Shown here: positions 1 to 64,000 of the stretch, one piece after another
Numbering within the stretch: the stretch's first letter is position 1
Layout of the letters: every line of letters starts with the position of its first letter
Source: Chromatiaceae bacterium
GTDB lineage: Bacteria > Pseudomonadota > Gammaproteobacteria > Chromatiales > Chromatiaceae
DNA: 64,000 nucleotides
NCBI GenBank assembly: GCA_007693535.1
Contig: REDK01000099.1
Span: forward strand, 1 to 64,000
Direction: 5' to 3'
The notes under the pieces: generated by a model
The model's input: the letters and a program-made list of their open reading frames with translations, nothing else
Databases searched by the model: none
What the model was told of the DNA's origin: nothing
Translations under genes and position numbers: made by a program

Positions 1-118
1 CAAACCGTGCTTGCTGCAGCGCCAGCGCCCGGTTAAAGACGAACCGGCAGGAGCCCGAGAAGCGGCGCATGTTGCGCGCTTGCTCACCGTTAGGCAGCAA
101 TACGAACTTGCAGGCTTG
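1..118 (-). CDS. tnpB: TnpB-like RNA-guided nuclease, N-terminal part, runs off left edge
   Basis: Reading the minus strand from about 118 down to 1 gives a protein containing QACKFVLLPNGEQARNMRR followed by FSGSCRFVFNRALALQQ. This matches the first 40 residues of TnpB/OrfB proteins (a basic strand, then a helix with R-F-x-G-x-C-R-F-V-x-N). TnpB proteins are RNA-guided DNA endonucleases carried by IS200/IS605 elements and are ancestors of Cas12. No ATG, GTG or TTG was found in frame just upstream of the homology, so the start is unclear and the copy may be inactive. The catalytic RuvC domain lies outside the window. Confidence 0.6.
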
Positions 119-151
119 AAGGCGTTGCCTGGCGTTAGTGTAGTTTGGTCT

Positions 152-321
152 ATGAGCAACGCAAACGACATTCGACACGGGCGGCACTGCGTTTTTAAGC
201 TGCACGTCCATTTGGTCTTTGTGGCGAAGTACCGCCGCAAGGTCTTCGACGGCGAGGCCATCGAGCGCCTGCGCGCGATCTTCGCCAAGGTCTGCGCCAA
301 CTTCGATGCCGCGTTGATCGA
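152..321 (+). pseudogene. tnpA: IS200-like transposase TnpA, truncated
   Basis: From the ATG at 152 the frame reads MSNANDIRHGRHCVFKLHVH and then HLVFVAKYRRKVF, the conserved N-terminus of IS200/IS605 Y1 transposases. The similarity ends after about 57 residues (FDAALIE) at roughly 321. Full-length TnpA is about 140 residues, with an HUH metal motif near residue 65 and a catalytic Tyr near 125. Both are absent, so this copy cannot work. After the break the frame runs antisense through cydC and is not coding. Confidence 0.8.
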
Positions 322-334
322 AAATCCCGCGCGA

Positions 335-2098
335 TCACTCGCCCCCCGGCGTCGCCTCCGCCGCCGGCGCGGCGACCAATCCCAGCCCGAGCAACCGCGG
401 ATAGTGCTCGGCGCCGAGCAACTCCTGGTGGGTGCCCTGCTCGACCACCCGCCCCTGCTCCAGCACCAGCACCTGATCCATCTCGGCCAGGGCGACCGGG
501 CGGTGGGTGATCAGGAGCACCGTGCGCCCGGCCATCAGGCGCTGGATCGCTGCCATCAGGGCGCGCTCGGTGGGGGCGTCAAGCCCCTCGGTGGGCTCGT
601 CGAGCAGCAGCACCGGGGCGTCGCGCAGCAGTGCGCGGGCGATGGCGATGCGTCGCGCCTGGCCGCCGGAGACGCGCACCCCGGTCTCGCCGACCCAGGT
701 GTCGTAGCCCTCGGGCAGGCCGGCGATGAAGTCGTGGATCTGGGCGGTGCGGCAGGCCGCCTCCAGCGCGGCCTGGCTGGCCTCGGGGGCAGCGATGAGC
801 AGGTTCTCGCGGATGCTGGTATCGAACAGGTGGGTGTGCTGGGAGACCAGGCTGAGGTGCCGGCGCAGGTCTTCGCCGCGGTAGGCGGCGAGCGAGGCAC
901 CGCCGAGTTCGATGCTGCCGCTGTCAGGGGCGAAGAAGCGCAGCAGCAGGTTGAGCAGGCTGGTCTTGCCGCTGCCGGTGGCACCGACCAGGGCGATGCG
1001 GGCACCGGCCGGCAGGTCGAGATCGAGTCCATCCAGGGCCGGGCGCGCGCTGCCCGGGTAGGTGAAGCGCACCTGCCGGCAGCGGATGCCGAAATCGGCC
1101 GGTTGCGGGGAGGCGCCGGGCGGGTCGGTGACCGCGGGCGCGGTGTCGACCAGCGCGAACAGGCGCCGCGCCGCGGTCATGGTGGCCCCCAGTTGTGCAA
1201 AGGCCTGCGGCAGCGGCAGCACCGCCTCGAAGGCGGCCAGCGCGAACAGGGCGAGCATGGCCAGGTGCGGCGGGGCCAGTTCGCCGCTGGCCACCAGTGG
1301 GATGCCGAGCCAGAGGGTGCCGAACAGGGCCAGGTTCATGCACAGCCCGAGCAGGGCCTGCGAGAAACCTTGGATCAGGCTCAGGTAGCCCTGCTGGCGC
1401 AGCAGGGTGCGGCTGAGGTCGTCGAGCCGCTGCGCCTGGGCCTCGGCGGCCCCATAGACCAGCAGTTCCGAGAGACCCTGGGTGCCGTCGATGGCGGTCT
1501 GGCGCAGCCGGGCCTCGGTCTCCACCAGGCGCCGACCGGGCCACGCCCCGAGCAGTCGGGTCAGCCCCGGTAGCAGCACCCCGGCGACGAACAGCAGCCC
1601 GAGCAACAGGAGCGCCAGGCGGAGGTTGTAGAGGGCGGTGAACAGGAAGAAGCCGAGGCTCGCGGTGATGGCTACCAGCACCGGGACCAGCACCCGCACA
1701 TAGAGGTTGTCGAGGGCGTCGATATCGCCGCGGATGCGGCTCAGCAGATCGCCGCTGTGGTATTGCAGCAGCCGCGCCGGGGCCAGCGGCTCCAATTGGC
1801 GATAGAACCAGACGCGCAGCCCGGCGAGCTGGCGCAGGGTCGCCTCGTGGGTGAGCAGCCGCTCCAGATAGCGCCCGACGGTGCGGCCGATGGCGCTGGC
1901 GCGGATGATCGCGGCAGGGGTGAAGTAGTTCATCGCCACCCCGGCCGCCCCGGCCATGGCCATCGCGGTGATGAACCAGCCGGAGATCGCCAGCAGCGTG
2001 ACGTTGGCCAGCAGGGTCAGCAGGGCGACGCCGAAGCCGGCCAGCATCCAGGCCCGATAGGGCCGGAACATCCGCCACAGGCGCAGCAGATCCTTCAT
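335..2098 (-). CDS. cydC: ABC exporter subunit CydC (thiol exporter for cytochrome bd assembly)
   Basis: A 587-residue half-transporter: about six membrane segments in residues 15-310, then an ATPase domain with Walker A GATGSGKTS, signature VSGGQARRIAIARAL and Walker B LLLDEPTEGLD. CydCD exports cysteine/glutathione to the periplasm and is needed for cytochrome bd and c-type cytochrome assembly. The ATG overlaps the cydD stop codon (ATGA), indicating translational coupling. The C-terminal end directly abuts a transposase relic, so the last few residues may differ from relatives. CydC rather than CydD is chosen from the N-terminal sequence and the second position in the operon. Confidence 0.93.
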   Translation of the reverse strand: MKDLLRLWRMFRPYRAWMLAGFGVALLTLLANVTLLAISGWFITAMAMAGAAGVAMNYFTPAAIIRASAIGRTVGRYLERLLTHEATLRQLAGLRVWFYRQLEPLAPARLLQYHSGDLLSRIRGDIDALDNLYVRVLVPVLVAITASLGFFLFTALYNLRLALLLLGLLFVAGVLLPGLTRLLGAWPGRRLVETEARLRQTAIDGTQGLSELLVYGAAEAQAQRLDDLSRTLLRQQGYLSLIQGFSQALLGLCMNLALFGTLWLGIPLVASGELAPPHLAMLALFALAAFEAVLPLPQAFAQLGATMTAARRLFALVDTAPAVTDPPGASPQPADFGIRCRQVRFTYPGSARPALDGLDLDLPAGARIALVGATGSGKTSLLNLLLRFFAPDSGSIELGGASLAAYRGEDLRRHLSLVSQHTHLFDTSIRENLLIAAPEASQAALEAACRTAQIHDFIAGLPEGYDTWVGETGVRVSGGQARRIAIARALLRDAPVLLLDEPTEGLDAPTERALMAAIQRLMAGRTVLLITHRPVALAEMDQVLVLEQGRVVEQGTHQELLGAEHYPRLLGLGLVAAPAAEATPGGE

Positions 2099-3894
2099 GC
2101 CGCGCTCCCTGGCCCGGTGTGCCCGCGCTCCAACAGCCGCACCATGCGCCGGTAGGGTCCGTCGCGGGCGAGCAGTCCGGCGTGGTCGCCGGCCTCGACG
2201 ATGCGCCCACCGTCGATGACCAGGATGCGGTCGGCGCGGCGCACGGTGGCCAGCCGATGGGCGATGACCAGCATGCCGCGCCCGCGCGCCAGGGCCTCGA
2301 TGGCCTGCTGCACGAGGGCCTCGCTGGCCGGGTCGAGGTTGGCGGTGGCCTCGTCCAGGATCACCAGCCGGGCATCGCGCAAGAAGGCGCGGGCGAGCGC
2401 GATGCGCTGGATCTGACCGCCGGAGAGGCCGGCCCCGCGCTCGCCGATCGGGGTGTCGAGCCCCAGCGGCAGGCGCTCGATGAACTCCATGGCCTGGGCC
2501 GCGCGGGCCGCCTGTTCGATCGCGGCGCGCCCAGCGGCGGGCAGACCCAGGCGGATGTTGTCGGCCAGGGTGCCCTGGAACAGACGCGGATTCTGCGGCA
2601 GCCAGGCGAGCCGGGCGCGCCAGTCGGCCAGGTCCAGCGTGCTCAGGTCGGTGCCGTCGATCAGGATGCGGCCCTGCTGCGGGCGGATGAAGCCGAGCAG
2701 CAGGTTGGCGACGGTGGTCTTGCCGGCCCCGCTCGGGCCGACCAGGGCGACGCGCTCGCCGGGGGCGATGGCGAGGCTGAGCCCGGCCAGGGCCGGGCGG
2801 CCCGCCTCATAGCCAAAATGGACCGCCTCGAACGCAACCGCCAGCGGGCTGGTCGCTGGCAGCCGCACCGGCGCGGCGGGCAGCGCCGGGACCGGTGCGG
2901 CCAGGATCGCGGCCAGGCGCTCGGCGGCGGCGACCGCCTCCATGCGGCCGTGGTAATGGGTGCCCATGCTGCGCAGCGGCAGGTAGAACTCCGGGGCCAG
3001 CAGCAGCACGAAGAAGCCGGTGAAATAGCTGACCTGGGGCGGGGCGATCAGGTCCGGCAGCGGCAGCGCCACCTGATAGAGCCGAAAGCCGATGAAGACG
3101 GCGATGATGGCGATGCCGATGGTGGCGAAGAACTCCAGCACCGCCGAGGACAGGAAGGCGATGCGCAGCACCTGCATGGTGCTCTGGCGGTAGTCCTCGG
3201 AGATGCGGGCGATGAGCCTGGCCTCGCGGCGGCTGGCGTTGAACAGCTTGAGCGTGGTCAGGCCCTGGATCACATCGAGGAAGTGCGCCCCCATGCGCGC
3301 AAGGTTCTTCCAGTTGCGCTGATTGACCCCCTCCACGCCCTGGCCGATCAGGATCATAAAAATAGGAATCAGGGGCGCGGTGACCAGCATCACCAGCCCG
3401 GACAGCCAGTCCAGCGGCAACACCACCAGCAGGATCGCCAGCGGGATCAGCGCGGTCAGCGACATCGCCGGCAGATAGCGGGCGTAGTAGGCCTCCAGCC
3501 CTTCGATGCCGCGGATCAGGTCTTCGGCCAGGGCACCGCTGCGCTGGCCGCTGAGCCAGGCCGGACCAGCAGCCTGGAGGTGCCGGTAGACCTGATCGCG
3601 CAGGGTCTGTTTGACCCCGGCGGCGGCCCGGAAGGCGGCCTGCTCCACCGCCCAGGCGAGGCCCGCGCGCATCGCGAACAGCACCAGCATGGACCACAGC
3701 CAGGGGGCGAGCCGGTCGAGCCCGGCCCCATCGAAGGCGACCGCGTTCATCACCCAGGCTAGGATCCAGGCCTGCAGGATCACCAACACCCCCTGCCCCA
3801 GGCCGAGGCCGACAGCAAGCCGCAGCCAGCGGGCGGCCAGGGGACGTTGGGCATCGAGCAGGGCGCGGGGGGCAGTCGGTGCGGAGGTGGGCAC
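2095..3894 (-). CDS. cydD: ABC exporter subunit CydD
   Basis: This 599-residue protein has an N-terminal six-helix ABC membrane domain and a C-terminal nucleotide-binding domain with Walker A GPSGAGKTT, signature LSGGQIQRIALARAF and Walker B LVILDEATANLD. It pairs with CydC as the heterodimeric exporter of reduced thiols across the inner membrane. The start is a GTG at 3892-3894. It is the first gene of the cydDC pair and overlaps cydC by four bases. The cytochrome bd oxidase genes cydAB are not in the window. Confidence 0.93.
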   Translation of the reverse strand: MPTSAPTAPRALLDAQRPLAARWLRLAVGLGLGQGVLVILQAWILAWVMNAVAFDGAGLDRLAPWLWSMLVLFAMRAGLAWAVEQAAFRAAAGVKQTLRDQVYRHLQAAGPAWLSGQRSGALAEDLIRGIEGLEAYYARYLPAMSLTALIPLAILLVVLPLDWLSGLVMLVTAPLIPIFMILIGQGVEGVNQRNWKNLARMGAHFLDVIQGLTTLKLFNASRREARLIARISEDYRQSTMQVLRIAFLSSAVLEFFATIGIAIIAVFIGFRLYQVALPLPDLIAPPQVSYFTGFFVLLLAPEFYLPLRSMGTHYHGRMEAVAAAERLAAILAAPVPALPAAPVRLPATSPLAVAFEAVHFGYEAGRPALAGLSLAIAPGERVALVGPSGAGKTTVANLLLGFIRPQQGRILIDGTDLSTLDLADWRARLAWLPQNPRLFQGTLADNIRLGLPAAGRAAIEQAARAAQAMEFIERLPLGLDTPIGERGAGLSGGQIQRIALARAFLRDARLVILDEATANLDPASEALVQQAIEALARGRGMLVIAHRLATVRRADRILVIDGGRIVEAGDHAGLLARDGPYRRMVRLLERGHTGPGSAA

Positions 3895-4150
3895 GGCTCG
3901 GGGATCGCGGCAGGGACAGCAGGGCGCAGTCTAGTGAAAGGGATAGCGCCGCCGCAATGCGCGCGCTGGCGGAACTGTCGGCAACCGCCATGGCGCTCGG
4001 GCGTGATCGTTCGCTTGCCGAGGCTGTCGGGGCCAGGTCGGGGCGGCGGTCAGGACTGGCCAGCCGGCGCTGTGGCGGCCGGGCCGCTGCCGGCGCCCCC
4101 GGCGGCCGCTGCGCACCGGGTGCCAGACCCAACAATACCCCTACCGCCAA

Positions 4151-4166
4151 TGTGCGGGTTGCGACA
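4151..4166 (+). promoter_or_regulatory. NifA upstream activator sequence (TGT-N10-ACA)
   Basis: TGTGCGGGTTGCGACA fits the NifA enhancer consensus TGT-N10-ACA exactly. It lies about 65 bp upstream of the -24 element of the sigma-54 promoter, within the normal range for this DNA-looping activator. Its combination with a -24/-12 promoter before nifB makes chance occurrence unlikely. Confidence 0.75.
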
Positions 4167-4230
4167 AGGCCGCTCCGGGGGGTCTCGCAAACCCTTTGGA
4201 GATCAACGGCGCGGGCCGCTGCCCGAATGC

Positions 4231-4246
4231 CGGCACGGCCTTTGCT
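4231..4246 (+). promoter_or_regulatory. Sigma-54 (-24/-12) promoter of nifB
   Basis: CGGCACGGCCTTTGCT matches the RpoN consensus TGGCAC-N5-TTGCW at every conserved position except the first base. The GG and GC dinucleotides have the required spacing. It lies about 90 bp before the nifB start codon, downstream of a NifA site. This predicts expression only under nitrogen limitation and low oxygen. Confidence 0.8.
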
Positions 4247-4333
4247 TGATGCTCCTCGACATCTTGCCATGTGCCCCCGCCCGCTCCCGGAGTCGGGCCG
4301 CGGCCACCGCCCACCGAACCTCGAGGACGCAAC

Positions 4334-5959
4334 ATGGAGCTGACCCTGGTGCATTCCAGCCCCGCTGCCGGCGGCTGTGCGGCAAGCGGCTGCGGCGGCA
4401 GCGCCGATCGCCTCGCCGAACTACCGGCAACGATCCGCGACCGGGTGAAGGATCATCCCTGCTTCTCCGAAGAGGCCCATCATCATTACGCGCGCATGCA
4501 CGTCGCGGTGGCACCCGCCTGCAATATCCAGTGTCATTATTGCAACCGCAAATACGACTGCGCCAATGAATCGCGTCCGGGCGTGGTCTCAGAGGTGCTG
4601 ACCCCGGCCCAGGCGGTGAAGAAGACCCTGGCGGTGGCGGCGGCGATCCCGCAGATGAGCGTGCTCGGGATTGCCGGCCCGGGCGATCCGCTCGCCAATC
4701 CCGAGCGCACCCTGGCGACCTTCCGCGAACTCTCGGAGAAGGCCCCGGACATCAAGCTCTGCGTCTCCACCAATGGCCTTGCGCTGCCCGACCTGGTGGA
4801 TGAACTCTGCGCGCACAACATCGATCACGTGACCATCACCATCAACTGCGTCGACCCCGCCATCGGCGCACGCATCTATCCCTGGATCTTCTGGAATCAC
4901 CGCCGCATCAAGGGGATCGAGGCAGCGCGTATCCTCATCGCGCAGCAGCAAAAGGGCCTGGAGATGCTGGTCGCGCGTGGGGTTCTGGTCAAGGTCAACT
5001 CGGTCCTGATCCCCGGGGTGAATGATGCCCATCTCGCCGAGGTCAGCCGCGTGGTGCGGGCGAAGGGCGCCTTCCTGCATAACGTCATGCCGCTGATCGC
5101 CGAGCCCGAGCACGGTACCTTCTTCGGCCTGATGGGGCAGCGCGGACCGACCCATGCCGAATTGCAGGCGGTGCAGGATGCCTGTGCCGGCGATATGACC
5201 ATGATGCGCCATTGCCGCCAATGCCGCGCCGATGCCGTCGGCATGCTCGGCGAGGATCGCGGCGATGAATTCACGCTGGAACGGATCGAACACCTGGAGA
5301 TCGATTATGCCGCGGCCATGCAGCGGCGCGCCGAGGTGCGGGCGGCCATCGAGGCCACCCGGGCACAGTCCCGGCAGCAGGTCGCTGGCCAGGAGGAGGT
5401 GCTGATCCCGCTGGCCGGCCTGCGACGCCAGCCCCGCGGGCTGGCGGCAGCCCCGGCCGCCACGCCAGCAGCCGCGCGTGCCCCCGCCGCGACCGCCCAG
5501 GGGGGCGGCACGGGTGGTCACCGCCCGCTCCTGCTGGCCGTCGCCAGCAGTGGCGGCGGTCTGGTCAATCAGCATTTCGGCCATGCCCGCGAGTTCCTGA
5601 TCTACGAGGCGACGACCATTGCCAGTGCCGCGCCGGGGGCGACCCCGGAGGCCGCACCGACGGTCGATGTGCGCTTTATCGGCGCGCGCCGGGTGGACCG
5701 CTATTGCGGTGGCGGCGATACCTGTGGCGATGCCGAGACCGCGCTCGCCGGGACCCTGCGGGCCCTGGCCGGCTGCGCCGCGGTGCTGTGCTCGAAGATC
5801 GGCTACGAGCCCTGGGGTGAGCTGGAGGCCGCCGGCATCCAACCGAACGGCGAGCACGCGCTGGAACCGATCGAGGACGCCGTGGCAGCGGTCTATCGCG
5901 AATTGCTGCAGGCCGCCACCGCCCGCGACCAACCAGCCCTGTCGGCCCTGTCGGCCTGA
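4334..5959 (+). CDS. nifB: Nitrogenase cofactor biosynthesis radical SAM protein NifB
   Basis: NifB builds NifB-co, the 8Fe-9S-C precursor of the nitrogenase FeMo cofactor, by radical SAM carbide insertion. The 541-residue protein has the SAM cluster motif C63-x3-C67-x2-C70 (CNIQCHYC) and further conserved cysteines (MRHCRQCRADAVG). An Ala/Pro-rich linker (about 375-415) leads to a C-terminal NifX-like domain containing NQHFGHAREF. The ATG at 4334 is chosen because MELTLVHSS matches the family start and GAGGA lies just upstream; an earlier in-frame ATG at 4271 gives only low-complexity residues. It heads a seven-gene nif accessory operon. Confidence 0.97.
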   Translation: MELTLVHSSPAAGGCAASGCGGSADRLAELPATIRDRVKDHPCFSEEAHHHYARMHVAVAPACNIQCHYCNRKYDCANESRPGVVSEVLTPAQAVKKTLAVAAAIPQMSVLGIAGPGDPLANPERTLATFRELSEKAPDIKLCVSTNGLALPDLVDELCAHNIDHVTITINCVDPAIGARIYPWIFWNHRRIKGIEAARILIAQQQKGLEMLVARGVLVKVNSVLIPGVNDAHLAEVSRVVRAKGAFLHNVMPLIAEPEHGTFFGLMGQRGPTHAELQAVQDACAGDMTMMRHCRQCRADAVGMLGEDRGDEFTLERIEHLEIDYAAAMQRRAEVRAAIEATRAQSRQQVAGQEEVLIPLAGLRRQPRGLAAAPAATPAAARAPAATAQGGGTGGHRPLLLAVASSGGGLVNQHFGHAREFLIYEATTIASAAPGATPEAAPTVDVRFIGARRVDRYCGGGDTCGDAETALAGTLRALAGCAAVLCSKIGYEPWGELEAAGIQPNGEHALEPIEDAVAAVYRELLQAATARDQPALSALSA

Positions 5960-6046
5960 ACCGGCAGCGGTGGGGCATGGCCCGCATTGGCGGGGCCAGC
6001 GCCCCGGCCGCTCGACCCAGTCGCTGTCCACCGGAGGAGCGCTCCC

Positions 6047-6325
6047 ATGGCACTTCAGATCATTGCAACCTGCGTCAACTGCTGGGCCTGCGAGCCACTG
6101 TGCCCGACTGGGGCGATCCAGGCCGCGCGGCCGCATTTTCGCATCGACCCCCGCGCCTGCAGCGAATGCGAGGGCCAGTTCCCGGTCCCCCAGTGCGCCA
6201 GCATCTGCCCGATCGAGGGGGCCATCCTGGACCAGGCCGGCCGGGCGCTGAATCCCCCCGGCTCGCTGACCGGTATCCCGCCGGAGCGCCTGGCTGCGGC
6301 CCGCGCCGAGATCCAGGCGCGCTGA
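6047..6325 (+). CDS. Alvin-type 2[4Fe-4S] ferredoxin, nif-associated
   Basis: A 92-residue ferredoxin with the clusters' cysteines at C9, C12, C15, C19 and C38, C41, C50, C54. The eight residues between C41 and C50 and the C-terminal extension are hallmarks of the Allochromatium vinosum (Alvin) ferredoxin type, which has unusually low redox potentials. Next to nifB it probably supplies electrons or clusters for cofactor synthesis (FdxN-like role), which is an inference. A strong ribosome-binding site (GGAGGAGC) precedes the ATG. It lies 87 bp after nifB. Confidence 0.9.
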   Translation: MALQIIATCVNCWACEPLCPTGAIQAARPHFRIDPRACSECEGQFPVPQCASICPIEGAILDQAGRALNPPGSLTGIPPERLAAARAEIQAR

Positions 6326-6396
6326 CGAGCCAGCAGCCGACTGGAGCCACAATCAATTCACAGGCCGCCGCCGGCACCGCCCACGGCACCGACACC

Positions 6397-6882
6397 ATGA
6401 CCCACGTCGTCTTCTACGAAAAACCGGGCTGCATCACCAACGCACGCCAGAAGCAACTGCTGGTGCGGCACGGCCATCTGCTGCTGGTCCGCGACCTGTT
6501 GCGCGAGCGCTGGAGCGCCGCGCGGCTGCGCCCGTTCCTGGCCGGGCTGCCGGTGGCAGACTGGTTCAACCCCGCCGCCCCGCGCATCCGCAGCGGCGAG
6601 ATCGATCCGACCGCCCTCGCCCCCGGGCCGGCCCTGGAACTGCTGCTGGCCGATCCGCTGCTGATCCGCCGCCCGCTGCTGGAGACCCCCCACGGCTGCT
6701 GCGCCGGCTTTGTGGCGGGGCCGGTCCTGGCGGCCCTGGGCGTGTTGCTGCCGCCGGATCAGGATCTGCAGTCCTGTGCCCGGCCCGAGGCGACGCGCGC
6801 GTCGAGCGAACCGACCCGAGACGGCAGCGCCCTCGACGCCACCACCGAGATGCTTGCGCGGCGCGAGGCCTGCGGCCGCTGA
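6397..6882 (+). CDS. nifO: ArsC/Spx-family nitrogenase-associated protein (NifO-like)
   Basis: The N-terminus MTHVVFYEKPGCITNARQ is that of the thioredoxin-fold ArsC-like proteins encoded beside nifB in many diazotrophs (NifO in Azotobacter). The arsenate reductase Cys is present (C12), but the family has no proven arsenate activity. NifO has been linked to molybdenum use between nitrogenase and nitrate reductase. At 161 residues it is somewhat longer than usual; the last 35 residues are low-complexity. It lies 71 bp after the ferredoxin gene. Confidence 0.8.
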   Translation: MTHVVFYEKPGCITNARQKQLLVRHGHLLLVRDLLRERWSAARLRPFLAGLPVADWFNPAAPRIRSGEIDPTALAPGPALELLLADPLLIRRPLLETPHGCCAGFVAGPVLAALGVLLPPDQDLQSCARPEATRASSEPTRDGSALDATTEMLARREACGR

Positions 6883-6911
6883 ACCACAACCCCTGTACCA
6901 AGACCTGCTAG

Positions 6912-7253
<342 letters not shown>

Positions 7254-7322
7254 TCGCGGCGGCCCGTCCAGCAGTGGACTTCAAACAGTTGTTCGACATC
7301 AACGCCGCCACCCCTCAAACCC

Positions 7323-7328
7323 TATAAT
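7323..7328 (+). promoter_or_regulatory. Candidate sigma-70 -10 box before the FeSII gene
   Basis: A perfect TATAAT stands 16 bp before the ATG of the FeSII gene, in otherwise GC-rich DNA. No good -35 hexamer is seen at 16-18 bp upstream (CAACGC at 17 bp). If real, the transcript would have a very short leader that still contains the CGGAG ribosome-binding site. Confidence 0.35.
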
Positions 7329-7344
7329 CTGCGGAGTTTGCCCG

Positions 7345-7692
7345 ATGGCACTCGTGACCTTCTCCAATCCCGACTATAAGGATAAGACCGTCTACGCTGT
7401 AGCCGGCAGTCACACCGAGACCCTGCTCAAGCTGGCTAAAGAGAACAAGATTCCGGTCCAGTTCGATTGCCAGGACGGCGAATGCGGTCACTGTCTGGTG
7501 CGCGTCATCAGCATCGATAAGAAGCACCGCATGGGCTACTTCCTCACCGACAAGGAACAGACCGTGTTGAAGGAACTCGGCAAGCTTACCCAGGACGACA
7601 TCGATCAACTCCATGTCACCGATATGCCGAGCGAATGGCGGCTCGCCTGCCAGATGATCGTCCGCGACGAAGACATCCTGGTCGAGTACTGA
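7345..7692 (+). CDS. FeSII (Shethna protein II) 2Fe-2S ferredoxin, nitrogenase protection
   Basis: The Azotobacter FeSII protein binds oxidised nitrogenase and locks it into an inactive, oxygen-tolerant complex. This 115-residue protein shares the hallmarks of that family: VTFSNP at the start, AVAGSHTETLLKLAKEN, ligands C42-x4-C47-x2-C50 (CQDGECGHC), LTDKEQTVLK-LGKL in the lysine-bearing loop, and RLACQMIVRDEDILVEY with the fourth ligand C102. These go beyond generic ferredoxin similarity. It lies 10 bp before nifQ. An ordinary ferredoxin role cannot be excluded without binding data. Confidence 0.85.
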   Translation: MALVTFSNPDYKDKTVYAVAGSHTETLLKLAKENKIPVQFDCQDGECGHCLVRVISIDKKHRMGYFLTDKEQTVLKELGKLTQDDIDQLHVTDMPSEWRLACQMIVRDEDILVEY

Positions 7693-7702
7693 GGCGGGGG
7701 CG

Positions 7703-8434
7703 ATGGCCATGCATGTACCGGAGTCTCCGCCCAGCACCGCCGGAGCCGCGGGCTACGCCGCGGCAGGCCCGGTGCGGCCAACGCCCGGCATCGCCCTGAC
7801 CATCACCGACCGCCGCACCACCGATCTGCGCGACCATCAGTCCACCCGGCAAACAGGCCAGCGGAGTGAGGATGGCCGTCGCCTGGAACCCAAGCGGCTC
7901 TATCGGCTACTGCACGGGCACGCCGCCGGTCACGGTAACGATCATGCCTTTGCCTGCATGATCACGAGCCTCTGCACCGGTGGCGGCGCCCTGCCGGACT
8001 GGTTAGGGCTGGAGCCGGCCGCGTTCGCCTGTCTGCTGCGCTATCACTTCCCGCGGCTCGATCTGGGCCGGCTGCCGGTGGTGGGCCGGAGCGCGGACCT
8101 GCAACGCGCTGACGAGATCATTGAACTGGTCGCCCTGATGCTGAGGGACAAGGCTGGAGATTCGCCGTCCGAGGTCTGGATGGCCCATGTGGTGGCCGCC
8201 GGTTGCCTGGCGAGCGATCACCTATGGCAGGATCTGGGGCTGTGGGAACGCCCCGAACTGACCGCGCTGATGCGCCGCAACTTCCCGGCGCTGGCCGCGC
8301 GCAATGTCAAGGACATGAAATGGAAGCGTTTTCTTTACAAGCAGTTGTGCGAGGCGGAAGGTATTTATACCTGCCGCGTCCCCTCCTGCGAGGTCTGTAC
8401 CGACTACCATGCTTGTTTCGGGCCTGAGAACTGA
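7703..8434 (+). CDS. nifQ: NifQ, molybdenum donor for FeMo-cofactor synthesis
   Basis: NifQ carries a Mo-Fe-S cluster and delivers molybdenum to the NifEN/NifH cofactor assembly site. The 243-residue protein ends in the diagnostic motif C-x4-C-x2-C-x5-C within WKRFLYKQLCEAEGIYTC and PSCEVCTDYHACF. The first 60 residues are Ala/Thr-rich and poorly conserved in character, so an internal start is possible. The stop codon lies inside the first codons of draG (26-bp overlap), which points to coupled translation. Confidence 0.93.
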   Translation: MAMHVPESPPSTAGAAGYAAAGPVRPTPGIALTITDRRTTDLRDHQSTRQTGQRSEDGRRLEPKRLYRLLHGHAAGHGNDHAFACMITSLCTGGGALPDWLGLEPAAFACLLRYHFPRLDLGRLPVVGRSADLQRADEIIELVALMLRDKAGDSPSEVWMAHVVAAGCLASDHLWQDLGLWERPELTALMRRNFPALAARNVKDMKWKRFLYKQLCEAEGIYTCRVPSCEVCTDYHACFGPEN

Positions 8435-9419
8435 ACTGCTGTTCCTCGCCGAGGGCGGCAACGGCGACCTGGTGCGACGGCGCGCGATCGGCGCCTACCT
8501 GGGGCTCGCCGTGGGCGATGCCCTGGGCGCCACGGTGGAATTCATGACCCCGCGCGAGATCCGCGCCGAGTACCGCGAACACCGAGACCTGATCGGCGGC
8601 GGCTGGCTGCACCTGCGCCGGGGCCAGGTCACCGACGATACCACCATGGCCCTGGCCCTGGGCCGCAGCATCCTGACCGCGGGTCGGGTGGACGCGCATG
8701 CCGCCGCCGAGGCCTTCAGTGACTGGATGCGGGCCAAGCCGGTGGACATCGGCAACACCGTGCGCCGCGGCATCGCCGCCTATCGCCTGAGTGGCCAGCC
8801 CGAGAGTCCGCAAAACGAATTCGATGCCGGCAACGGCGCCTGCATGCGCTGCCTGCCGGTGGCCCTAGTCACCCTCGGCGCCGATCCCGACGGCGTCGCC
8901 GCCGCCAATCGCGCCCAGGCCCATGTGACTCACAACAATCCGGTCTCCGATGCCGGCACGCTGACCGTGATCCGGATGGTACAGGCAGCCCTGCTCGGCA
9001 CCGCCGGATCTGGCATCATCCCCGCCAGCGCGGGACGTCACGGTGCTAAAGCGGTCCTTAAACAACTGGCCGATGAACTGGTCGCGGCCGAGCCGGTGTT
9101 TGCCTATGACCGCAAGCGGATGGAGAACCCCAGCGCCTACATCGCCGATACCCTGCGTGCGGTGTTCCAATCCCTCTTCGCCACCGACAACTTCGAGCAT
9201 GCGCTGATCGACGTGGTCAACCGCGGCGGCGATGCCGACACCACTGGCGCCATCCTCGGCATGATTGCCGGCGCCCTGTATGGCCCCGCCGCCCTGCCGG
9301 CGCGGTGGGTGCGCCGGCTTGACCAGGCCATCCGCCGGGAATGCCTGGAACAGGCGCAGGCCCTGCTGCAGCACTCGCCCCTCTGTCAGGCGCGCGTGCC
9401 GCCCGAGACCAGCGCCTAG
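8409..9419 (+). CDS. draG: ADP-ribosyl-[dinitrogen reductase] hydrolase DraG
   Basis: DraG removes ADP-ribose from an arginine of NifH and so reactivates nitrogenase after dark or ammonium switch-off. The 336-residue protein has the ADP-ribosylglycohydrolase metal motifs: GLAVGDALGATVEFM near the start, TDDTTMALALG, and the C-terminal binuclear-manganese segment NRGGDADTTGAILGMIAGA. The partner transferase gene draT, often adjacent, is not in the window. It is the last gene of the nif operon and overlaps nifQ. Confidence 0.93.
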   Translation: MLVSGLRTELLFLAEGGNGDLVRRRAIGAYLGLAVGDALGATVEFMTPREIRAEYREHRDLIGGGWLHLRRGQVTDDTTMALALGRSILTAGRVDAHAAAEAFSDWMRAKPVDIGNTVRRGIAAYRLSGQPESPQNEFDAGNGACMRCLPVALVTLGADPDGVAAANRAQAHVTHNNPVSDAGTLTVIRMVQAALLGTAGSGIIPASAGRHGAKAVLKQLADELVAAEPVFAYDRKRMENPSAYIADTLRAVFQSLFATDNFEHALIDVVNRGGDADTTGAILGMIAGALYGPAALPARWVRRLDQAIRRECLEQAQALLQHSPLCQARVPPETSA

Positions 9420-9527
9420 ACCATCCCCTCGACGATCCTCCAGAGCAGCGCCAAGCCGAGCTGCGGGAGCCTTGGCCGACGCCCGATACCCGCCGACTGC
9501 TCCGACCGCCCGGCCGGACCAGTCGGC

Positions 9528-10157
9528 TTAGCCCATCGACACGAGATAGGCATTGAGCTGCTGCTCCAAGCGCCGAAACGCCGGCAGCCGGCGCAGCGCG
9601 CCGTCATCCTCGATGAGCTGGCCCAGCCGAAGCGCTTGGCGGCCTGGATTGAAGCGCTTCAGGCGGTGCCCCTGGAGGCCGCTGGCCTCGCGCAGCAGGC
9701 CGTGCAGCATGGCCTTTGGATCGACGATGTCCTCCAGGTCATCAATGCCGGGCATGGTGAGCGGCTTCCGCCCGTTCGGGTTGCCGGCCGCGCGTCGCAG
9801 CGCCGCTTCGTCGATCAGGAGCCAGGCTTCCTGCATGCGGACGGGGACGACAGGTACAGCGACGGTGGTAAGGCCATCCCGTGCCGCATTGATCTCCGCG
9901 ATGCGCGCTTGCGCCGGCTTCGTCTCGGCATCCCGGTGTACGAACAGCAGGTCGCAGGGATAGAGGTCCAGCGCCGCTTCGATGCGTGCCCGCAGATCTC
10001 TTGGGGGGCTCCGCAGGACGCGCAGATCGGCCCAGGTCCCATTCGCCGCCTCGCAGCCGCGGGCGTGCAGCAGCCAGGTGAGCGGCTCGATCAGCACCGC
10101 ATCGGAGCTGCCGTCCGAAAGCAGCGTAAATTCGATGCTCCGCATCGTCTTTGCCAT
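9528..10157 (-). CDS. Companion protein of an AAA (OLD-like) ATPase, TOPRIM/DUF4276-like
   Basis: A 209-residue soluble protein starting MAKTMRSIEFTLLSDGSSD with acidic motifs LLSDGSSD and LLFVHRDAE, then VPVVPVRMQEAWLLIDE and AAGNPNGRKPL. Short acidic proteins of this type are encoded directly after AAA_21 ATPases and look like TOPRIM-type nuclease partners. The family name is a tentative recognition. Its ATG overlaps the stop of the upstream ATPase by one base (TGATG). The gene looks intact although the ATPase is wrecked. A role in phage defence is inferred only from organisation. Confidence 0.6.
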   Translation of the reverse strand: MAKTMRSIEFTLLSDGSSDAVLIEPLTWLLHARGCEAANGTWADLRVLRSPPRDLRARIEAALDLYPCDLLFVHRDAETKPAQARIAEINAARDGLTTVAVPVVPVRMQEAWLLIDEAALRRAAGNPNGRKPLTMPGIDDLEDIVDPKAMLHGLLREASGLQGHRLKRFNPGRQALRLGQLIEDDGALRRLPAFRRLEQQLNAYLVSMG

Positions 10158-11063
10158 CACAGATCCAGGCTGAGTTGCATGTCCTCGCGGTCCACGACCC
10201 GGCGCTCGCCGGGCTTGCGCCGGGTATCGCGGGGCTCGGCGATGGGCGACAGGAACGCGAGCGCCTTGCCCTTGGCGACCACGGGCATCCTTGCTTCCTT
10301 GGCACGCCAGGTGTCGGCCAGACAACGAAACGAGACCCCTTTGATCACCGCCCCCTGGACGGCCTGCTCCTGCGGCATCGCAAAGACCACGGCAGCGTCC
10401 GGTACCTGGCCGACGACCACCGGCGAATGGGTGTTGATGACGACCTGCCGCAGCGGCATCTCCTGCCGCGCGATCACGGCGGTGGGGCTCTCCTGGGCAC
10501 TGACCGTGGACAAGCAGGGTGCGCGGCAGCTTCTCGGCGTGAAACAGGCGCGTACGGCCGCCGCTGGCCTCGCTGTCTTGGTGCAGCTTGACGACGCGGG
10601 TTGATGCCGCGGGCAATTGCGTCGGATCAGCCGCGGACCGTACGTCCTCGGCACGGACTTCGGTCGATATGAACGGGCTCGTCCGGCGCCCGGTGACCAC
10701 GGAATCGCGCCAGGCGCGCGCGTGCGGAAAGGGCAGGTGCGAGCGTGCATCACCGCGCTTGATGTACTCCAACACCTCCTCGACCAGCTCGATGCGCGGC
10801 CTGGCGTCCCCGTCGTTCCCGCTCCGGTAGCAAAGCGCGACCTTGTAGACCAGGAAGGTCGTCTTGGCCGCGGCCGGCTGGTCCAAGTAGTCCTGCCCGC
10901 GGCCAGGCACGAGCATCTCCACCTCGATCCGAAGCGGGCGCAGTGAGCCATTGGCGGTCTGGCTGAAGAGATGGCGGACGTCGGTTGCAGACCCGCGCTT
11001 ATCGCGCACCGCCATCGCCGCATCCATGATCGGCTGATCCATCAACGCGCGCAGACGAAGCGT
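10157..11063 (-). pseudogene. AAA_21-family ATPase, decayed (5' deletion, frameshift, internal deletion)
   Basis: Homology to large AAA ATPases of the OLD/RecF-like type starts at about 11063 (LRALMDQPIMDAAMAVRD, GDARSHLPFPHARAWR, RRTSPFISTE, VVKLHQDSEASGG, LPRTLL). It shifts frame near 10514 and goes on as STVSAQESPTAVIARQEM. At about 10457 it jumps to the C-terminal part PLRQVVINTHSPVVVGQVPD. The Walker A region (5' end) and the stretch that normally holds the signature SDGTLRFLAL and Walker B are missing, so no ATPase can be made. The deletion was judged from memory of relatives, not from an alignment. Confidence 0.75.
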
Positions 11064-11202
11064 CTAGCTCCCAGGAACCGGGGGAGTCGCCGCTTTTCTC
11101 GATCAATATGGCCGCCACCGCGGCGGCGGTGGCGGGCTCGATCTCGCTCGGCAGGCGTTTCTTGCCTTGCCAGAAGGCGCGGTCGTCCGGGGCCGAGGCC
11201 AC
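10999..11202 (-). other. Unrecognised gene fragment upstream of the ATPase relic
   Basis: A GTG-initiated frame encodes 67 residues, of which the first 48 look protein-like (FWQGKKRLPSEIEPATAAAV, then AAILIEKSGDSPGSWELD). It is joined at about 11064 to the ATPase relic in another frame. No ribosome-binding site was seen. It is probably the 5' end of a different gene fused by deletion to the ATPase remnant. Function unknown. Confidence 0.35.
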
Positions 11203-11225
11203 GGCCGCCGGGCGGGAAAGTAGGA

Positions 11226-12080
11226 CTATAGCCGACTCAATAGTTCGGCCTTCTTGTTGGCGAACTCCTCCGCGGTCAGGATGCCGCGCGCCTGCAGTTC
11301 GGCCAGCCGCTCGATGGCGGTAAAGACGTCGACCTCGGCGGGCGCCAGTGCGGTTGAATCCCCTGCCGGGTGGCCGGGTGCGGCCTGGCCCGGGTTCGGC
11401 CCGCCGGCGGCCGGCGGTTGCGATGCTCGGTCGGGCGTGTTCACCGGCTGACCATCGCGCAGGACCACCGGCAGGCGGTTGAGATCGACCTCGCCATACT
11501 GGCTGCTGAAGCTGATGGAACCGCCCGGACCCTGCTGCTGGGAGAAGCCGCCGATCTGGTGATCGAGGCTGTCGTAGACCCAGACGCTGCCGTCGCTGTT
11601 GACTGCCAGCCGGCGGGCGGCCGGGAAATAGGCGTACTTGACGTTGTTCTGACTGCCGGTGGCCGCCGGGCTACCCAGGTCCGTCGGCCACCAGTGATCG
11701 GCCGGATCGGGAATGAACAGACTGGAGTGACCTTGGACGCCGCCGCTGGTCTGCTGCTGCCGGCCACTGCCCCCCTGCGACTGCGACTGGAAGCTGCCCG
11801 ACTGCAGCAGCCCAGGCTGGCTGGCGAGCAGGCCAGCGAGTTCGTTGCATAGGGCATCAACCCGCCCCTGTAGGGCGTGGTTGAACATGTCGCCGAGCAT
11901 CAGCATGCCGCCGCGCATCCATTGACCGGAACCGCCAAACTCCGGATGGCTGAACTGGGCCATGCTGCCGTTGCCATGCAGGACGGCAAGCAACATGTGC
12001 GCCACCGCGTCGGTGCTGAAGCCATGGCGCGCGGCCAGTTCCTGGACGATCTGCTGCCCCTGAGGGCTGAGTTGCTGCAT
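11226..12080 (-). CDS. SHOCT-domain protein of unknown function
   Basis: A 284-residue protein starting MQQLSPQGQQIVQELAARHG. The first 90 residues are helical with several Met and Gly-rich turns (WMRGGMLMLGDMFNHALQGR). The middle is Gln/Ser/Gly-rich (about 105-130), followed by a Trp- and Tyr-containing section (ADHWWPTDLG, KYAYFPAARRLAVN). It ends in a clear SHOCT module (TAIERLAELQARGILTAEEF), a short domain found at the ends of bacterial proteins and thought to mediate oligomerisation or membrane association. GAGAGAG precedes the ATG. No signal peptide is seen; function unknown. Confidence 0.7.
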   Translation of the reverse strand: MQQLSPQGQQIVQELAARHGFSTDAVAHMLLAVLHGNGSMAQFSHPEFGGSGQWMRGGMLMLGDMFNHALQGRVDALCNELAGLLASQPGLLQSGSFQSQSQGGSGRQQQTSGGVQGHSSLFIPDPADHWWPTDLGSPAATGSQNNVKYAYFPAARRLAVNSDGSVWVYDSLDHQIGGFSQQQGPGGSISFSSQYGEVDLNRLPVVLRDGQPVNTPDRASQPPAAGGPNPGQAAPGHPAGDSTALAPAEVDVFTAIERLAELQARGILTAEEFANKKAELLSRL

Positions 12081-12155
12081 GCGGGCGCTCTCTCTGGTGC
12101 GATCCGATCTGGTGCGATCAATGATGGGGGCGATCGCTAGCACGCTAGCACAGGA

Positions 12156-13088
12156 TCATGTCGGCGTCGCTGTCGCCTCCAGTGCCATGCCGGCGGCCTC
12201 ATGCCAGTAGCCGTCGCAGGGACCGGTGGGCATCAGCGCGGCCAGGTCGGCGGCCGCGCTGCAGGGGTCCAGCGCCCCGATCAGGGCCTGGTGAAAGCGC
12301 TCGATGATCGCCGACATGTGGGTCGATTGCGGACTGATCCGCAAGATATCGACACCCAGGTCCCGCAGCCGCGCCAGTTGCGGCAGCAGATTCAGGGTGC
12401 GGGCGGACTGGGTCTGGATGCCGTTCAGGGCCAGGAAGCGATTGTCGTCCTGGGTCTGGAGCACTAGCCCGTCGGGATAGTCGATACAGCAATCCTGGCA
12501 ATCGTCCTTGGGCAGGTTGCGCGCACGCGCCGTGAAACAGCGCGCTGAATAGGCGAGCGGCAGCCGACCATAGGCGAAGACCTCAGTCTCCATGCCGGCC
12601 GGTCGCAGGCGCTGCATCTGCGCCAAGGTCTCCTGCCCCAGCTCCACCGGCAGCACCCAGCGCTGGCACCCCTCGCGGGCCAGCACTGCCAAGGTGCGTT
12701 CGTTGTAAGTATTGACGCTGTGACCGACGACGAACGGGCGGCCGGCCAGCAATTGCACGGCCCCGATGTCGTTGGCCTCGACCAGGAAGCGGCCATTGTC
12801 GCAGATAGCGCGCAATCGCTTGAGTTCGGACTCTGCCTCCAGCAGGCTCAGCGTAGATAGCACGACCTCCTTGCCGGCAGTAGCCAGTTCCTCAGCCAGT
12901 GCCAGCCAGTCCTCCTGGCGTAGCTGCTTGCGCTTGGAGCAGATGGTCTCACCGAGATAGACGATATCTACCGGCGCCGCGGCCAGCTCCCGATAAAAGG
13001 TCAGCACCTGCTCGCGCGGCCAGTAATAGCTGATCGGGCCGATGGCCAGGCGTGGCTGGCGCACCGGCCGCATGGCATGGTCAGTCAT
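12156..13088 (-). CDS. ubiV: UbiV, O2-independent ubiquinone hydroxylation (peptidase U32 family)
   Basis: UbiV forms a 4Fe-4S heterodimer with UbiU that hydroxylates ubiquinone intermediates without oxygen, using prephenate in E. coli. The 310-residue protein has the U32 fold and the conserved cysteines in YLGETICSKRKQLR and RNLPKDDCQDCCIDYPDG. The start at 13088 (MTDHAMRP) lies 13 bp after ubiU; MRPVRQ at 13073 is an alternative. The relatives were once annotated as collagenase-like peptidases or YhbV. Confidence 0.9.
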   Translation of the reverse strand: MTDHAMRPVRQPRLAIGPISYYWPREQVLTFYRELAAAPVDIVYLGETICSKRKQLRQEDWLALAEELATAGKEVVLSTLSLLEAESELKRLRAICDNGRFLVEANDIGAVQLLAGRPFVVGHSVNTYNERTLAVLAREGCQRWVLPVELGQETLAQMQRLRPAGMETEVFAYGRLPLAYSARCFTARARNLPKDDCQDCCIDYPDGLVLQTQDDNRFLALNGIQTQSARTLNLLPQLARLRDLGVDILRISPQSTHMSAIIERFHQALIGALDPCSAAADLAALMPTGPCDGYWHEAAGMALEATATPT

Positions 13089-13101
13089 CGCGCTGCCACC
13101 C

Positions 13102-14097
13102 TCATTGCCAGGGCCGGTGATAGGCACCGAGGGTGGTCTGCGCCCCCTCGGAGACCTTGCCCAGGGCCGCGGTCCAATCCGGGCGCGGGACGAAACCGGT
13201 CGGGTCGCGGCGATAGGCATCGATGGCCTCGCGCCAGACCCGGGTGACCTGCCCGACATAGACCGGGCTGCGCTGGCGACCCTCGATCTTGACCGCTCGC
13301 ACCCCGGCTGCGTCCAGTTCCGGCAGCAGGGCCATCGCATTGAGGCTGACCGGGTCCTCGATGGCGTGATAGCGGTGTCCGTCGACGCAGAAGGTCCCCT
13401 TGCACAGGGTCGGATAGCCGACCTGCTCGCCCTTGGGATGGCGCTGGATCAATACCCCACCGAGGCGGGTATCGAGCCCGCTCGGGGTCTCGATCCACTC
13501 CACGTGGCTGGCCGGGGAGCAGGCGCCGTAGGTATTGGGCGAGCGCCCAGTCGCATAGGAGGACAGGATGCAGCGCCCCTCGACCATGACACATAGGCTG
13601 CCGAAGGCAAATACCTCGATCTCCACCGGGCTCTGCTCGATCACATGGCGGACCTGGCTCATCGACAGCACCCGCGGCAACACCGCCCGGCGCACGCCGA
13701 AGTGGCGCTGATAGAAGCGCAGTGCCTCGTAGTTGGTCGCGGAGCCCTGCACCGACAGATGTAGGGCCAGTTCGGGATGCCGGCTGCTGGCATAGTCGAG
13801 TACCCCGATATCGGCCGCGATCAGGGCATCGACCCCAAGTCCGGCGGCCCGATCCACTGCCTGCTGCCAACGGGCAAAGCCGTCCGGGCGCGGATAGGTA
13901 TTGAGCGCAACGAACACCCGCACGCCCTTGCGCCGGGCATAGCGGATACCATCGGCCATCTTCTCCGGAGTGAAATTGAGGCCAGCGAAATGGCGGGCGT
14001 TGGTATCGTCGCGAAAGCCGAAATAGACGGCATTGGCACCGTTATCCACCGCCGCCTTCAGCGACGGCAGATTGCCGGCGGGACAGACAAGTTCCAT
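13102..14097 (-). CDS. ubiU: UbiU, O2-independent ubiquinone hydroxylation (peptidase U32 family)
   Basis: The 331-residue protein begins MELVCPAGNLPSLKAAVDNG, the typical UbiU/YhbU start. It carries the four-cysteine cluster site in SLCVMVEGRCILSSY, NTYGACSPASH and GYPTLCKGTFCVDG. With UbiV (13 bp downstream) and UbiT, encoded elsewhere, it allows ubiquinone synthesis under anoxia. An upstream in-frame extension exists, but the conserved start and spacing favour 14097. The yhcC gene ends 74 bp upstream on the same strand, so the three may be co-transcribed. Confidence 0.92.
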   Translation of the reverse strand: MELVCPAGNLPSLKAAVDNGANAVYFGFRDDTNARHFAGLNFTPEKMADGIRYARRKGVRVFVALNTYPRPDGFARWQQAVDRAAGLGVDALIAADIGVLDYASSRHPELALHLSVQGSATNYEALRFYQRHFGVRRAVLPRVLSMSQVRHVIEQSPVEIEVFAFGSLCVMVEGRCILSSYATGRSPNTYGACSPASHVEWIETPSGLDTRLGGVLIQRHPKGEQVGYPTLCKGTFCVDGHRYHAIEDPVSLNAMALLPELDAAGVRAVKIEGRQRSPVYVGQVTRVWREAIDAYRRDPTGFVPRPDWTAALGKVSEGAQTTLGAYHRPWQ

Positions 14098-14171
14098 CGG
14101 GGGATTACCTTCAATCAAGCGTGGAGGCAGGAAACCGGGCGCGGTCGTAGGCGACCAGCGGCCGGTGGCGC

Positions 14172-15209
14172 TCAGGCACAATCGCGCCGATCACACCGCG
14201 ACAATCGCTCCACCGCTGCCGCCATGGGACGATCGGCATAACAGCCCTGGCGGCTGCCGCGACGGCGCAGTTCGCGTTCGATGCCGTTGAGCACGATCCA
14301 TTTCTTTGCGCACCAGTCCGGCGCCAGCAGGATCTCGCGGCTGGCGGTGCCAGTGAGGCGATGAAAGACCAGGTGGGCCGGGGTGCGTTCGATCAGATCG
14401 GCGGCGATGCCCAGGTATTCCTCGAGCGCGAGCGGGTGATACTCGCCGCGGCGCCAGGTCTGCGCCAGCGGGGTCCGCCGCACGACGTGCAGCGGATGCA
14501 GTTTGAGCCCGTCGGTCCCCAGGGCCAGCACCCGCTCCAGGCTGCCCAGGGCAGCGACCCGTCCCTCGCCCGGCAGGCCGACGATCAGGTGGGTGCAGAC
14601 CGGGATGCCACGCAGCCTGGCCGCGCGCACCGCGCGCCGGTAGTCGGCGAAGCCGTGCCCGCGGTTGACCCGCGCCAGGGTCTGATCGAAGGCCGACTGC
14701 AGGCCCAGTTCCAGCCACACCTCGTGGCCCTCGCCGCGCAGCCGCGCCAGCAGGTCCAGCACGGGGTCGGGGCAGCAGTCCGGGCGCGTGCCGACCGAGA
14801 GCCCGATCACATCGGGCTCGGCCAGGGCCTGGCGATAGAGCCGCGCCAGGCGCGTCACATCATCGTAGGTGTTGGTGTAGGCCTGGAAATAGGCCAGGTA
14901 GCGGCGCGCGCCGGTCCGCCGTTGCACCACCGCGCGGCCGGCGGCGATCTGCTCGGGGATAGGCTTGGCGATGGTCTCCTGGATGGGCCCAGGAGCGGGA
15001 GGGATGTCGCCGACGCCGTCGTCGGCCGGGTCACCGCGAGCACCGGGAGCAAAGGAGACGTTGTTGCAGAAGCTGCAACCGCCGCGTCCCTTGCTGCCAT
15101 CCCGATTCGGGCAGGTGAAGCCGGCGTGGATTGCCAATTTGTGCACCCGCTGCCCATGGCGGCGCAGCAAATCGCTGCCGAGCGTGTTGACCAGATCGGT
15201 GAGGGCCAT
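14172..15209 (-). CDS. yhcC: Radical SAM protein, YhcC/TIGR01212 family
   Basis: A 345-residue radical SAM protein whose cluster motif has the unusual spacing C-x11-C-x2-C (TCPNRDGSKGRGGCSFC), characteristic of the YhcC family. GTRPDCCPD, WLELGLQSAFDQTL and THLIVGLPGEG are also typical. The family has been associated with tRNA or small-molecule modification, but the reaction is unknown. Chosen start: MALTDLVNTLG at 15209. It heads a minus-strand group with ubiU-ubiV. Confidence 0.88.
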   Translation of the reverse strand: MALTDLVNTLGSDLLRRHGQRVHKLAIHAGFTCPNRDGSKGRGGCSFCNNVSFAPGARGDPADDGVGDIPPAPGPIQETIAKPIPEQIAAGRAVVQRRTGARRYLAYFQAYTNTYDDVTRLARLYRQALAEPDVIGLSVGTRPDCCPDPVLDLLARLRGEGHEVWLELGLQSAFDQTLARVNRGHGFADYRRAVRAARLRGIPVCTHLIVGLPGEGRVAALGSLERVLALGTDGLKLHPLHVVRRTPLAQTWRRGEYHPLALEEYLGIAADLIERTPAHLVFHRLTGTASREILLAPDWCAKKWIVLNGIERELRRRGSRQGCYADRPMAAAVERLSRCDRRDCA

Positions 15210-15558
15210 CAGGCAGGCGGGGCGCGGTAGGGCACGGGCAGGCAGGCAGGCAGCAGCGGGCAAGTGAGTCTCGCACCTTCCCAAAAAAGGCCCTGCCGGA
15301 CATTGATGGGGGTCAAGCCATCGCCGGAGCCGAACATTCGCCGGTGCTGCCGCCGGCAGTCCCGCCCGCCGCGTGCGGTACGCGCTCATCTCTTGGGTGC
15401 GCGCCCGCATCCGCCCTGAAGACGAGCCACCCTGAATCCACTGCGAATCCCTACCGAAACGGCCGGGGAAGGCAGCGAGCCGCCGCGGGATTGACAGCCC
15501 CGGTCCGGATCTGCGTTGATGGCAGCCCTGTCCCTGTCGCCGCGGAACCCTGCTGCCG
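15210..15558. other. Intergenic region between divergent yhcC and hisE
   Basis: About 350 bp without a convincing gene. A perfect TTGACA occurs at 15491-15496 facing hisE, but the bases 17-18 bp downstream match a -10 box poorly, so no promoter is called. No ribosome-binding motif or conserved protein was seen in the six frames. Confidence 0.5.
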
Positions 15559-15876
15559 ATGTCTACCGTTTTGACCCGACTGGCCGAGGTGCTGGAGGCC
15601 CGCAAGGGCGCCGACCCGGATTCCTCATATGTCGCCCGACTCTACGCCAAGGGCAGCGATGCGATCCTCAAGAAGATCGGCGAGGAGGCCACCGAGACGG
15701 TGATGGCGGCCAAGGACGGGGATGCGGAGAAGATCATCTACGAGGTCGCCGACCTGTGGTTCCACTCCCTGGTGCTGCTGGCCAGCCGGGGGTTGCATCC
15801 GGACGCAGTGCTGGCGGAACTCGACCGGCGCTTCGGGCAATCCGGACTGGCGGAAAAGGCCGCCCGCGGGGGCTGA
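15559..15876 (+). CDS. hisE: Phosphoribosyl-ATP pyrophosphatase
   Basis: HisE hydrolyses phosphoribosyl-ATP to phosphoribosyl-AMP, the second step of histidine synthesis. The 105-residue single-domain protein has the MazG-like helical metal site with [18 protein letters not shown] and [14 protein letters not shown]. It precedes tatABC, a gammaproteobacterial order, but the usual neighbour hisI is absent here. The ATG follows CTGCCGATG without a strong ribosome-binding site. Confidence 0.93.
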
Positions 15877-16207
15877 CCGGCGGCGCTGGTGGCAACACTG
15901 GCGGCGCGCCCTGCCGCATCTCGCGGGGATCGGTTATGATCGCTGCCCGGCCAACACCCCGGCCCGTCATGGCCCCCGGCTCAGAACCGAACGCCAGCAC
16001 CGCGGCCGCAGGCTAGCTGCCTCAGTGGCACGTCAGGTCCGACAGACGCTGGCAGGCACTGGCGTCGACGGCCGTTGCGCCACGAATGCCGGATTTCGGT
16101 GCGGGTGGCGATCCAGCGGAACCTTCGGCGCGATCGGCGGCTCCCTTCCACACCTCAGATTCAACTTCCATCGAGACCCCCGCACCTGGGCGGTCACGGA
16201 GAACATC

Positions 16208-16480
16208 ATGGGCATGGGTGGTATCAGCATCTGGCAACTACTGATCGTCCTGGCGATCGTGCTGGTCCTGTTCGGGACCAAGCGCCTGAAGAACATCGGT
16301 TCCGATCTCGGTAGCGCGATCAAAGGCTTCCGCTCGGCCATGGGCGAGGGAGAGAAAGGCGAGGGCGAAAAAGGGCCCGTCGAGACTCGGCAGATCGAAG
16401 AGCGTGCAGGCGAGCCGGGAGCAGCCGCCAAGGCCGATGCTCAACCCGCCAATCAGAGCAGCCACAAGGATAGCGCCTGA
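16208..16480 (+). CDS. tatA: Sec-independent protein translocase subunit TatA
   Basis: A 90-residue membrane protein: one N-terminal membrane helix ([17 protein letters not shown]), a hinge, an amphipathic helix ([19 protein letters not shown]) and an acidic, Glu/Lys-rich tail. TatA oligomers form the passage for folded proteins exported with twin-arginine signals, such as Rieske and hydrogenase subunits. GGAG stands just before the ATG at 16208. A second ATG at 16214 would also work. tatB and tatC follow. Confidence 0.94.
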
Positions 16481-16705
16481 CGCCGCGACCACGCCTCGGT
16501 CTGGCGCCCCAAAGGTGACCCTGAAAGCGACCCTGGAGGTCGCCAGCCAGGACCGACCTCCGGCGGCTGCTCCTGACCCCGCCGCGCCCTAGCCCGATAC
16601 TGCGCCCCAATGCTGCGACGCTCCACGGCCCCGCAGTCAATGGTCCCCGTCGCTAGCGCCCGCCGTTTCACCGACCCGCGTCTCCTGCCCACACGGCACT
16701 GAATC

Positions 16706-17080
16706 ATGTTCGACATCGGCGCCCTGGAACTCTTGGTGATTGGCCTGGTGGCCCTGCTGGTGCTCGGTCCTGAGCGCCTGCCCAAGGTGGCCCGCACGGC
16801 CGGCCTGTGGATTGGGCGAGCACGGCGCAGTTTCATGATGGTCAAGGCCGAGATCGATCGCGAGATCAAGGCCGAAGAACTCAGGGAGATCTTGCGCAAG
16901 CAGTCGCTGAGCAATCCGTTGGAGACCATTATCGAGGACGATGGCAGCCTGCGGCCACGCCGTGGCGCGACCCGTTCGGATCGGTCCGCGGACGACGAAG
17001 ACGATGCACGCGGAAACGACCGGCCCGCGGCATCCCGCTCCGACCCGGCCAACAGCGGGGTCGGCAGCAGCGAGCCTTGA
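16706..17080 (+). CDS. tatB: Sec-independent protein translocase subunit TatB
   Basis: 124 residues with the TatB pattern: [20 protein letters not shown], the GPERLP turn, then a long amphipathic helix and an acidic, Asp/Arg-rich tail. TatB joins TatC in the twin-arginine signal receptor. It is separated from tatA by 225 bp with no gene visible, and its stop lies 58 bp before tatC. Confidence 0.94.
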
Positions 17081-17138
17081 CCTGCTCCGGCAAGCCGGCG
17101 ATCGACCGGCGCAATTGGCCACGCATCACAGAGACGCG

Positions 17139-18323
17139 ATGAGTTCATCTGAATCCTCCGGCGAACCCGGCGACGACCTCGGCGCCGAACAGCCCTTGAT
17201 GTCGCATCTGATTGAGCTGCGCGACCGCCTGCTGCGCATGGTCGTCGCGGTACTGGTCGCTTTCCTGTTGCTTGCGCCCTTCGCCAATCGGATTTATCTA
17301 TTCCTCGCAGAGCCGATCCGCGCCAAACTGCCGGCCGGCTCGCAGATGATCGCCACTCAGGTCGCCTCGCCCTTCCTGACCCCGTTCAAGCTCGCCCTGG
17401 TGGTGGCGATCTTCGTGGCCATGCCTTACCTGCTCTATCAGTTCTGGGCATTCGTGGCCCCCGGACTGTACCGGCACGAGCGGCGGCTGGCCCTGCCACT
17501 GCTCAGTGCCAGCATCCTGCTGTTCTACCTCGGCATGGGGTTTGCGTATACCGCAGTGTTTCCGCTGGTCTTCGGCTTCTTCACTGCGGTGACCCCGGAG
17601 GGCATCGCGCAGATGCCGGACATCGCGTTCTATCTGGAATTTGTCCTTAAACTGCTGTTCGCCTTCGGCATCGCCTTTCAGATCCCGATCGCCACCATCC
17701 TATTGGTGGCAATCGGCGCCACCACTCCCGAGGCCTTGGTAACCAAGCGGCCCTATGTGATCGTCGCGGTCTTCGTGGCCGGCATGTTCCTGACGCCGCC
17801 GGACGTGATCAGCCAGACCCTGCTGGCCATCCCTATGTGGCTGCTCTTCGAACTCGGCATCATCTTCTCACGCTTCTTCCAGCGTCAACTGCAGGGGCTC
17901 GCTGCTGCCAGCGGTGCGGCCCCGACACCAGCCTCAGCGCCAGTCAGCCCGGCGCCGGGCGACATGATCGTGGGACGCGAGATCGATGGTGGCGATATCG
18001 ACGAGCCCGGCCGCTTCGTTCCCCTATCCGACGAGGAAATGGAGACCGAACTCGATGCCATCGAGGCCGCCGAGGCGGAGGCGGCGGTGGCAACCCGCGG
18101 CAGCGCCGACCCCACCGCCACCAGCCCGGAGCAGTCCTTGCCCGACGCGCCCCCAACTGCGCGCCCAGATCCCGGCGAGGAGCTGATTCGGCAAGCCAAT
18201 GCACTGCGCACGACTGGCAATGTCGCCGCCACCCGCCATCTGCTCTACCAGATATTGGAGATCGGCAATGTCGACCAGCGCCGGGTTGCTCGCAACATCC
18301 TCGCCGATCTGGATCGCGACTGA
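17139..18323 (+). CDS. tatC: Sec-independent protein translocase TatC with long C-terminal extension
   Basis: TatC recognises twin-arginine signals and is the core of the Tat receptor. The six-helix domain is clear (LIELRDRLLR, PFLTPFKLALVVAIFVAMPY, FWAFVAPGLYRHERR, ending near residue 255). Unusually, about 135 more residues follow: an Ala/Pro/acidic linker and a final 50-residue helical module (EELIRQANALRTTGNVAATR, then HLLYQILEIGNVDQRRVARN). The module resembles the C-terminal domain of FimV. Typical TatC proteins have about 250 residues. Start ATG at 17139 gives MSSSESSGE; the conserved LMSHLIELRDR follows. Confidence 0.94.
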   Translation: MSSSESSGEPGDDLGAEQPLMSHLIELRDRLLRMVVAVLVAFLLLAPFANRIYLFLAEPIRAKLPAGSQMIATQVASPFLTPFKLALVVAIFVAMPYLLYQFWAFVAPGLYRHERRLALPLLSASILLFYLGMGFAYTAVFPLVFGFFTAVTPEGIAQMPDIAFYLEFVLKLLFAFGIAFQIPIATILLVAIGATTPEALVTKRPYVIVAVFVAGMFLTPPDVISQTLLAIPMWLLFELGIIFSRFFQRQLQGLAAASGAAPTPASAPVSPAPGDMIVGREIDGGDIDEPGRFVPLSDEEMETELDAIEAAEAEAAVATRGSADPTATSPEQSLPDAPPTARPDPGEELIRQANALRTTGNVAATRHLLYQILEIGNVDQRRVARNILADLDRD

Positions 18324-18625
18324 GCCCACTCGTGCGCCACCCTGCCGCCCGCCCCGCAAGGCCTTGCTACCGACCTGGCCATCCCCTGCAAATCCGCGTT
18401 CCGGCGCGACTGGGGTCTGACCTCGTCGGCACCAGGGCCGGCACCGGTATCCACGATCTGTCCCGGCACAAACAGTTGCGGCGCCTGGCGCCCGCTATCC
18501 TCTGGTCCGTTCAATCCTCTATATTCCCGTTCTCCCGCCCCCGCGGGCAGGCAGCGACCGGCTGCCGCCCCCACGGCCTGCAGTAACCGGCCTCGGCATC
18601 CCCAACCCCGGAGGAGGCGGCAACC
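18324..18625. other. Intergenic region, nothing recognised
   Basis: About 300 bp between tatC and the LysR gene. No conserved protein, RNA gene or terminator with a T-run was recognised. GGAGGAGGC near 18615 is the ribosome-binding site of the LysR gene. Confidence 0.5.
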
Positions 18626-19603
18626 ATGCCCGCCGGCCAGCAGATTCATTACAAACAGAACCGGCTCAAGCAGCTGCGAGCCTTTTGTCATGCCGCCCGG
18701 ACGGGCAGCGTGAGCGCAGCAGCCGAGAAGATCTTTCTCAGCCAGCCCACGGTGTCGCTGCAGATCCAGGCCTTGGAGCGGGAACTGGATACCGTCCTGT
18801 TCGAACGCCGGGGACCGAAGATTCGTCTGACCCCGGAGGGGGAGCTACTCTACGAACTCGCACAGCCGCTGGTCGAGGGCATGGACAAGCTGCACGAGAC
18901 CTTCTCGGTGCAATGTGGCCGGGTGGATCACGGTACCCTCGACATCGCCGCCGGCGAATCCACCATCCTGTATATCCTGCCAGAGCCGGTCCGCCGCTTC
19001 GCCGAGCATCATCCTGGCATCGACGTGCGGCTGCACAATGTCACCGGGCGCGACGGTCTGGCCATGCTGCGGGCCGACGAGGTGGACCTGGCCGTCGGCT
19101 CCATGCTGGAGGTGCCGGATGATGTGACCTACCGTCCCTTCGTCACCTATCGGCCGACCCTGATCACCCCGGCCGACCATCCCCTCGCCAATCAACCCCA
19201 GGTCACCCTGGCGGAGATCGCCCGCTATGGGCTGATCCTGCCGCCCCGGCATTTGAGCACCTGGCGCATGGTCGATCTGGTCTTCCGCCAGGCCGGCCTT
19301 GCCTACAAGGTCACGCTGGAGGCCGGCGGTTGGGAGGTGATCAAGAAGTACGTTGAACTCGGGCTTGGCATCTCCATCGTCACCGATGTCTGTCTCACCG
19401 GCCGGGAACCGCTTGGACGCGTCCCACTGGAGCAATACTTCCCGCGCCGCAGCTACGGCATGGTCATGCGCCGCGGCAAGTTCCTCTCGGCCCAGACCAA
19501 GCGGTTCCAGGCGATCGTCGATGGACTCTTCCCGAACCAGGGCCACGAACGCACGCGCCCGCGGCGGATCGGCACCGAAACGCTGGAGGATGGCCTGCTC
19601 TGA
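18626..19603 (+). CDS. LysR-family transcriptional regulator, CysB-like
   Basis: 325 residues: N-terminal winged helix (LKQLRAFCHAARTGSVSAAA, then EKIFLSQPTVSLQIQALE) and a periplasmic-binding-protein-like effector domain (about 95-300). The effector domain resembles those of CysB/Cbl, which sense sulfur metabolites, in its length and in GWEVIKKYVELGLGISIV. The ligand cannot be read from the sequence. The gene stands alone, with GGAGGAGGC as ribosome-binding site, and converges on xerD. Confidence 0.85.
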   Translation: MPAGQQIHYKQNRLKQLRAFCHAARTGSVSAAAEKIFLSQPTVSLQIQALERELDTVLFERRGPKIRLTPEGELLYELAQPLVEGMDKLHETFSVQCGRVDHGTLDIAAGESTILYILPEPVRRFAEHHPGIDVRLHNVTGRDGLAMLRADEVDLAVGSMLEVPDDVTYRPFVTYRPTLITPADHPLANQPQVTLAEIARYGLILPPRHLSTWRMVDLVFRQAGLAYKVTLEAGGWEVIKKYVELGLGISIVTDVCLTGREPLGRVPLEQYFPRRSYGMVMRRGKFLSAQTKRFQAIVDGLFPNQGHERTRPRRIGTETLEDGLL

Positions 19604-19705
19604 CGGACGCGGCACGGGGCCAGGCCGGCTCCATCCAGCTGCCTGCCCACCAACCGCGGCTGCGATTTGCCTGAAAACCTGGCATTCAGCCTGGCAGCGG
19701 CAACC

Positions 19706-20677
19706 TCAGGCGCGCGGATGATGCCGAGCGTGCAGTTGCTGCAGGCGTTCCTTGGCCACGTGGGTGTAGATCTGGGTGGTGGAGAGGTCGCTATGACCAA
19801 GCAGCAGTTGTACCACGCGCAGGTCGGCGCCGTGATTGAGCAGGTGGGTCGCGAAGGCGTGGCGCAGGGTATGCGGCGATAGCGGCTTGCGGATGCCAGC
19901 GAGCAGGGCGTACCGCTTGACCAGTTGCCAGAAGGCCTGCCGAGTCATGCAGTCGGAGCGCCCGGTCGGGAACAGGTGCGGCGAGACCCGCCCGCCCAGC
20001 AGGGCCGCGCGCGGGCCGCGCACGAAGGCGGCCAGCCAGTCGGTAGCCTCCTCGCCCAGCGGCACCAGACGCTCCTTGTCGCCCTTGCCGATGATGCGCA
20101 CCAGGCCCTGGGTCAGGCTCACCGCCGGCGGGGTCAGCGTGACCAGTTCCGTGACCCGCAGGCCGCTGGCATAGAGCACCTCCAGCATGGTGCGATCGCG
20201 ATGGCCGCGCGGATCGGCCACGTCCGGGGCGGCCAGCAGGGCCTCGACCTCGGCCTCGGTCAGGGTCTGCGGCAGGGGGCGACCCAGGCGCGGGGCGGCC
20301 ACGCGCTCGCTCGGATCCTCGGCGATCATGCCCTGGCGCAGCAGATGGCCATAGAACTGGCGCAGGCAGGACAGCAGCCGCGCCGAGGAGCGCGCCTTAC
20401 GACCGCGCTGGGCCAGCAGGGCCAGATAGTCGAGCAGGTCGGCACGCGCGGCCGCGTGCAGGTCGCGCTGCCGCTCGCCGGCAAGCCACGCACCGAAGGC
20501 GCGCAGGTCGGACTGATAGGCGACTAGGGTGTTGGCGCTCAGCCCCCGCTCCAACCACAGGGCGTCGGCGAAGGCCTCGATCAGCGCCAGCGCCGCAGGT
20601 GCCGGTTCGGGTGACTCCGGTCCAGTCTTCGAGCCGACCCTGCGGTCAGTCTGCGGGCTGGTCTTTGGAGCAGTCAT
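19706..20677 (-). CDS. xerD: Tyrosine recombinase XerD
   Basis: XerD resolves chromosome dimers at dif together with XerC. The 323-residue protein has an N-terminal core-binding SAM-like domain (LSANTLVAYQSDLRAFGAWL) and the catalytic residues R (ASGLRVTEL), K (GKGDKERLVPLG), H-x-x-R (HTLRHAFATH), H (LLGHSDLSTT) and nucleophile Y (QIYTHV). The ATG at 20677 overlaps the stop of the methyltransferase gene, so the two are translated together. XerC is a less likely alternative. Confidence 0.9.
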   Translation of the reverse strand: MTAPKTSPQTDRRVGSKTGPESPEPAPAALALIEAFADALWLERGLSANTLVAYQSDLRAFGAWLAGERQRDLHAAARADLLDYLALLAQRGRKARSSARLLSCLRQFYGHLLRQGMIAEDPSERVAAPRLGRPLPQTLTEAEVEALLAAPDVADPRGHRDRTMLEVLYASGLRVTELVTLTPPAVSLTQGLVRIIGKGDKERLVPLGEEATDWLAAFVRGPRAALLGGRVSPHLFPTGRSDCMTRQAFWQLVKRYALLAGIRKPLSPHTLRHAFATHLLNHGADLRVVQLLLGHSDLSTTQIYTHVAKERLQQLHARHHPRA

Positions 20678-21249
20678 GGGGGCGGTGCGCCGGTCAGCCA
20701 GGGCGCGGGCGTCACCGCGTGACCGGCAACGTCCTCGTGCGCCAGCAGCCAGCGCTTGATCGCCAGCAGGCGGCCGCCACGGTCGCCGGCGAAGCCACCC
20801 AGCCCGCGGGCAGCGACCACGCGATGACAAGGCACCAGCAGGGGCACCGGATTGGCCCGGCAGGCATTGCCCACCGCTCGCGGCGAGGAACCCAGGCGTT
20901 GCGCCAGGGCACCATAGGTCAGGGTGCAGCCCGGCGGGATGGTAGCGATCGCCGCCCAGACGCGTTGCTGGAAGGCAGTGCCGCTCACCGATGGAGTCAG
21001 TGCGATGCGATGGCCGGGATCGCGCAGATAAGCCAGGAACTCGGTGTCCAGCCAGAGCGGCAGTGGCGACCCGCTCCAGGTCGCCGGTGGTGCCAGGCAC
21101 ACCTGCAGGACCTGGCGGTCCTGGTAGGCGACGCCGATGCTGCCGAAAGGCAGCGCCAGCCGCCCGGTCCGCGGTCGCGCTGGTGCGCGGTCGGGGCGGT
21201 CGGCCCTGGTGACGGTCGGCCGTGCTGGCGGGTGCAATGCCGGGTGCAT
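20674..21249 (-). CDS. ogt: Methylated-DNA--protein-cysteine S-methyltransferase
   Basis: Repairs O6-alkylguanine by irreversible transfer to its own cysteine. The 191-residue protein has the active-site motif PCHRVV (in LLVPCHRVVAARG), the helix-turn-helix segment GSSPRAVGNACRANP with the arginine finger, and TYGALAQRLG. The first 30 residues are Pro/Arg-rich and uncertain. It lies 53 bp downstream of rhlB and overlaps xerD by four bases. Confidence 0.92.
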   Translation of the reverse strand: MHPALHPPARPTVTRADRPDRAPARPRTGRLALPFGSIGVAYQDRQVLQVCLAPPATWSGSPLPLWLDTEFLAYLRDPGHRIALTPSVSGTAFQQRVWAAIATIPPGCTLTYGALAQRLGSSPRAVGNACRANPVPLLVPCHRVVAARGLGGFAGDRGGRLLAIKRWLLAHEDVAGHAVTPAPWLTGAPPP

Positions 21250-21302
21250 GGGCTGCTCGGGCGCGGGCGGATCGGTGACAGGCGGCTGCGGCGGCGCCCG
21301 TC

Positions 21303-22796
21303 TCAGGCCTGGGAACCGGTGGCGGCAGGTGGGCGTTTGGCGCGGCGGCGGCGCCGTTTCTTCGGCGCCGGCTCGCCGCCCGCTCCGGCCGCCGCTACCG
21401 CTGGTACGCCCTCTTCGGGCGCGGCGGCCGGGGCCGGCGGTGCCGTTGCCGGCGCCTCGCCACGGTCGTCGTGGTAGCCTGCGCCGCGCTTGCGCTCGCC
21501 GGGCCGCTCGCCGGGTCCGCGCCGGCCGTGACGTCCCTCGCGCCGTCCCTCGTGGCGGTCGCGCTCCTCGCGGGGTTTGCGCGGCATACGCACTCGGCTG
21601 GCCGGGTCCACCCGCACCAGTAGGTCCGGATCGATCGGGCTCGCCGGCAGCTTGATGCCGATGAAGGTCTCGATGTCGGGTAGACAGAAGGCATGGGTCT
21701 CGCAGACGAAGCTGATCGCATCGCCGGCGGCACCGGCGCGGGCGGTGCGACCGATGCGATGGACATAGTCCTCGGCATCCTCCGGAAGGTCATAGTTGAT
21801 GACATGGGTCACGCCTGGGATGTGCAGGCCGCGGGCAGCCACGTCGGTGGCCACCATGATCGGCAGTTCCCCCTGCTGGAACTGCGTCAGCAGCTTGAGG
21901 CGCTTCTTCTGCGGCACATCACCGGAGAGCATGGCGGCTTGATGGCCATTGCCCACCAGATAACCCCAGATGCGCTCGCCCTCTCGCTTGGTGTTGACAA
22001 AAACCATGATCCGGGCCTCCTCCAGGCGCCGAATCAGCCCGATCAACAGCGGCACCTTCTCGTCGTTGCCAACCATGTAGCAGCTCTGGCGCACCCGCTC
22101 GGCAGTGACCTGCTCGGGGGCGATCTCGATCATCCGCGGCTGGTTCATGTGCTCGTAGGCGAGTTCCGTCACCCGGTAGGACAGGGTCGCCGAGAACAGC
22201 ATCCCCAGGCGTCGCTCGGGCGGGGGCAGGCGGCGCAGCACATAGCGGATGTCCTTGATGAAACCGAGGTCGAACATGCGGTCGGCCTCGTCGAGGACGA
22301 CCACCTCGACCTGGTCGAGGGCGAACACCCGTTGCTTGAAATAGTCGATCAGGCGGCCTGGGGTGCCGATGAGGATGTCCACGCCCGCGGCTAGGGCGTC
22401 ACGCTGGGACTGATAGCCGGTACCCCCATAGACCAGGCCGAGGCGGAAACCAGTGTGGCCCGCGAGCACCATGGCGTCTTTGTGGATCTGTACTGCCAAT
22501 TCTCGCGTCGGGGCCAGGATCAGTACCCGCGGCTGGCGAGGTTCGGGCTGCTCGGCCTGGGTTTGCTTTCCCGGTTGGGTCAGTAGGCGATGCAGAGCGG
22601 CGACCAGAAAAGCCGCGGTCTTCCCGGTGCCGGTCTGGGCCTGCCCGGCCACGTCATACCCGGCCAGGGCCGGGGGCAGCGCCTCGGCCTGGATCGGCGT
22701 GCAGTAAATGAAGCCAGCATCGGCAAGACCGGCAAGGATGCGCGGGTCCAGGTCGAAGCCGTCGAAGCGGATATCGGTCAAGTGGGTCTGGGGCAT
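21303..22796 (-). CDS. rhlB: DEAD-box ATP-dependent RNA helicase RhlB
   Basis: A 497-residue helicase with the Q motif ([11 protein letters not shown]), [32 protein letters not shown], and the C-terminal domain motifs [18 protein letters not shown] and [10 protein letters not shown]. RhlB unwinds RNA for degradosome turnover. The last 90 residues are a basic Arg/Gly-rich and Ala/Pro tail ending in a [10 protein letters not shown] cluster, expected to bind RNA. The start [16 protein letters not shown] at 22796 fits the family; it is divergent from trxA, as in E. coli. Confidence 0.93.
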
Positions 22797-23203
22797 AGAT
22801 GAGGACGGTGGCTTCCTGAATCGGTGTCGTGCGCGGGGGCGCGTTTGCGACCGAGGTGCCAGTCGCGGGGTCGGTCGTGCCGGCAGCGGAGCCGGAGCGG
22901 GCCTGGCGCAGGTCCGGCTTCGGCTACCGGGCTGTGAGCCCGGTGCCGGCTGCATCGCCGCCGGACCCTCCCGAGCCAGTGGCGGCGGCCAACGGCGCGC
23001 CGGCCGCCTGCCGGGCGGACCGCGGGATGGTGTACATGCCCACGCACGGGGCTTGCAAATCTTGATATTCTTGGCTCAAATAGCACTTTACCTCTGGGGC
23101 ACGCGCAATGCCAACCTGCCCCGCCTCCCTCGCCTCACCGCGGTCGTTCCAATTCGGCGAACGCCGCCACGCCAAAGATTCACGTTTGCGGAGAGTTAAC
23201 GAA
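22797..23203. other. Divergent promoter region between rhlB and trxA
   Basis: 407 bp with no gene recognised. An AT-rich island around 23050-23095 stands out from the GC-rich background and contains the best promoter candidate for trxA, listed separately. Confidence 0.5.
23053..23081 (+). promoter_or_regulatory. Candidate sigma-70 promoter of trxA
   Basis: TTGCAA and TCAAAT are separated by exactly 17 bp, each matching four of six consensus bases, inside a local AT-rich patch about 120 bp before the trxA start. No experimental support; other hexamers nearby (TTGATA at 23063) could be used instead. Confidence 0.4.
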
Positions 23204-23530
23204 GTGAGCGACCGCATCGTCCATGTGACCGATGACACCTTCGACCAGGACGTACTCCAATCCCCCGAGCCTGTGCTGGTCGATTATTGGGCGAACTGGT
23301 GCGCGCCCTGCAAGATGCTGGCACCGGTGCTGGAAGAGATTGCAGAAGAATATGCCGGGCGAGTCCGGATCGCCAAGCTGGACATCGACGAGAACCGCGC
23401 CGTCACGGAGCGCTTCAATGTGCGGGGCATTCCCACGCTCATCCTATTCAAGAATGGCGAGGCCGAGGCGATCAAGGTCGGCGCGGTCTCCAAATCGCAA
23501 CTGACCGTCTTTCTCGACAGCAACTTGTAA
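23204..23530 (+). CDS. trxA: Thioredoxin 1
   Basis: The 108-residue cytosolic disulfide reductase starts at GTG 23204 (VSDRIVHVTDDTFDQDV), the usual TrxA start, with GGAG 13 bp upstream. Active site WCAPC replaces the common WCGPC; the cis-proline region is GIPTLILFKNGE. Alanine at this position occurs in some thioredoxins and should alter the redox potential only moderately. It sits in the conserved rhlB/trxA/rho neighbourhood. Confidence 0.93.
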   Translation: MSDRIVHVTDDTFDQDVLQSPEPVLVDYWANWCAPCKMLAPVLEEIAEEYAGRVRIAKLDIDENRAVTERFNVRGIPTLILFKNGEAEAIKVGAVSKSQLTVFLDSNL

Positions 23531-24317
23531 TCGGCTGTCGCCGCAATGGGCGTCCGGTCTCTTGGCGACGCTATCTTGATTCCGGTCAGGATGACCACTG
23601 GCGCCTGATCCCACGTTCGATGGCGGGTTGCGAAAAAGTCGGGGCAAAACCCGTTTCGGTCCGTCTGGATCAGCATCCGCGCGACTGGGCCTGCAGGCCG
23701 ATCGGGCCTAGTATCGGGTCGCTCCTGCAAAGTGGTCGGAGCCTTCGATTACCAGCAACCTCAGCCCTAGGGACCCGGTTCCCCGGTGGTCTGCTAGGCT
23801 GGAAACCTGATCTGGTCTGCCAATCGCCGGTCTGCTGATACCCGATCATCCAACTCGATGCTCCGGACATTGGTCCCACTATTACCAAACGCCCTGATTC
23901 GCGCCTCGGTGTCCGTCCAGATCGGTAGCCTCCTTTGCGTGACCGGAACCTCCTGCGAGCGGGATAGCGGACCGGTTGCTGATCAGATCTGAACTCGCAG
24001 GACTCTCCTGCACGCCGCAGGCTGACAGCGCGATTCGAAATAGTTTGTCAGGCGGTTCCGGACACCGCCTGGCTCCCGGCCGGACGACAGACAGTCCGGC
24101 CAGATAACCAGGGAAATGTGATTGTCGCAGCGCACCGCCGCGACGGCCTTGGTCGGCCCCGACGACGGCGATCCGGCCCTCAAACCGGGTCGACTGCCAG
24201 GCGTCCCGCCGCTTCCCCGCCCCTCGGGCAGAATCCTAATCAGTCCCCTCCAACCGCCCCGCCGGCCAGCGCTGTCTGGTTTCCCCGGCGCCGCGGCCGC
24301 CAGCGATCGACACGACG
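23531..24317. other. Long intergenic/leader region between trxA and rho
   Basis: A 787-bp stretch without a recognisable gene in any frame. It probably contains the rho promoter and a long leader; rho is autoregulated through its leader in other bacteria. No repeats or strong hairpin with T-run were identified. Confidence 0.5.
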
Positions 24318-25574
24318 ATGAACCTTACCGAACTCAAGAAGATGCCCGTACCGGCGCTGGTGGATCTGGCGCAATCGATGGAATTGGAAGGGGTTGGACG
24401 CTCACGCAAACAGGATCTGATCTTCGCCATTCTCAAGGCCCAGGCCAAACGGGGCGAGGATATCTCTGGCGATGGGGTGCTGGAGATCCTGTCCGATGGC
24501 TTTGGCTTTCTGCGTTCGGCGGATGCTTCCTATCTCGCCGGTCCAGATGACATCTACGTCTCCCCCAGCCAGATCCGGCGCTTCGCATTGCGCACCGGCG
24601 ATACCATCTCCGGCAAGATCCGGCCCCCCAAGGACGGCGAGCGCTATTTTGCGCTGCTCAAGGTCGGCGATATCAATTTCGACCGGCCCGAGAATGCCAA
24701 GACCAAGATCCTGTTCGAGAACTTCACGCCGCTGTTCGCTCAGAAGCGGCTCACGCTGGAGGTGGGCAACGGCAGCACCGAGGATCTGACTGCCCGCACC
24801 ATTGATCTCGTTGCCCCCATCGGCAAGGGCCAGCGCGGCCTGCTGGTCTCCCCGCCCAAGGCCGGCAAGACCATGATGTTGCAGAACATCGCGCAGTCGA
24901 TCGCGCATAATCATCCGGATGTTTTTCTGATCGTGCTGTTGATCGACGAGCGCCCGGAAGAGGTCACCGAAATGGCCCGCTCGGTGCGCGGCGAGGTCAT
25001 CTCCTCAACCTTCGACGAGCCCGCCACCCGCCATGTCCAGGTGGCGGAGATGGTGATCGAGCGGGCCAAACGCCTGGTGGAACACAAGCGCGATGTCGTC
25101 GTGCTGCTCGACAGCATCACCCGCCTGGCCCGGGCCTACAATACCGTCGTGCCCTCCTCCGGGAAGGTCCTCACCGGCGGTGTCGATGCCAATGCATTGC
25201 AGCGGCCCAAACGCTTCTTCGGCGCCGCCCGCAACGTCGAGGAAGGCGGGTCGCTGACGATCATCGCCACTGCCCTGGTCGAAACCGGATCGCGCATGGA
25301 CGATGTGATCTACGAGGAGTTCAAAGGCACCGGCAACATGGAAATCCATATCGACCGCCGGATCGCCGAGCGGCGCATCTTCCCGGCCATCAATATCAAT
25401 CGCTCCGGCACCCGCCGAGAGGAGTTGTTGATGCCGGCGGCAGAGCTGCAGAAGATGTGGATCCTGCGCAAGATTCTGCATCCAATGGATGAACTGGCAG
25501 CAATGGAATTCCTGGTCGACAAGCTCAAGACCACCAAGACCAACAGCGAATTCTTCGATTCGATGCGCGGCTGA
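24318..25574 (+). CDS. rho: Transcription termination factor Rho
   Basis: 418 residues, the standard length. N-terminal SAP-like domain ([20 protein letters not shown]), cold-shock RNA-binding domain ([33 protein letters not shown]), Walker A PPKAGKTM, Walker [17 protein letters not shown] and the Q/R-loop segments of a hexameric RNA translocase. It ends transcription at rut sites. It is preceded by trxA and a 787-bp gap and followed by a repeat-containing interval. Confidence 0.98.
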
Positions 25575-25683
25575 GATGTTGGCCACTACCGGCCTGCGCA
25601 CCAAGCGCGGGCGCGCCCTTCCCCGACTGGCCAATACCCATGCCGCGCCCCGCGCCGGTCCTGACCAGGCCGGTCGCATGAGG

Positions 25684-25815
25684 GCCTCGATCGTCACTCC
25701 GACTACAGCGGCCGGCGACTGCGCAGGCAGGCCGTCTTGGCCTGACCTCAAAAGGGCTGGAAGCCCTGACGACGCACGGTGCCGGAACCGCTGGCTGCGA
25801 TAATGATCAAGGCCC
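25684..25815 (+). repeat. Dispersed palindromic repeat, copy 1
   Basis: Shares with 63751-63858 the blocks GCCTCGATCGTCACT, GGCTGGAAGCCCTGACGACG continued by CACGG, and GCGATAA-x-GATCAAGGCCC, with a variable segment between. In this copy the hairpin is short (GGGCT-gga-AGCCC). The repeat runs up to and just into the first codons of the following gene. Function unknown; it could be a REP-like or small mobile repeat. Confidence 0.65.
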
Positions 25816-27137
25816 GCATGAGCATCCCCACACCCCGCTGGGGTCTGCTGGTCACCTCGGCGCTGCTGCTATTGCTCAGCGCGGGGCTGACGCTGCGCCT
25901 GGTCGCAGACCTGCAGGCACTGCAGCAGGCGCAGATCGAATTGGCACAGGTGCGGGACGTCCGCTACGGGCTATTCAATGCCGAGGTGTGGGTCGAGCAG
26001 ATCGCCGAAATCCTGGCCACCCGGATCGACGACTTTGAACTCGACGCGAATAATCGCCCACAGCTCAAACGCAGCCTGGAGCGCCTGCTCGACCGGCTGT
26101 TGGTCGAGGTAGATCAGTACCTCCGCTGGCGCAATGCCGGCAGCGATCACTGGCTCGGCCGGCTGGAGGGAGGGCTGCGCCAGGGGGTGCAGGACTGGCT
26201 ACTCGACTTCAAGGAGTTGCGGGCGCGAGTGCCAGTCTATGCCGATGCGATCTTGGATGAATTGGATCATCCCGAGATCCGCGCCGAGATCGCCATTGCC
26301 CTGGGCAACTGGCTGCGCGAGGCCAGTGCCGCCACCTTCGCCCCGACCGACCGCGGCGCCATCGCGGTGATCGCCCGCCGCCATGGCTGCGCCGATGCTG
26401 AGACCTGCAGTGCGCACCTGCAAGACCTGGTGGCCGGGTTGCGCCAGCAATCACTGAGCGACGGGCTGACGGTGCTGGGCCTGAGCGCCGGTCTGTTCGC
26501 GCTGAATCTGCTTGCCGCGGCGCGCCGCCGCCCTCCCACCGATGCCCTGCCCCCGGCGCGCATGGTCCTGCTCACCATCGCCACCCTGATGCTGCTCGCC
26601 GCCGGGGTTACCACACCGATGATCGAGGTCGAGGCACGCATCGCGGAGCTGCGTTTCGAACTGCTCGGTGAGCCGGTGGTGTTCACCGATCAGGTGCTCT
26701 ACTTCCAGAGTAAGAGTATCCTGGACGTGGTACAGGTCCTGCTGGAGACCGGGGCCGTCGATATGATCGTGGTGGCGGTGCTGATCGCCCTGTTCAGCCT
26801 GACGTTCCCAGCCGCCAAGGTCGCTGCCGGCTTTGTCTACTACTACGATCTGCGCGGAGGACGCGGACATCCCCTGGTCTATTTCTTTGCCCTGCGGTCG
26901 GGCAAATGGTCGATGGCCGATGTGCTGGTGGTCGCTATCCTGATGTCCTATATCGGGTTCAGCGGCCTGGTGCGCAGCCAGCTCGCCGCGCTGATCCCGG
27001 TCGGAACCCCAGTGAATGTGATCACCACCGACGGCACCGCCCTGCAATTCGGTTTCTTTCTGTTCCTGGCCTTCGTGCTTGCCAGCCTGTTGCTATCGAC
27101 CCTGCTGGAATGGCAGGTCCAGCGCCGCGGCTCCTGA
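25803..27137 (+). CDS. PqiA-family membrane protein
   Basis: 444 residues. The N-terminal membrane helix (LLVTSALLLLLSAGLTLRLV) is followed by a soluble, presumably periplasmic helical region (about 35-220). At least four more helices follow, in a paraquat-inducible-protein-A-type domain (FPAAKVAAGFVYYYDLRGG, FALRSGKWSMADVLVVAIL, MSYIGFSGLV). PqiA proteins work with MCE proteins in envelope lipid transport; no MCE gene is adjacent. The start is uncertain: ATG at 25803 lies in the end of a repeat and ATG at 25818 is an alternative. No clear ribosome-binding site. Confidence 0.78.
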   Translation: MIKARMSIPTPRWGLLVTSALLLLLSAGLTLRLVADLQALQQAQIELAQVRDVRYGLFNAEVWVEQIAEILATRIDDFELDANNRPQLKRSLERLLDRLLVEVDQYLRWRNAGSDHWLGRLEGGLRQGVQDWLLDFKELRARVPVYADAILDELDHPEIRAEIAIALGNWLREASAATFAPTDRGAIAVIARRHGCADAETCSAHLQDLVAGLRQQSLSDGLTVLGLSAGLFALNLLAAARRRPPTDALPPARMVLLTIATLMLLAAGVTTPMIEVEARIAELRFELLGEPVVFTDQVLYFQSKSILDVVQVLLETGAVDMIVVAVLIALFSLTFPAAKVAAGFVYYYDLRGGRGHPLVYFFALRSGKWSMADVLVVAILMSYIGFSGLVRSQLAALIPVGTPVNVITTDGTALQFGFFLFLAFVLASLLLSTLLEWQVQRRGS

Positions 27138-27550
27138 GCTGGCCGAATCTACAGCGCTGTCTCCGGCCGCTGCCGGGTTACGGCCGCGGGGCAGGCCGAG
27201 GCCGAGCTGGACACCGAACAGCCATCGCATCCAGCATCCCGGTTCAAGGCCGGTTCCGGTCGCGCTACCGCGGTCTCTCGCGCCGCTCAAGGCCCCGGCG
27301 ATGGCGCATCCAGGGCGCGGCCAGCGCGCGCTCCATCAGGGACCAGCGGCGCGACCGGGCGCCAGCGTCACCAGTGCCGCCAATGCCGATCCAGTGCCGA
27401 TGGCGCTGCCCGCGGCTTGGCAGTTAACATGACCGGTCGCAGTCCGTGGATGTTCGCTGGCCGGCCCCACGACGGTCGCCGCACACCAGTAGGCATCGAC
27501 ACCCTGCACACACCTAGTGACCTCATCAGTTATCCGGATACCCTACCCCT
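27138..27550. other. Intergenic region, nothing recognised
   Basis: About 410 bp between the PqiA-like gene and ndk. No conserved reading frame, repeat or RNA gene was recognised. The ndk promoter presumably lies near its 3' end. Confidence 0.45.
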
Positions 27551-27979
27551 ATGGCCGAGCAACTCACCCTGTCGATCATCAAACCCAACGCCGTCGCCAA
27601 GAACGCCATCGGCGCCATCATCGAGCGCTTCGAGGACGCCGGGCTGCGGGTGGTGGCCGCGCGCATGCTGCACTTTAGCCTGGAGCAAGCGACGGCATTC
27701 TATGCTGAGCATCAGGGCAAGGGCTTCTTCGACGAGCTGGTCGGCTTCATGACCTCGGGACCCGTCCTGGTCATGGCGCTGCAGGGCGAGGACGCGATCG
27801 CGCGCAACCGCGACCTGATGGGGGCCACCAACCCGGCCAATGCCGCCCCTGGCACCATCCGCGCCGACTTTGCCGATTCGTTCACCGAGAACGCGGTACA
27901 TGGGTCCGACGCGCCGGCCACCGCCGAGCGTGAGATCACCTTCTTCTTCCCCGAAGGCATCTGCGCACGCACCCGCTGA
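27551..27979 (+). CDS. ndk: Nucleoside diphosphate kinase
   Basis: Transfers the gamma phosphate of ATP to nucleoside diphosphates. 142 residues, full family length, with [11 protein letters not shown] near the start and the phospho-histidine in [20 protein letters not shown]. It is followed by rlmN and pilW in the order common in gammaproteobacteria. Confidence 0.97.
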
Positions 27980-28017
27980 CAGCGCCACCGTCCGACCATC
28001 ACCCACTGCTGTCACCA

Positions 28018-29151
28018 ATGCTCGGTACCATGGCCCTCGCCGCGACCCATGCCCCGCCGGTCATCGCCCCGGCCGATGCCGCTGTCAGTCTGCTGGACCT
28101 GGATCAGCAGGGCTGCGAGGCCTTGGTCAGCGGTTGGGGCTTCAAGCCCTTCCACGGTCGCAATCTGTTCAAGTGGCTGCACAAGCACGGCGTCGATGCG
28201 TTCGCCGCCATGACCGATCTGCCTACCAACCTGCGTGATCGGCTGACCGCCGAGGCCCTGATTCGCATGCCGCGGGTCGCAGCGGAACTCCCTAGCCCGG
28301 ACGGCACCGTCAAATGGCTGCTGGAGCTGGCCGATGGTCAGCGCGTGGAGACCGTGCATATTCCGGAGCCAAGGCGCAGCACGCTGTGCATCTCCTCGCA
28401 GGTCGGCTGCGCCCTCGCCTGCCGCTTCTGCGCCACCGCGCGGCAGGGCTTCAACCGCAATCTCGGCACCGGCGAGATCATCTCCCAGGTCCGCCATGCC
28501 GTGCGCGCCGGCAAGGCCCCCACTAACCTGGTGCTGATGGGCATGGGCGAGCCCCTGGCCAACTTCGACGCGGTGGTGCGCGCCATCGGGATCATGCGCA
28601 ACGACCTCGCCTACATGCTGGCCAAGACCCGAGTGACCCTGTCCACCTCGGGCATCGTGCCGAATATCTATCGCCTGGCCGAGGTCAGCGATGTGGCGCT
28701 GGCGGTCTCGCTGCATGCTCCGGACAACGATCTGCGCGACCTGCTGGTGCCGATCAACCGCAAATACCCGCTGGAACAACTGATCCCGGCCTGCAAGGCC
28801 TATCTGCGCGGCGACCCGCGCCGGCGCATCACCTGGGAATATGTCATGCTGGCCGGGGTCAACGACAGCGATCGTCAGGCCAAGGCACTGATCCGGCTGT
28901 TGGAAGGCACTCCCTCGAAGGTCAACCTGATCCCGTTCAACCCGTTTACTGACAGCGGCTTCAGCAGCAGCGATCCTGAGCGCATCGAGTCCTTCCGGCA
29001 GCGGCTGCAGCGCGCCGGGCTGATCGCGACCACGCGCAAGACCCGCGGCGATGCCATCGCCGCCGCCTGCGGTCAGTTGGTGGGCCGGGTTGCCGATCGC
29101 AGCGGGCGCCGCGACGGTGCGGCCGCGGCGGTGCGGGGTCCGCTGCCGTGA
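28018..29151 (+). CDS. rlmN: 23S rRNA/tRNA adenine C2-methyltransferase RlmN
   Basis: Radical SAM enzyme that methylates A2503 of 23S rRNA and A37 of some tRNAs. The 377-residue protein has C-x3-C-x2-C in GCALACRFCATARQGFNRNL, GMGEPLANFDAVV, and the resolving cysteine in KTRGDAIAAACGQL. The N-terminal extension and Ala/Arg-rich tail are ordinary. Its stop overlaps the GTG start of pilW. Confidence 0.96.
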   Translation: MLGTMALAATHAPPVIAPADAAVSLLDLDQQGCEALVSGWGFKPFHGRNLFKWLHKHGVDAFAAMTDLPTNLRDRLTAEALIRMPRVAAELPSPDGTVKWLLELADGQRVETVHIPEPRRSTLCISSQVGCALACRFCATARQGFNRNLGTGEIISQVRHAVRAGKAPTNLVLMGMGEPLANFDAVVRAIGIMRNDLAYMLAKTRVTLSTSGIVPNIYRLAEVSDVALAVSLHAPDNDLRDLLVPINRKYPLEQLIPACKAYLRGDPRRRITWEYVMLAGVNDSDRQAKALIRLLEGTPSKVNLIPFNPFTDSGFSSSDPERIESFRQRLQRAGLIATTRKTRGDAIAAACGQLVGRVADRSGRRDGAAAAVRGPLP

Positions 29152-29999
29152 CCACGCGGGCGGGCGCGCTGTCCCTCGCTCCCGCTGCCAGAACTGGTGC
29201 CGGTACCGGGACCGGTCCGGGGGCCAATACCCGACGCTGGCGACTGCAGCGGATTGCCTGCCGGCTGCTGTTGTTGTCGATGCTGGCGCCGAACCTGGGC
29301 GGCTGCGGGGGCGCGGCGGTCAGGCGGAGCGGGACGGGCCTTGAGCCGAACGAGAGTCCCGCCGACCTCTACGTGGACCTGGCCGCCGAGTATTTCCGGC
29401 GCGGTCAACTGGAGGCCGCGCTGGAGCGCGCCGAGCGCGCCCTGCACGAGGATCGGCGCAGCCCGCGCGCGCACTATATGATGGCCATCCTGCACCAGCA
29501 CCTCGGCCAGGCCAAAAAGGCCGAGCAGGGCTTTGCCGAGGCGGTGCGCCTAGCGCCGAACAATCCCAAGTTCCGCAATGCCCTGGGCTTCGTGCTCTGC
29601 AGCCAGGGAAGCTATGACGAGGCGATCGAGCAGATGCAGCTGGCGATCAACAACCCGCTCTATGCCACCCCCGAGGTCGCGCTGATGAACGCGGCCGACT
29701 GCGCCCGCCGATCCCATCGCGGCCCGCAGGAAGATGCCTTTCTGCAACAGGCCGTCGAGCGCAACCCCAACTATCCACCGGCCCTGCTGGCGCTGACTCG
29801 GCGCAACTTCGAACGCGGCGACTACCAGGCGGCCCGCGGTTACCTGACCCGCTACTCGCGGTTCGGCGAGCCCACCCAGGAGGCCCTGCTGCTGGCGGCA
29901 CAGATCGAACGTCGGTTAGGTAACGCCCGTGAGGCCCAGGCCATCGAAGCAGGCCTGCGCCAGCGCTTTCCGAATGCACCGCAGACCCTGCAACCCTAA
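29148..29999 (+). CDS. pilW: Type IV pilus biogenesis lipoprotein PilW/PilF
   Basis: 283 residues with a Lys/Arg-containing signal peptide and a lipobox-like LGGC near residue 53. About six TPR motifs follow (DLYVDLAAEYFRRGQLEAAL, HYMMAILHQHLGQAKKAEQG, KFRNALGFVLCSQGSYDEAI). In Pseudomonas PilF pilots the PilQ secretin to the outer membrane. The start is GTG overlapping the rlmN stop; the first 30 residues are low-complexity, so a later start is possible. No other pilus gene is near except rodZ, which belongs to cell shape. Confidence 0.88.
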   Translation: MTTRAGALSLAPAARTGAGTGTGPGANTRRWRLQRIACRLLLLSMLAPNLGGCGGAAVRRSGTGLEPNESPADLYVDLAAEYFRRGQLEAALERAERALHEDRRSPRAHYMMAILHQHLGQAKKAEQGFAEAVRLAPNNPKFRNALGFVLCSQGSYDEAIEQMQLAINNPLYATPEVALMNAADCARRSHRGPQEDAFLQQAVERNPNYPPALLALTRRNFERGDYQAARGYLTRYSRFGEPTQEALLLAAQIERRLGNAREAQAIEAGLRQRFPNAPQTLQP

Positions 30000-30025
30000 C
30001 CGCAGACCCTGCAAACCACACGGCT

Positions 30026-31261
30026 ATGCAACGCCCGGACGATTATTCCACTGGTCCCTCACCGAACCTGTCCAACGCTGACCCGGTCGCCAACGACGGT
30101 ACCGAATTCGCGGTATCGGCCACCGCCGGACTGATCACCCCGGCGGCAACACCGGACGACCAGGACATCTCGCCGCTGGATAGCCCGGGGCAGTATCTGC
30201 GCCGGTCACGCGAGGCGCGCCGGATGGAACTCGGCCACGTTGCCACCGAGCTGCGTCTACCACCAGAAACCATCGACGCCATTGAGCGCGATGCCTACGC
30301 CGGCCTGCCGGACCCAGTCTTCGTCGCCGGCTACGTTCGCGGCTACGCGCGGCTGCTCGGACTCGACCAGGATGCCCTGATGGAGGGATTCCGGCGTCTG
30401 CATCCAAGCACCGACCCGCCCGCCCCGCGCATCGCTACCGGCGGTGACGAGGGCGGCAGCGGCTGGCTGGTGGGGCTGGTAAGCGTGCTGATCGCCGCCG
30501 CCCTGCTCGGCGGCGTGTGGCTGTGGTGGGACCATCGCGAAGGCGACGGCGCGAGGACCCCGTTCGCTGGCCGCGCCACCGCACCACCGTCACCAACCGA
30601 AGATGACGCCGCAGACACCCAGCGCGCGACGGAGACGGAGACGGAGACCGCCGCGGCGGATACCGCGCGCGGGGGCTGGTTCTTGGAGCGCTGGCTCCGG
30701 CCGCCCCCAGCCGCCACCGATGCCGATGCCGACGACAGCACCGCGACGGCAACCACCGACACAGCAGCGCCGGCAGCGGCCGCGACACCAGCCGTCGCAG
30801 AGCCGGCACCACTGCCGTATCCGGAGACCCCCGAGCAACCGGCGGCACCCGTGGACACCACCTTACCCGCGCTGGCGACGCTGCCGGAACCGCCCTCCGC
30901 GCCAACACCGACAGCAGCACCCATACCGACTCCTGACCCCGAGCCCACCGCCGCCGTCACCGACACCGATCCACCAGCCGACACACCACCGGAGGTGGTC
31001 CTGTCATTCAGCGGCCCCTGCTGGGTCGACATCCGCGACGCCACGGGCACGGTGCGCCTCTCCGGTGAGATGCGCGACGGCGACCGCCACGTCCTCGACG
31101 GCGAGCCCCCGTTCTCGCTGATCCTGGGCAATGCCGCAGCAGCGAGCGTCGAGGTCGGCGGCCAGCCCTTCGACGTCCGCGCCATCGCCCGTGGCAATGT
31201 CGCCCGGTTCCGGCTCGATCCGGCCGAGGTCATTGCCGCGGCCAATGCCGATAGCGATTGA
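30026..31261 (+). CDS. rodZ: Cytoskeletal protein RodZ
   Basis: 411 residues: cytoplasmic Cro-like helix-turn-helix domain ([40 protein letters not shown]), one membrane helix (about 150-170, [20 protein letters not shown]), a long Ala/Pro/Thr-rich periplasmic linker and a C-terminal DUF4115 domain ([16 protein letters not shown]). RodZ anchors MreB and controls rod shape. Compared with relatives, the linker is long. hisS follows 13 bp downstream; ispG, usually between them, is missing. Confidence 0.92.
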
Positions 31262-31274
31262 GGAGCGCCAACGC

Positions 31275-32558
31275 ATGGCCCCCGCCCCCCCTAAGGCCAG
31301 GCAATTGCGTGCCATCCGCGGGATGCATGACATCCTGCCGGGCACCTCCGACCACTGGCAGACCCTGGAGGATCAGGTGCGTGCGGTGCTCGACAGCTAT
31401 GGCTATGGCGAGCTGCGCACCCCGCTGGTGGAAGTCACCGAGCTGTTCCAGCGCTCGATCGGCGAGGTCACCGACATCGTCGAGAAGGAGATGTACAGCT
31501 TCACCGACCGCGGCGGCGATCACCTGAGCCTGCGCCCCGAGGGCACCGCCAGCTGCGTGCGGGCCGCCATCGAGCACGGTCTGCTGGATCAGGCGCAACG
31601 CCTCTGGTACCGCGGACCGATGTTCCGCCGCGAGCGGCCCCAGCGCGGGCGCTATCGCCAGTTTCACCAGATCGGTGTCGAGGTGTTTGGACTGGGTGGA
31701 CCCGACATCGACCTGGAGGTCATCCTACTGACCCGGCGTTTGTGGGCCGCGCTTGGCATCGAGGGTCTGCAACTGGAGATCAACAGCCTGGGCGATAGCG
31801 CCGAACGCGCCACCTATCGCGATCTGCTGGTGGCCTATCTGCAGGATCACACCGAGCAGCTGGACGCCGACAGTCGCCACCGCCTCGGCAGCAATCCGCT
31901 GCGCATCCTCGACAGCAAGAATCCGGATCTGGCAGAGATCATCGCCAGGGCACCCAGCCTGCTCGATCACCTGGGCGCGGCCAGTCGCACCCATTTCGAG
32001 ACCCTGTGCGCCGGCCTGGAGCGCGCCGCCATCCCCTATCGGATCAACCCGCGGCTGGTGCGCGGGCTGGACTATTACAATCGCACCGTCTTCGAATGGA
32101 TCAGCACCGACCTGGGCGCCCAGGGCACGGTCTGCGCCGGTGGGCGTTATGATGGCCTGGTTGCCCAACTCGGCGGACCGCCGACCCCGGCCGTGGGCTT
32201 CGCGATGGGGCTGGAGCGGCTCCTGGAGCTGCTGCCGTCGAGGCAACCCGCAGCCCCGGATGCCTATCTGGTCGCCTTCGGGGCGGACGCCGAGGCGGCA
32301 GCCCTGCACCTGGCTGAACAGGTGCGCGCCGCGTTGCCCGAACTGCGCCTGGTCTGCCATTGCGGCGGTGGCAGCGCCAAGGCCCAGTTCAAGCGGGCCG
32401 ACCGCAGCGGCGCACGCATCGCGCTGGTGCTCGGCGAGGCTGAACTCGCCAGCGCCAGCATTGGCATCAAGCCCCTGCGCGGCGCCGGCGAACAGCAGGT
32501 CTGCCCCCTCGCCGAACTGCCCGTGCGCCTGCCGGCATTACTCCAGGCAGCGGACTGA
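31275..32558 (+). CDS. hisS: Histidyl-tRNA synthetase
   Basis: 427-residue class II synthetase with [10 protein letters not shown], motif 2 [11 protein letters not shown] and [20 protein letters not shown], the histidine-binding [12 protein letters not shown] and motif 3 [14 protein letters not shown], and an anticodon-binding domain at the C-terminus. The start at 31275 follows GAGGAG and agrees with the family; upstream in-frame sequence belongs to rodZ in another frame. Confidence 0.97.
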
Positions 32559-32750
32559 ATATCGGCCCGGGCCGCTGGTCGTCGGACTCGCTCTCAGCGC
32601 CCGGTATCGACCGCCAGGGCCGTGCCAGCCCGAACCGCTATCGATCATCCCAATGCCGAACATCGACGCTGCGCCCGGCCCCCGTGCCGTCTTCCTTCTT
32701 ATCGGCCCGCCACGGCTTCGATCCGGCCATCCACCGTAACGGACCCGCTC

Positions 32751-33383
32751 ATGACTGAACTACACACCGACGAAGAAATCGTCGAGATCATCAAAAAATG
32801 GTGGCAAGCCAATGGCGTGTCGGTCATCGTCGGCGTCGCCATCGGGCTCGCCGCGGTCTTTGGCTATCGCGCTATCAGCAACCATCGCGAGACCACCCGC
32901 CAGCAGGCATCGCTGGCCTTCGAGCAGGTCCTCGCCGCGGTTGTCGCTGGCGATCCGGAGCGCGCCGAACGGCAAGCGGCACGCTTGGGCGAGGCCTTTG
33001 ATGGGAGCGTCTATGTCGCCCTCGGTGATCTCGCGCTGGCCCGCGCGCGGGTCGAAGCCAACGACCTGGACGGTGCTGCTGCGGCCTTGCGCACAGCCCT
33101 GTCGCGCGCCCCGTCACCGGCGCTGGCCAGCCTGGCTGCGCTGCGTCTGGCACGGGTCCAGTTCGCCCAGGGCGACCTGACCGCCGCCACCGAACTAATC
33201 GCCCGCCATGACGACGGCGGCACCTTCGGCGGTGACTTTGCGGCGCTACGCGGTGACATCGCCACCGCCGAGGGCCGGTTCGACGATGCCCGCAGCGCCT
33301 ACCGTCAGGCCCTGGACCAGGGTGCCGCGCTGGCACGCGTCATCGAACTCAAACTCAACGATCTGCCACCGGACGACGCCTGA
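32751..33383 (+). CDS. yfgM: YfgM-like periplasmic chaperone, Sec translocon-associated
   Basis: 210 residues: short cytoplasmic N-terminus (MTELHTDEEIVEIIKKWWQA), one membrane helix (GVSVIVGVAIGLAAVFGYRA) and a TPR-like periplasmic domain. YfgM with PpiD assists protein transfer from SecYEG to periplasmic chaperones. It occupies the conserved place between hisS and bamB, and its TGA overlaps the bamB ATG by one base. Confidence 0.9.
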   Translation: MTELHTDEEIVEIIKKWWQANGVSVIVGVAIGLAAVFGYRAISNHRETTRQQASLAFEQVLAAVVAGDPERAERQAARLGEAFDGSVYVALGDLALARARVEANDLDGAAAALRTALSRAPSPALASLAALRLARVQFAQGDLTAATELIARHDDGGTFGGDFAALRGDIATAEGRFDDARSAYRQALDQGAALARVIELKLNDLPPDDA

Positions 33384-34777
33384 TGCCCCGCTCCAGGCCT
33401 GTCTTCATCCCGTCATCGCGGCTGCCGATCCATGCCGGGGCCACCGCAGGGACATGGCTGCCAGCCATGCTGCGGGCCATCTTGGCAGCCCTGCTCATTG
33501 CCCTGCCCCTGAGTGGCTGCGGCATGTTCCGGGGCGAGCGCGATCCCAATCCGCCCACTCAACTGCCCCGCGACCTGAGCCCGCAGGTCAGCATCCAGAC
33601 CCTCTGGAAGACGCGCTTCGGACAGGGCAGCGAGACCCGTGCCCTCGCCCTGACCCCGGCGCTGGGAGGTGGTCGCGTCTATGTGGCCGATGCCCGTGGC
33701 CGCGTCGCCGCGCTCGGCGCCGCCGACGGGCGTGTGCAATGGGAACGGCAATTGGGGCTGCCGTTCAGCGGTGGCCCAGACCTGGCCGGTGACCTACTCG
33801 CCCTGGGGGCCTCCAGCGGTGAGGTGCTGCTGCTGGCGGCGCGCGACGGGGCTGAGCGCTGGCGCACCCGTCTGGCCGGTGAGGTCCTGTCGGTGCCGCG
33901 CGTCATCGGCGACCTGGTGGTCGTTCATACCACCGATAACAGCATCTACGGTCTCGAGGTCAGCGATGGCAGCGAGCGCTGGCGGCTCACCCATACCCCG
34001 CCGGTCCTGACCCTGCACGGGAGCGCCTCGCCGGTGGCCGGGCCGGATGGCATCCTGGTCGGGATCTCCGGCGGGCGACTGCTCTATCTGGAGCCGGAGC
34101 AGGGGGCGCCGCTGTGGGAGTTGGTCATCACCCCGCCCAGTGGGCGCTCGGAATTGGAGCGCATCGTCGACATCAATGCCGACCCGGTGCTGGTAGGCAC
34201 CACCGCCTACGTGGCGGTATTCAACGGCGACCTGGCGGCCGTCGACCTTGTGACAGGCACCGTGCTCTGGCGGCGCCAGTTGTCCAGCCATGCCGGGCTG
34301 GTCACCGATGCCGAGGGCAGCACCCTCTATATCAGCGATGCCGAGGACCACCTCTGGTCCGCCGACCCGGCCGACGGCGCCGGTCGCTGGAAGCAGGAAT
34401 CCCTGCGCCATCGGCGCCTCACCGGCCCGGCCATCGTCGGCAATCTGCTGGTAGTCGGCGACCTCGATGGCTATGCGCACTGGCTCGCCCGCCGCGATGG
34501 GCAACTACTCGGCTTCGAGCGCGTGGCCCGGTCGCCCATCGGCGCCACCCCGGTGGTCGCCGACGGGGTCGTCTTCATCTATGCCCGGGATGGCACCCTG
34601 GCAGCCCTGCGTGCCAATCCAGTGGCGTCCGGGACAGCGGCCCGACCCACGACCGACGCCGGCGCGGCGACGACTGCACCCGATGCCGCGGGCCACGCTG
34701 CCGAAGCGGCGCGCCTGGACCTGCTCGACCCGACCCTGGTCCCCCCACCGGCAACGGCACCGGCTGCCGTCGACTGA
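33383..34777 (+). CDS. bamB: Outer membrane assembly lipoprotein BamB
   Basis: 464 residues with a lipobox LPLSGC near residue 45 and an eight-bladed PQQ-type beta-propeller (GGRVYVADARGRVAALGAAD, GNLLVVGDLDGYAHWL and similar repeats). BamB supports BamA in inserting outer membrane beta-barrels. The extra 60-residue Ala/Pro/Thr-rich tail after the propeller is unusual. It is coupled to yfgM and followed by der after 6 bp. Confidence 0.93.
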   Translation: MPRSRPVFIPSSRLPIHAGATAGTWLPAMLRAILAALLIALPLSGCGMFRGERDPNPPTQLPRDLSPQVSIQTLWKTRFGQGSETRALALTPALGGGRVYVADARGRVAALGAADGRVQWERQLGLPFSGGPDLAGDLLALGASSGEVLLLAARDGAERWRTRLAGEVLSVPRVIGDLVVVHTTDNSIYGLEVSDGSERWRLTHTPPVLTLHGSASPVAGPDGILVGISGGRLLYLEPEQGAPLWELVITPPSGRSELERIVDINADPVLVGTTAYVAVFNGDLAAVDLVTGTVLWRRQLSSHAGLVTDAEGSTLYISDAEDHLWSADPADGAGRWKQESLRHRRLTGPAIVGNLLVVGDLDGYAHWLARRDGQLLGFERVARSPIGATPVVADGVVFIYARDGTLAALRANPVASGTAARPTTDAGAATTAPDAAGHAAEAARLDLLDPTLVPPPATAPAAVD

Positions 34778-34783
34778 ACCGCA

Positions 34784-36196
34784 ATGCTTCCGGTCATCGC
34801 CCTGGTAGGCCGCCCCAACGTCGGCAAGTCCACCCTGTTCAACCGGCTCACGCGCACCCGCGCGGCCCTGGTCGCCGACTACCCGGGGCTGACCCGCGAC
34901 CGCCAGTACGGCATCGGCCAGGTCGGCCCGGCCGGCTATGTGCTCATCGACACCGGCGGTCTCGGCAGCGGCAACGGCGACAACGTGACGTTGTTGATGG
35001 AGCGTCAGGTGCGCCAGGCCATCGCCGAGGCTGATCATCTACTGTTCCTGGTGGATGCCCGCGACGGGGTGGGACCGGCCGACCTGGACCTGGCCGCCGA
35101 ACTGCGCCGCACCGGCACCCCACTGACGCTGGTAGTCAACAAGACCGACCACCTGGACCGCGATCTGGCAGCGGCCGAATTCCATGCCCTCGGCCTGGGC
35201 GCTCCGGTGCCCATCGCCGCGGCGCAAGGACGCGGCGTCACCGCACTGATGGAGCAGGTGTTCGCCCGGCTACCGACCGCCGGTGACGCGGCCAGTCCCG
35301 ATCCCGATGCCGCCGCCGATCAGCGCGGCACCCTAGTTGCTGTGGTGGGCCGCCCTAACGCCGGCAAATCGACGCTGGTCAATCGCCTGCTGGGTGAAGA
35401 ACGGGTGGTGGTCTACGATCAGCCGGGCACCACGCGTGACAGCCTGTTCATCCCTTTCCAGCGCGGCGAGCAACCATACACCCTGATCGACACCGCCGGT
35501 GTGCGGCGCCGGGCGCGAGTCAGCGATCCGATCGAAAAGTTCAGTATCGTCAAGACCCTGCAGGCAATCGCCGCATGCAACGTGGCGATCCTCGTGGTGG
35601 ATGCACGCCAGGGCATCGGCGAACAGGACGCAACCCTCGCCGGCCATCTCATCGAGGCCGGCCGTGCCCTGGTGATTGCCGTCAACAAATGGGACGGGCT
35701 CGGCGCCGAGGCCCGCGATCAGATCAAGACGGCCCTGGAACGCCGGCTCAGCTTTCTCGACTTCGCCAGCACCCACTTCATCTCGGCGCTGCATGGCAGT
35801 GGGGTGGGGCTGCTGCTGGAGGCGGCCGATCAGGCCTTTGCCAACGCCGTCCGCGACCTCGCCACGCCGCAACTGACCCGCCTGCTGGCGGAGGCGGTCA
35901 CGGCGCATCCGCCACCGCTGGTTCATGGCCGCCGCATCAAGCTGCGCTATGCCCACCAGGGCGGGCGCAATCCACCCGTTATCGTCATCCATGGCAATCA
36001 GACCGCGGCCCTGCCGGATACCTATCACCGCTATCTAAACAACCGCTTCCGCCAGGCCCTGGGACTCGATGGCACGCCCCTGCGACTGGAATTCAAGAGT
36101 ACCGACAACCCTTATAAGGACCGTCGCAACCCCCTGACCCCCCGGCAGCTTCGCCATCGCGAACGGCTGCGTCGGTTGTCCCGGCGCCAGCGCTGA
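34784..36196 (+). CDS. der: Ribosome assembly GTPase Der (EngA)
   Basis: 470 residues with two tandem GTPase domains, G1 GRPNVGKST and [10 protein letters not shown]3 DTGG and DTAG, G4 NKTD and NKWD, and a KH-like C-terminal domain. Der is needed for 50S subunit maturation. It ends the hisS-yfgM-bamB-der series and converges with the EamA transporter gene. Confidence 0.97.
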
Positions 36197-36253
36197 CCAG
36201 CGCCCGTCAGCGACTACCACGCCGTCGAGGCGGCGGGCTGCCAGCCCGTCGCG

Positions 36254-37228
36254 TCACCCCCGCCCCCGCCAGCGCGCGACCAGTAGACCGCTGAGGATCA
36301 GGCCGAGGCCGTAGAAGTGATCGAGAAGCGGGTGTTCGCCGAGGAAGAGGACGCCGACTGCGACCGCCCAAAGCGGAATCAGATAATTGAGCTGCGAGGT
36401 AAAGCCAGGGCCGGCGGATTGGATCAGCCGGAAATAGACCAGCATGGCGGTGGCAGTGGCAAAGACGCCGAGGAACAGCACCGCGCCCAGGGCCGGCAGC
36501 AGGCCCGGGTCGAGTGGGGCGAGGCCGCGGGGCAGTGCCAGTGGCGCCGGAACCCCTTGCAGCAGCGACGCGGGTAGGGACAGCAGGGCCGCCAGCAGGG
36601 TCACCGCGGCGGCGGTGGAGAGAGCATCGCCGGCCGGACGCAGCCGGGCCAGGATCGAAGCGACGCCATAGCACAGGGCACCGCCCAGCACCGCCAGCAT
36701 CGGCAGCAGGTGCGCCTCCTCGCCCAGGGCCACATGCAGGGCCTCGGGGCCGATCAGCACCACCACCCCGGCAAAGCCGAGCAAGAAGCCGCCGATACGC
36801 GGCGGGGTCAGCCGTTCGCCGGGAACGAACAGGTGCGCCAGCACCAGGGTGGCGAGCGGCATGACGGCCATCAGGATGCCGGCCAGGCCGCTGTCGATGC
36901 CACGCTGACCCCAGGTGATCAGCGAGAACGGCAGCAGATTTCCGACGACGGCGATGAGGGCGAAGAACAGCCAGGTGCGCGCGCCGCGCGGGCGGCGCCG
37001 GCCCAGGCTGACGGCCAGCGCAAGCAGGATCAGCGCGGCCAGGCTCAGGCGGGCGGTGACGATGTGCTGAAAGGCCAGGGCGCCGACCGCGATTTTGGTG
37101 AAGAGGAACGACGAGCCCCACATGGCCGTCAGCGCGAGCAGCATCAGCCACTCGCCGGCCTCATGACGCGGCCCACCGCCGCTCGGGGCGATCGCCGGCC
37201 GCCCTGCCCGCGGGTGCCGGTCTGTCAC
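36254..37228 (-). CDS. EamA-family (DMT) transporter
   Basis: 324 residues with about ten membrane helices in two EamA repeats (WLMLLALTAMWGSSFLFTKI starts the first; LGGALCYGVASILARL the second). Drug/metabolite transporters of this type export amino acids or other small metabolites, but the substrate cannot be told. The start overlaps the ppx stop codon (ATGA), suggesting coupled expression. Confidence 0.88.
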   Translation of the reverse strand: MTDRHPRAGRPAIAPSGGGPRHEAGEWLMLLALTAMWGSSFLFTKIAVGALAFQHIVTARLSLAALILLALAVSLGRRRPRGARTWLFFALIAVVGNLLPFSLITWGQRGIDSGLAGILMAVMPLATLVLAHLFVPGERLTPPRIGGFLLGFAGVVVLIGPEALHVALGEEAHLLPMLAVLGGALCYGVASILARLRPAGDALSTAAAVTLLAALLSLPASLLQGVPAPLALPRGLAPLDPGLLPALGAVLFLGVFATATAMLVYFRLIQSAGPGFTSQLNYLIPLWAVAVGVLFLGEHPLLDHFYGLGLILSGLLVARWRGRG

Positions 37229-38793
37229 CGGATTTCGACCCCGATGCCGGCCGCCGCCAGCCGCTCGGCCTCGTCCTCCAGCTCGACGCAGGTCAGCGGA
37301 TGCTGGGCCATCCAGCCCGGCGGGAAGCTCAGCCGCAGGGTGTCGCCGTCAGCCGCGACCACCGGCTCGGGGGCATCAGCGGTGGTGCGCCCGCGATGGA
37401 TCAGCACCGCCAGGCGCAGCAGCACGCAGAGATGGCGGGCGCAGTTCCGCGCCGGGCGCGGCAGGGCCAAGAAGGCATCGATCGGAAACCGGCGCCGATG
37501 GCCGAGCACCAGGGCGGCCAGGACGTCCTGTTCCTGGCGGGTGAAGCCGGACAGGTCGGCATACTGGATCAGATAGGCGCCGTGCTTGTGATACTGGTTA
37601 TGCGCGACCGCCAGCCCGACCTCGTGCAGATCGGCGGCCCAACCGAGCATCAGGGGATGGTTGGGATGCGCGAGCGCCCAGGCATCGCGCACCTGGGCGA
37701 ACAGGGCAAGGGCGGTCGCCCGCACCCGGGCGGCATGGTCCAGATCGACGTCGAAGCGCCGGCACAGGGTGGCAACAGTCCGCTCGCGCACGTCCTCGTG
37801 CTGGGTGCGTCCGATCATCTCGTAGATCAGACCTTCGCGCAGGGCCTGATCGGAGGCGCGCATGCGCTCGATCGCCAGATTTTGAAACAGCGCGCGCAAG
37901 ACCGCCACGCCGCCGGCAAACACCGGTCGGCGCCGGTCACTCAGGCCCTTGAAATCCAGTGCCGGAACCCGGCCGCAGGCGATCATGGCCTCGCGCAGCC
38001 GGTCAAGGGCCTCCAGGGTGATGCCGTCCTCGCTCCAGCCAGCATTGGTGACGACGCCGGCGATGGACTTGATCGTGCCCGAGCTACCGGTGGCAGTGGC
38101 CCAGCCGGACTGACGGACCACTTCACGCACCGGCCGCAGTTCCAGAGCGCAGAACAGCTCGGCCTTCTCCATCGCCTTGGCGCTGATCTTGTCGTTGACG
38201 AAGAAGCGCTGGGAGACACTGACGCAGCCCATCTCCAGGCTCTCACGCAACAATGGCATGAAGCCCTGGCCGATGATGAGTTCGGTGCTGCCGCCGCCGA
38301 TGTCCACCACCAGCCGCTTTTCGTCGCCGATCGCCAGGCCGTGGGCGACCCCCAAGTAGATCAGGCGGGCCTCCTCGCGGCCGGCAATGACCTCGATGGG
38401 ATGACCCAAGGCGCGTTCAGCCTCCTCGACGAAGTGCACCTCCGGGCGCAACTGGCGCAGGGTATTGGTGCCCACCGCGCGCACCTTGGCCGGGTCGATG
38501 TCGCGCAGGCGCTGGCCCATGCGCTCCAGGCAGGCAAATGCCCGCTCAGCGACGTCCTCGCGCAGGAAGCCGTCCGAGGTCAGCCCCTCCCCCAGGCGCA
38601 CCATCTCCTTGTAGCGGTCGATCACCTGCAGGGTGCCGCCGTCAGAGCGGGCCACGATCAGGTGAAAGGAGTTGGAGCCCAGGTCCACCGCGGCGAGGCT
38701 GTCCGGCGGCGGCGCGGCGACAGGGACTGGGCTGTCGGTGGGGGCGTTGGCGGGCAGCGGGCTGCTGGCGGCTTGGTCCAGGGCGTCGGCCAT
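37225..38793 (-). CDS. ppx: Exopolyphosphatase (Ppx/GppA family)
   Basis: 522 residues. Actin-like ATPase fold motifs AAVDLGSNSFHLIVARSDGG and VVDIGGGSTELIIGQG, followed by the helical HD-like C-terminal domain (GWAADLHEVGLAVAHNQYHK). Releases phosphate from polyphosphate; a GppA (pppGpp) activity is possible in this family. The ATG at 38793 is the first Met of a Pro/Ala-rich leader; upstream residues look non-coding. It lies 93 bp after the channel gene. Confidence 0.92.
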   Translation of the reverse strand: MADALDQAASSPLPANAPTDSPVPVAAPPPDSLAAVDLGSNSFHLIVARSDGGTLQVIDRYKEMVRLGEGLTSDGFLREDVAERAFACLERMGQRLRDIDPAKVRAVGTNTLRQLRPEVHFVEEAERALGHPIEVIAGREEARLIYLGVAHGLAIGDEKRLVVDIGGGSTELIIGQGFMPLLRESLEMGCVSVSQRFFVNDKISAKAMEKAELFCALELRPVREVVRQSGWATATGSSGTIKSIAGVVTNAGWSEDGITLEALDRLREAMIACGRVPALDFKGLSDRRRPVFAGGVAVLRALFQNLAIERMRASDQALREGLIYEMIGRTQHEDVRERTVATLCRRFDVDLDHAARVRATALALFAQVRDAWALAHPNHPLMLGWAADLHEVGLAVAHNQYHKHGAYLIQYADLSGFTRQEQDVLAALVLGHRRRFPIDAFLALPRPARNCARHLCVLLRLAVLIHRGRTTADAPEPVVAADGDTLRLSFPPGWMAQHPLTCVELEDEAERLAAAGIGVEIR

Positions 38794-38886
38794 GAGGTCC
38801 TCGCGGCATGACTGCGGGCAGGCGGGCGCCAGTATAGCGGTTGCCATCGGTATAGCGGTTGCCGCCGGAGTCCGGCAACAATGGTC

Positions 38887-41800
38887 TCAGCCGGCGGCGA
38901 CGCCCGGCCCGCTGATATCGGTCTCGGTGGCAACCGCCGGCGACCCACTCGGCGCCAGCCCCCCCGGCAACGCGCCGCCGGCGCGCAGGTGCAGGTCGCG
39001 CTGGGGGTGGGCGATGCGGATACCGGCAGCGGCAAAGCGCTGGTTGACCGCCTGATTCAGCTCCGAGGCGATGCCGAGGCGAGCCTCCGGGCTGGCCAGG
39101 AAGCAGCGCATGGCCAGGTGCAGGGCGTTGTCGCCGATGGCATCCAGGGTGATCAAGGGGGCCGGATCTTTCAGGACCCGTTGGTTGGCGGCGGCGATCT
39201 CGCCGAGGAGCCGCAGTGCCTGCATCACATCGCTGCCGTGTTCTACGCCCATGTGGATCTCGATGCGGGTGCGCTGATCGGTCAGGGTCCAATTGATCAA
39301 CTGCCCGGTGATGAGCGACTTGTTCGGGACCAGCAGTTCCTGCCCGTTCCAGTTGCGGATGGTGGTGGCGCGAATCTGGATACGCGTGACCACCCCGCTG
39401 TTACCCTCGTGGGTGACGGTATCGCCAACCCGCACCGGGCGCTCGAACAGGATGATCAGGCCGCTGATGAAGTTGGCGACGATCTCCTGCAGGCCGAAGC
39501 CGATACCGACGCTGAGCGCCGCGACCAGCCATTGCACCTGGCCCCAGGTCAGCCCCAGGGCCCCAAACACCAGCAGGGTGCCGATGACCGTGATGGCGTA
39601 GCCGATCAGAGTGGTGATGGCATAACGGCTGCCGGCGGTGACCTCGGTGTTCTTGAGCAGCAGGATTTCCAGCACCGCCGGCAGATTGCTGGCCGCCACC
39701 GCGGTGACGAGCACCAGCATCAGCACCCAGGTGAAATCGGCCAGGGTCACCGCCAGGGTCTGTTCGGCCCCATCCAGGGTGCTGGTGTAGGTCCACAGGG
39801 TGATGTTCTCCAACAGCCCCAGGGCAGGCAGGAATTGCGACCAGATGACCCACAGCCCGAAGACCGCCGCCAGGCTGATCAGGGTATTGACCAGCATGCG
39901 GGTCTGACTGTCCAAAGAGGCCAGGTCCACGCTGTCCTCGGCGGCCCGCAGCAGGTTGCCGCTCTCGTCGGCGGTCGGCGTGGTGACACCGGTCTCGCGG
40001 CTGGCGCGCCGCTCCAGGGCCGCACGCAGGGCGAGGGTGCGGCGGGTCACGATCAGCCAGCGCACGATGGACTGCTGCACCACCACCAGGCCCAGCGCGA
40101 GCCAGACCTGCTGAATCAGCGACTCCATCAGCACCCCGGCGGTGAAGGTGAATCCGGCCAAGGTCAGACTGGCCAGGCCGAGCGGAACGGCAACCGCGGC
40201 CGCGAACCAGAGATGGCGCAGCCGGCTAGCCCAGGTATGGGGATGTGCGGCCACCAAGTCTTTGATCACGCCGCGCCCCGGGTGCAGCAGCCGGCCGACG
40301 AGGATCGCAAAGCCGATCATGAATAGCACCAGGGACACGCGTCCGAGGGTACCGCCGAAGGCCGGGTCCTCGTGTTGATAGATGGTGACGGCGATACCGC
40401 CGATGGGCAGCAGCACGTAGGTGGCGAGCTGAAAGTTGAAGCGCAGCGCGCGCAGCACCTCGCCGCGCCAGCGGAAATGGCGATCGGCGACGCCACCGGA
40501 CATGCAGAGCAGTCGGAAGGCGCGCAGGTAATAGAGCGCGCTGGACATGGTCAGCAGCGCGGCCCCGACGGCGCGGGTGAAATCGGTCGCCAGCAGTGCG
40601 GCAGACAGGCGCCAACCCGACAGCGCCAGCAGCAGCGGCCAGGGGGCGGCCAGGATCAGGGTCAAGGCGATCGCCCGCAGGGTAAAGGCAAAACGGTCGG
40701 TACTGACCCGGCGCAGCGGCTCGGCGCTGGCGCGCACGGCCTGACGCGTACTGCTTGAGCGGGCCAGCAGCAGGACCACCGCAAGCAGCCCGAGCCAGGA
40801 CCAGGGCGCACGTCCGGCGTCGTCGAGCAGGACCTCCCCTACCTGCACCCAGTTGCGCGGGTCCGCCAGCCAGACCAGCGCCGCCGGCAGGGCGCGGAAG
40901 GATTGCTCGGTGATCGGCACCGTGCTGCGCACCCACAGCAGGCGTTCGGACAGGAAGGTCTCGTAGTCGGCCACCAGCGCGGCCAGCTGCTGAGCGGTAA
41001 ACTCCAGCGTCCCCAGGCCACTGAGCAACTGATCATAGAGGCCCAGCGCGCGCTGCAACAGCTCGGCCCGGCGGCGTAGCTGCTCGCGCAACTGCTGGCG
41101 CAGCCCGTCCGCGAGGTCCGCGGACAGCGCACTGCCGTCCAGCGCGATCATCGGCAACTGGGCCAGGCGCTGGGTGATCTGCTCCAGGCGCACCTGCACC
41201 GCGTCGTCCAGATCAGCGAGCTGACGCAGCTCCTCCCGATAGCGGATGCGCTCCAGGGTCGCCTCGGCGATCACATCGGCGCGGACAGCGGCCTCCCGGC
41301 GCAGGACGCGGCGGTCCGGCAACTGGCTGCGCTGGTCGATCAGCAACTGCCCCAGGGCACGGCTGAGCCCGGCCACCTCCAGGCGCTCACTGGTATTGCG
41401 GAAGTCGGTCTCCAGGCGCGCCTTGGCCTGTTCCAGGGCGAGCTGGTCCTCGCCGAGCCGTTCTAGGCGCCGGTTCAGGGGTTCGATCGCCCGCGCCAGT
41501 TCGGCATTGGCATCGGCCAGTTCGCGCACCACCGGATCGGCCTCGGCCGCGGCCCGCTGCGCGGCTTCGGCCTCGGCGCGCAGACGCTCGGCCTCGGCCC
41601 GACGCAGGGCATCGGCCTGCTCCTCCAGGTAGGCGCGGCGCTCGCGCAGGCGGCGCAGCGAGCGGCGGACCTGATCGCGGCGCGCCTCCAGCAGCGCCCG
41701 GCGGGCATCGCCGCTGGCCAGTTGCTGCTCCAGCATCAGCGCCTCGGCGCGCAACACATCGCGGCGCGCCTCCAGCAACCAGCGCCGGGCCTGTTGCTCC

Positions 41801-42564
41801 TGCGGACTCAATTCGCCGCTGGCCGGCAGGGCGAGTTCCTCGTCCACCTCGCCCAAGGCGACCCGCACCTCGGTCAGCCGCTGCCGCGCCAGGTTGGGTT
41901 GTGCCACCAGTTCGGTCAGGGCACGCTCGATCTCCACCTGCTGGACCTCCAGCGAGGTGTCCTCGGCCTGCAGGCTGACCAGCATCCGCTCCACGCCGGC
42001 CCGATCGATATCCGCTGGCAGCTCCACCGGCGGGTCGGGCAGCGGTTCAATCGCCTCCAGTTCCGCGCGAATCGCCGCCGTTCGCACCGGCGCATTGCTG
42101 ATCGCCTCGCGATAGGCGGCGGCCCGCTGATTGAAATCATTGATCTCAGCGAGATAACCGAGCAGCGACCGATATTGCTCCAGCCGCCGGGCGCGGACCT
42201 CTTCGGTCAGGCTGGTATCGGCCTCGGCCTCGCGCAGGCGGCCCTCGACCAACTCGGGGCTGACCGGCAGGGCAATGGCGCGCTCGCGCAGCGGGTCCAA
42301 CGCCGGATCCCCGGCCACGGCCGGCACTGACTCTTGCTGCGTTGTCTCCTGGGCCGCACCCGCCCCTGGTATTAGGGTCAAGAGCAACCCCAGGAGCAGG
42401 CTCGCCCGCAGCAGTAGGCCAAGACGCACCGGAACGGGCACCGTGGGGCAGTCGCCGATCGGCAAAGCAGTCGTTGGCGACCAGCGCCACGCCGCGCGAA
42501 GACGGCGACGCGCAGACACCAAGGACAGCAGCAGACCGGAAACGATCATCGCAACCACGCTCAA
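38887..42564 (-). CDS. MscK/KefA-type mechanosensitive channel
   Basis: A 1225-residue protein: signal-like N-terminus, long periplasmic coiled coil (about 80-560, rich in Glu, Arg and Leu), about eleven membrane helices (570-1000) and a C-terminal MscS module. The module has a pore helix region WLVAALSVGIGFGLQEIVAN, FISGLIILFERPVRVGD and the beta domain with NWNGQELLVPNKSLI. It opens under membrane tension and releases solutes on hypo-osmotic shock. The ATG overlaps the SDR stop codon (ATGA). Confidence 0.92.
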   Translation of the reverse strand: MSVVAMIVSGLLLSLVSARRRLRAAWRWSPTTALPIGDCPTVPVPVRLGLLLRASLLLGLLLTLIPGAGAAQETTQQESVPAVAGDPALDPLRERAIALPVSPELVEGRLREAEADTSLTEEVRARRLEQYRSLLGYLAEINDFNQRAAAYREAISNAPVRTAAIRAELEAIEPLPDPPVELPADIDRAGVERMLVSLQAEDTSLEVQQVEIERALTELVAQPNLARQRLTEVRVALGEVDEELALPASGELSPQEQQARRWLLEARRDVLRAEALMLEQQLASGDARRALLEARRDQVRRSLRRLRERRAYLEEQADALRRAEAERLRAEAEAAQRAAAEADPVVRELADANAELARAIEPLNRRLERLGEDQLALEQAKARLETDFRNTSERLEVAGLSRALGQLLIDQRSQLPDRRVLRREAAVRADVIAEATLERIRYREELRQLADLDDAVQVRLEQITQRLAQLPMIALDGSALSADLADGLRQQLREQLRRRAELLQRALGLYDQLLSGLGTLEFTAQQLAALVADYETFLSERLLWVRSTVPITEQSFRALPAALVWLADPRNWVQVGEVLLDDAGRAPWSWLGLLAVVLLLARSSSTRQAVRASAEPLRRVSTDRFAFTLRAIALTLILAAPWPLLLALSGWRLSAALLATDFTRAVGAALLTMSSALYYLRAFRLLCMSGGVADRHFRWRGEVLRALRFNFQLATYVLLPIGGIAVTIYQHEDPAFGGTLGRVSLVLFMIGFAILVGRLLHPGRGVIKDLVAAHPHTWASRLRHLWFAAAVAVPLGLASLTLAGFTFTAGVLMESLIQQVWLALGLVVVQQSIVRWLIVTRRTLALRAALERRASRETGVTTPTADESGNLLRAAEDSVDLASLDSQTRMLVNTLISLAAVFGLWVIWSQFLPALGLLENITLWTYTSTLDGAEQTLAVTLADFTWVLMLVLVTAVAASNLPAVLEILLLKNTEVTAGSRYAITTLIGYAITVIGTLLVFGALGLTWGQVQWLVAALSVGIGFGLQEIVANFISGLIILFERPVRVGDTVTHEGNSGVVTRIQIRATTIRNWNGQELLVPNKSLITGQLINWTLTDQRTRIEIHMGVEHGSDVMQALRLLGEIAAANQRVLKDPAPLITLDAIGDNALHLAMRCFLASPEARLGIASELNQAVNQRFAAAGIRIAHPQRDLHLRAGGALPGGLAPSGSPAVATETDISGPGVAAG

Positions 42565-43415
42565 TCGTCGAGATCGGTCAAACGGGCACTGATCTCCCAG
42601 AGCCGGGCATTGGCGGCCTGCTCCTCGACCTGAGCCGGCATGCTGATGATGCGCCGGTCGCCGAAGTATTCACCGCTGACATCGGCCAGTTCCGGGGCAC
42701 CGAGCAGGTACATGACCCGCTCGGCCGCCTGCTCCGGCGTCGCCAAGGCCCAGCCCAGCAGCAGGCTGACACTCTTCCAAAACAGGCCTTGGGCGCCGTC
42801 GGTCCCGCCCAGGTTGGAATTGAACACGCCGGGAAAGACGCAGTTGACGGTGACCCCGCTGCCGCGTAGCCGGCGTGCCAGCTCGCGGGTGAAATGCAGC
42901 ATACCGAGCTTGGATTCGACGTAGGCCCGCATCATCCGGTAGCGACGGCCTTGCCAACTCAGGTCGCCCAGCTCCATCGCATAGTTGATGCGGGTGCCGA
43001 CATTGACGATGCGGGCCGGCGCCGCTGCCCGCAGCTGCTCCAGCAGCAGGTTGGTGAGCAGAAACGGCGCCAGATGATTCACCGCCAGGGTGCATTCCAC
43101 CCCGTCCGGACTCAGCCGCCGGCTGGGATAGGCGGTGCCGGCGTTATTGACCAGCAGGTGCAGGCGCGGCCAGCGTGCGCTGACCTCGGCGGCCAGACGC
43201 CGCACCTCGGCCTGGGCGACCAGGTCGGCAACCAGTAGATGGACCGCGGGGTTGCCGGTGGCGGTCTCGATCGCGGCGCGGGCCGCCTCGCCGCGCCCCG
43301 GGTCACGGACCACCATCAGCACGGTTGCCCCGCCGGCAGCCAGGGCCTGGGCAACGGCGCGGCCGAGCCCCGAATTGGCACCGGTGACCAGGGCCGTCTT
43401 ATCAGCGAAATCCAT
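42561..43415 (-). CDS. Short-chain dehydrogenase/reductase, retinol-dehydrogenase-like
   Basis: 284 residues with the Rossmann motif TGANSGLG, the NNAG motif and the catalytic Y-x3-K (AYVESK). The usual catalytic Ser of the VNVSS strand is replaced (VNVGTRINYAME), which may alter or weaken activity; the neighbouring Thr could stand in. The substrate is unknown. It is the first gene of a four-gene minus-strand group (SDR, channel, ppx, EamA) with overlaps at two of the three junctions. Confidence 0.85.
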   Translation of the reverse strand: MDFADKTALVTGANSGLGRAVAQALAAGGATVLMVVRDPGRGEAARAAIETATGNPAVHLLVADLVAQAEVRRLAAEVSARWPRLHLLVNNAGTAYPSRRLSPDGVECTLAVNHLAPFLLTNLLLEQLRAAAPARIVNVGTRINYAMELGDLSWQGRRYRMMRAYVESKLGMLHFTRELARRLRGSGVTVNCVFPGVFNSNLGGTDGAQGLFWKSVSLLLGWALATPEQAAERVMYLLGAPELADVSGEYFGDRRIISMPAQVEEQAANARLWEISARLTDLDD

Positions 43416-43581
43416 AGGGTCCTCCGCGGTTCAGGAAAACGGCAGGCGCGCCCGCGCGGGCCGCCGGCCACTTGGGTGATGAGATCAGGCAAGGGGATCA
43501 GACAGGGGAGAAGACAGGGAAGCTCAGGACCGGGCTGACGGTAGGCCAGCCGACGACCATTGCTTCGGCTTGCGGATCATA

Positions 43582-43598
43582 ACGGTTAATCTAACCGT
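43582..43598. promoter_or_regulatory. Perfect palindrome, candidate operator
   Basis: ACGGTTA-atc-TAACCGT lies in the 287-bp gap between the divergent SDR gene and the coiled-coil membrane protein gene. A further half-site-like CGGTT follows directly. The form suits a dimeric repressor such as a TetR-type protein; no such gene is adjacent. Confidence 0.4.
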
Positions 43599-43702
43599 CG
43601 GTTCAGCAACATACCCCCACTCGGGCGACACCCCTTGGCAGCGGGGTCGGGCTGGCCGATGATGGTACCGACCAGTCACTGATCCCAGGGGAAGGCAGCA
43701 GC

Positions 43703-45091
43703 ATGACCAACCTATCCGACGGTTCCCACGACGGTTCCCACCAAGAACCCCCGGACCTCGGCGCCTGCCTGCAGCAGCAGGCCCCCATCGAGTCGCCAGT
43801 GCACGATGTCGCTCTGGCCCTGGTAGAGCGGATCGCCGACGTCGACGACGACCGCCGCCGCAGTGTCGGGCTGCTGCAGAAGGCCTTTGCTGCACATCGT
43901 GACGAGACCTTCAATCGCTTCCGACGCACCCGTAACGGACTGCTGACAGCCCTGGCGCTGGTGGTGGCGCTGGGAGTGGTCACCACGCTGTGGCTGGGGC
44001 TGGAGCTGGCGCAGCAACGGACCCGCGCCAGCACTGCCATCAACGCGCTGCAGGCGCAGATCGTCGACCTGCAAGCCGTAACCGGCCGGCCTGCCGATGG
44101 GCTGAGCGAGCGGGTTGATGGCATCGCCACAGCCTTGGCCGAACTGACGCGCCAGGTGGAGGCGATCCCAACCGACGCGGTGGCCGCCCTGCGCGGCGAC
44201 CTCGATCTACAGCTTGCGGCCCTGGCGACGGCACAGGAACCGATGCTGGCCGATGCGGTGGCAAGCCAGGTCGCGCAAGCGCGTGCGGACCTAGAGGCCG
44301 GCGTCCTTGCCAGTATCGAACAACTGCGCGAGCAGTTGGAAGCCATGGTCGGGGCCGCGCCGGACGCCGCTTCGCAGGTCGACCTGAGCGCCGACCCGCA
44401 AAACGGCGATGCAGCCCTCGCCGCCACGGTCAGCCACCAATTGCTCGACGAGCGCCTGACCCAGATCGAGCGGGAGCACCAGCAGTTGGTCGCGGCCCTG
44501 GCGATGACCGAGGGAACCGAGCGCGCCACCGCTGCAGTCACACCAGCGGATGCCGTCACCGCAGACGCGGCACCGACGGCAGCGCCCGCTACCGAGGCTC
44601 CCGCCCCCCCCGAGGATGCACCCCCAGATGCACCCCCAGATGCACCCCGAGATACCCCCCAGGACGCACCCCAGACGGCGGTCGAGCTGGCCGCCGACGC
44701 CACAAGCGATGCGCCCAGACCAGATGCCGAACCCGAGACCATAGCCGCGGCAACAGCAGGATCATCACTCGCTGCCCCATCGGCTTCCGACGGTTCTCTC
44801 GTCGTCGGCGATCGGCTCTATGCGCTGCAATTGATCGGCTTTTACAGTCGCGACGAGCGCGATGTCTTCATCGCCAACTATCCACTACCGCCCGCGGTCT
44901 ACGGGCGCGAGGAGATGTTCCGCGGCCGGCCCTGGTTCGTCCTGATCCACAGCCTCTATGCCGATCCACAGGAAGCCAACGCGGCGATTGCGGAGCTGCC
45001 GGAGGTATTGCAAAAACTCAACGCCTGGGTGCGACCGCTGAACCCGGAAACCGAGCTGGACGTGATCATCACTGCCAGCGCGCGGCCCTGA
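43703..45091 (+). CDS. Membrane-anchored coiled-coil protein with SPOR-like C-terminal domain
   Basis: 462 residues: about 75 cytoplasmic residues, one membrane helix (LLTALALVVALGVVTTLWLG), a coiled coil with alternating hydrophobics (about 105-280), an Ala/Pro/Asp-rich linker and a compact C-terminal domain (RLYALQLIGFYSRDERDVFI, RGRPWFVLIHSLYADPQEAN). The last part looks like a SPOR domain, which binds denuded peptidoglycan at division sites, as in DamX. The linker carries a 12-bp tandem repeat (DAPPDAPPDAP). Exact function unknown. Confidence 0.75.
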   Translation: MTNLSDGSHDGSHQEPPDLGACLQQQAPIESPVHDVALALVERIADVDDDRRRSVGLLQKAFAAHRDETFNRFRRTRNGLLTALALVVALGVVTTLWLGLELAQQRTRASTAINALQAQIVDLQAVTGRPADGLSERVDGIATALAELTRQVEAIPTDAVAALRGDLDLQLAALATAQEPMLADAVASQVAQARADLEAGVLASIEQLREQLEAMVGAAPDAASQVDLSADPQNGDAALAATVSHQLLDERLTQIEREHQQLVAALAMTEGTERATAAVTPADAVTADAAPTAAPATEAPAPPEDAPPDAPPDAPRDTPQDAPQTAVELAADATSDAPRPDAEPETIAAATAGSSLAAPSASDGSLVVGDRLYALQLIGFYSRDERDVFIANYPLPPAVYGREEMFRGRPWFVLIHSLYADPQEANAAIAELPEVLQKLNAWVRPLNPETELDVIITASARP

Positions 45092-45319
45092 GGAGGCGCT
45101 GATGATCGGCCATGCCGGCTAACATGCTGGTGCGCATGCTGGTGCGCATGTTGGCCAAACAGCGGCACCACAGCTGACGGCACGGCCGCTGGTTCCCTAT
45201 GATGTTCGGTCGCTGATCCGGTTGCTAGGGCCATCGCAGCAGCGGCCGCAACCGCCACTGCTGCAACGCCGACCAAGTGCTGTCGATTCCCGGTTGAGAA
45301 CAGATACCGGGATGACCAC

Positions 45320-46054
45320 TCAGTCGACGGTCTCCGCGGGTTCGATCTCCGGCAGGTTTAGGCCCCTGCCCTTGAACACCACGCGGAGGTCCAGGTTGTC
45401 GAGCTGGGTCAACACGTTTGGGTCCTCGTCAACATCGAATACCCAGGTCGCCTGCCGACCGCGAACCTCGGTGGCATTGCTCTCGACGATATCGGTGGGG
45501 GTTTCGATGCGGTTGACGATGCGCAGGCCGGAAAACATCGCCGCCATCTGCGCCATCATCTGTTGCTGCATCTCCGCCGCGCCAGCCTCCTCGGCACCGA
45601 GGGCGTCGCCATTCCCGGAGCGCTGGGTCAGTACATAGTTGCCGGCCGCGTCGCGGCTGAGGCTCATGCCGCTATCCTCGAAGAACGAGGTCTCGGCCAA
45701 TGCCTCCAAACTGTCGAAACGCAGCTTGATCTGCATGTATTTCCAGCCATCGACCACCTCGGAGTCGACCGCCAACAGCTCCACGCCATCCACCCGATTC
45801 TCTTCGAAGTCGGCCCGTACCCGCGCCTCGTCGAACTCGAACGGGGTGTCCTGCTCGACCTCCATCTCCTCGCCCATCGCCTGTGACATCTGCTGCATCG
45901 CCTCGAGCTGGGCAATGGTCTGCTCGGCCATGCCGTAGCGGATCTCGAAGGTGCCCGAACCGTTCTTGTTCAGGGCCAGGGTCTGATCGACCTTGACGCA
46001 GCCAGTGGCCGCCAGCAGCAGTGTTAGAACCCCGAGCCAGCGCAGAACTCGCAT
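45320..46054 (-). CDS. Predicted lipoprotein of unknown function
   Basis: 244 residues starting MRVLRWLGVLTLLLAATGCV, a signal peptide with lipobox ATGC. The mature part has beta-rich segments (VDQTLALNKNGSGTFEIRYG, ATWVFDVDEDPNVLTQLDNL) and a Met/Gln-rich acidic helix (AMQQMSQAMGEEMEVEQ). It resembles LppM-like lipoproteins in its opening, which is a weak match. Converges with the coiled-coil protein gene; possibly transcribed with the MerR regulator, which ends 187 bp upstream. Confidence 0.7.
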   Translation of the reverse strand: MRVLRWLGVLTLLLAATGCVKVDQTLALNKNGSGTFEIRYGMAEQTIAQLEAMQQMSQAMGEEMEVEQDTPFEFDEARVRADFEENRVDGVELLAVDSEVVDGWKYMQIKLRFDSLEALAETSFFEDSGMSLSRDAAGNYVLTQRSGNGDALGAEEAGAAEMQQQMMAQMAAMFSGLRIVNRIETPTDIVESNATEVRGRQATWVFDVDEDPNVLTQLDNLDLRVVFKGRGLNLPEIEPAETVD

Positions 46055-46241
46055 CGCGTATCTCCAGTTGAAAGAAGGATGGTCGGCGCGTGCCGCCGCC
46101 CGGCAGACCGGCGCCGACCTGGTTCGGCTCGCCCCCGGCTGCCGGCGCCCCCGGAAGGGCCTGGCCGACACCCGGATGCGGGGCCGCAGGCAACCATCCT
46201 ATGCCGAGGGGGCTGAATTGCAAGCATGCGGCCGTATGGCG

Positions 46242-47261
46242 CTAAATTTCGATGCCCTCGGCATCGATGACGCGCGCTAGAGCCGCCTCCATGGTTGCCC
46301 GGGCGTGGGCGCTGGCGGCATGCAGAAAGGCATGCAGAGCGGCATCGTCGGCATTGCGATGCTCGCACTCCTGGCTGTAGTTCTCGAAGGCGACCAGGCT
46401 GGACACAAGCTGGACAAGATGGTGCGGGCATTCGCAGCGCACCGTCGGCGAGGCAGCGGCGATGCGGGCCAGGGCGGCGGTATCGTAGCGGCGTCGCGGC
46501 AGCGGCCCACTCAGGTCCATGTCGTCCAGAAGTTCGGCCGCCTCCGGCGCCGCGTGGGCGCGATGAGCGGTGGCACACCAGCGCCGCACCTCGGCCACAT
46601 CCGCCGGTGCCCGCCGGGCGCTGACCCGCAAGGTCCGCAGGCGCTCCAGCACCGCGCGGCTGGCGAATTCGTAGATCACCACCGCCCGCGCCGCCCTGGA
46701 GCAGGCCAGCAGGTCGGTGATGCGCTGCACTTGATCCGGATGGATGCTTGGGCATTCCAGTAGCAGCAAGTCTAGCTTCAGCCCGGCCGCCTCCTGGCGA
46801 AAGCGCGCCTCGTCCTCGAACACCCCAACGAACTCCACCGCGCCGGCCATGGGCTCAGCCGCTGCGGCGGGCCCGACTGAGGTCGCCAGGGTTAGCATGG
46901 CCGGCAGGCGTGCACCCAGGACGCCGACTCGGCAGGGCACACTTGGCTCCGGGTCAAGCGGCCGGGCACCAAGCCCGCGCACCCGCTCGCGGAGATCAAC
47001 AAGAGACAACTGCGCCACGTGGCTGATGGCATCGCCGTTGTCCACCAGTCGCTTGATCAGGGTCAGACGTGCCAAGTCGTCGGCACCGTACAGGCGGGTA
47101 CCGGCCTCGGAGCGGAACGGGGTCACCACCGCATAGCGGCGCTCCCACACCCGTAGGGTATCCGGCGGGATCCCGGTCAACCGGGCAACCGCCCCGATCC
47201 GATAGGTCTGACCAGCCGGTGGCGTCTCGGGGTCGATCAATGGTCTCTCCTCGCTGCCCAT
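46242..47261 (-). CDS. MerR-family regulator with B12-domain-like middle and Cys/His C-terminal domain
   Basis: 339 residues. The MerR winged helix is clear (YRIGAVARLTGIPPDTLRVW, ERRYAVVTPFRSEAGTRLYG). A Rossmann-like middle domain follows (about 105-230) in the position of the cobalamin domain of CarH/LitR regulators, but lacks the D/E-x-H-x-x-G cobalamin motif. The C-terminal helical domain contains CECPHHLVQLVSSL and YSQECEHRNADD, which could bind a metal. The ATG at 47261 is taken because it begins just before the conserved part. The signal it senses is unknown. Confidence 0.8.
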   Translation of the reverse strand: MGSEERPLIDPETPPAGQTYRIGAVARLTGIPPDTLRVWERRYAVVTPFRSEAGTRLYGADDLARLTLIKRLVDNGDAISHVAQLSLVDLRERVRGLGARPLDPEPSVPCRVGVLGARLPAMLTLATSVGPAAAAEPMAGAVEFVGVFEDEARFRQEAAGLKLDLLLLECPSIHPDQVQRITDLLACSRAARAVVIYEFASRAVLERLRTLRVSARRAPADVAEVRRWCATAHRAHAAPEAAELLDDMDLSGPLPRRRYDTAALARIAAASPTVRCECPHHLVQLVSSLVAFENYSQECEHRNADDAALHAFLHAASAHARATMEAALARVIDAEGIEI

Positions 47262-47263
47262 GT

Positions 47264-47273
47264 TTTGTACAAA
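47264..47273. promoter_or_regulatory. Palindrome TTTGTACAAA, candidate MerR operator
   Basis: A perfect 10-bp palindrome stands directly before the merR-like start codon and 20 bp before the TTGACA of the divergent promoter. A second TTTTGT follows at once. A position between two divergent genes, one a regulator, suggests autoregulation. Confidence 0.4.
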
Positions 47274-47292
47274 TTTTGTTCTGGTCGAAACA

Positions 47293-47321
47293 TTGACAAA
47301 GCTACGATCGCGGCCTATTGT
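47293..47321 (+). promoter_or_regulatory. Sigma-70-type promoter for the divergent gene at 47485
   Basis: TTGACA, 17 bp, TATTGT: a perfect -35 and a -10 with four of six matches. It lies about 160 bp before the start of the secreted-protein gene. MerR-type targets usually have a 19-bp spacer; here the spacing is the ordinary 17. Confidence 0.55.
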
Positions 47322-47484
47322 TGACGCCGACGCTTGGTTAAAGCGGTGCATCGACAGACTCGCCGCGGCCTAGCACCGACGGGCATCGATCGACCGCCCG
47401 TCACCTACAAATAGTGGCTTGAACGGTAACGACCAAGTTTTGCACAGGTCAGGCGTTCGCAACCGACGCAAGAGGAGTGATCCC

Positions 47485-48150
47485 ATGCCCGCAACCACGA
47501 CCCTGCAGCAGTCCCCGCCGATCGACCATGGCCGCCGCCTGGTGGGCTCGGCGACAGCCTACCGGCGGCCGCGACTGACCGCCCTTGCCGCCCTGTTGAT
47601 TCTCACCGCGAGTGGCCCGATCGCCGGCGATTCGAAACAGGGCGATCTCGATCGGGCCAATCTCGACCAGGCCGACCTGGACAATCCCTGCACCCCCAAG
47701 AGCGCCTTCCGGGGCGCCCAACCAGCGACCGGGTCGACCAACGGACCAGTCATCTGGACGACCGGCCATACGGCCGCTCCAGATCGCAGCGCGCCCAGTT
47801 CGCTCCTGGCCCGAGCGCCCGCCCTGTCTTTCCCGGCCGCCGGCCCTGCCGCTGGTCACAGCCTGCTGGCCCTGGCTCGCCAGGCGAGCCTACCGACTCC
47901 ATCGCCCTGGAACGACCCGACCACCTGGAACCGGACACCGGCATCCGATCAGGCCGGCCGCGCGACCACCACCGGCCAGCTCAGTGCGACGCAACTGAAA
48001 GAGCGGCTCCACCGCTACCACGCCAACACCCTGCCGAGCGGAGTCCAACCGGCCGCATCGATCCCAACCGTCGCGCACACCTTGATCCAGACCTGCCGCG
48101 ATGACGCCCGATGGTCGGTACCGCAACACACCCCGACCGCCGCCGGCTGA
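47485..48150 (+). CDS. Predicted exported protein, unknown family
   Basis: 221 residues from the ATG at 47485, preceded by AGAGGAG. A hydrophobic stretch (LTALAALLILTASGPIAG, about residues 31-48) after a basic region reads as a signal peptide or anchor. The mature part starts with a short pentapeptide-like run (GDLDRANLDQADLDNP) and is otherwise low in order: Pro, Ala, Thr and Ser rich with only two cysteines. No family recognised. It faces the MerR-like regulator across a promoter region and may be its target. That it is a real gene rests on the ribosome-binding site, promoter and position. Confidence 0.5.
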   Translation: MPATTTLQQSPPIDHGRRLVGSATAYRRPRLTALAALLILTASGPIAGDSKQGDLDRANLDQADLDNPCTPKSAFRGAQPATGSTNGPVIWTTGHTAAPDRSAPSSLLARAPALSFPAAGPAAGHSLLALARQASLPTPSPWNDPTTWNRTPASDQAGRATTTGQLSATQLKERLHRYHANTLPSGVQPAASIPTVAHTLIQTCRDDARWSVPQHTPTAAG

Positions 48151-48210
48151 ACGATCGCCTGAATCCCACTCTCCCGACTCGACTGCCACAACTCTGCCCG
48201 AGTGACGCTC

Positions 48211-48501
48211 ATGAATACTCAGACCAGCCAGCCCCGCATCGCCAACGACTACATCGACATCGACCTGCCCCTGTTGCCTAACACCGACAATGGCGAAGAC
48301 GTGGCCCGGTTGGTCTTCGGCATCCTGGACGACGTTGCCAACCTGACCGCCGGTCGTGCCACCAGTCATCGGGATATCGTGCAGGCACTGAGCATCGCCA
48401 CCGCGGTGCGGGCGGCGATGGCCGAAACTGCCAGCCGCAGTGGCCAGCGGATCGCGCTAGACCTACTGGATGTGCAGATCGCCGATGCACGGATGAACTG
48501 A
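48211..48501 (+). CDS. Small acidic protein, unknown family
   Basis: 96 residues from ATG 48211 (GTG 48202 would add three). The sequence is protein-like: an acidic start (NDYIDIDLPLLPNTDNGEDV) and two amphipathic helices (ARLVFGILDDVANLTAG, IVQALSIATAVRAAMAETAS). No signal peptide or membrane segment. It lies 60 bp after the exported-protein gene on the same strand and could share its promoter. Function unknown. Confidence 0.5.
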   Translation: MNTQTSQPRIANDYIDIDLPLLPNTDNGEDVARLVFGILDDVANLTAGRATSHRDIVQALSIATAVRAAMAETASRSGQRIALDLLDVQIADARMN

Positions 48502-48629
48502 GCGAGGCCGATGGGACAGACCATGCCCCAGCGGGGCGCGATCGGTCGAGATGGCCACTCGCACCGTCGGGGCAGACGCAGGCAGAAGCGCGCGATGGCC
48601 TGAAACAGAGATGAGCGGCGCCCGACCGG

Positions 48630-49739
48630 TCAGCGCGCTGAGCGCCGCCAACGACGCATCCGTTCAACGAACCGGCGTGACCAATAGCTACCAGGAATCA
48701 GCGCGCCAAAGACCACTGCGATGATCAGTGGCTGGTACCAGAGCACGCCCAACCAGGGCGGCGACACGCCGCCCTGCATCCAATTGACAGCCATGCGCTG
48801 AAGGTTAAAGAAGGCGAAATAGGCCAGGAAGGCCAAGAACAGCCGTCCGCTATCACGCTGACGCGGTGACAGATTTGTCAGCGGAATGGCGATCAGGGCC
48901 AACGCGAACAGGCTCACTGGCGCGGCCAAGCGATGGCCGAGCAAGGCGCGATCGGGAAGTGCCGGCGAGTTGATCAGGTCGACGGTCAGGCGGGCTGCAC
49001 GGCGCCGGCGCTCCTCGACCGGTGCCTCCTGCTCCAGTAGCAGCGTGTAGCGATCGAACTCGGTGACATCGAAACGGGCCGTGCCCGCCTGACCATCAAA
49101 GCGCCGGCCAACCTCTAACACGATGCGCTCTCCAGCCGCACCACCCTGCTGGTAGAAACCGCGCTCAGCCAAGATCAGCCGGGGCGGATCAGAGCGACGA
49201 TCCTGAATGAAGAGCTGTCGCAAGCGGCGTTCGTCATCCAGCGCCGCCGCGTAGAAGGTAACGGCCCCAGACTGCTGTTGATAGAAGCGACCGGGTTGCA
49301 GGCCCACCACCTGGGTCGCCCGCTCCTGCTGGGCGTCCTCGATACGCTGGATATGCAGCGAGGCATAGGGCTGCAGGATGAGCGAGAACCAGCCGGTCAG
49401 CAGCGCCAGCGGCAGCGCCAAGAGTAGCAGCGAACGATACAGCCGGCCCGGCCCGATCCCGCAGGCCCCAAAGGCGATCAGTTCGCTATCGCGGGCGAGC
49501 CGCCCCAGGCTCACCAGTGCGGCAATAAAGAACGCCGGCGGCAGCAGGCTCGCGCTGTCGCGCAGCACCTGCAGGCCGAGGAAACGCAACATGCTGGTAT
49601 TGCCGAGTGCCCCTAGGCTGACCTGTTCCAGGGTCCGCAGGAACAGCATGCTGACGGTGACCAGGAGCAGAGTAGCGATGATGGCAGCGAAGACCTTGGC
49701 GGTCTCGCCGAGCAGATAACGATCGAGCAGAGACAGCAT
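48630..49739 (-). CDS. lptF: LPS export permease LptF
   Basis: 369 residues with three N-terminal and three C-terminal membrane helices around a periplasmic beta-jellyroll domain (about 100-270), the LptF/LptG layout. It starts MLSLLDRYLLGETAKVFAAI, typical for LptF. With LptG and LptB it extracts lipopolysaccharide from the inner membrane. lptG, usually adjacent downstream, is absent here; the next gene is on the other strand. Confidence 0.9.
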   Translation of the reverse strand: MLSLLDRYLLGETAKVFAAIIATLLLVTVSMLFLRTLEQVSLGALGNTSMLRFLGLQVLRDSASLLPPAFFIAALVSLGRLARDSELIAFGACGIGPGRLYRSLLLLALPLALLTGWFSLILQPYASLHIQRIEDAQQERATQVVGLQPGRFYQQQSGAVTFYAAALDDERRLRQLFIQDRRSDPPRLILAERGFYQQGGAAGERIVLEVGRRFDGQAGTARFDVTEFDRYTLLLEQEAPVEERRRRAARLTVDLINSPALPDRALLGHRLAAPVSLFALALIAIPLTNLSPRQRDSGRLFLAFLAYFAFFNLQRMAVNWMQGGVSPPWLGVLWYQPLIIAVVFGALIPGSYWSRRFVERMRRWRRSAR

Positions 49740-49937
49740 GCGGCAGAGCCGGTCAGGGGTCAGTAAGAGAGTCGGGATAGGGCCAGGATGCAACGGAGAC
49801 AGGGCCGGCGCATAACCTAGCAGCCCAAGCAAACACTCAGGGACATGCCGATTGCTTGGCTCTCCCGCCCGATATATCAGCAATCGAAAAGGCCCGCGCA
49901 TACCCCCGGCTGGCAATACCGAGGGCTTCAGCGTGCC

Positions 49938-50720
49938 CTAGACGCTGGTTGGTGGCCGGAACAACCGTAAAAAATTGTCCCGTGTCAGCGCCGCCACCGC
50001 CGCGGGATCGAGTCCGCGCAAGGCCGCAATCTGCTCTGCCACATGCACGACATAGCGCGGCTCGTTGGGGCGGCCGCGGTGCGGAACCGGTGCCAGCCAG
50101 GGCGCGTCAGTCTCGATCAGCAGCCGCTCCAGGGGAACCCGGCGCGCAACCTCGCGCAGGTCGGCAGCATTGCGGAAGGTGAGGATGCCGGAAAACGAGA
50201 TATAGAAACCCAGCTCCAAGGCCTGCGCGGCCATCTCCCAGGTCTCGGTGAAACAGTGCATGACTCCGCCGACGGCATCGGCTCCAGCCTCGCGCAGGAT
50301 CGCGATGGTATCGACACGGGCATCGCGGGTATGCACGATGAGCGGTTTGCCAACCATCCGCGCGGCCTCGATATGGGTGCGAAAGCGCGCCCGCTGCCAG
50401 TGATTGTCGTCGCGGTGATAATGATAATCCAGCCCGGTTTCGCCGACTGCCACTACCCGCGTGTCGGCAGCCAGGGCAACCAGTTCCTCCACGGCCGGCT
50501 CACGGCAGTCGCGCTCATTCGGATGCACCCCCACCGAATGCCAGACGCCGGGTTCACCGGCAATCTGGCGCACCATCGTCTCATAATGCTCGAGGTCGAT
50601 ACAGACGCAGAGGATCTGCTCGATCCCAGCGGCCCGGGTGCGCGCCATCAAGGCGGCAAAATCGCCGCCATAGGGGGTTAGGTCGACACGGTCTAGATGG
50701 CAATGAGAATCGATAAACAT
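49938..50720 (-). CDS. tatD: TatD-family deoxyribonuclease/hydrolase
   Basis: 260 residues, metal-dependent hydrolase with IDSHCHLD, GVHPNE, GETGLDYHYH, HTRDA, MHCFTE and ETDAPWL. TatD proteins are 3'-5' exonucleases or D-amino-acyl-tRNA deacylase-like enzymes. Start ATG 50720 (MFIDSHCHLD) is typical. It is third in the holB-pilZ-tatD series. Confidence 0.94.
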   Translation of the reverse strand: MFIDSHCHLDRVDLTPYGGDFAALMARTRAAGIEQILCVCIDLEHYETMVRQIAGEPGVWHSVGVHPNERDCREPAVEELVALAADTRVVAVGETGLDYHYHRDDNHWQRARFRTHIEAARMVGKPLIVHTRDARVDTIAILREAGADAVGGVMHCFTETWEMAAQALELGFYISFSGILTFRNAADLREVARRVPLERLLIETDAPWLAPVPHRGRPNEPRYVVHVAEQIAALRGLDPAAVAALTRDNFLRLFRPPTSV

Positions 50721-50878
50721 GCTGGCGGAAATAGCTGGCAGAAATGGCTGGCACGCAGCCATGACAGCGGCGGGCAAGGCGATCTGGGCGGGACCGAGAT
50801 GCGCGGAACCTGACGCGAGGCCTGCATCGGCACTGGGGCCGTTACCGGCGCTGGGCCGACCGCCGAAATGCTCGCCGT

Positions 50879-51238
50879 TCACATCGTATGCGTGGGCCGC
50901 TCGGCCTCGAGACCGCCAGCCAGATATTCTTCGATCTTGCGCCGAGCCTCGCCCTGGTCCTGATCGTGGAACTGGATGCCGACACCGACCGCCCGGTTAC
51001 CCTCGGCCCCGACCGGGGTAATCCAGACAATCTTGCCCGCCACTGGGATGCGCTCGGTCGCGTCCATGAGTTCCAGCAACAGGAAAAGTTCTTCGCCAAG
51101 CTGATAGGGCGTATTGGTCGGAATGAACAGGCCGCCATTCTTGATGAATGGCATGTAGGCAGAATACAGGGCCTGTTTGTCTTTGATGGCGAAGCTCAGG
51201 AGGCGTTGGGGGCCACCCGGCCGCTCGTTGTCAGCCAT
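50879..51238 (-). CDS. pilZ: PilZ-domain protein of the type IV pilus type
   Basis: 119 residues (MADNERPGGPQRLLSFAIKD). The divergent PilZ fold of the PilZ orthologues, which lack the c-di-GMP-binding RxxxR motif, is indicated by FIKNGGLFIPTNTPYQLGEE and VAGKIVWITPVGAEGNRAVG. These proteins bind PilB and are needed for pilus assembly. The start overlaps the holB stop by eight bases. Confidence 0.9.
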   Translation of the reverse strand: MADNERPGGPQRLLSFAIKDKQALYSAYMPFIKNGGLFIPTNTPYQLGEELFLLLELMDATERIPVAGKIVWITPVGAEGNRAVGVGIQFHDQDQGEARRKIEEYLAGGLEAERPTHTM

Positions 51239-52334
51239 GAAGGCCTCCCCCACGCGCGATCCTCGCCCACTGCACCAGCAGCGATTCGAACATGAGCTGC
51301 TTGTTGATGGTGGCCGCCGCGTGTGCGCGGGCGGCGAATACTTGCTGCAGAAAACGCTGACCGGCCGCCGGACTGAGGCGGCCGGCCTGGCTGGTCATCA
51401 GACTGATCAGGGTGGCACGCTGATCGGGGTGGTCGAGATGACTGGCATTGGGATCGACGGCAAGGCGCAGCAGATCACCTATCCATCCGGCCATCTCGTC
51501 CAATATTAGCGCCGGCTCCAGACGTTGCCAAGCATCGGCGACCACCAGCGGGTCCTGGCGGCCCTGGCCCACGGCGACGAAGGCCTGCAGTGCGGTCGCC
51601 CGCTGTGTCAGGCGTTCGCCGTCAGCCAGGCTGAGCGCATGCAGGGGTGCCCCATGGGCCAGTTGCAGCAGCAGGGCTGCATCCACCGGCGCCACAGGCG
51701 CCAACGCCTCCAGGTGCGCGCGCAGCCACGGGAGCACCTGCGCCGCTGGCGGCATGGTCAGGCGTAGCGGCTGGCAGCGGCTGCGCACGGTCGCCGGCAG
51801 GCGCTCCGGTCCCTCCGCGACCAGGATCAACAGGGTCGAGTCGACCGGCTCCTCCAGGGTCTTCAGCAGGCTGTTCGCCGCAAAGGGGTTCATCGCCTCG
51901 GCCGGGACGATACGGATGACCTTGCGCGCGGCGCGATGGGTGGTCAGGGTCTGGCGCTCACACAGGGCGCGCACCTGATCGGCCTTGATCTCCTGCGATT
52001 TCGCCTCGGGGTCCGGCGCTAGCAGGATCAGGTCCGGATGATTGCCGGCCGCGGACAACCGGCACTCCGCACACTGGCCACAGGGATAGCCGGCAGCCGT
52101 CGGGCGACTGCAGACCAGGGCGCGGGCAAGGGTCTCCATCAGCGCGCGCTTGCCGATGCCGGCCGGGCCGCTCACCAGCAGCGCATGCCCGAGCTGTCCT
52201 TCGGCGTGGGCGCGCCACAGTCGCTGCCAGGTCTCCTGGTGCCAGGGGTGCGGTTGCAGAGCCGCGGCACCGGGTGCGGCCAACAGGTCGGACGCCAGGT
52301 GTTCGGCGCGGGTTGCTCGGGTGGACTGAGTCAT
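51231..52334 (-). CDS. holB: DNA polymerase III subunit delta prime
   Basis: 367 residues, clamp-loader AAA+ fold with GPAGIGKRAL, a four-cysteine zinc module (CSRPTAAGYPCGQCAEC) and SLLKTLEEP. HolB helps load the beta clamp on primed DNA. Position before pilZ and tatD is standard in gammaproteobacteria, and tmk is expected upstream but is not here: the upstream region is a non-coding gap and then acnA in the other direction. Confidence 0.93.
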   Translation of the reverse strand: MTQSTRATRAEHLASDLLAAPGAAALQPHPWHQETWQRLWRAHAEGQLGHALLVSGPAGIGKRALMETLARALVCSRPTAAGYPCGQCAECRLSAAGNHPDLILLAPDPEAKSQEIKADQVRALCERQTLTTHRAARKVIRIVPAEAMNPFAANSLLKTLEEPVDSTLLILVAEGPERLPATVRSRCQPLRLTMPPAAQVLPWLRAHLEALAPVAPVDAALLLQLAHGAPLHALSLADGERLTQRATALQAFVAVGQGRQDPLVVADAWQRLEPALILDEMAGWIGDLLRLAVDPNASHLDHPDQRATLISLMTSQAGRLSPAAGQRFLQQVFAARAHAAATINKQLMFESLLVQWARIARGGGLHG

Positions 52335-52794
52335 GGTTGCTCGGCAAAGACAGCGGGCGTAACGAACCGCTGACGGAGGCTGCTGAAGCTGCTGCCCGCG
52401 GGGGTGGCCAGCACACCCGCGGGACGCGGTCCGACCCAGTCCCTGGTCCCTATCGGACCGATACGGAACCGCTTAGGCCGGGAGCCGGGCAGGCCTCGGG
52501 CGGCACCACCCGGCCCGGCTCAGAAGGTTGTGCAAAAATCGCCAGCCGTCGCGACGGGGGCGTGCGCAGTCGGTCGGCGTTTTTTTCACAAGCTCTTCAG
52601 GTCTGAATGCAAGGGCTCGCAGGAGACCGGACTCCACCATGCAGCGGTCGGCCGGCTTGGCCTGATCAGCCGGATCGGCCCGGGGCGATCGCCGCAAGCC
52701 GACGTGTGTTTTCCCCCGGGGGGGGCTAGAATCCCGACCATATTGCACTGCAACATAACTGCGATACCACCAGCACCACCAAAGGAGCCATCCC
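52335..52794. other. Divergent intergenic region between holB and acnA
   Basis: 460 bp, no conserved gene. It contains a C-run followed by a G-run (CCCCCGGGGGGGG) about 80 bp before acnA with TAGAAT just after, which could be a -10 element, though no matching -35 is seen. AAAGGAG before the acnA ATG is the ribosome-binding site. Confidence 0.45.
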
Positions 52795-56897
<4,103 letters not shown>

Positions 56898-56979
56898 GCG
56901 TGCCCCCCGCCCTGTCAGTCTCCCCCGGCGCGTCCCCCAGGCGTCACCAGCCGCGGGCGCGGCACCCCAGCCGCACCCG

Positions 56980-58020
56980 GTGAGCAGCCGCCCACCACCC
57001 CAGCAGATCCTGCTCGGTGCCCTGTTCATCGTGCTCGGCGAACTCTGCTTCGCCAGCATGGGGGTTGGCATCCGCATGGCTGCCGGCGAACTGCCCAACG
57101 CGATGATCGTGTTCGGGCGCAACGCCATCGGCCTGGCACTGCTGGCACCCTGGCTGTTGCGCCACGGTCTGCGCGATGTCCGCACCGCGGTCCCCTGTCT
57201 GCATCTGCTGCGCGCCGGGGCCGGGGTGGCGGCCATGTATTGCTTCTTCTATGCCATCGCCATGCTGCCGCTCGGCGAGGCAATGCTACTGAAGCTCACT
57301 GCCCCGATGTTCATGCCGCTGATCGCCCTGCTCTGGCTGCGCGAGCAGGTCTCGGCCCTGCTCTGGGTGGCGCTCGGGATCGGCTTCGCCGGGGTGGTGG
57401 TCATCTTGCAGCCTGACCCAGACCTTGGCGGGGTCTCGCCAGTGGCACTGGTCGGCCTGCTGGGCGGCCTGCTTGCGGCCCTGGCCAAGGTCACCGTGCG
57501 CCGCCTCACCCGCACCGAACCGGCCCGGCGCATCGTATTCTATTTCGCCCTGATCGCTGGCATCATCTCCGCCATCCCACTCGCCTGGGACTGGCAGACC
57601 CCGAGCCCGGCCAGCGCCCTCTGGCTGGTCGGCATCGGCCTGATCGCCACCCTGGGACAGTTCGCGCTGACCCGCGGCCTGGCCCTGGCCAGCGCCGCGC
57701 GCATGGGGGTCTTCGTCTATTCCTCGGTGATCTTCGGCGCCGCCTTCGGCTGGCTCCTGTGGGAAGAGCCGGTGACCTGGACCTTGGTCGCCGGCTCCTT
57801 GGCGATTGGCGTCGCCGGCCTGCTGGCCAGCCGCGCCCGGAGTTGTATCCAAGCAACAGCCCCAGCCGCGCCCGGCCCGCGTGCGGCAGCCCCATGCGCT
57901 GCAGCGTCGCGTGATCTAGGCACTGATCGTTCTCCAGGTCGACCTGCGCGGGCGGCCGCCCCGTCACCGATTGGGCGCTGCCAGTTTGACCATGGCGGCC
58001 CCCGCAGGGGACATCGCTGA
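56980..58020 (+). CDS. EamA-family (DMT) transporter with aberrant C-terminal tail
   Basis: Ten membrane helices in two EamA domains (LLGALFIVLGELCFASMGVG; LLGGLLAALAKVTVRRLTRT). Starts at GTG 56980. After the last helix (GSLAIGVAGLLASRAR, about residue 288) a tail of about 58 residues rich in Ala, Pro and Arg runs into DNA that seems disrupted; the natural stop was probably lost by a rearrangement next to transposase debris. The first 288 residues are normal. Substrate unknown. Confidence 0.82.
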   Translation: MSSRPPPQQILLGALFIVLGELCFASMGVGIRMAAGELPNAMIVFGRNAIGLALLAPWLLRHGLRDVRTAVPCLHLLRAGAGVAAMYCFFYAIAMLPLGEAMLLKLTAPMFMPLIALLWLREQVSALLWVALGIGFAGVVVILQPDPDLGGVSPVALVGLLGGLLAALAKVTVRRLTRTEPARRIVFYFALIAGIISAIPLAWDWQTPSPASALWLVGIGLIATLGQFALTRGLALASAARMGVFVYSSVIFGAAFGWLLWEEPVTWTLVAGSLAIGVAGLLASRARSCIQATAPAAPGPRAAAPCAAASRDLGTDRSPGRPARAAAPSPIGRCQFDHGGPRRGHR

Positions 58021-58219
58021 GCGCAGCTCGGCCCACTCGTTGGCGCCTTGCCCGCACGCAGTGACCCCCGCTCACATTGGCTGCTGCCGCGGCACCAGGT
58101 GCCACAGCAGGCGCCACAGCGGTCGGCGCTCACGGATCATCCTGGAAACGGCAGTTGAACGGCCCCCAGAGTGCGTACCGCGTGGCGTCTGGCAAGGCAC
58201 AACGAGGCGGAATAGTCGA

Positions 58220-58630
58220 TCTATTCCAACGGGTGGCGAAACGCGCCTTCCTTGCCCTCAAACCACGCACTCTGGCGCTCGTGGTCGAACGGCTGGACGT
58301 CGCAGCGCCGGGAGTCGCCGAGCGTGGCAACCCCCATTCTGAACAAGGGGCCGAGACCCGCTCAAACACACCAGCGATCTCCACCCGCCGCGTGCCGAAG
58401 TCGATCTGTAACTGCTGCCCCGGCGCTGTCTCAAAGCGCACCGTCGCCCGCGCTGCCGCGGCCAACTCGCGGCGCACAGGCGCGCTCGACCGTGCGCAGC
58501 GACACCGTCAATCCCAGCTCGCACTGCAACGCTTGGCCCATCACCTCGGCGCTGCCCACGTGACGGCGACACCGCTCCGCCAGCCTCGCCGCATGCGCCG
58601 ACAGCACCGCTTCACGCAAGGCGAATCATT
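58220..58630 (-). pseudogene. istA: IS21-family transposase IstA, remnant with frameshifts
   Basis: Three frames read in succession give IstA-like protein: LGLTVSLRTVERACAP, then RRELAAAARATVRFETAPGQ with QLQIDFGTRRVEIAG, then TLGDSRRCDVQPFDHERQSA with WFEGKEGAFRH, ended by TAG at 58220-58222. The order matches the middle of IS21 IstA; frameshifts and missing parts make it non-functional. istB was not recognised nearby. Confidence 0.7.
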
Positions 58631-59150
58631 CGTCCTGTCGACCCGTCTCCCCGGACAGGCGCAAGACCTCTGCGACCAGCGCATCCGAGAGCCGATAGCC
58701 CTGTCGGGACAGCGCCGCCAACACCGACCCGATAGACTCCAGCAGACCCTGTTGTTTGGCGGCCAGCAGCACGCCGGCCAGTCCAACGACAGGGATTCGG
58801 CGACGTCGGGCAATCTGTCGGCCGCGCCGCTCATCGATCAGGAGGAAGCGACATTGCGTTGCCTGCGCAAACAGAATGGCCGCTGATTCCCCGGCGTCGA
58901 GCAATACCCCGAGACTGGCCATGTCCGCCTCGCAGCCCGGTGGGAGCGCGCACGGTTCGATGACACCATCGGCGAGTGCGGCCGACAAGACCCGCGCGCC
59001 GGGCCGAGCGGACGCCACGCATAGCTCGGCCAGCACGGCCTCGGGAACTACGACGGACCCGTAGAGTGCGAACAGCAGCGACAGGCGCTCGATCCGGGCT
59101 AGGGCGGTCAGTGGCCCGGCGTCCGCGACGACGATCCTGTTTATTGTGAT
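58626..59150 (-). pseudogene. DUF3368 PIN-like toxin, apparent loss of start codon
   Basis: Protein homology starts with INRIVVADAGPLTALARIER and SLLFALYGSVVVPEAVLAEL. It continues through LDAGESAAILFAQATQ, FLLIDERRGRQIARRRRIPV and LLAAKQQGLLESI to the usual DUF3368 end. Upstream in this frame no ATG, GTG or TTG lies between the stop at the antitoxin end and the first conserved residues (ATC ACA ATA AAC). The first standard start, GTG at 59036, would omit the catalytic Asp. Non-standard initiation is possible. It is paired with the antitoxin gene 59169-59501. Confidence 0.65.
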
Positions 59151-59168
59151 GCGCCGGTCAAACCGCCC

Positions 59169-59501
59169 TCACAAGGCGGCGTCCAGCTCATCCGCCAACT
59201 CCTCGGCCGGATAATCCACGGCAGCCAGGCCAAGCGATCCCAGCAGATCAATGAACCCATCCAGCGAGAGCCCCGCAACCTTTGCGGCCTGGGCGAGGGT
59301 GAGCTGGCGGTTCTCGAACAGGGTCAGTGCCAAGGCGCGATGGACGCCTTGGTCGAGCAACCGTCGGTCGAACGGCACGGCGAGAATCGCGGGTCGGCCA
59401 TGCTTCGTAATGAGCGCGAGCTGTCCGCGCTCGGCGTCCCTCAGCAAATCGCCCGAGCGGGTACGCAGATCCCGAACCGAGAAGACATCGAGCGTTTCCA
59501 T
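59169..59501 (-). CDS. Antitoxin with fused Phd-like and UPF0175-like parts
   Basis: 110 residues starting METLDVFSVRDLRTRSGDLL. The first 55 resemble the DNA-binding Phd/YefM antitoxins (DAERGQLALITKHGRPAILA). The rest resembles UPF0175 proteins (LALTLFENRQLTLAQAAKVA, LSLDGFIDLLGSLGLAAVDY), the usual partners of DUF3368 toxins. It lies just before the DUF3368 gene on the same strand. The antitoxin may outlive its broken toxin. The upstream in-frame sequence is not protein-like. Confidence 0.75.
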   Translation of the reverse strand: METLDVFSVRDLRTRSGDLLRDAERGQLALITKHGRPAILAVPFDRRLLDQGVHRALALTLFENRQLTLAQAAKVAGLSLDGFIDLLGSLGLAAVDYPAEELADELDAAL

Positions 59502-59730
59502 CACGAGCCTCACAGGATTTGTGCCTACAAAGCGTAGCGTAAAATGAAGTGCAGCGGAATCCAGGATTCCGCCGCCCGCCCGCCGCCGCTCAGCCGCCCG
59601 CCCCCACCAGCCCGTCGCGGACCTGTTCGTAGACGCTGCGACCGCGGGCGGTCTCCGCCGAGTCGCCGAGCCACAGAAAGACCCCCTGCCCGCCCGTCGC
59701 GCGCTACCTGGCCAGACCGATCTGCGAGCT

Positions 59731-59885
59731 GTGACGATCGTCGTCAGCGACACCTAGTCCCTGACTGATCGAGGCGGCGCGGCGCGCTGGCGACCTGCCG
59801 CTGCTAGGGGCCTTGGTGGCCGAGCGCGTCCAGGTCAAGCCAAGCAGCCGCCGCAACCGGACGCTGGCGTTCCGCCCCGCGGCTT
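59731..59885 (+). pseudogene. Remnant of a second PIN-domain toxin gene
   Basis: GTG at 59731 opens the frame VTIVVSDT followed by TAG, where toxins of this class read VSDTSPL. The sequence after the stop (LTDR) continues the match for only a few residues. Only the N-terminal signature survives. The 59640-59730 stretch before it could be the end of an associated antitoxin, too short to prove. Confidence 0.35.
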
Positions 59886-59946
59886 GAACCAACCGCGCGG
59901 CGGTTATGATGACGGGCCATCCCGGCCCCATCCCGGCCCGGGTGCA

Positions 59947-60546
59947 TCACAGCAGGCGGTCGATGTAGTGAACGATGCCGTTGTCCAGTTCGACTGTACC
60001 GATCACTGTTGCTCCATTGACCTGCAGTTGATCGGCACGCTCGGCCGCGATCGGCTGACCATTCAACGATTGGAGCGCGGCACCAGCCTGGAGGTCCGCC
60101 GCGGTCACCCGCCCGGCCACCAGATGGGCGCCGACCAGTGCCTGCAAGGCGCCTGGATTGTGCACCAGCGCATCGAGTTCGGCCCCGGAGCGCCGCGAGA
60201 AGGCGCCGTCCACCGGCAGGAACAGGGTGTAGGCGCCATCGAAGGATGGCATCGCCCCGTAACTCACGGCCCGCAGCAGGCTGCTGAAGAACTCCACCGA
60301 CAGCGCACGCTCGGTCGGACTCGGCAGCCGCCGGCCAAGCACATCCGACAGCATCCCGCTGGCGCCGTTGGGGGCGCCGGTGCCAGGCAGCACGCCTGGC
60401 GTCAAGCCGAGCGTGCGTGCCCAGCCCGAGACACCGGGATCCTGCCCGCGGGAATCCACGGACATGGCGAGGTTGGGAATGAGGGCGGCCGCAACGAGGG
60501 CAACAAGCGCCGTGCGGCGGAGCCATCGGGCGTGATGGTAAGACAT
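59947..60546 (-). CDS. Exported fasciclin (FAS1) domain protein
   Basis: 199 residues with a signal peptide (RRTALVALVAAALIPNLAMS) and one FAS1 domain (about 65-199) containing FDGAYTLFLPVDGAFSRRSG, LVGAHLVAGRVTAADL and the terminal GTVELDNGIVHYIDRLL. FAS1 proteins mediate adhesion or matrix interaction. GGAG precedes the ATG at 60546. It lies downstream of narXL on the same strand with two inverted repeats in between. Confidence 0.85.
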   Translation of the reverse strand: MSYHHARWLRRTALVALVAAALIPNLAMSVDSRGQDPGVSGWARTLGLTPGVLPGTGAPNGASGMLSDVLGRRLPSPTERALSVEFFSSLLRAVSYGAMPSFDGAYTLFLPVDGAFSRRSGAELDALVHNPGALQALVGAHLVAGRVTAADLQAGAALQSLNGQPIAAERADQLQVNGATVIGTVELDNGIVHYIDRLL

Positions 60547-60658
60547 GGCGGTACTCCAAGGCTGATCGAGATGCGCCCCGAGGAGATGCTGGTTGATCGA
60601 CCATCCTGGCCGACAAGCGGCACCGAACCCGACGACGCAGTCAATAGAAGACTTTATT

Positions 60659-60682
60659 TTCAATCGCTTATCAGTGATTGAA
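60659..60682. promoter_or_regulatory. Inverted repeat upstream of the fasciclin gene
   Basis: TTCAATC, 10 bp, GATTGAA: perfect 7-bp arms in a rare AT-rich patch about 115 bp upstream of the fasciclin start. It may be an operator; the half-site does not match a known consensus well. Confidence 0.35.
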
Positions 60683-60728
60683 GAGAGTAAAGAAGCGGCC
60701 GGGGTCGCTGCCCGCGGGCGACGCTCAA

Positions 60729-60751
60729 TACCTTAGCGTTTCTCTAAGGTA
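60729..60751. promoter_or_regulatory. Perfect inverted repeat between narL and fasciclin genes
   Basis: TACCTTAG-cgtttct-CTAAGGTA, 8-bp arms. It could be the narL terminator hairpin (no T-run follows on the minus strand) or an operator for the fasciclin gene. TACCTTA resembles but does not equal the NarL heptamer TACYYMT. Confidence 0.4.
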
Positions 60752-60819
60752 AGCAACGCACGGGATTGGTTCCCTCTCCGGCCCGCGGCAGACTTGAATG
60801 CCGGCCCTGCGGCGCTCGG

Positions 60820-61470
60820 CTAGCGGCGGCTGTTGGCGACCCAGACGGCGGCCTCGACGCGGGTGCGCAGGTTGAGCTTGCGTAGCAGGTGCTTGACGTG
60901 GACCTTGATGGTGCCAACCGCAAGGTCGAGTTCGCGGGCAATCAGCTTGTTGCTGTAGCCGCGGGCGATCAGACCCAGGATCTCCTGTTCGCGGGGGGTC
61001 AGCCCGGCCTCGTCGGGCGGGCGCGGGCCACTGGATTCGCGCAGCGCCCGCGCCAGCAGTTCGGTCAGTTGCGGACTGATCACCAGCCGCCCGCGGGTGG
61101 CCTCGCACAGCAGGGCGAGCATGTCCTCGGGCTCCATGTCCTTGAGCAGGTAGCCGTCAGCGCCGGCGCGCAGGGCGGCAACCACATCGGCCTCGGTGTC
61201 GGAGACGGTGAGCATGACGATGCGGGCATCCAGGTCCTCGTCGGCGCGCAGCCGCCGCAGGGTGGCCAGGCCGTCGAGCCCTTTCATGTTGAGATCAAGC
61301 AGGATCAGGTCCGGGCGCAGGCGTTGCGCCAGGGCGATGCCGTGCTCGCCATCGGCGGCCTCACCCACCAGCCGCAACGCCGGTTCCATGCCGATCAGGT
61401 CGGCCAGACCCTTGCGAAACAGCGGGTGATCGTCGATGACGATGATCGAGGTCTCGCTGCGGTCGTTCAT
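60820..61470 (-). CDS. narL: Nitrate/nitrite response regulator NarL
   Basis: 216 residues: receiver domain with DD (IVIDDHPLFRKG), phospho-acceptor in LILLDLNMKG, K in YLLKDMEP, and a LuxR-type helix-turn-helix (LTPREQEILGLIARGYSNKL, GTIKVHVKHLLRKLNLRTRV). The sequence and the narX partner support NarL. The narX stop is 35 bp upstream. Likely targets (nitrate respiration genes) are not in the window. Confidence 0.93.
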   Translation of the reverse strand: MNDRSETSIIVIDDHPLFRKGLADLIGMEPALRLVGEAADGEHGIALAQRLRPDLILLDLNMKGLDGLATLRRLRADEDLDARIVMLTVSDTEADVVAALRAGADGYLLKDMEPEDMLALLCEATRGRLVISPQLTELLARALRESSGPRPPDEAGLTPREQEILGLIARGYSNKLIARELDLAVGTIKVHVKHLLRKLNLRTRVEAAVWVANSRR

Positions 61471-61505
61471 GAGCGGCCCTCCGGCCAGTGCAGGGAGTTG
61501 GAACA

Positions 61506-63500
61506 CTAGCCGGCGCGCGGACGAAAGCGCAGGCAGACGCGGGTCCCACCGGCCGGGCCGGGGGCGATCTCGAGACTGCCGCCGAGGCTGGCGGCGCGCT
61601 CGCGCATGATCATCAGGCCGTAATGGCCGCGCCCCGGGGGGGCGCTGCCCGGGCCGATGCCGTCATCAATGATCACCACCAGCACCGCCCCGTCGGTCGT
61701 GCGCTGCAATTGCACCGCGACGCGACCAGCGCGGGCGTGGCGGATCACGTTGGATAAGGCCTCGCGCACGATCTGCAGCACATGCACCTCTTCGTTCGCC
61801 GTTAGCAGGTCGCCCGGCAACTGGTCTCCCAGTACGATCTCAAGGTCGCTACGGTCGCGAAACTCCTGCACCGTGGCGGTCAGGGCCCCGGCCAGGCCGG
61901 TGCCGTCGATGCGCAGCCGGAAGGTGCCGAGCAATTCGCGCAACTGCCGATAGGCGCTGGCCAGGCCGGCACGCAGCTCGGCCAGGATCACAGCGGGGAT
62001 CAGGGCCGGGTCCTGCTTGGCACCGCCGCCCACTGGGCTTTCCGCACCCATAGCCGCAGCGCCCGTCGCGGCCGGCGGCCGCCGGGAGTCCGGTGCCGGG
62101 TCCAGGGCGGCCCCCAGCCGGGTCGCCTGAATCTTGAGATAAGACAGGGACTGGGCCAGGGAGTCGTGTAGTTCCCTGGCCAGGCTGCTGCGCTCCTCGT
62201 GCAGGATCAGCCGCCGCCCCTCCTGCACCCGTGCCTGCAGCCTGCAGGCAGTGGTCAGGTGACCAGCCACGGAGGTCAGCAACCGCTGCTGCCAGGGGGC
62301 CAGGGCCTGGCCTGGATGCAGGCGCACGCGCAAGGTCCCGCAGCGGTGGTCCGGCTCGCCCACGGCCAGGGCCAACCAGGACGTCGCTGCCGATGCGACG
62401 AGGTCCGCCGGTGCATTCGCGCCGCCGCGGCTGTCAGGATCGTGGTCGTCGCCAGGCGCGGTGCATCGCACCGAACGCGCTCCAGCCTCGGTGCAGATGC
62501 AGACCCCGCTGCGGGCATCGGCAGCCAGGTCTTGCTGCCCCCCGATCCCCAGTCCACCACGCAGGCACAGTTGCACCTCGGCGAGCGCCAGGTGCCCCCG
62601 CAGGTCCAGCAGGACGCGCTGCAGGGTCACGACCGACAGCGGCATGTTTTCCAGGGTGCGGCTGGTGCGATAGAGCAGTTCCAGGGAGCGATTGGTACGG
62701 GCCAGGTCCTGGGTCTTGGCGGCGATGCGCGCCTCCAGTTCCTGGTAGAGCCGCGAGAGGTCCTGGGTCATCCGGTTCATCGCCGCCCCGAGCCGCCCCA
62801 GTTCATCGTCACCGGTCCAGGCGACGCGCGCCGAGAAATCGCCCTGGCGGATCTCCCCGGCGCAGCGCAGCAGATCCGCCAACGGAGCCGTCACCCGCCG
62901 CCGCAACAGCACCAGAGTCACCAGCACGAGGGCGAGGGTGAGCCCCAGTGCCGTCGCCTGCAGCAGCCGCAGCAGCCGGATACGCTGCTCGGCGCGCTCT
63001 TCCAGCCGATGCACCAGGGCGTGGATGTCATCGACAAAGGCGTCGACCAAGTCCAGGTAGGCGCTGCGCACCGCCCGATACTGCGGTCCAGATGCAGCCG
63101 CGGAGGCCATCCAGGCGAGGGTCGGACGCAGGTCCGCGCTCCAGCCGGTGTGCACGCGCGCGTAGGCAAGGTTGACCGGATCGCTGTCGGCGCGACCCAG
63201 CATGGCGGTCAGCCGCGGACTGTTGAGGCGCTCCTCGAACTCGGCTGCCAGCACCCGCAAGCGCGCGCGGCGCGCCGCCGGGCTCAAGCCCGCATCCGCC
63301 ACCGCGGCGGCAATACGATAGGACTGCATGCGCAGGGTGCCAGACTGATTGATCGCCGCCGCCATCCCCTGGTTGATCTGGCCGATGATCATTGAGCTGA
63401 CCATGCCGCCCAAGGCCAGGGCCACGATGGTTGCCAGCAGCAGACCAATCAGCTGCAGGGTGGACTGTCGCAGGACATCGGCCATGAGACGGCGCGGCAT
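61506..63500 (-). CDS. narX: Nitrate/nitrite sensor kinase NarX
   Basis: 664 residues: first membrane helix (LQLIGLLLATIVALALGGMV), a periplasmic sensor with the nitrate-binding P-box (AAAINQSGTLRMQSYRIAAA), a second helix (about 190-215), HAMP, a GAF-like central region, and the HisKA_3 transmitter with phospho-His in LARELHDSLAQSLSYLKIQA and N box NEEVHVLQIVREALSNVIRH. The P-box is diagnostic for NarX/NarQ. Start MPRRLM at 63500; MADVL at 63485 is also possible. Forms an operon with narL. Confidence 0.93.
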   Translation of the reverse strand: MPRRLMADVLRQSTLQLIGLLLATIVALALGGMVSSMIIGQINQGMAAAINQSGTLRMQSYRIAAAVADAGLSPAARRARLRVLAAEFEERLNSPRLTAMLGRADSDPVNLAYARVHTGWSADLRPTLAWMASAAASGPQYRAVRSAYLDLVDAFVDDIHALVHRLEERAEQRIRLLRLLQATALGLTLALVLVTLVLLRRRVTAPLADLLRCAGEIRQGDFSARVAWTGDDELGRLGAAMNRMTQDLSRLYQELEARIAAKTQDLARTNRSLELLYRTSRTLENMPLSVVTLQRVLLDLRGHLALAEVQLCLRGGLGIGGQQDLAADARSGVCICTEAGARSVRCTAPGDDHDPDSRGGANAPADLVASAATSWLALAVGEPDHRCGTLRVRLHPGQALAPWQQRLLTSVAGHLTTACRLQARVQEGRRLILHEERSSLARELHDSLAQSLSYLKIQATRLGAALDPAPDSRRPPAATGAAAMGAESPVGGGAKQDPALIPAVILAELRAGLASAYRQLRELLGTFRLRIDGTGLAGALTATVQEFRDRSDLEIVLGDQLPGDLLTANEEVHVLQIVREALSNVIRHARAGRVAVQLQRTTDGAVLVVIIDDGIGPGSAPPGRGHYGLMIMRERAASLGGSLEIAPGPAGGTRVCLRFRPRAG

Positions 63501-63521
63501 CGCGGGCAGGGATCGGCCACC

Positions 63522-63572
63522 GGGTACTGGCCTTGTACCCCACCCGCTCGGCTGGTTAAAGGGGGTACCCCC
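63522..63572. promoter_or_regulatory. Palindromes GGGTAC-N7-GTACCC and GGGGGTACCCCC upstream of narX
   Basis: GGGTAC at 63522-63527 is mirrored by GTACCC at 63535-63540, and a perfect 12-bp palindrome GGGGGTACCCCC occupies 63561-63572. A third GGGGGTATTAC is at about 63674. All lie within 180 bp of the narX start. They may be binding sites for a regulator, possibly NarL itself, but do not form the canonical 7-2-7 NarL arrangement. Confidence 0.4.
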
Positions 63573-63750
63573 AATCAGTAAGACCCGCGCGCCGGACCGG
63601 ATCAGGCTGGCCCGGAGGGCGGAAAAAACCTCTGAAAAACAACCTTGCGGCCTCTGCCCCCACCCTCTCCGAGGGGGTATTACTTTATCTTTCAATAAAT
63701 ATTTCAGTCCCTTGCGCGCGATCGCTCAGGGCGTAAGGTGGCTCCACCTG

Positions 63751-63858
63751 GCCTCGATCGTCACTGCGGCCACCGCGGCGACCGACTGCGTCGTCATGGC
63801 TGGAAGCCCTGACGACGCACGGCGCCCGAGCCGCTGGCCGCGATAACGATCAAGGCCC
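63751..63858 (+). repeat. Dispersed palindromic repeat, copy 2
   Basis: Second copy of the repeat at 25684-25815. Here positions 63787-63801 and 63805-63819 form a 15-bp stem with one mismatch around the loop gga. The core GGCTGGAAGCCCTGACGACG is identical in the two copies. Confidence 0.65.
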
Positions 63859-63884
63859 TCCACATCAAGCCCGCGCCCCTGACC

Positions 63885-63922
63885 GATCCGGCCTCGATCC
63901 GGCCTCGATCCGGCCTCGATCC
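63885..63922 (+). repeat. Tandem repeat, 11-bp unit GATCCGGCCTC
   Basis: Three exact copies at 63885-63895, 63896-63906 and 63907-63917, with a partial fourth (GATCC). Non-coding. Confidence 0.85.
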
Positions 63923-64000
63923 GCCCGGCGGCAGCCGCGCCCCCAATCAATCGCCCAGCCAGGCAAAAGCACCCAGCGACCAGAGCGCCCAGTGAATAGC

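Follow-up and report, generated by a model that had tools for sequence, protein, structure and literature searches.

We identify in a purple sulfur bacterium a MerR-type regulator that, on our best reading of its sequence, is a new LitR/CarH variant in phototrophs with two conserved, uncharacterized targets encoded divergently from it. The locus lies in a 64-kb stretch of DNA (the window), whose genome belongs to a genus of eight genomes that takes in Halochromatium glycolicum, H. salexigens and Lamprobacter modestohalophilus, so that the source is a Halochromatium-type purple sulfur bacterium. The observed basis of this reading comprises homology, gene layout, a conserved promoter with a putative operator, and gene conservation.

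The regulator (46242..47240, minus strand; 332 aa) probably starts at TTG 47240 rather than at an alternative ATG at 47258: a Shine-Dalgarno sequence, GAGGAG, lies 6 nt upstream of the TTG, and this start agrees with the N-termini of relatives. Facing it on the plus strand are genes for an exported, Ala/Pro/Thr-rich, low-complexity protein (47485..48150; 221 aa, with an N-terminal signal-like segment and a strong Shine-Dalgarno, AGAGGAG) and for an acidic protein with a predicted two-helix hairpin (48211..48501; 96 aa, pI 4.5, weak Shine-Dalgarno). A preliminary description of this DNA had listed the regulator, the two plus-strand frames, a promoter, a CECPHH motif and a palindromic sequence, and we recovered each of these at its place; its label of an undescribed system fails for the regulator, a type already described and homologous to the LitR/CarH family. 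Near the trio, the window also encodes a protein that resembles DamX and ends in a weak SPOR domain (43703-45091, plus strand).

A MerR-family regulator lacking B12-binding signatures

Among Pfam models, the MerR helix-turn-helix alone scored above cut-off (MerR_1, PF13411, 1.9e-16). The closest DNA-binding domains include those of CarH, MlrA and BluR, placing the N-terminal winged helix with that of LitR/CarH proteins. An AlphaFold model (pLDDT 90.7) starts with a winged helix, continues with a receiver/B12-Rossmann-like domain and closes with a helical C-terminal domain. The first of these (46986..47207, minus strand; AF2 residues 3-76, pLDDT mostly >90) resembles the DNA-binding domains of CueR and CarH and is directly followed by the receiver-like domain (46542..46943, minus strand; AF2 residues 91-224), which lacks the B12 motif and gives Z scores of about 11 against both receiver domains and CarH. 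Full-length Thermus CarH is the best PDB match of the model (Z 11.9), in a fold comparison that bears on its first two domains. The C-terminal helical domain (46257..46481, minus strand), the hallmark of the family, carries the CECPHH motif (codons 46419-46436). The model bears out the architecture proposed earlier, a three-domain MerR protein with a cobalamin-domain-like middle fold devoid of the B12 motif and a CECPHH end.

The C-terminal motif CECPxHL...FExYSxxC...DAxLH is common to relatives in Burkholderiales, other Gammaproteobacteria and Verrucomicrobia, and nine residues (C260, H265, F276, E277, Y279, C283, D290, R305 and E309) are invariant in 62 sequences. Judged by these features, the regulator belongs to a large MerR family that has this conserved C-terminal domain and no B12-binding domain. 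The gene was found in 8/8 genus genomes and 54/210 family genomes, with a dN/dS of 0.09 between H. glycolicum and a close relative.

Neither the B12-binding domains that mark class I LitR/CarH proteins nor the four-helix B12-binding_2 domain of class II LitR gave a Pfam match in the regulator at E values up to 1, and the NCBIfam CarH equivalog model reached 40 bits against a cut-off of 400. A true B12 regulator was rejected on the lack of a B12 motif or profile match and on gene neighborhood; a metal regulator was likewise rejected on profile scores and gene neighborhood, with no specific support for metal sensing. A related reading, in which the Cys/His-rich C-terminus serves as a sensor of metal or redox state and the regulator switches on the two genes as a stress pair independently of light, draws on the nearly invariant CxCPxH, C283 and H294, whose pattern resembles that of a metal- or cluster-binding site. 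We consider it unlikely, since the protein resembles metal-sensing MerR proteins in the DNA-binding domain only, its scores on NCBIfam metal-regulator models fall far short of cut-off, and the neighbors in other phyla are light or photo-oxidative genes, with no metal genes noted in recurrent clusters. Moreover, the CECPxH motif is degenerate in Thiocystis-group regulators (L088, L089 and L090), where the gene and its polyamine-transporter neighbor are kept nonetheless.

Probable relationship to class III LitR

The closest described relatives of the regulator appear to be class III LitR proteins, an assignment made through a related species, Burkholderia anthina, and through synteny. The B. anthina homolog aligns over its full length (34% identity, E 5e-42) and has the same C-terminal domain. 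Its gene lies among those for GTP cyclohydrolase (folE), a sigma factor, an SDR, DUF3429, FAD oxidoreductases and photolyase, with fasciclin, CFA synthase, DUF1365 and lipocalin genes further along the cluster; B. arboris has the same cluster. We take this folE-sigma-SDR-photolyase-CFA-fasciclin cluster to correspond to the class III LitR locus of B. multivorans, which, reportedly after Sumi et al. in 2018, contains folE2, litS, phrB2, cfaB and cryB. The LitR protein of that locus is said, in the same work, to absorb near 340 nm. This B. cepacia-complex homolog, set in its light-type cluster, has its whole architecture in common with our regulator.

Class III LitR proteins are reported to occur mainly in Burkholderia, to lack a B12 domain and to have a light-dependent spectrum (PMC9758184). 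The B. multivorans protein, as described there, resembles our regulator in its MerR-type DNA-binding domain, its lack of a B12-binding domain and its C-terminus outside known domains. In B. anthina, just upstream of folE, we noted an ORF similar to the middle domain of the regulator only (L178:4988-5740); it could pass for a sensor-only partner protein but is probably what is left of another copy of the regulator.

The neighborhoods set the Chromatiaceae apart. Of 67 non-Chromatiaceae loci, 47 have one or more light- or photo-oxidative-stress-type genes in the neighborhood, whereas this gene set occurs at no named Chromatiaceae locus; the signal of the regulator in Chromatiaceae may therefore have changed. 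Unlike class III LitR loci, those of Chromatiaceae lack any folE, CFA, photolyase or sigma-factor gene in the vicinity; the neighbors are the exported protein, the 96-aa protein or a polyamine transporter, and the host is a phototroph. In comparison with class I CarH, the regulator has no B12-binding profile match, its receiver-like domain comes straight after the DNA-binding domain, and its chain ends in the helical CECPxH domain. Class II LitR (Pseudomonas PmlR2/PplR) is B12-independent, as is our regulator, which differs in having no B12-binding_2 Pfam match and in that we saw no gene for a LOV partner next to it.

Two conserved genes face the regulator

In 32% of shuffles of this GC-rich DNA, a run of 221 codons or more stays open, and the case for the exported and 96-aa genes thus rests on conservation. 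Of the 210 family genomes in Chromatiaceae, 20 have a match to a profile built from the 96-aa protein, and in 15 of the 27 regulator-carrying genomes of Halochromatium, Thiohalocapsa and Thiocapsa the gene faces that of the regulator divergently. Its dN/dS is 0.04 (H. glycolicum versus a close relative). Five of the eight genus genomes do without it, so it is dispensable.

Homologs of the exported ORF occupy the same place in 6/8 genus genomes (the window included) and in one Thiohalocapsa. Scored against a profile of the ORFs of neighboring species, the window ORF reaches 15.5 bits, a value attained by 0/2000 shuffles (maximum 9.1). With dN/dS values of 0.32 in the closest pair (H. glycolicum versus a close relative) and 0.32 to 0.6 overall, its sequence is that of a conserved yet fast-evolving protein. 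The pentapeptide-like run noticed earlier is present as three units (DLDRANLDQADLD), although it occurs in this species only, is absent from the homologous exported ORFs, and is accompanied by no Pfam pentapeptide-repeat match at E up to 1.

It is very improbable that the two frames stay open merely by chance in a GC-rich sequence. Such a reading would fit the lack of significance of length by itself in shuffles and the large variation of the exported ORF between species; against it, the 96-aa protein is kept at the same site in three genera under the low dN/dS given above, which already contradicts chance for this gene, and the profile score of the exported ORF lies beyond every shuffle. Both frames are accordingly real conserved genes, as the preliminary description had proposed, and of the refuting condition that it had set, the part on lack of conservation is contradicted.

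Both proteins fall outside recognized families, as had been suspected: the 96-aa protein returned nothing above cut-off in Pfam or NCBIfam and nothing significant among PDB sequences, and the exported protein likewise lies outside known families. An AF2 model of the 96-aa protein (pLDDT 58, low confidence) places helices at residues 28-48 and 53-77, tentatively predicting a helical hairpin. A likeness to the spidroin N-terminal domain was rejected, with sequence matches at a non-significant E of 0.04-0.08.

Other Chromatiaceae loci and a few other Gammaproteobacteria carry more distant paralogs of this protein, apart from any such regulator. Some adjoin metG in distantly related genomes (L026, L194:5072-5392 and L195:2542-2862), and others (L021, L023) lie close to a ParA-like gene and a small conserved ORF. 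In one genome (G219, L196:3122-3733), a homolog sits beside an apparent 38-residue remnant of the DNA-binding domain of the regulator.

A conserved promoter and a putative operator

A sigma-70-type promoter for the divergent pair lies between the genes (47293..47321, plus strand), with TTGACA at 47293-47298, a 17-nt spacer and TATTGT at 47316-47321. The TTGACA is aligned in 9/9 loci. Each of the 15 loci with the 96-aa gene retains the promoter, which has mostly decayed at loci that no longer have either target gene, indicating that it belongs to the target genes. The promoter proposed earlier is conserved, and the region around it, common to the divergent regulator and the two target genes, is likewise conserved among relatives.

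Beside this promoter is a putative operator (47262..47294, plus strand) composed of two 11-bp direct repeats (TTTTGTACAAA TTTTGTTCTGG) and a weak pseudo-repeat that runs into the -35 box; the sequence at 47263-47281 is TTTTGTACAAATTTTGTTC. The repeat pattern occurs once in the window (0 expected), has one exact copy in the 4.16-Mb genome, and in a pattern search of the whole genome gave no more two-mismatch matches than the control. Across 97 non-redundant homologous upstream regions, TGTnYA half-sites recur as 11-bp-spaced direct repeats in 21, against 0.1 expected (200 shuffles, in which the highest count for any spacing was 3); the repeat units of Thiocapsa are TGTTCATGTTT and TGTTTATGTTT. 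The TTTGTACAAA sequence first described as a palindrome makes better sense as a single unit of the 11-bp direct repeat, and a palindromic operator was dropped in favor of these repeats. Diverse non-Chromatiaceae loci also show an enrichment of inverted half-sites, at spacings of 17 and 6.

CarH binds tandem 11-bp repeats, one of which includes the -35 (PMC9304148, PMC8156234). By sequence pattern, the regulator likewise has a putative tandem 11-bp direct-repeat operator touching the -35, as does T. thermophilus CarH of class I, with TGTnYA rather than the TnnACA of CarH as its half-site; the spacing kept across the regulator family is that of CarH operator geometry.

Downstream, a conserved 5'-UTR element, CCAAGTTTTGCACAGG (47433..47448, plus strand), contains TnnACA and is a possible second operator site. 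At a similar position, CCAAGTTTTGnnCA is found in 14/17 Halochromatium/Thiohalocapsa loci, and in both genera a CCAAGTTTTGnnCAGG element lies ~140 nt downstream of the -35. No Rfam match was found for an RNA element between the regulator and the exported gene. For PmlR2, a pair of operator sites is described, the first at the -35 and the second in the stretch from start site to start codon (PMC9758184), and the repeats plus downstream element at our locus resemble this class II two-site layout.

Polyamine-uptake genes as alternative neighbors

In 18/41 Chromatiaceae loci, from several genera, the gene divergent to the regulator encodes a PotF-type polyamine-binding protein; at other loci of the family the regulator faces the exported protein, the 96-aa protein or both. 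At these 18 loci (L064:4440-5543 and 17 further ones, including Thiocapsa and Thiocystis), the PotF-type gene is followed by one for a PotG-type ATPase. The recurrence of this neighbor could mean that the main task of the regulator in Chromatiaceae is control of polyamine uptake, with the two small genes as incidental insertions. Two observations make this improbable: in Thiocapsa, the TTGACA promoter and the 11-bp repeats are present with the 96-aa gene and decayed where the transporter alone remains, and the PotF gene of the window genome lies on another contig.

Proposed mechanism and implications

We regard as reasonably probable that the locus is an autoregulatory, B12-independent module of LitR/CarH type and class III kind, with new targets in phototrophs. 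While the releasing signal is absent, an oligomer of the regulator would sit on the tandem 11-bp repeats beside or overlapping the -35, holding down its own gene and the divergent sigma-70 promoter. The signal, most likely near-UV/blue light or photo-oxidative stress, would act on the receiver-like and CECPxH C-terminal part, and release would allow the exported protein and the acidic, helical 96-aa protein to be made. In Chromatiaceae, the usual photolyase, CFA-synthase and sigma-factor neighbors would have been replaced by the two small genes, or in other genera of the family by the polyamine transporter. Repression and a light signal are what we infer by analogy, and oligomerization of the regulator and joint transcription of the two targets are presumed with them. 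The repeats sit mostly upstream of the -35, and activation could also be compatible with them.

Within this module, we more tentatively propose a phototroph photosensor of class III LitR type whose new targets are a secreted protein and an alpha-hairpin protein of a new family, with polyamine uptake in sister genera. If true, this would be a light-tuned module of an undescribed kind, and CECPxH would mark a new photosensory or redox domain. Collectively, our results would extend B12-free LitR-type regulators from heterotrophs to phototrophs and define for them a conserved C-terminal domain without a Pfam match together with a conserved putative operator, and the two small conserved targets may offer a handle on the light-sensing mechanism of this class.
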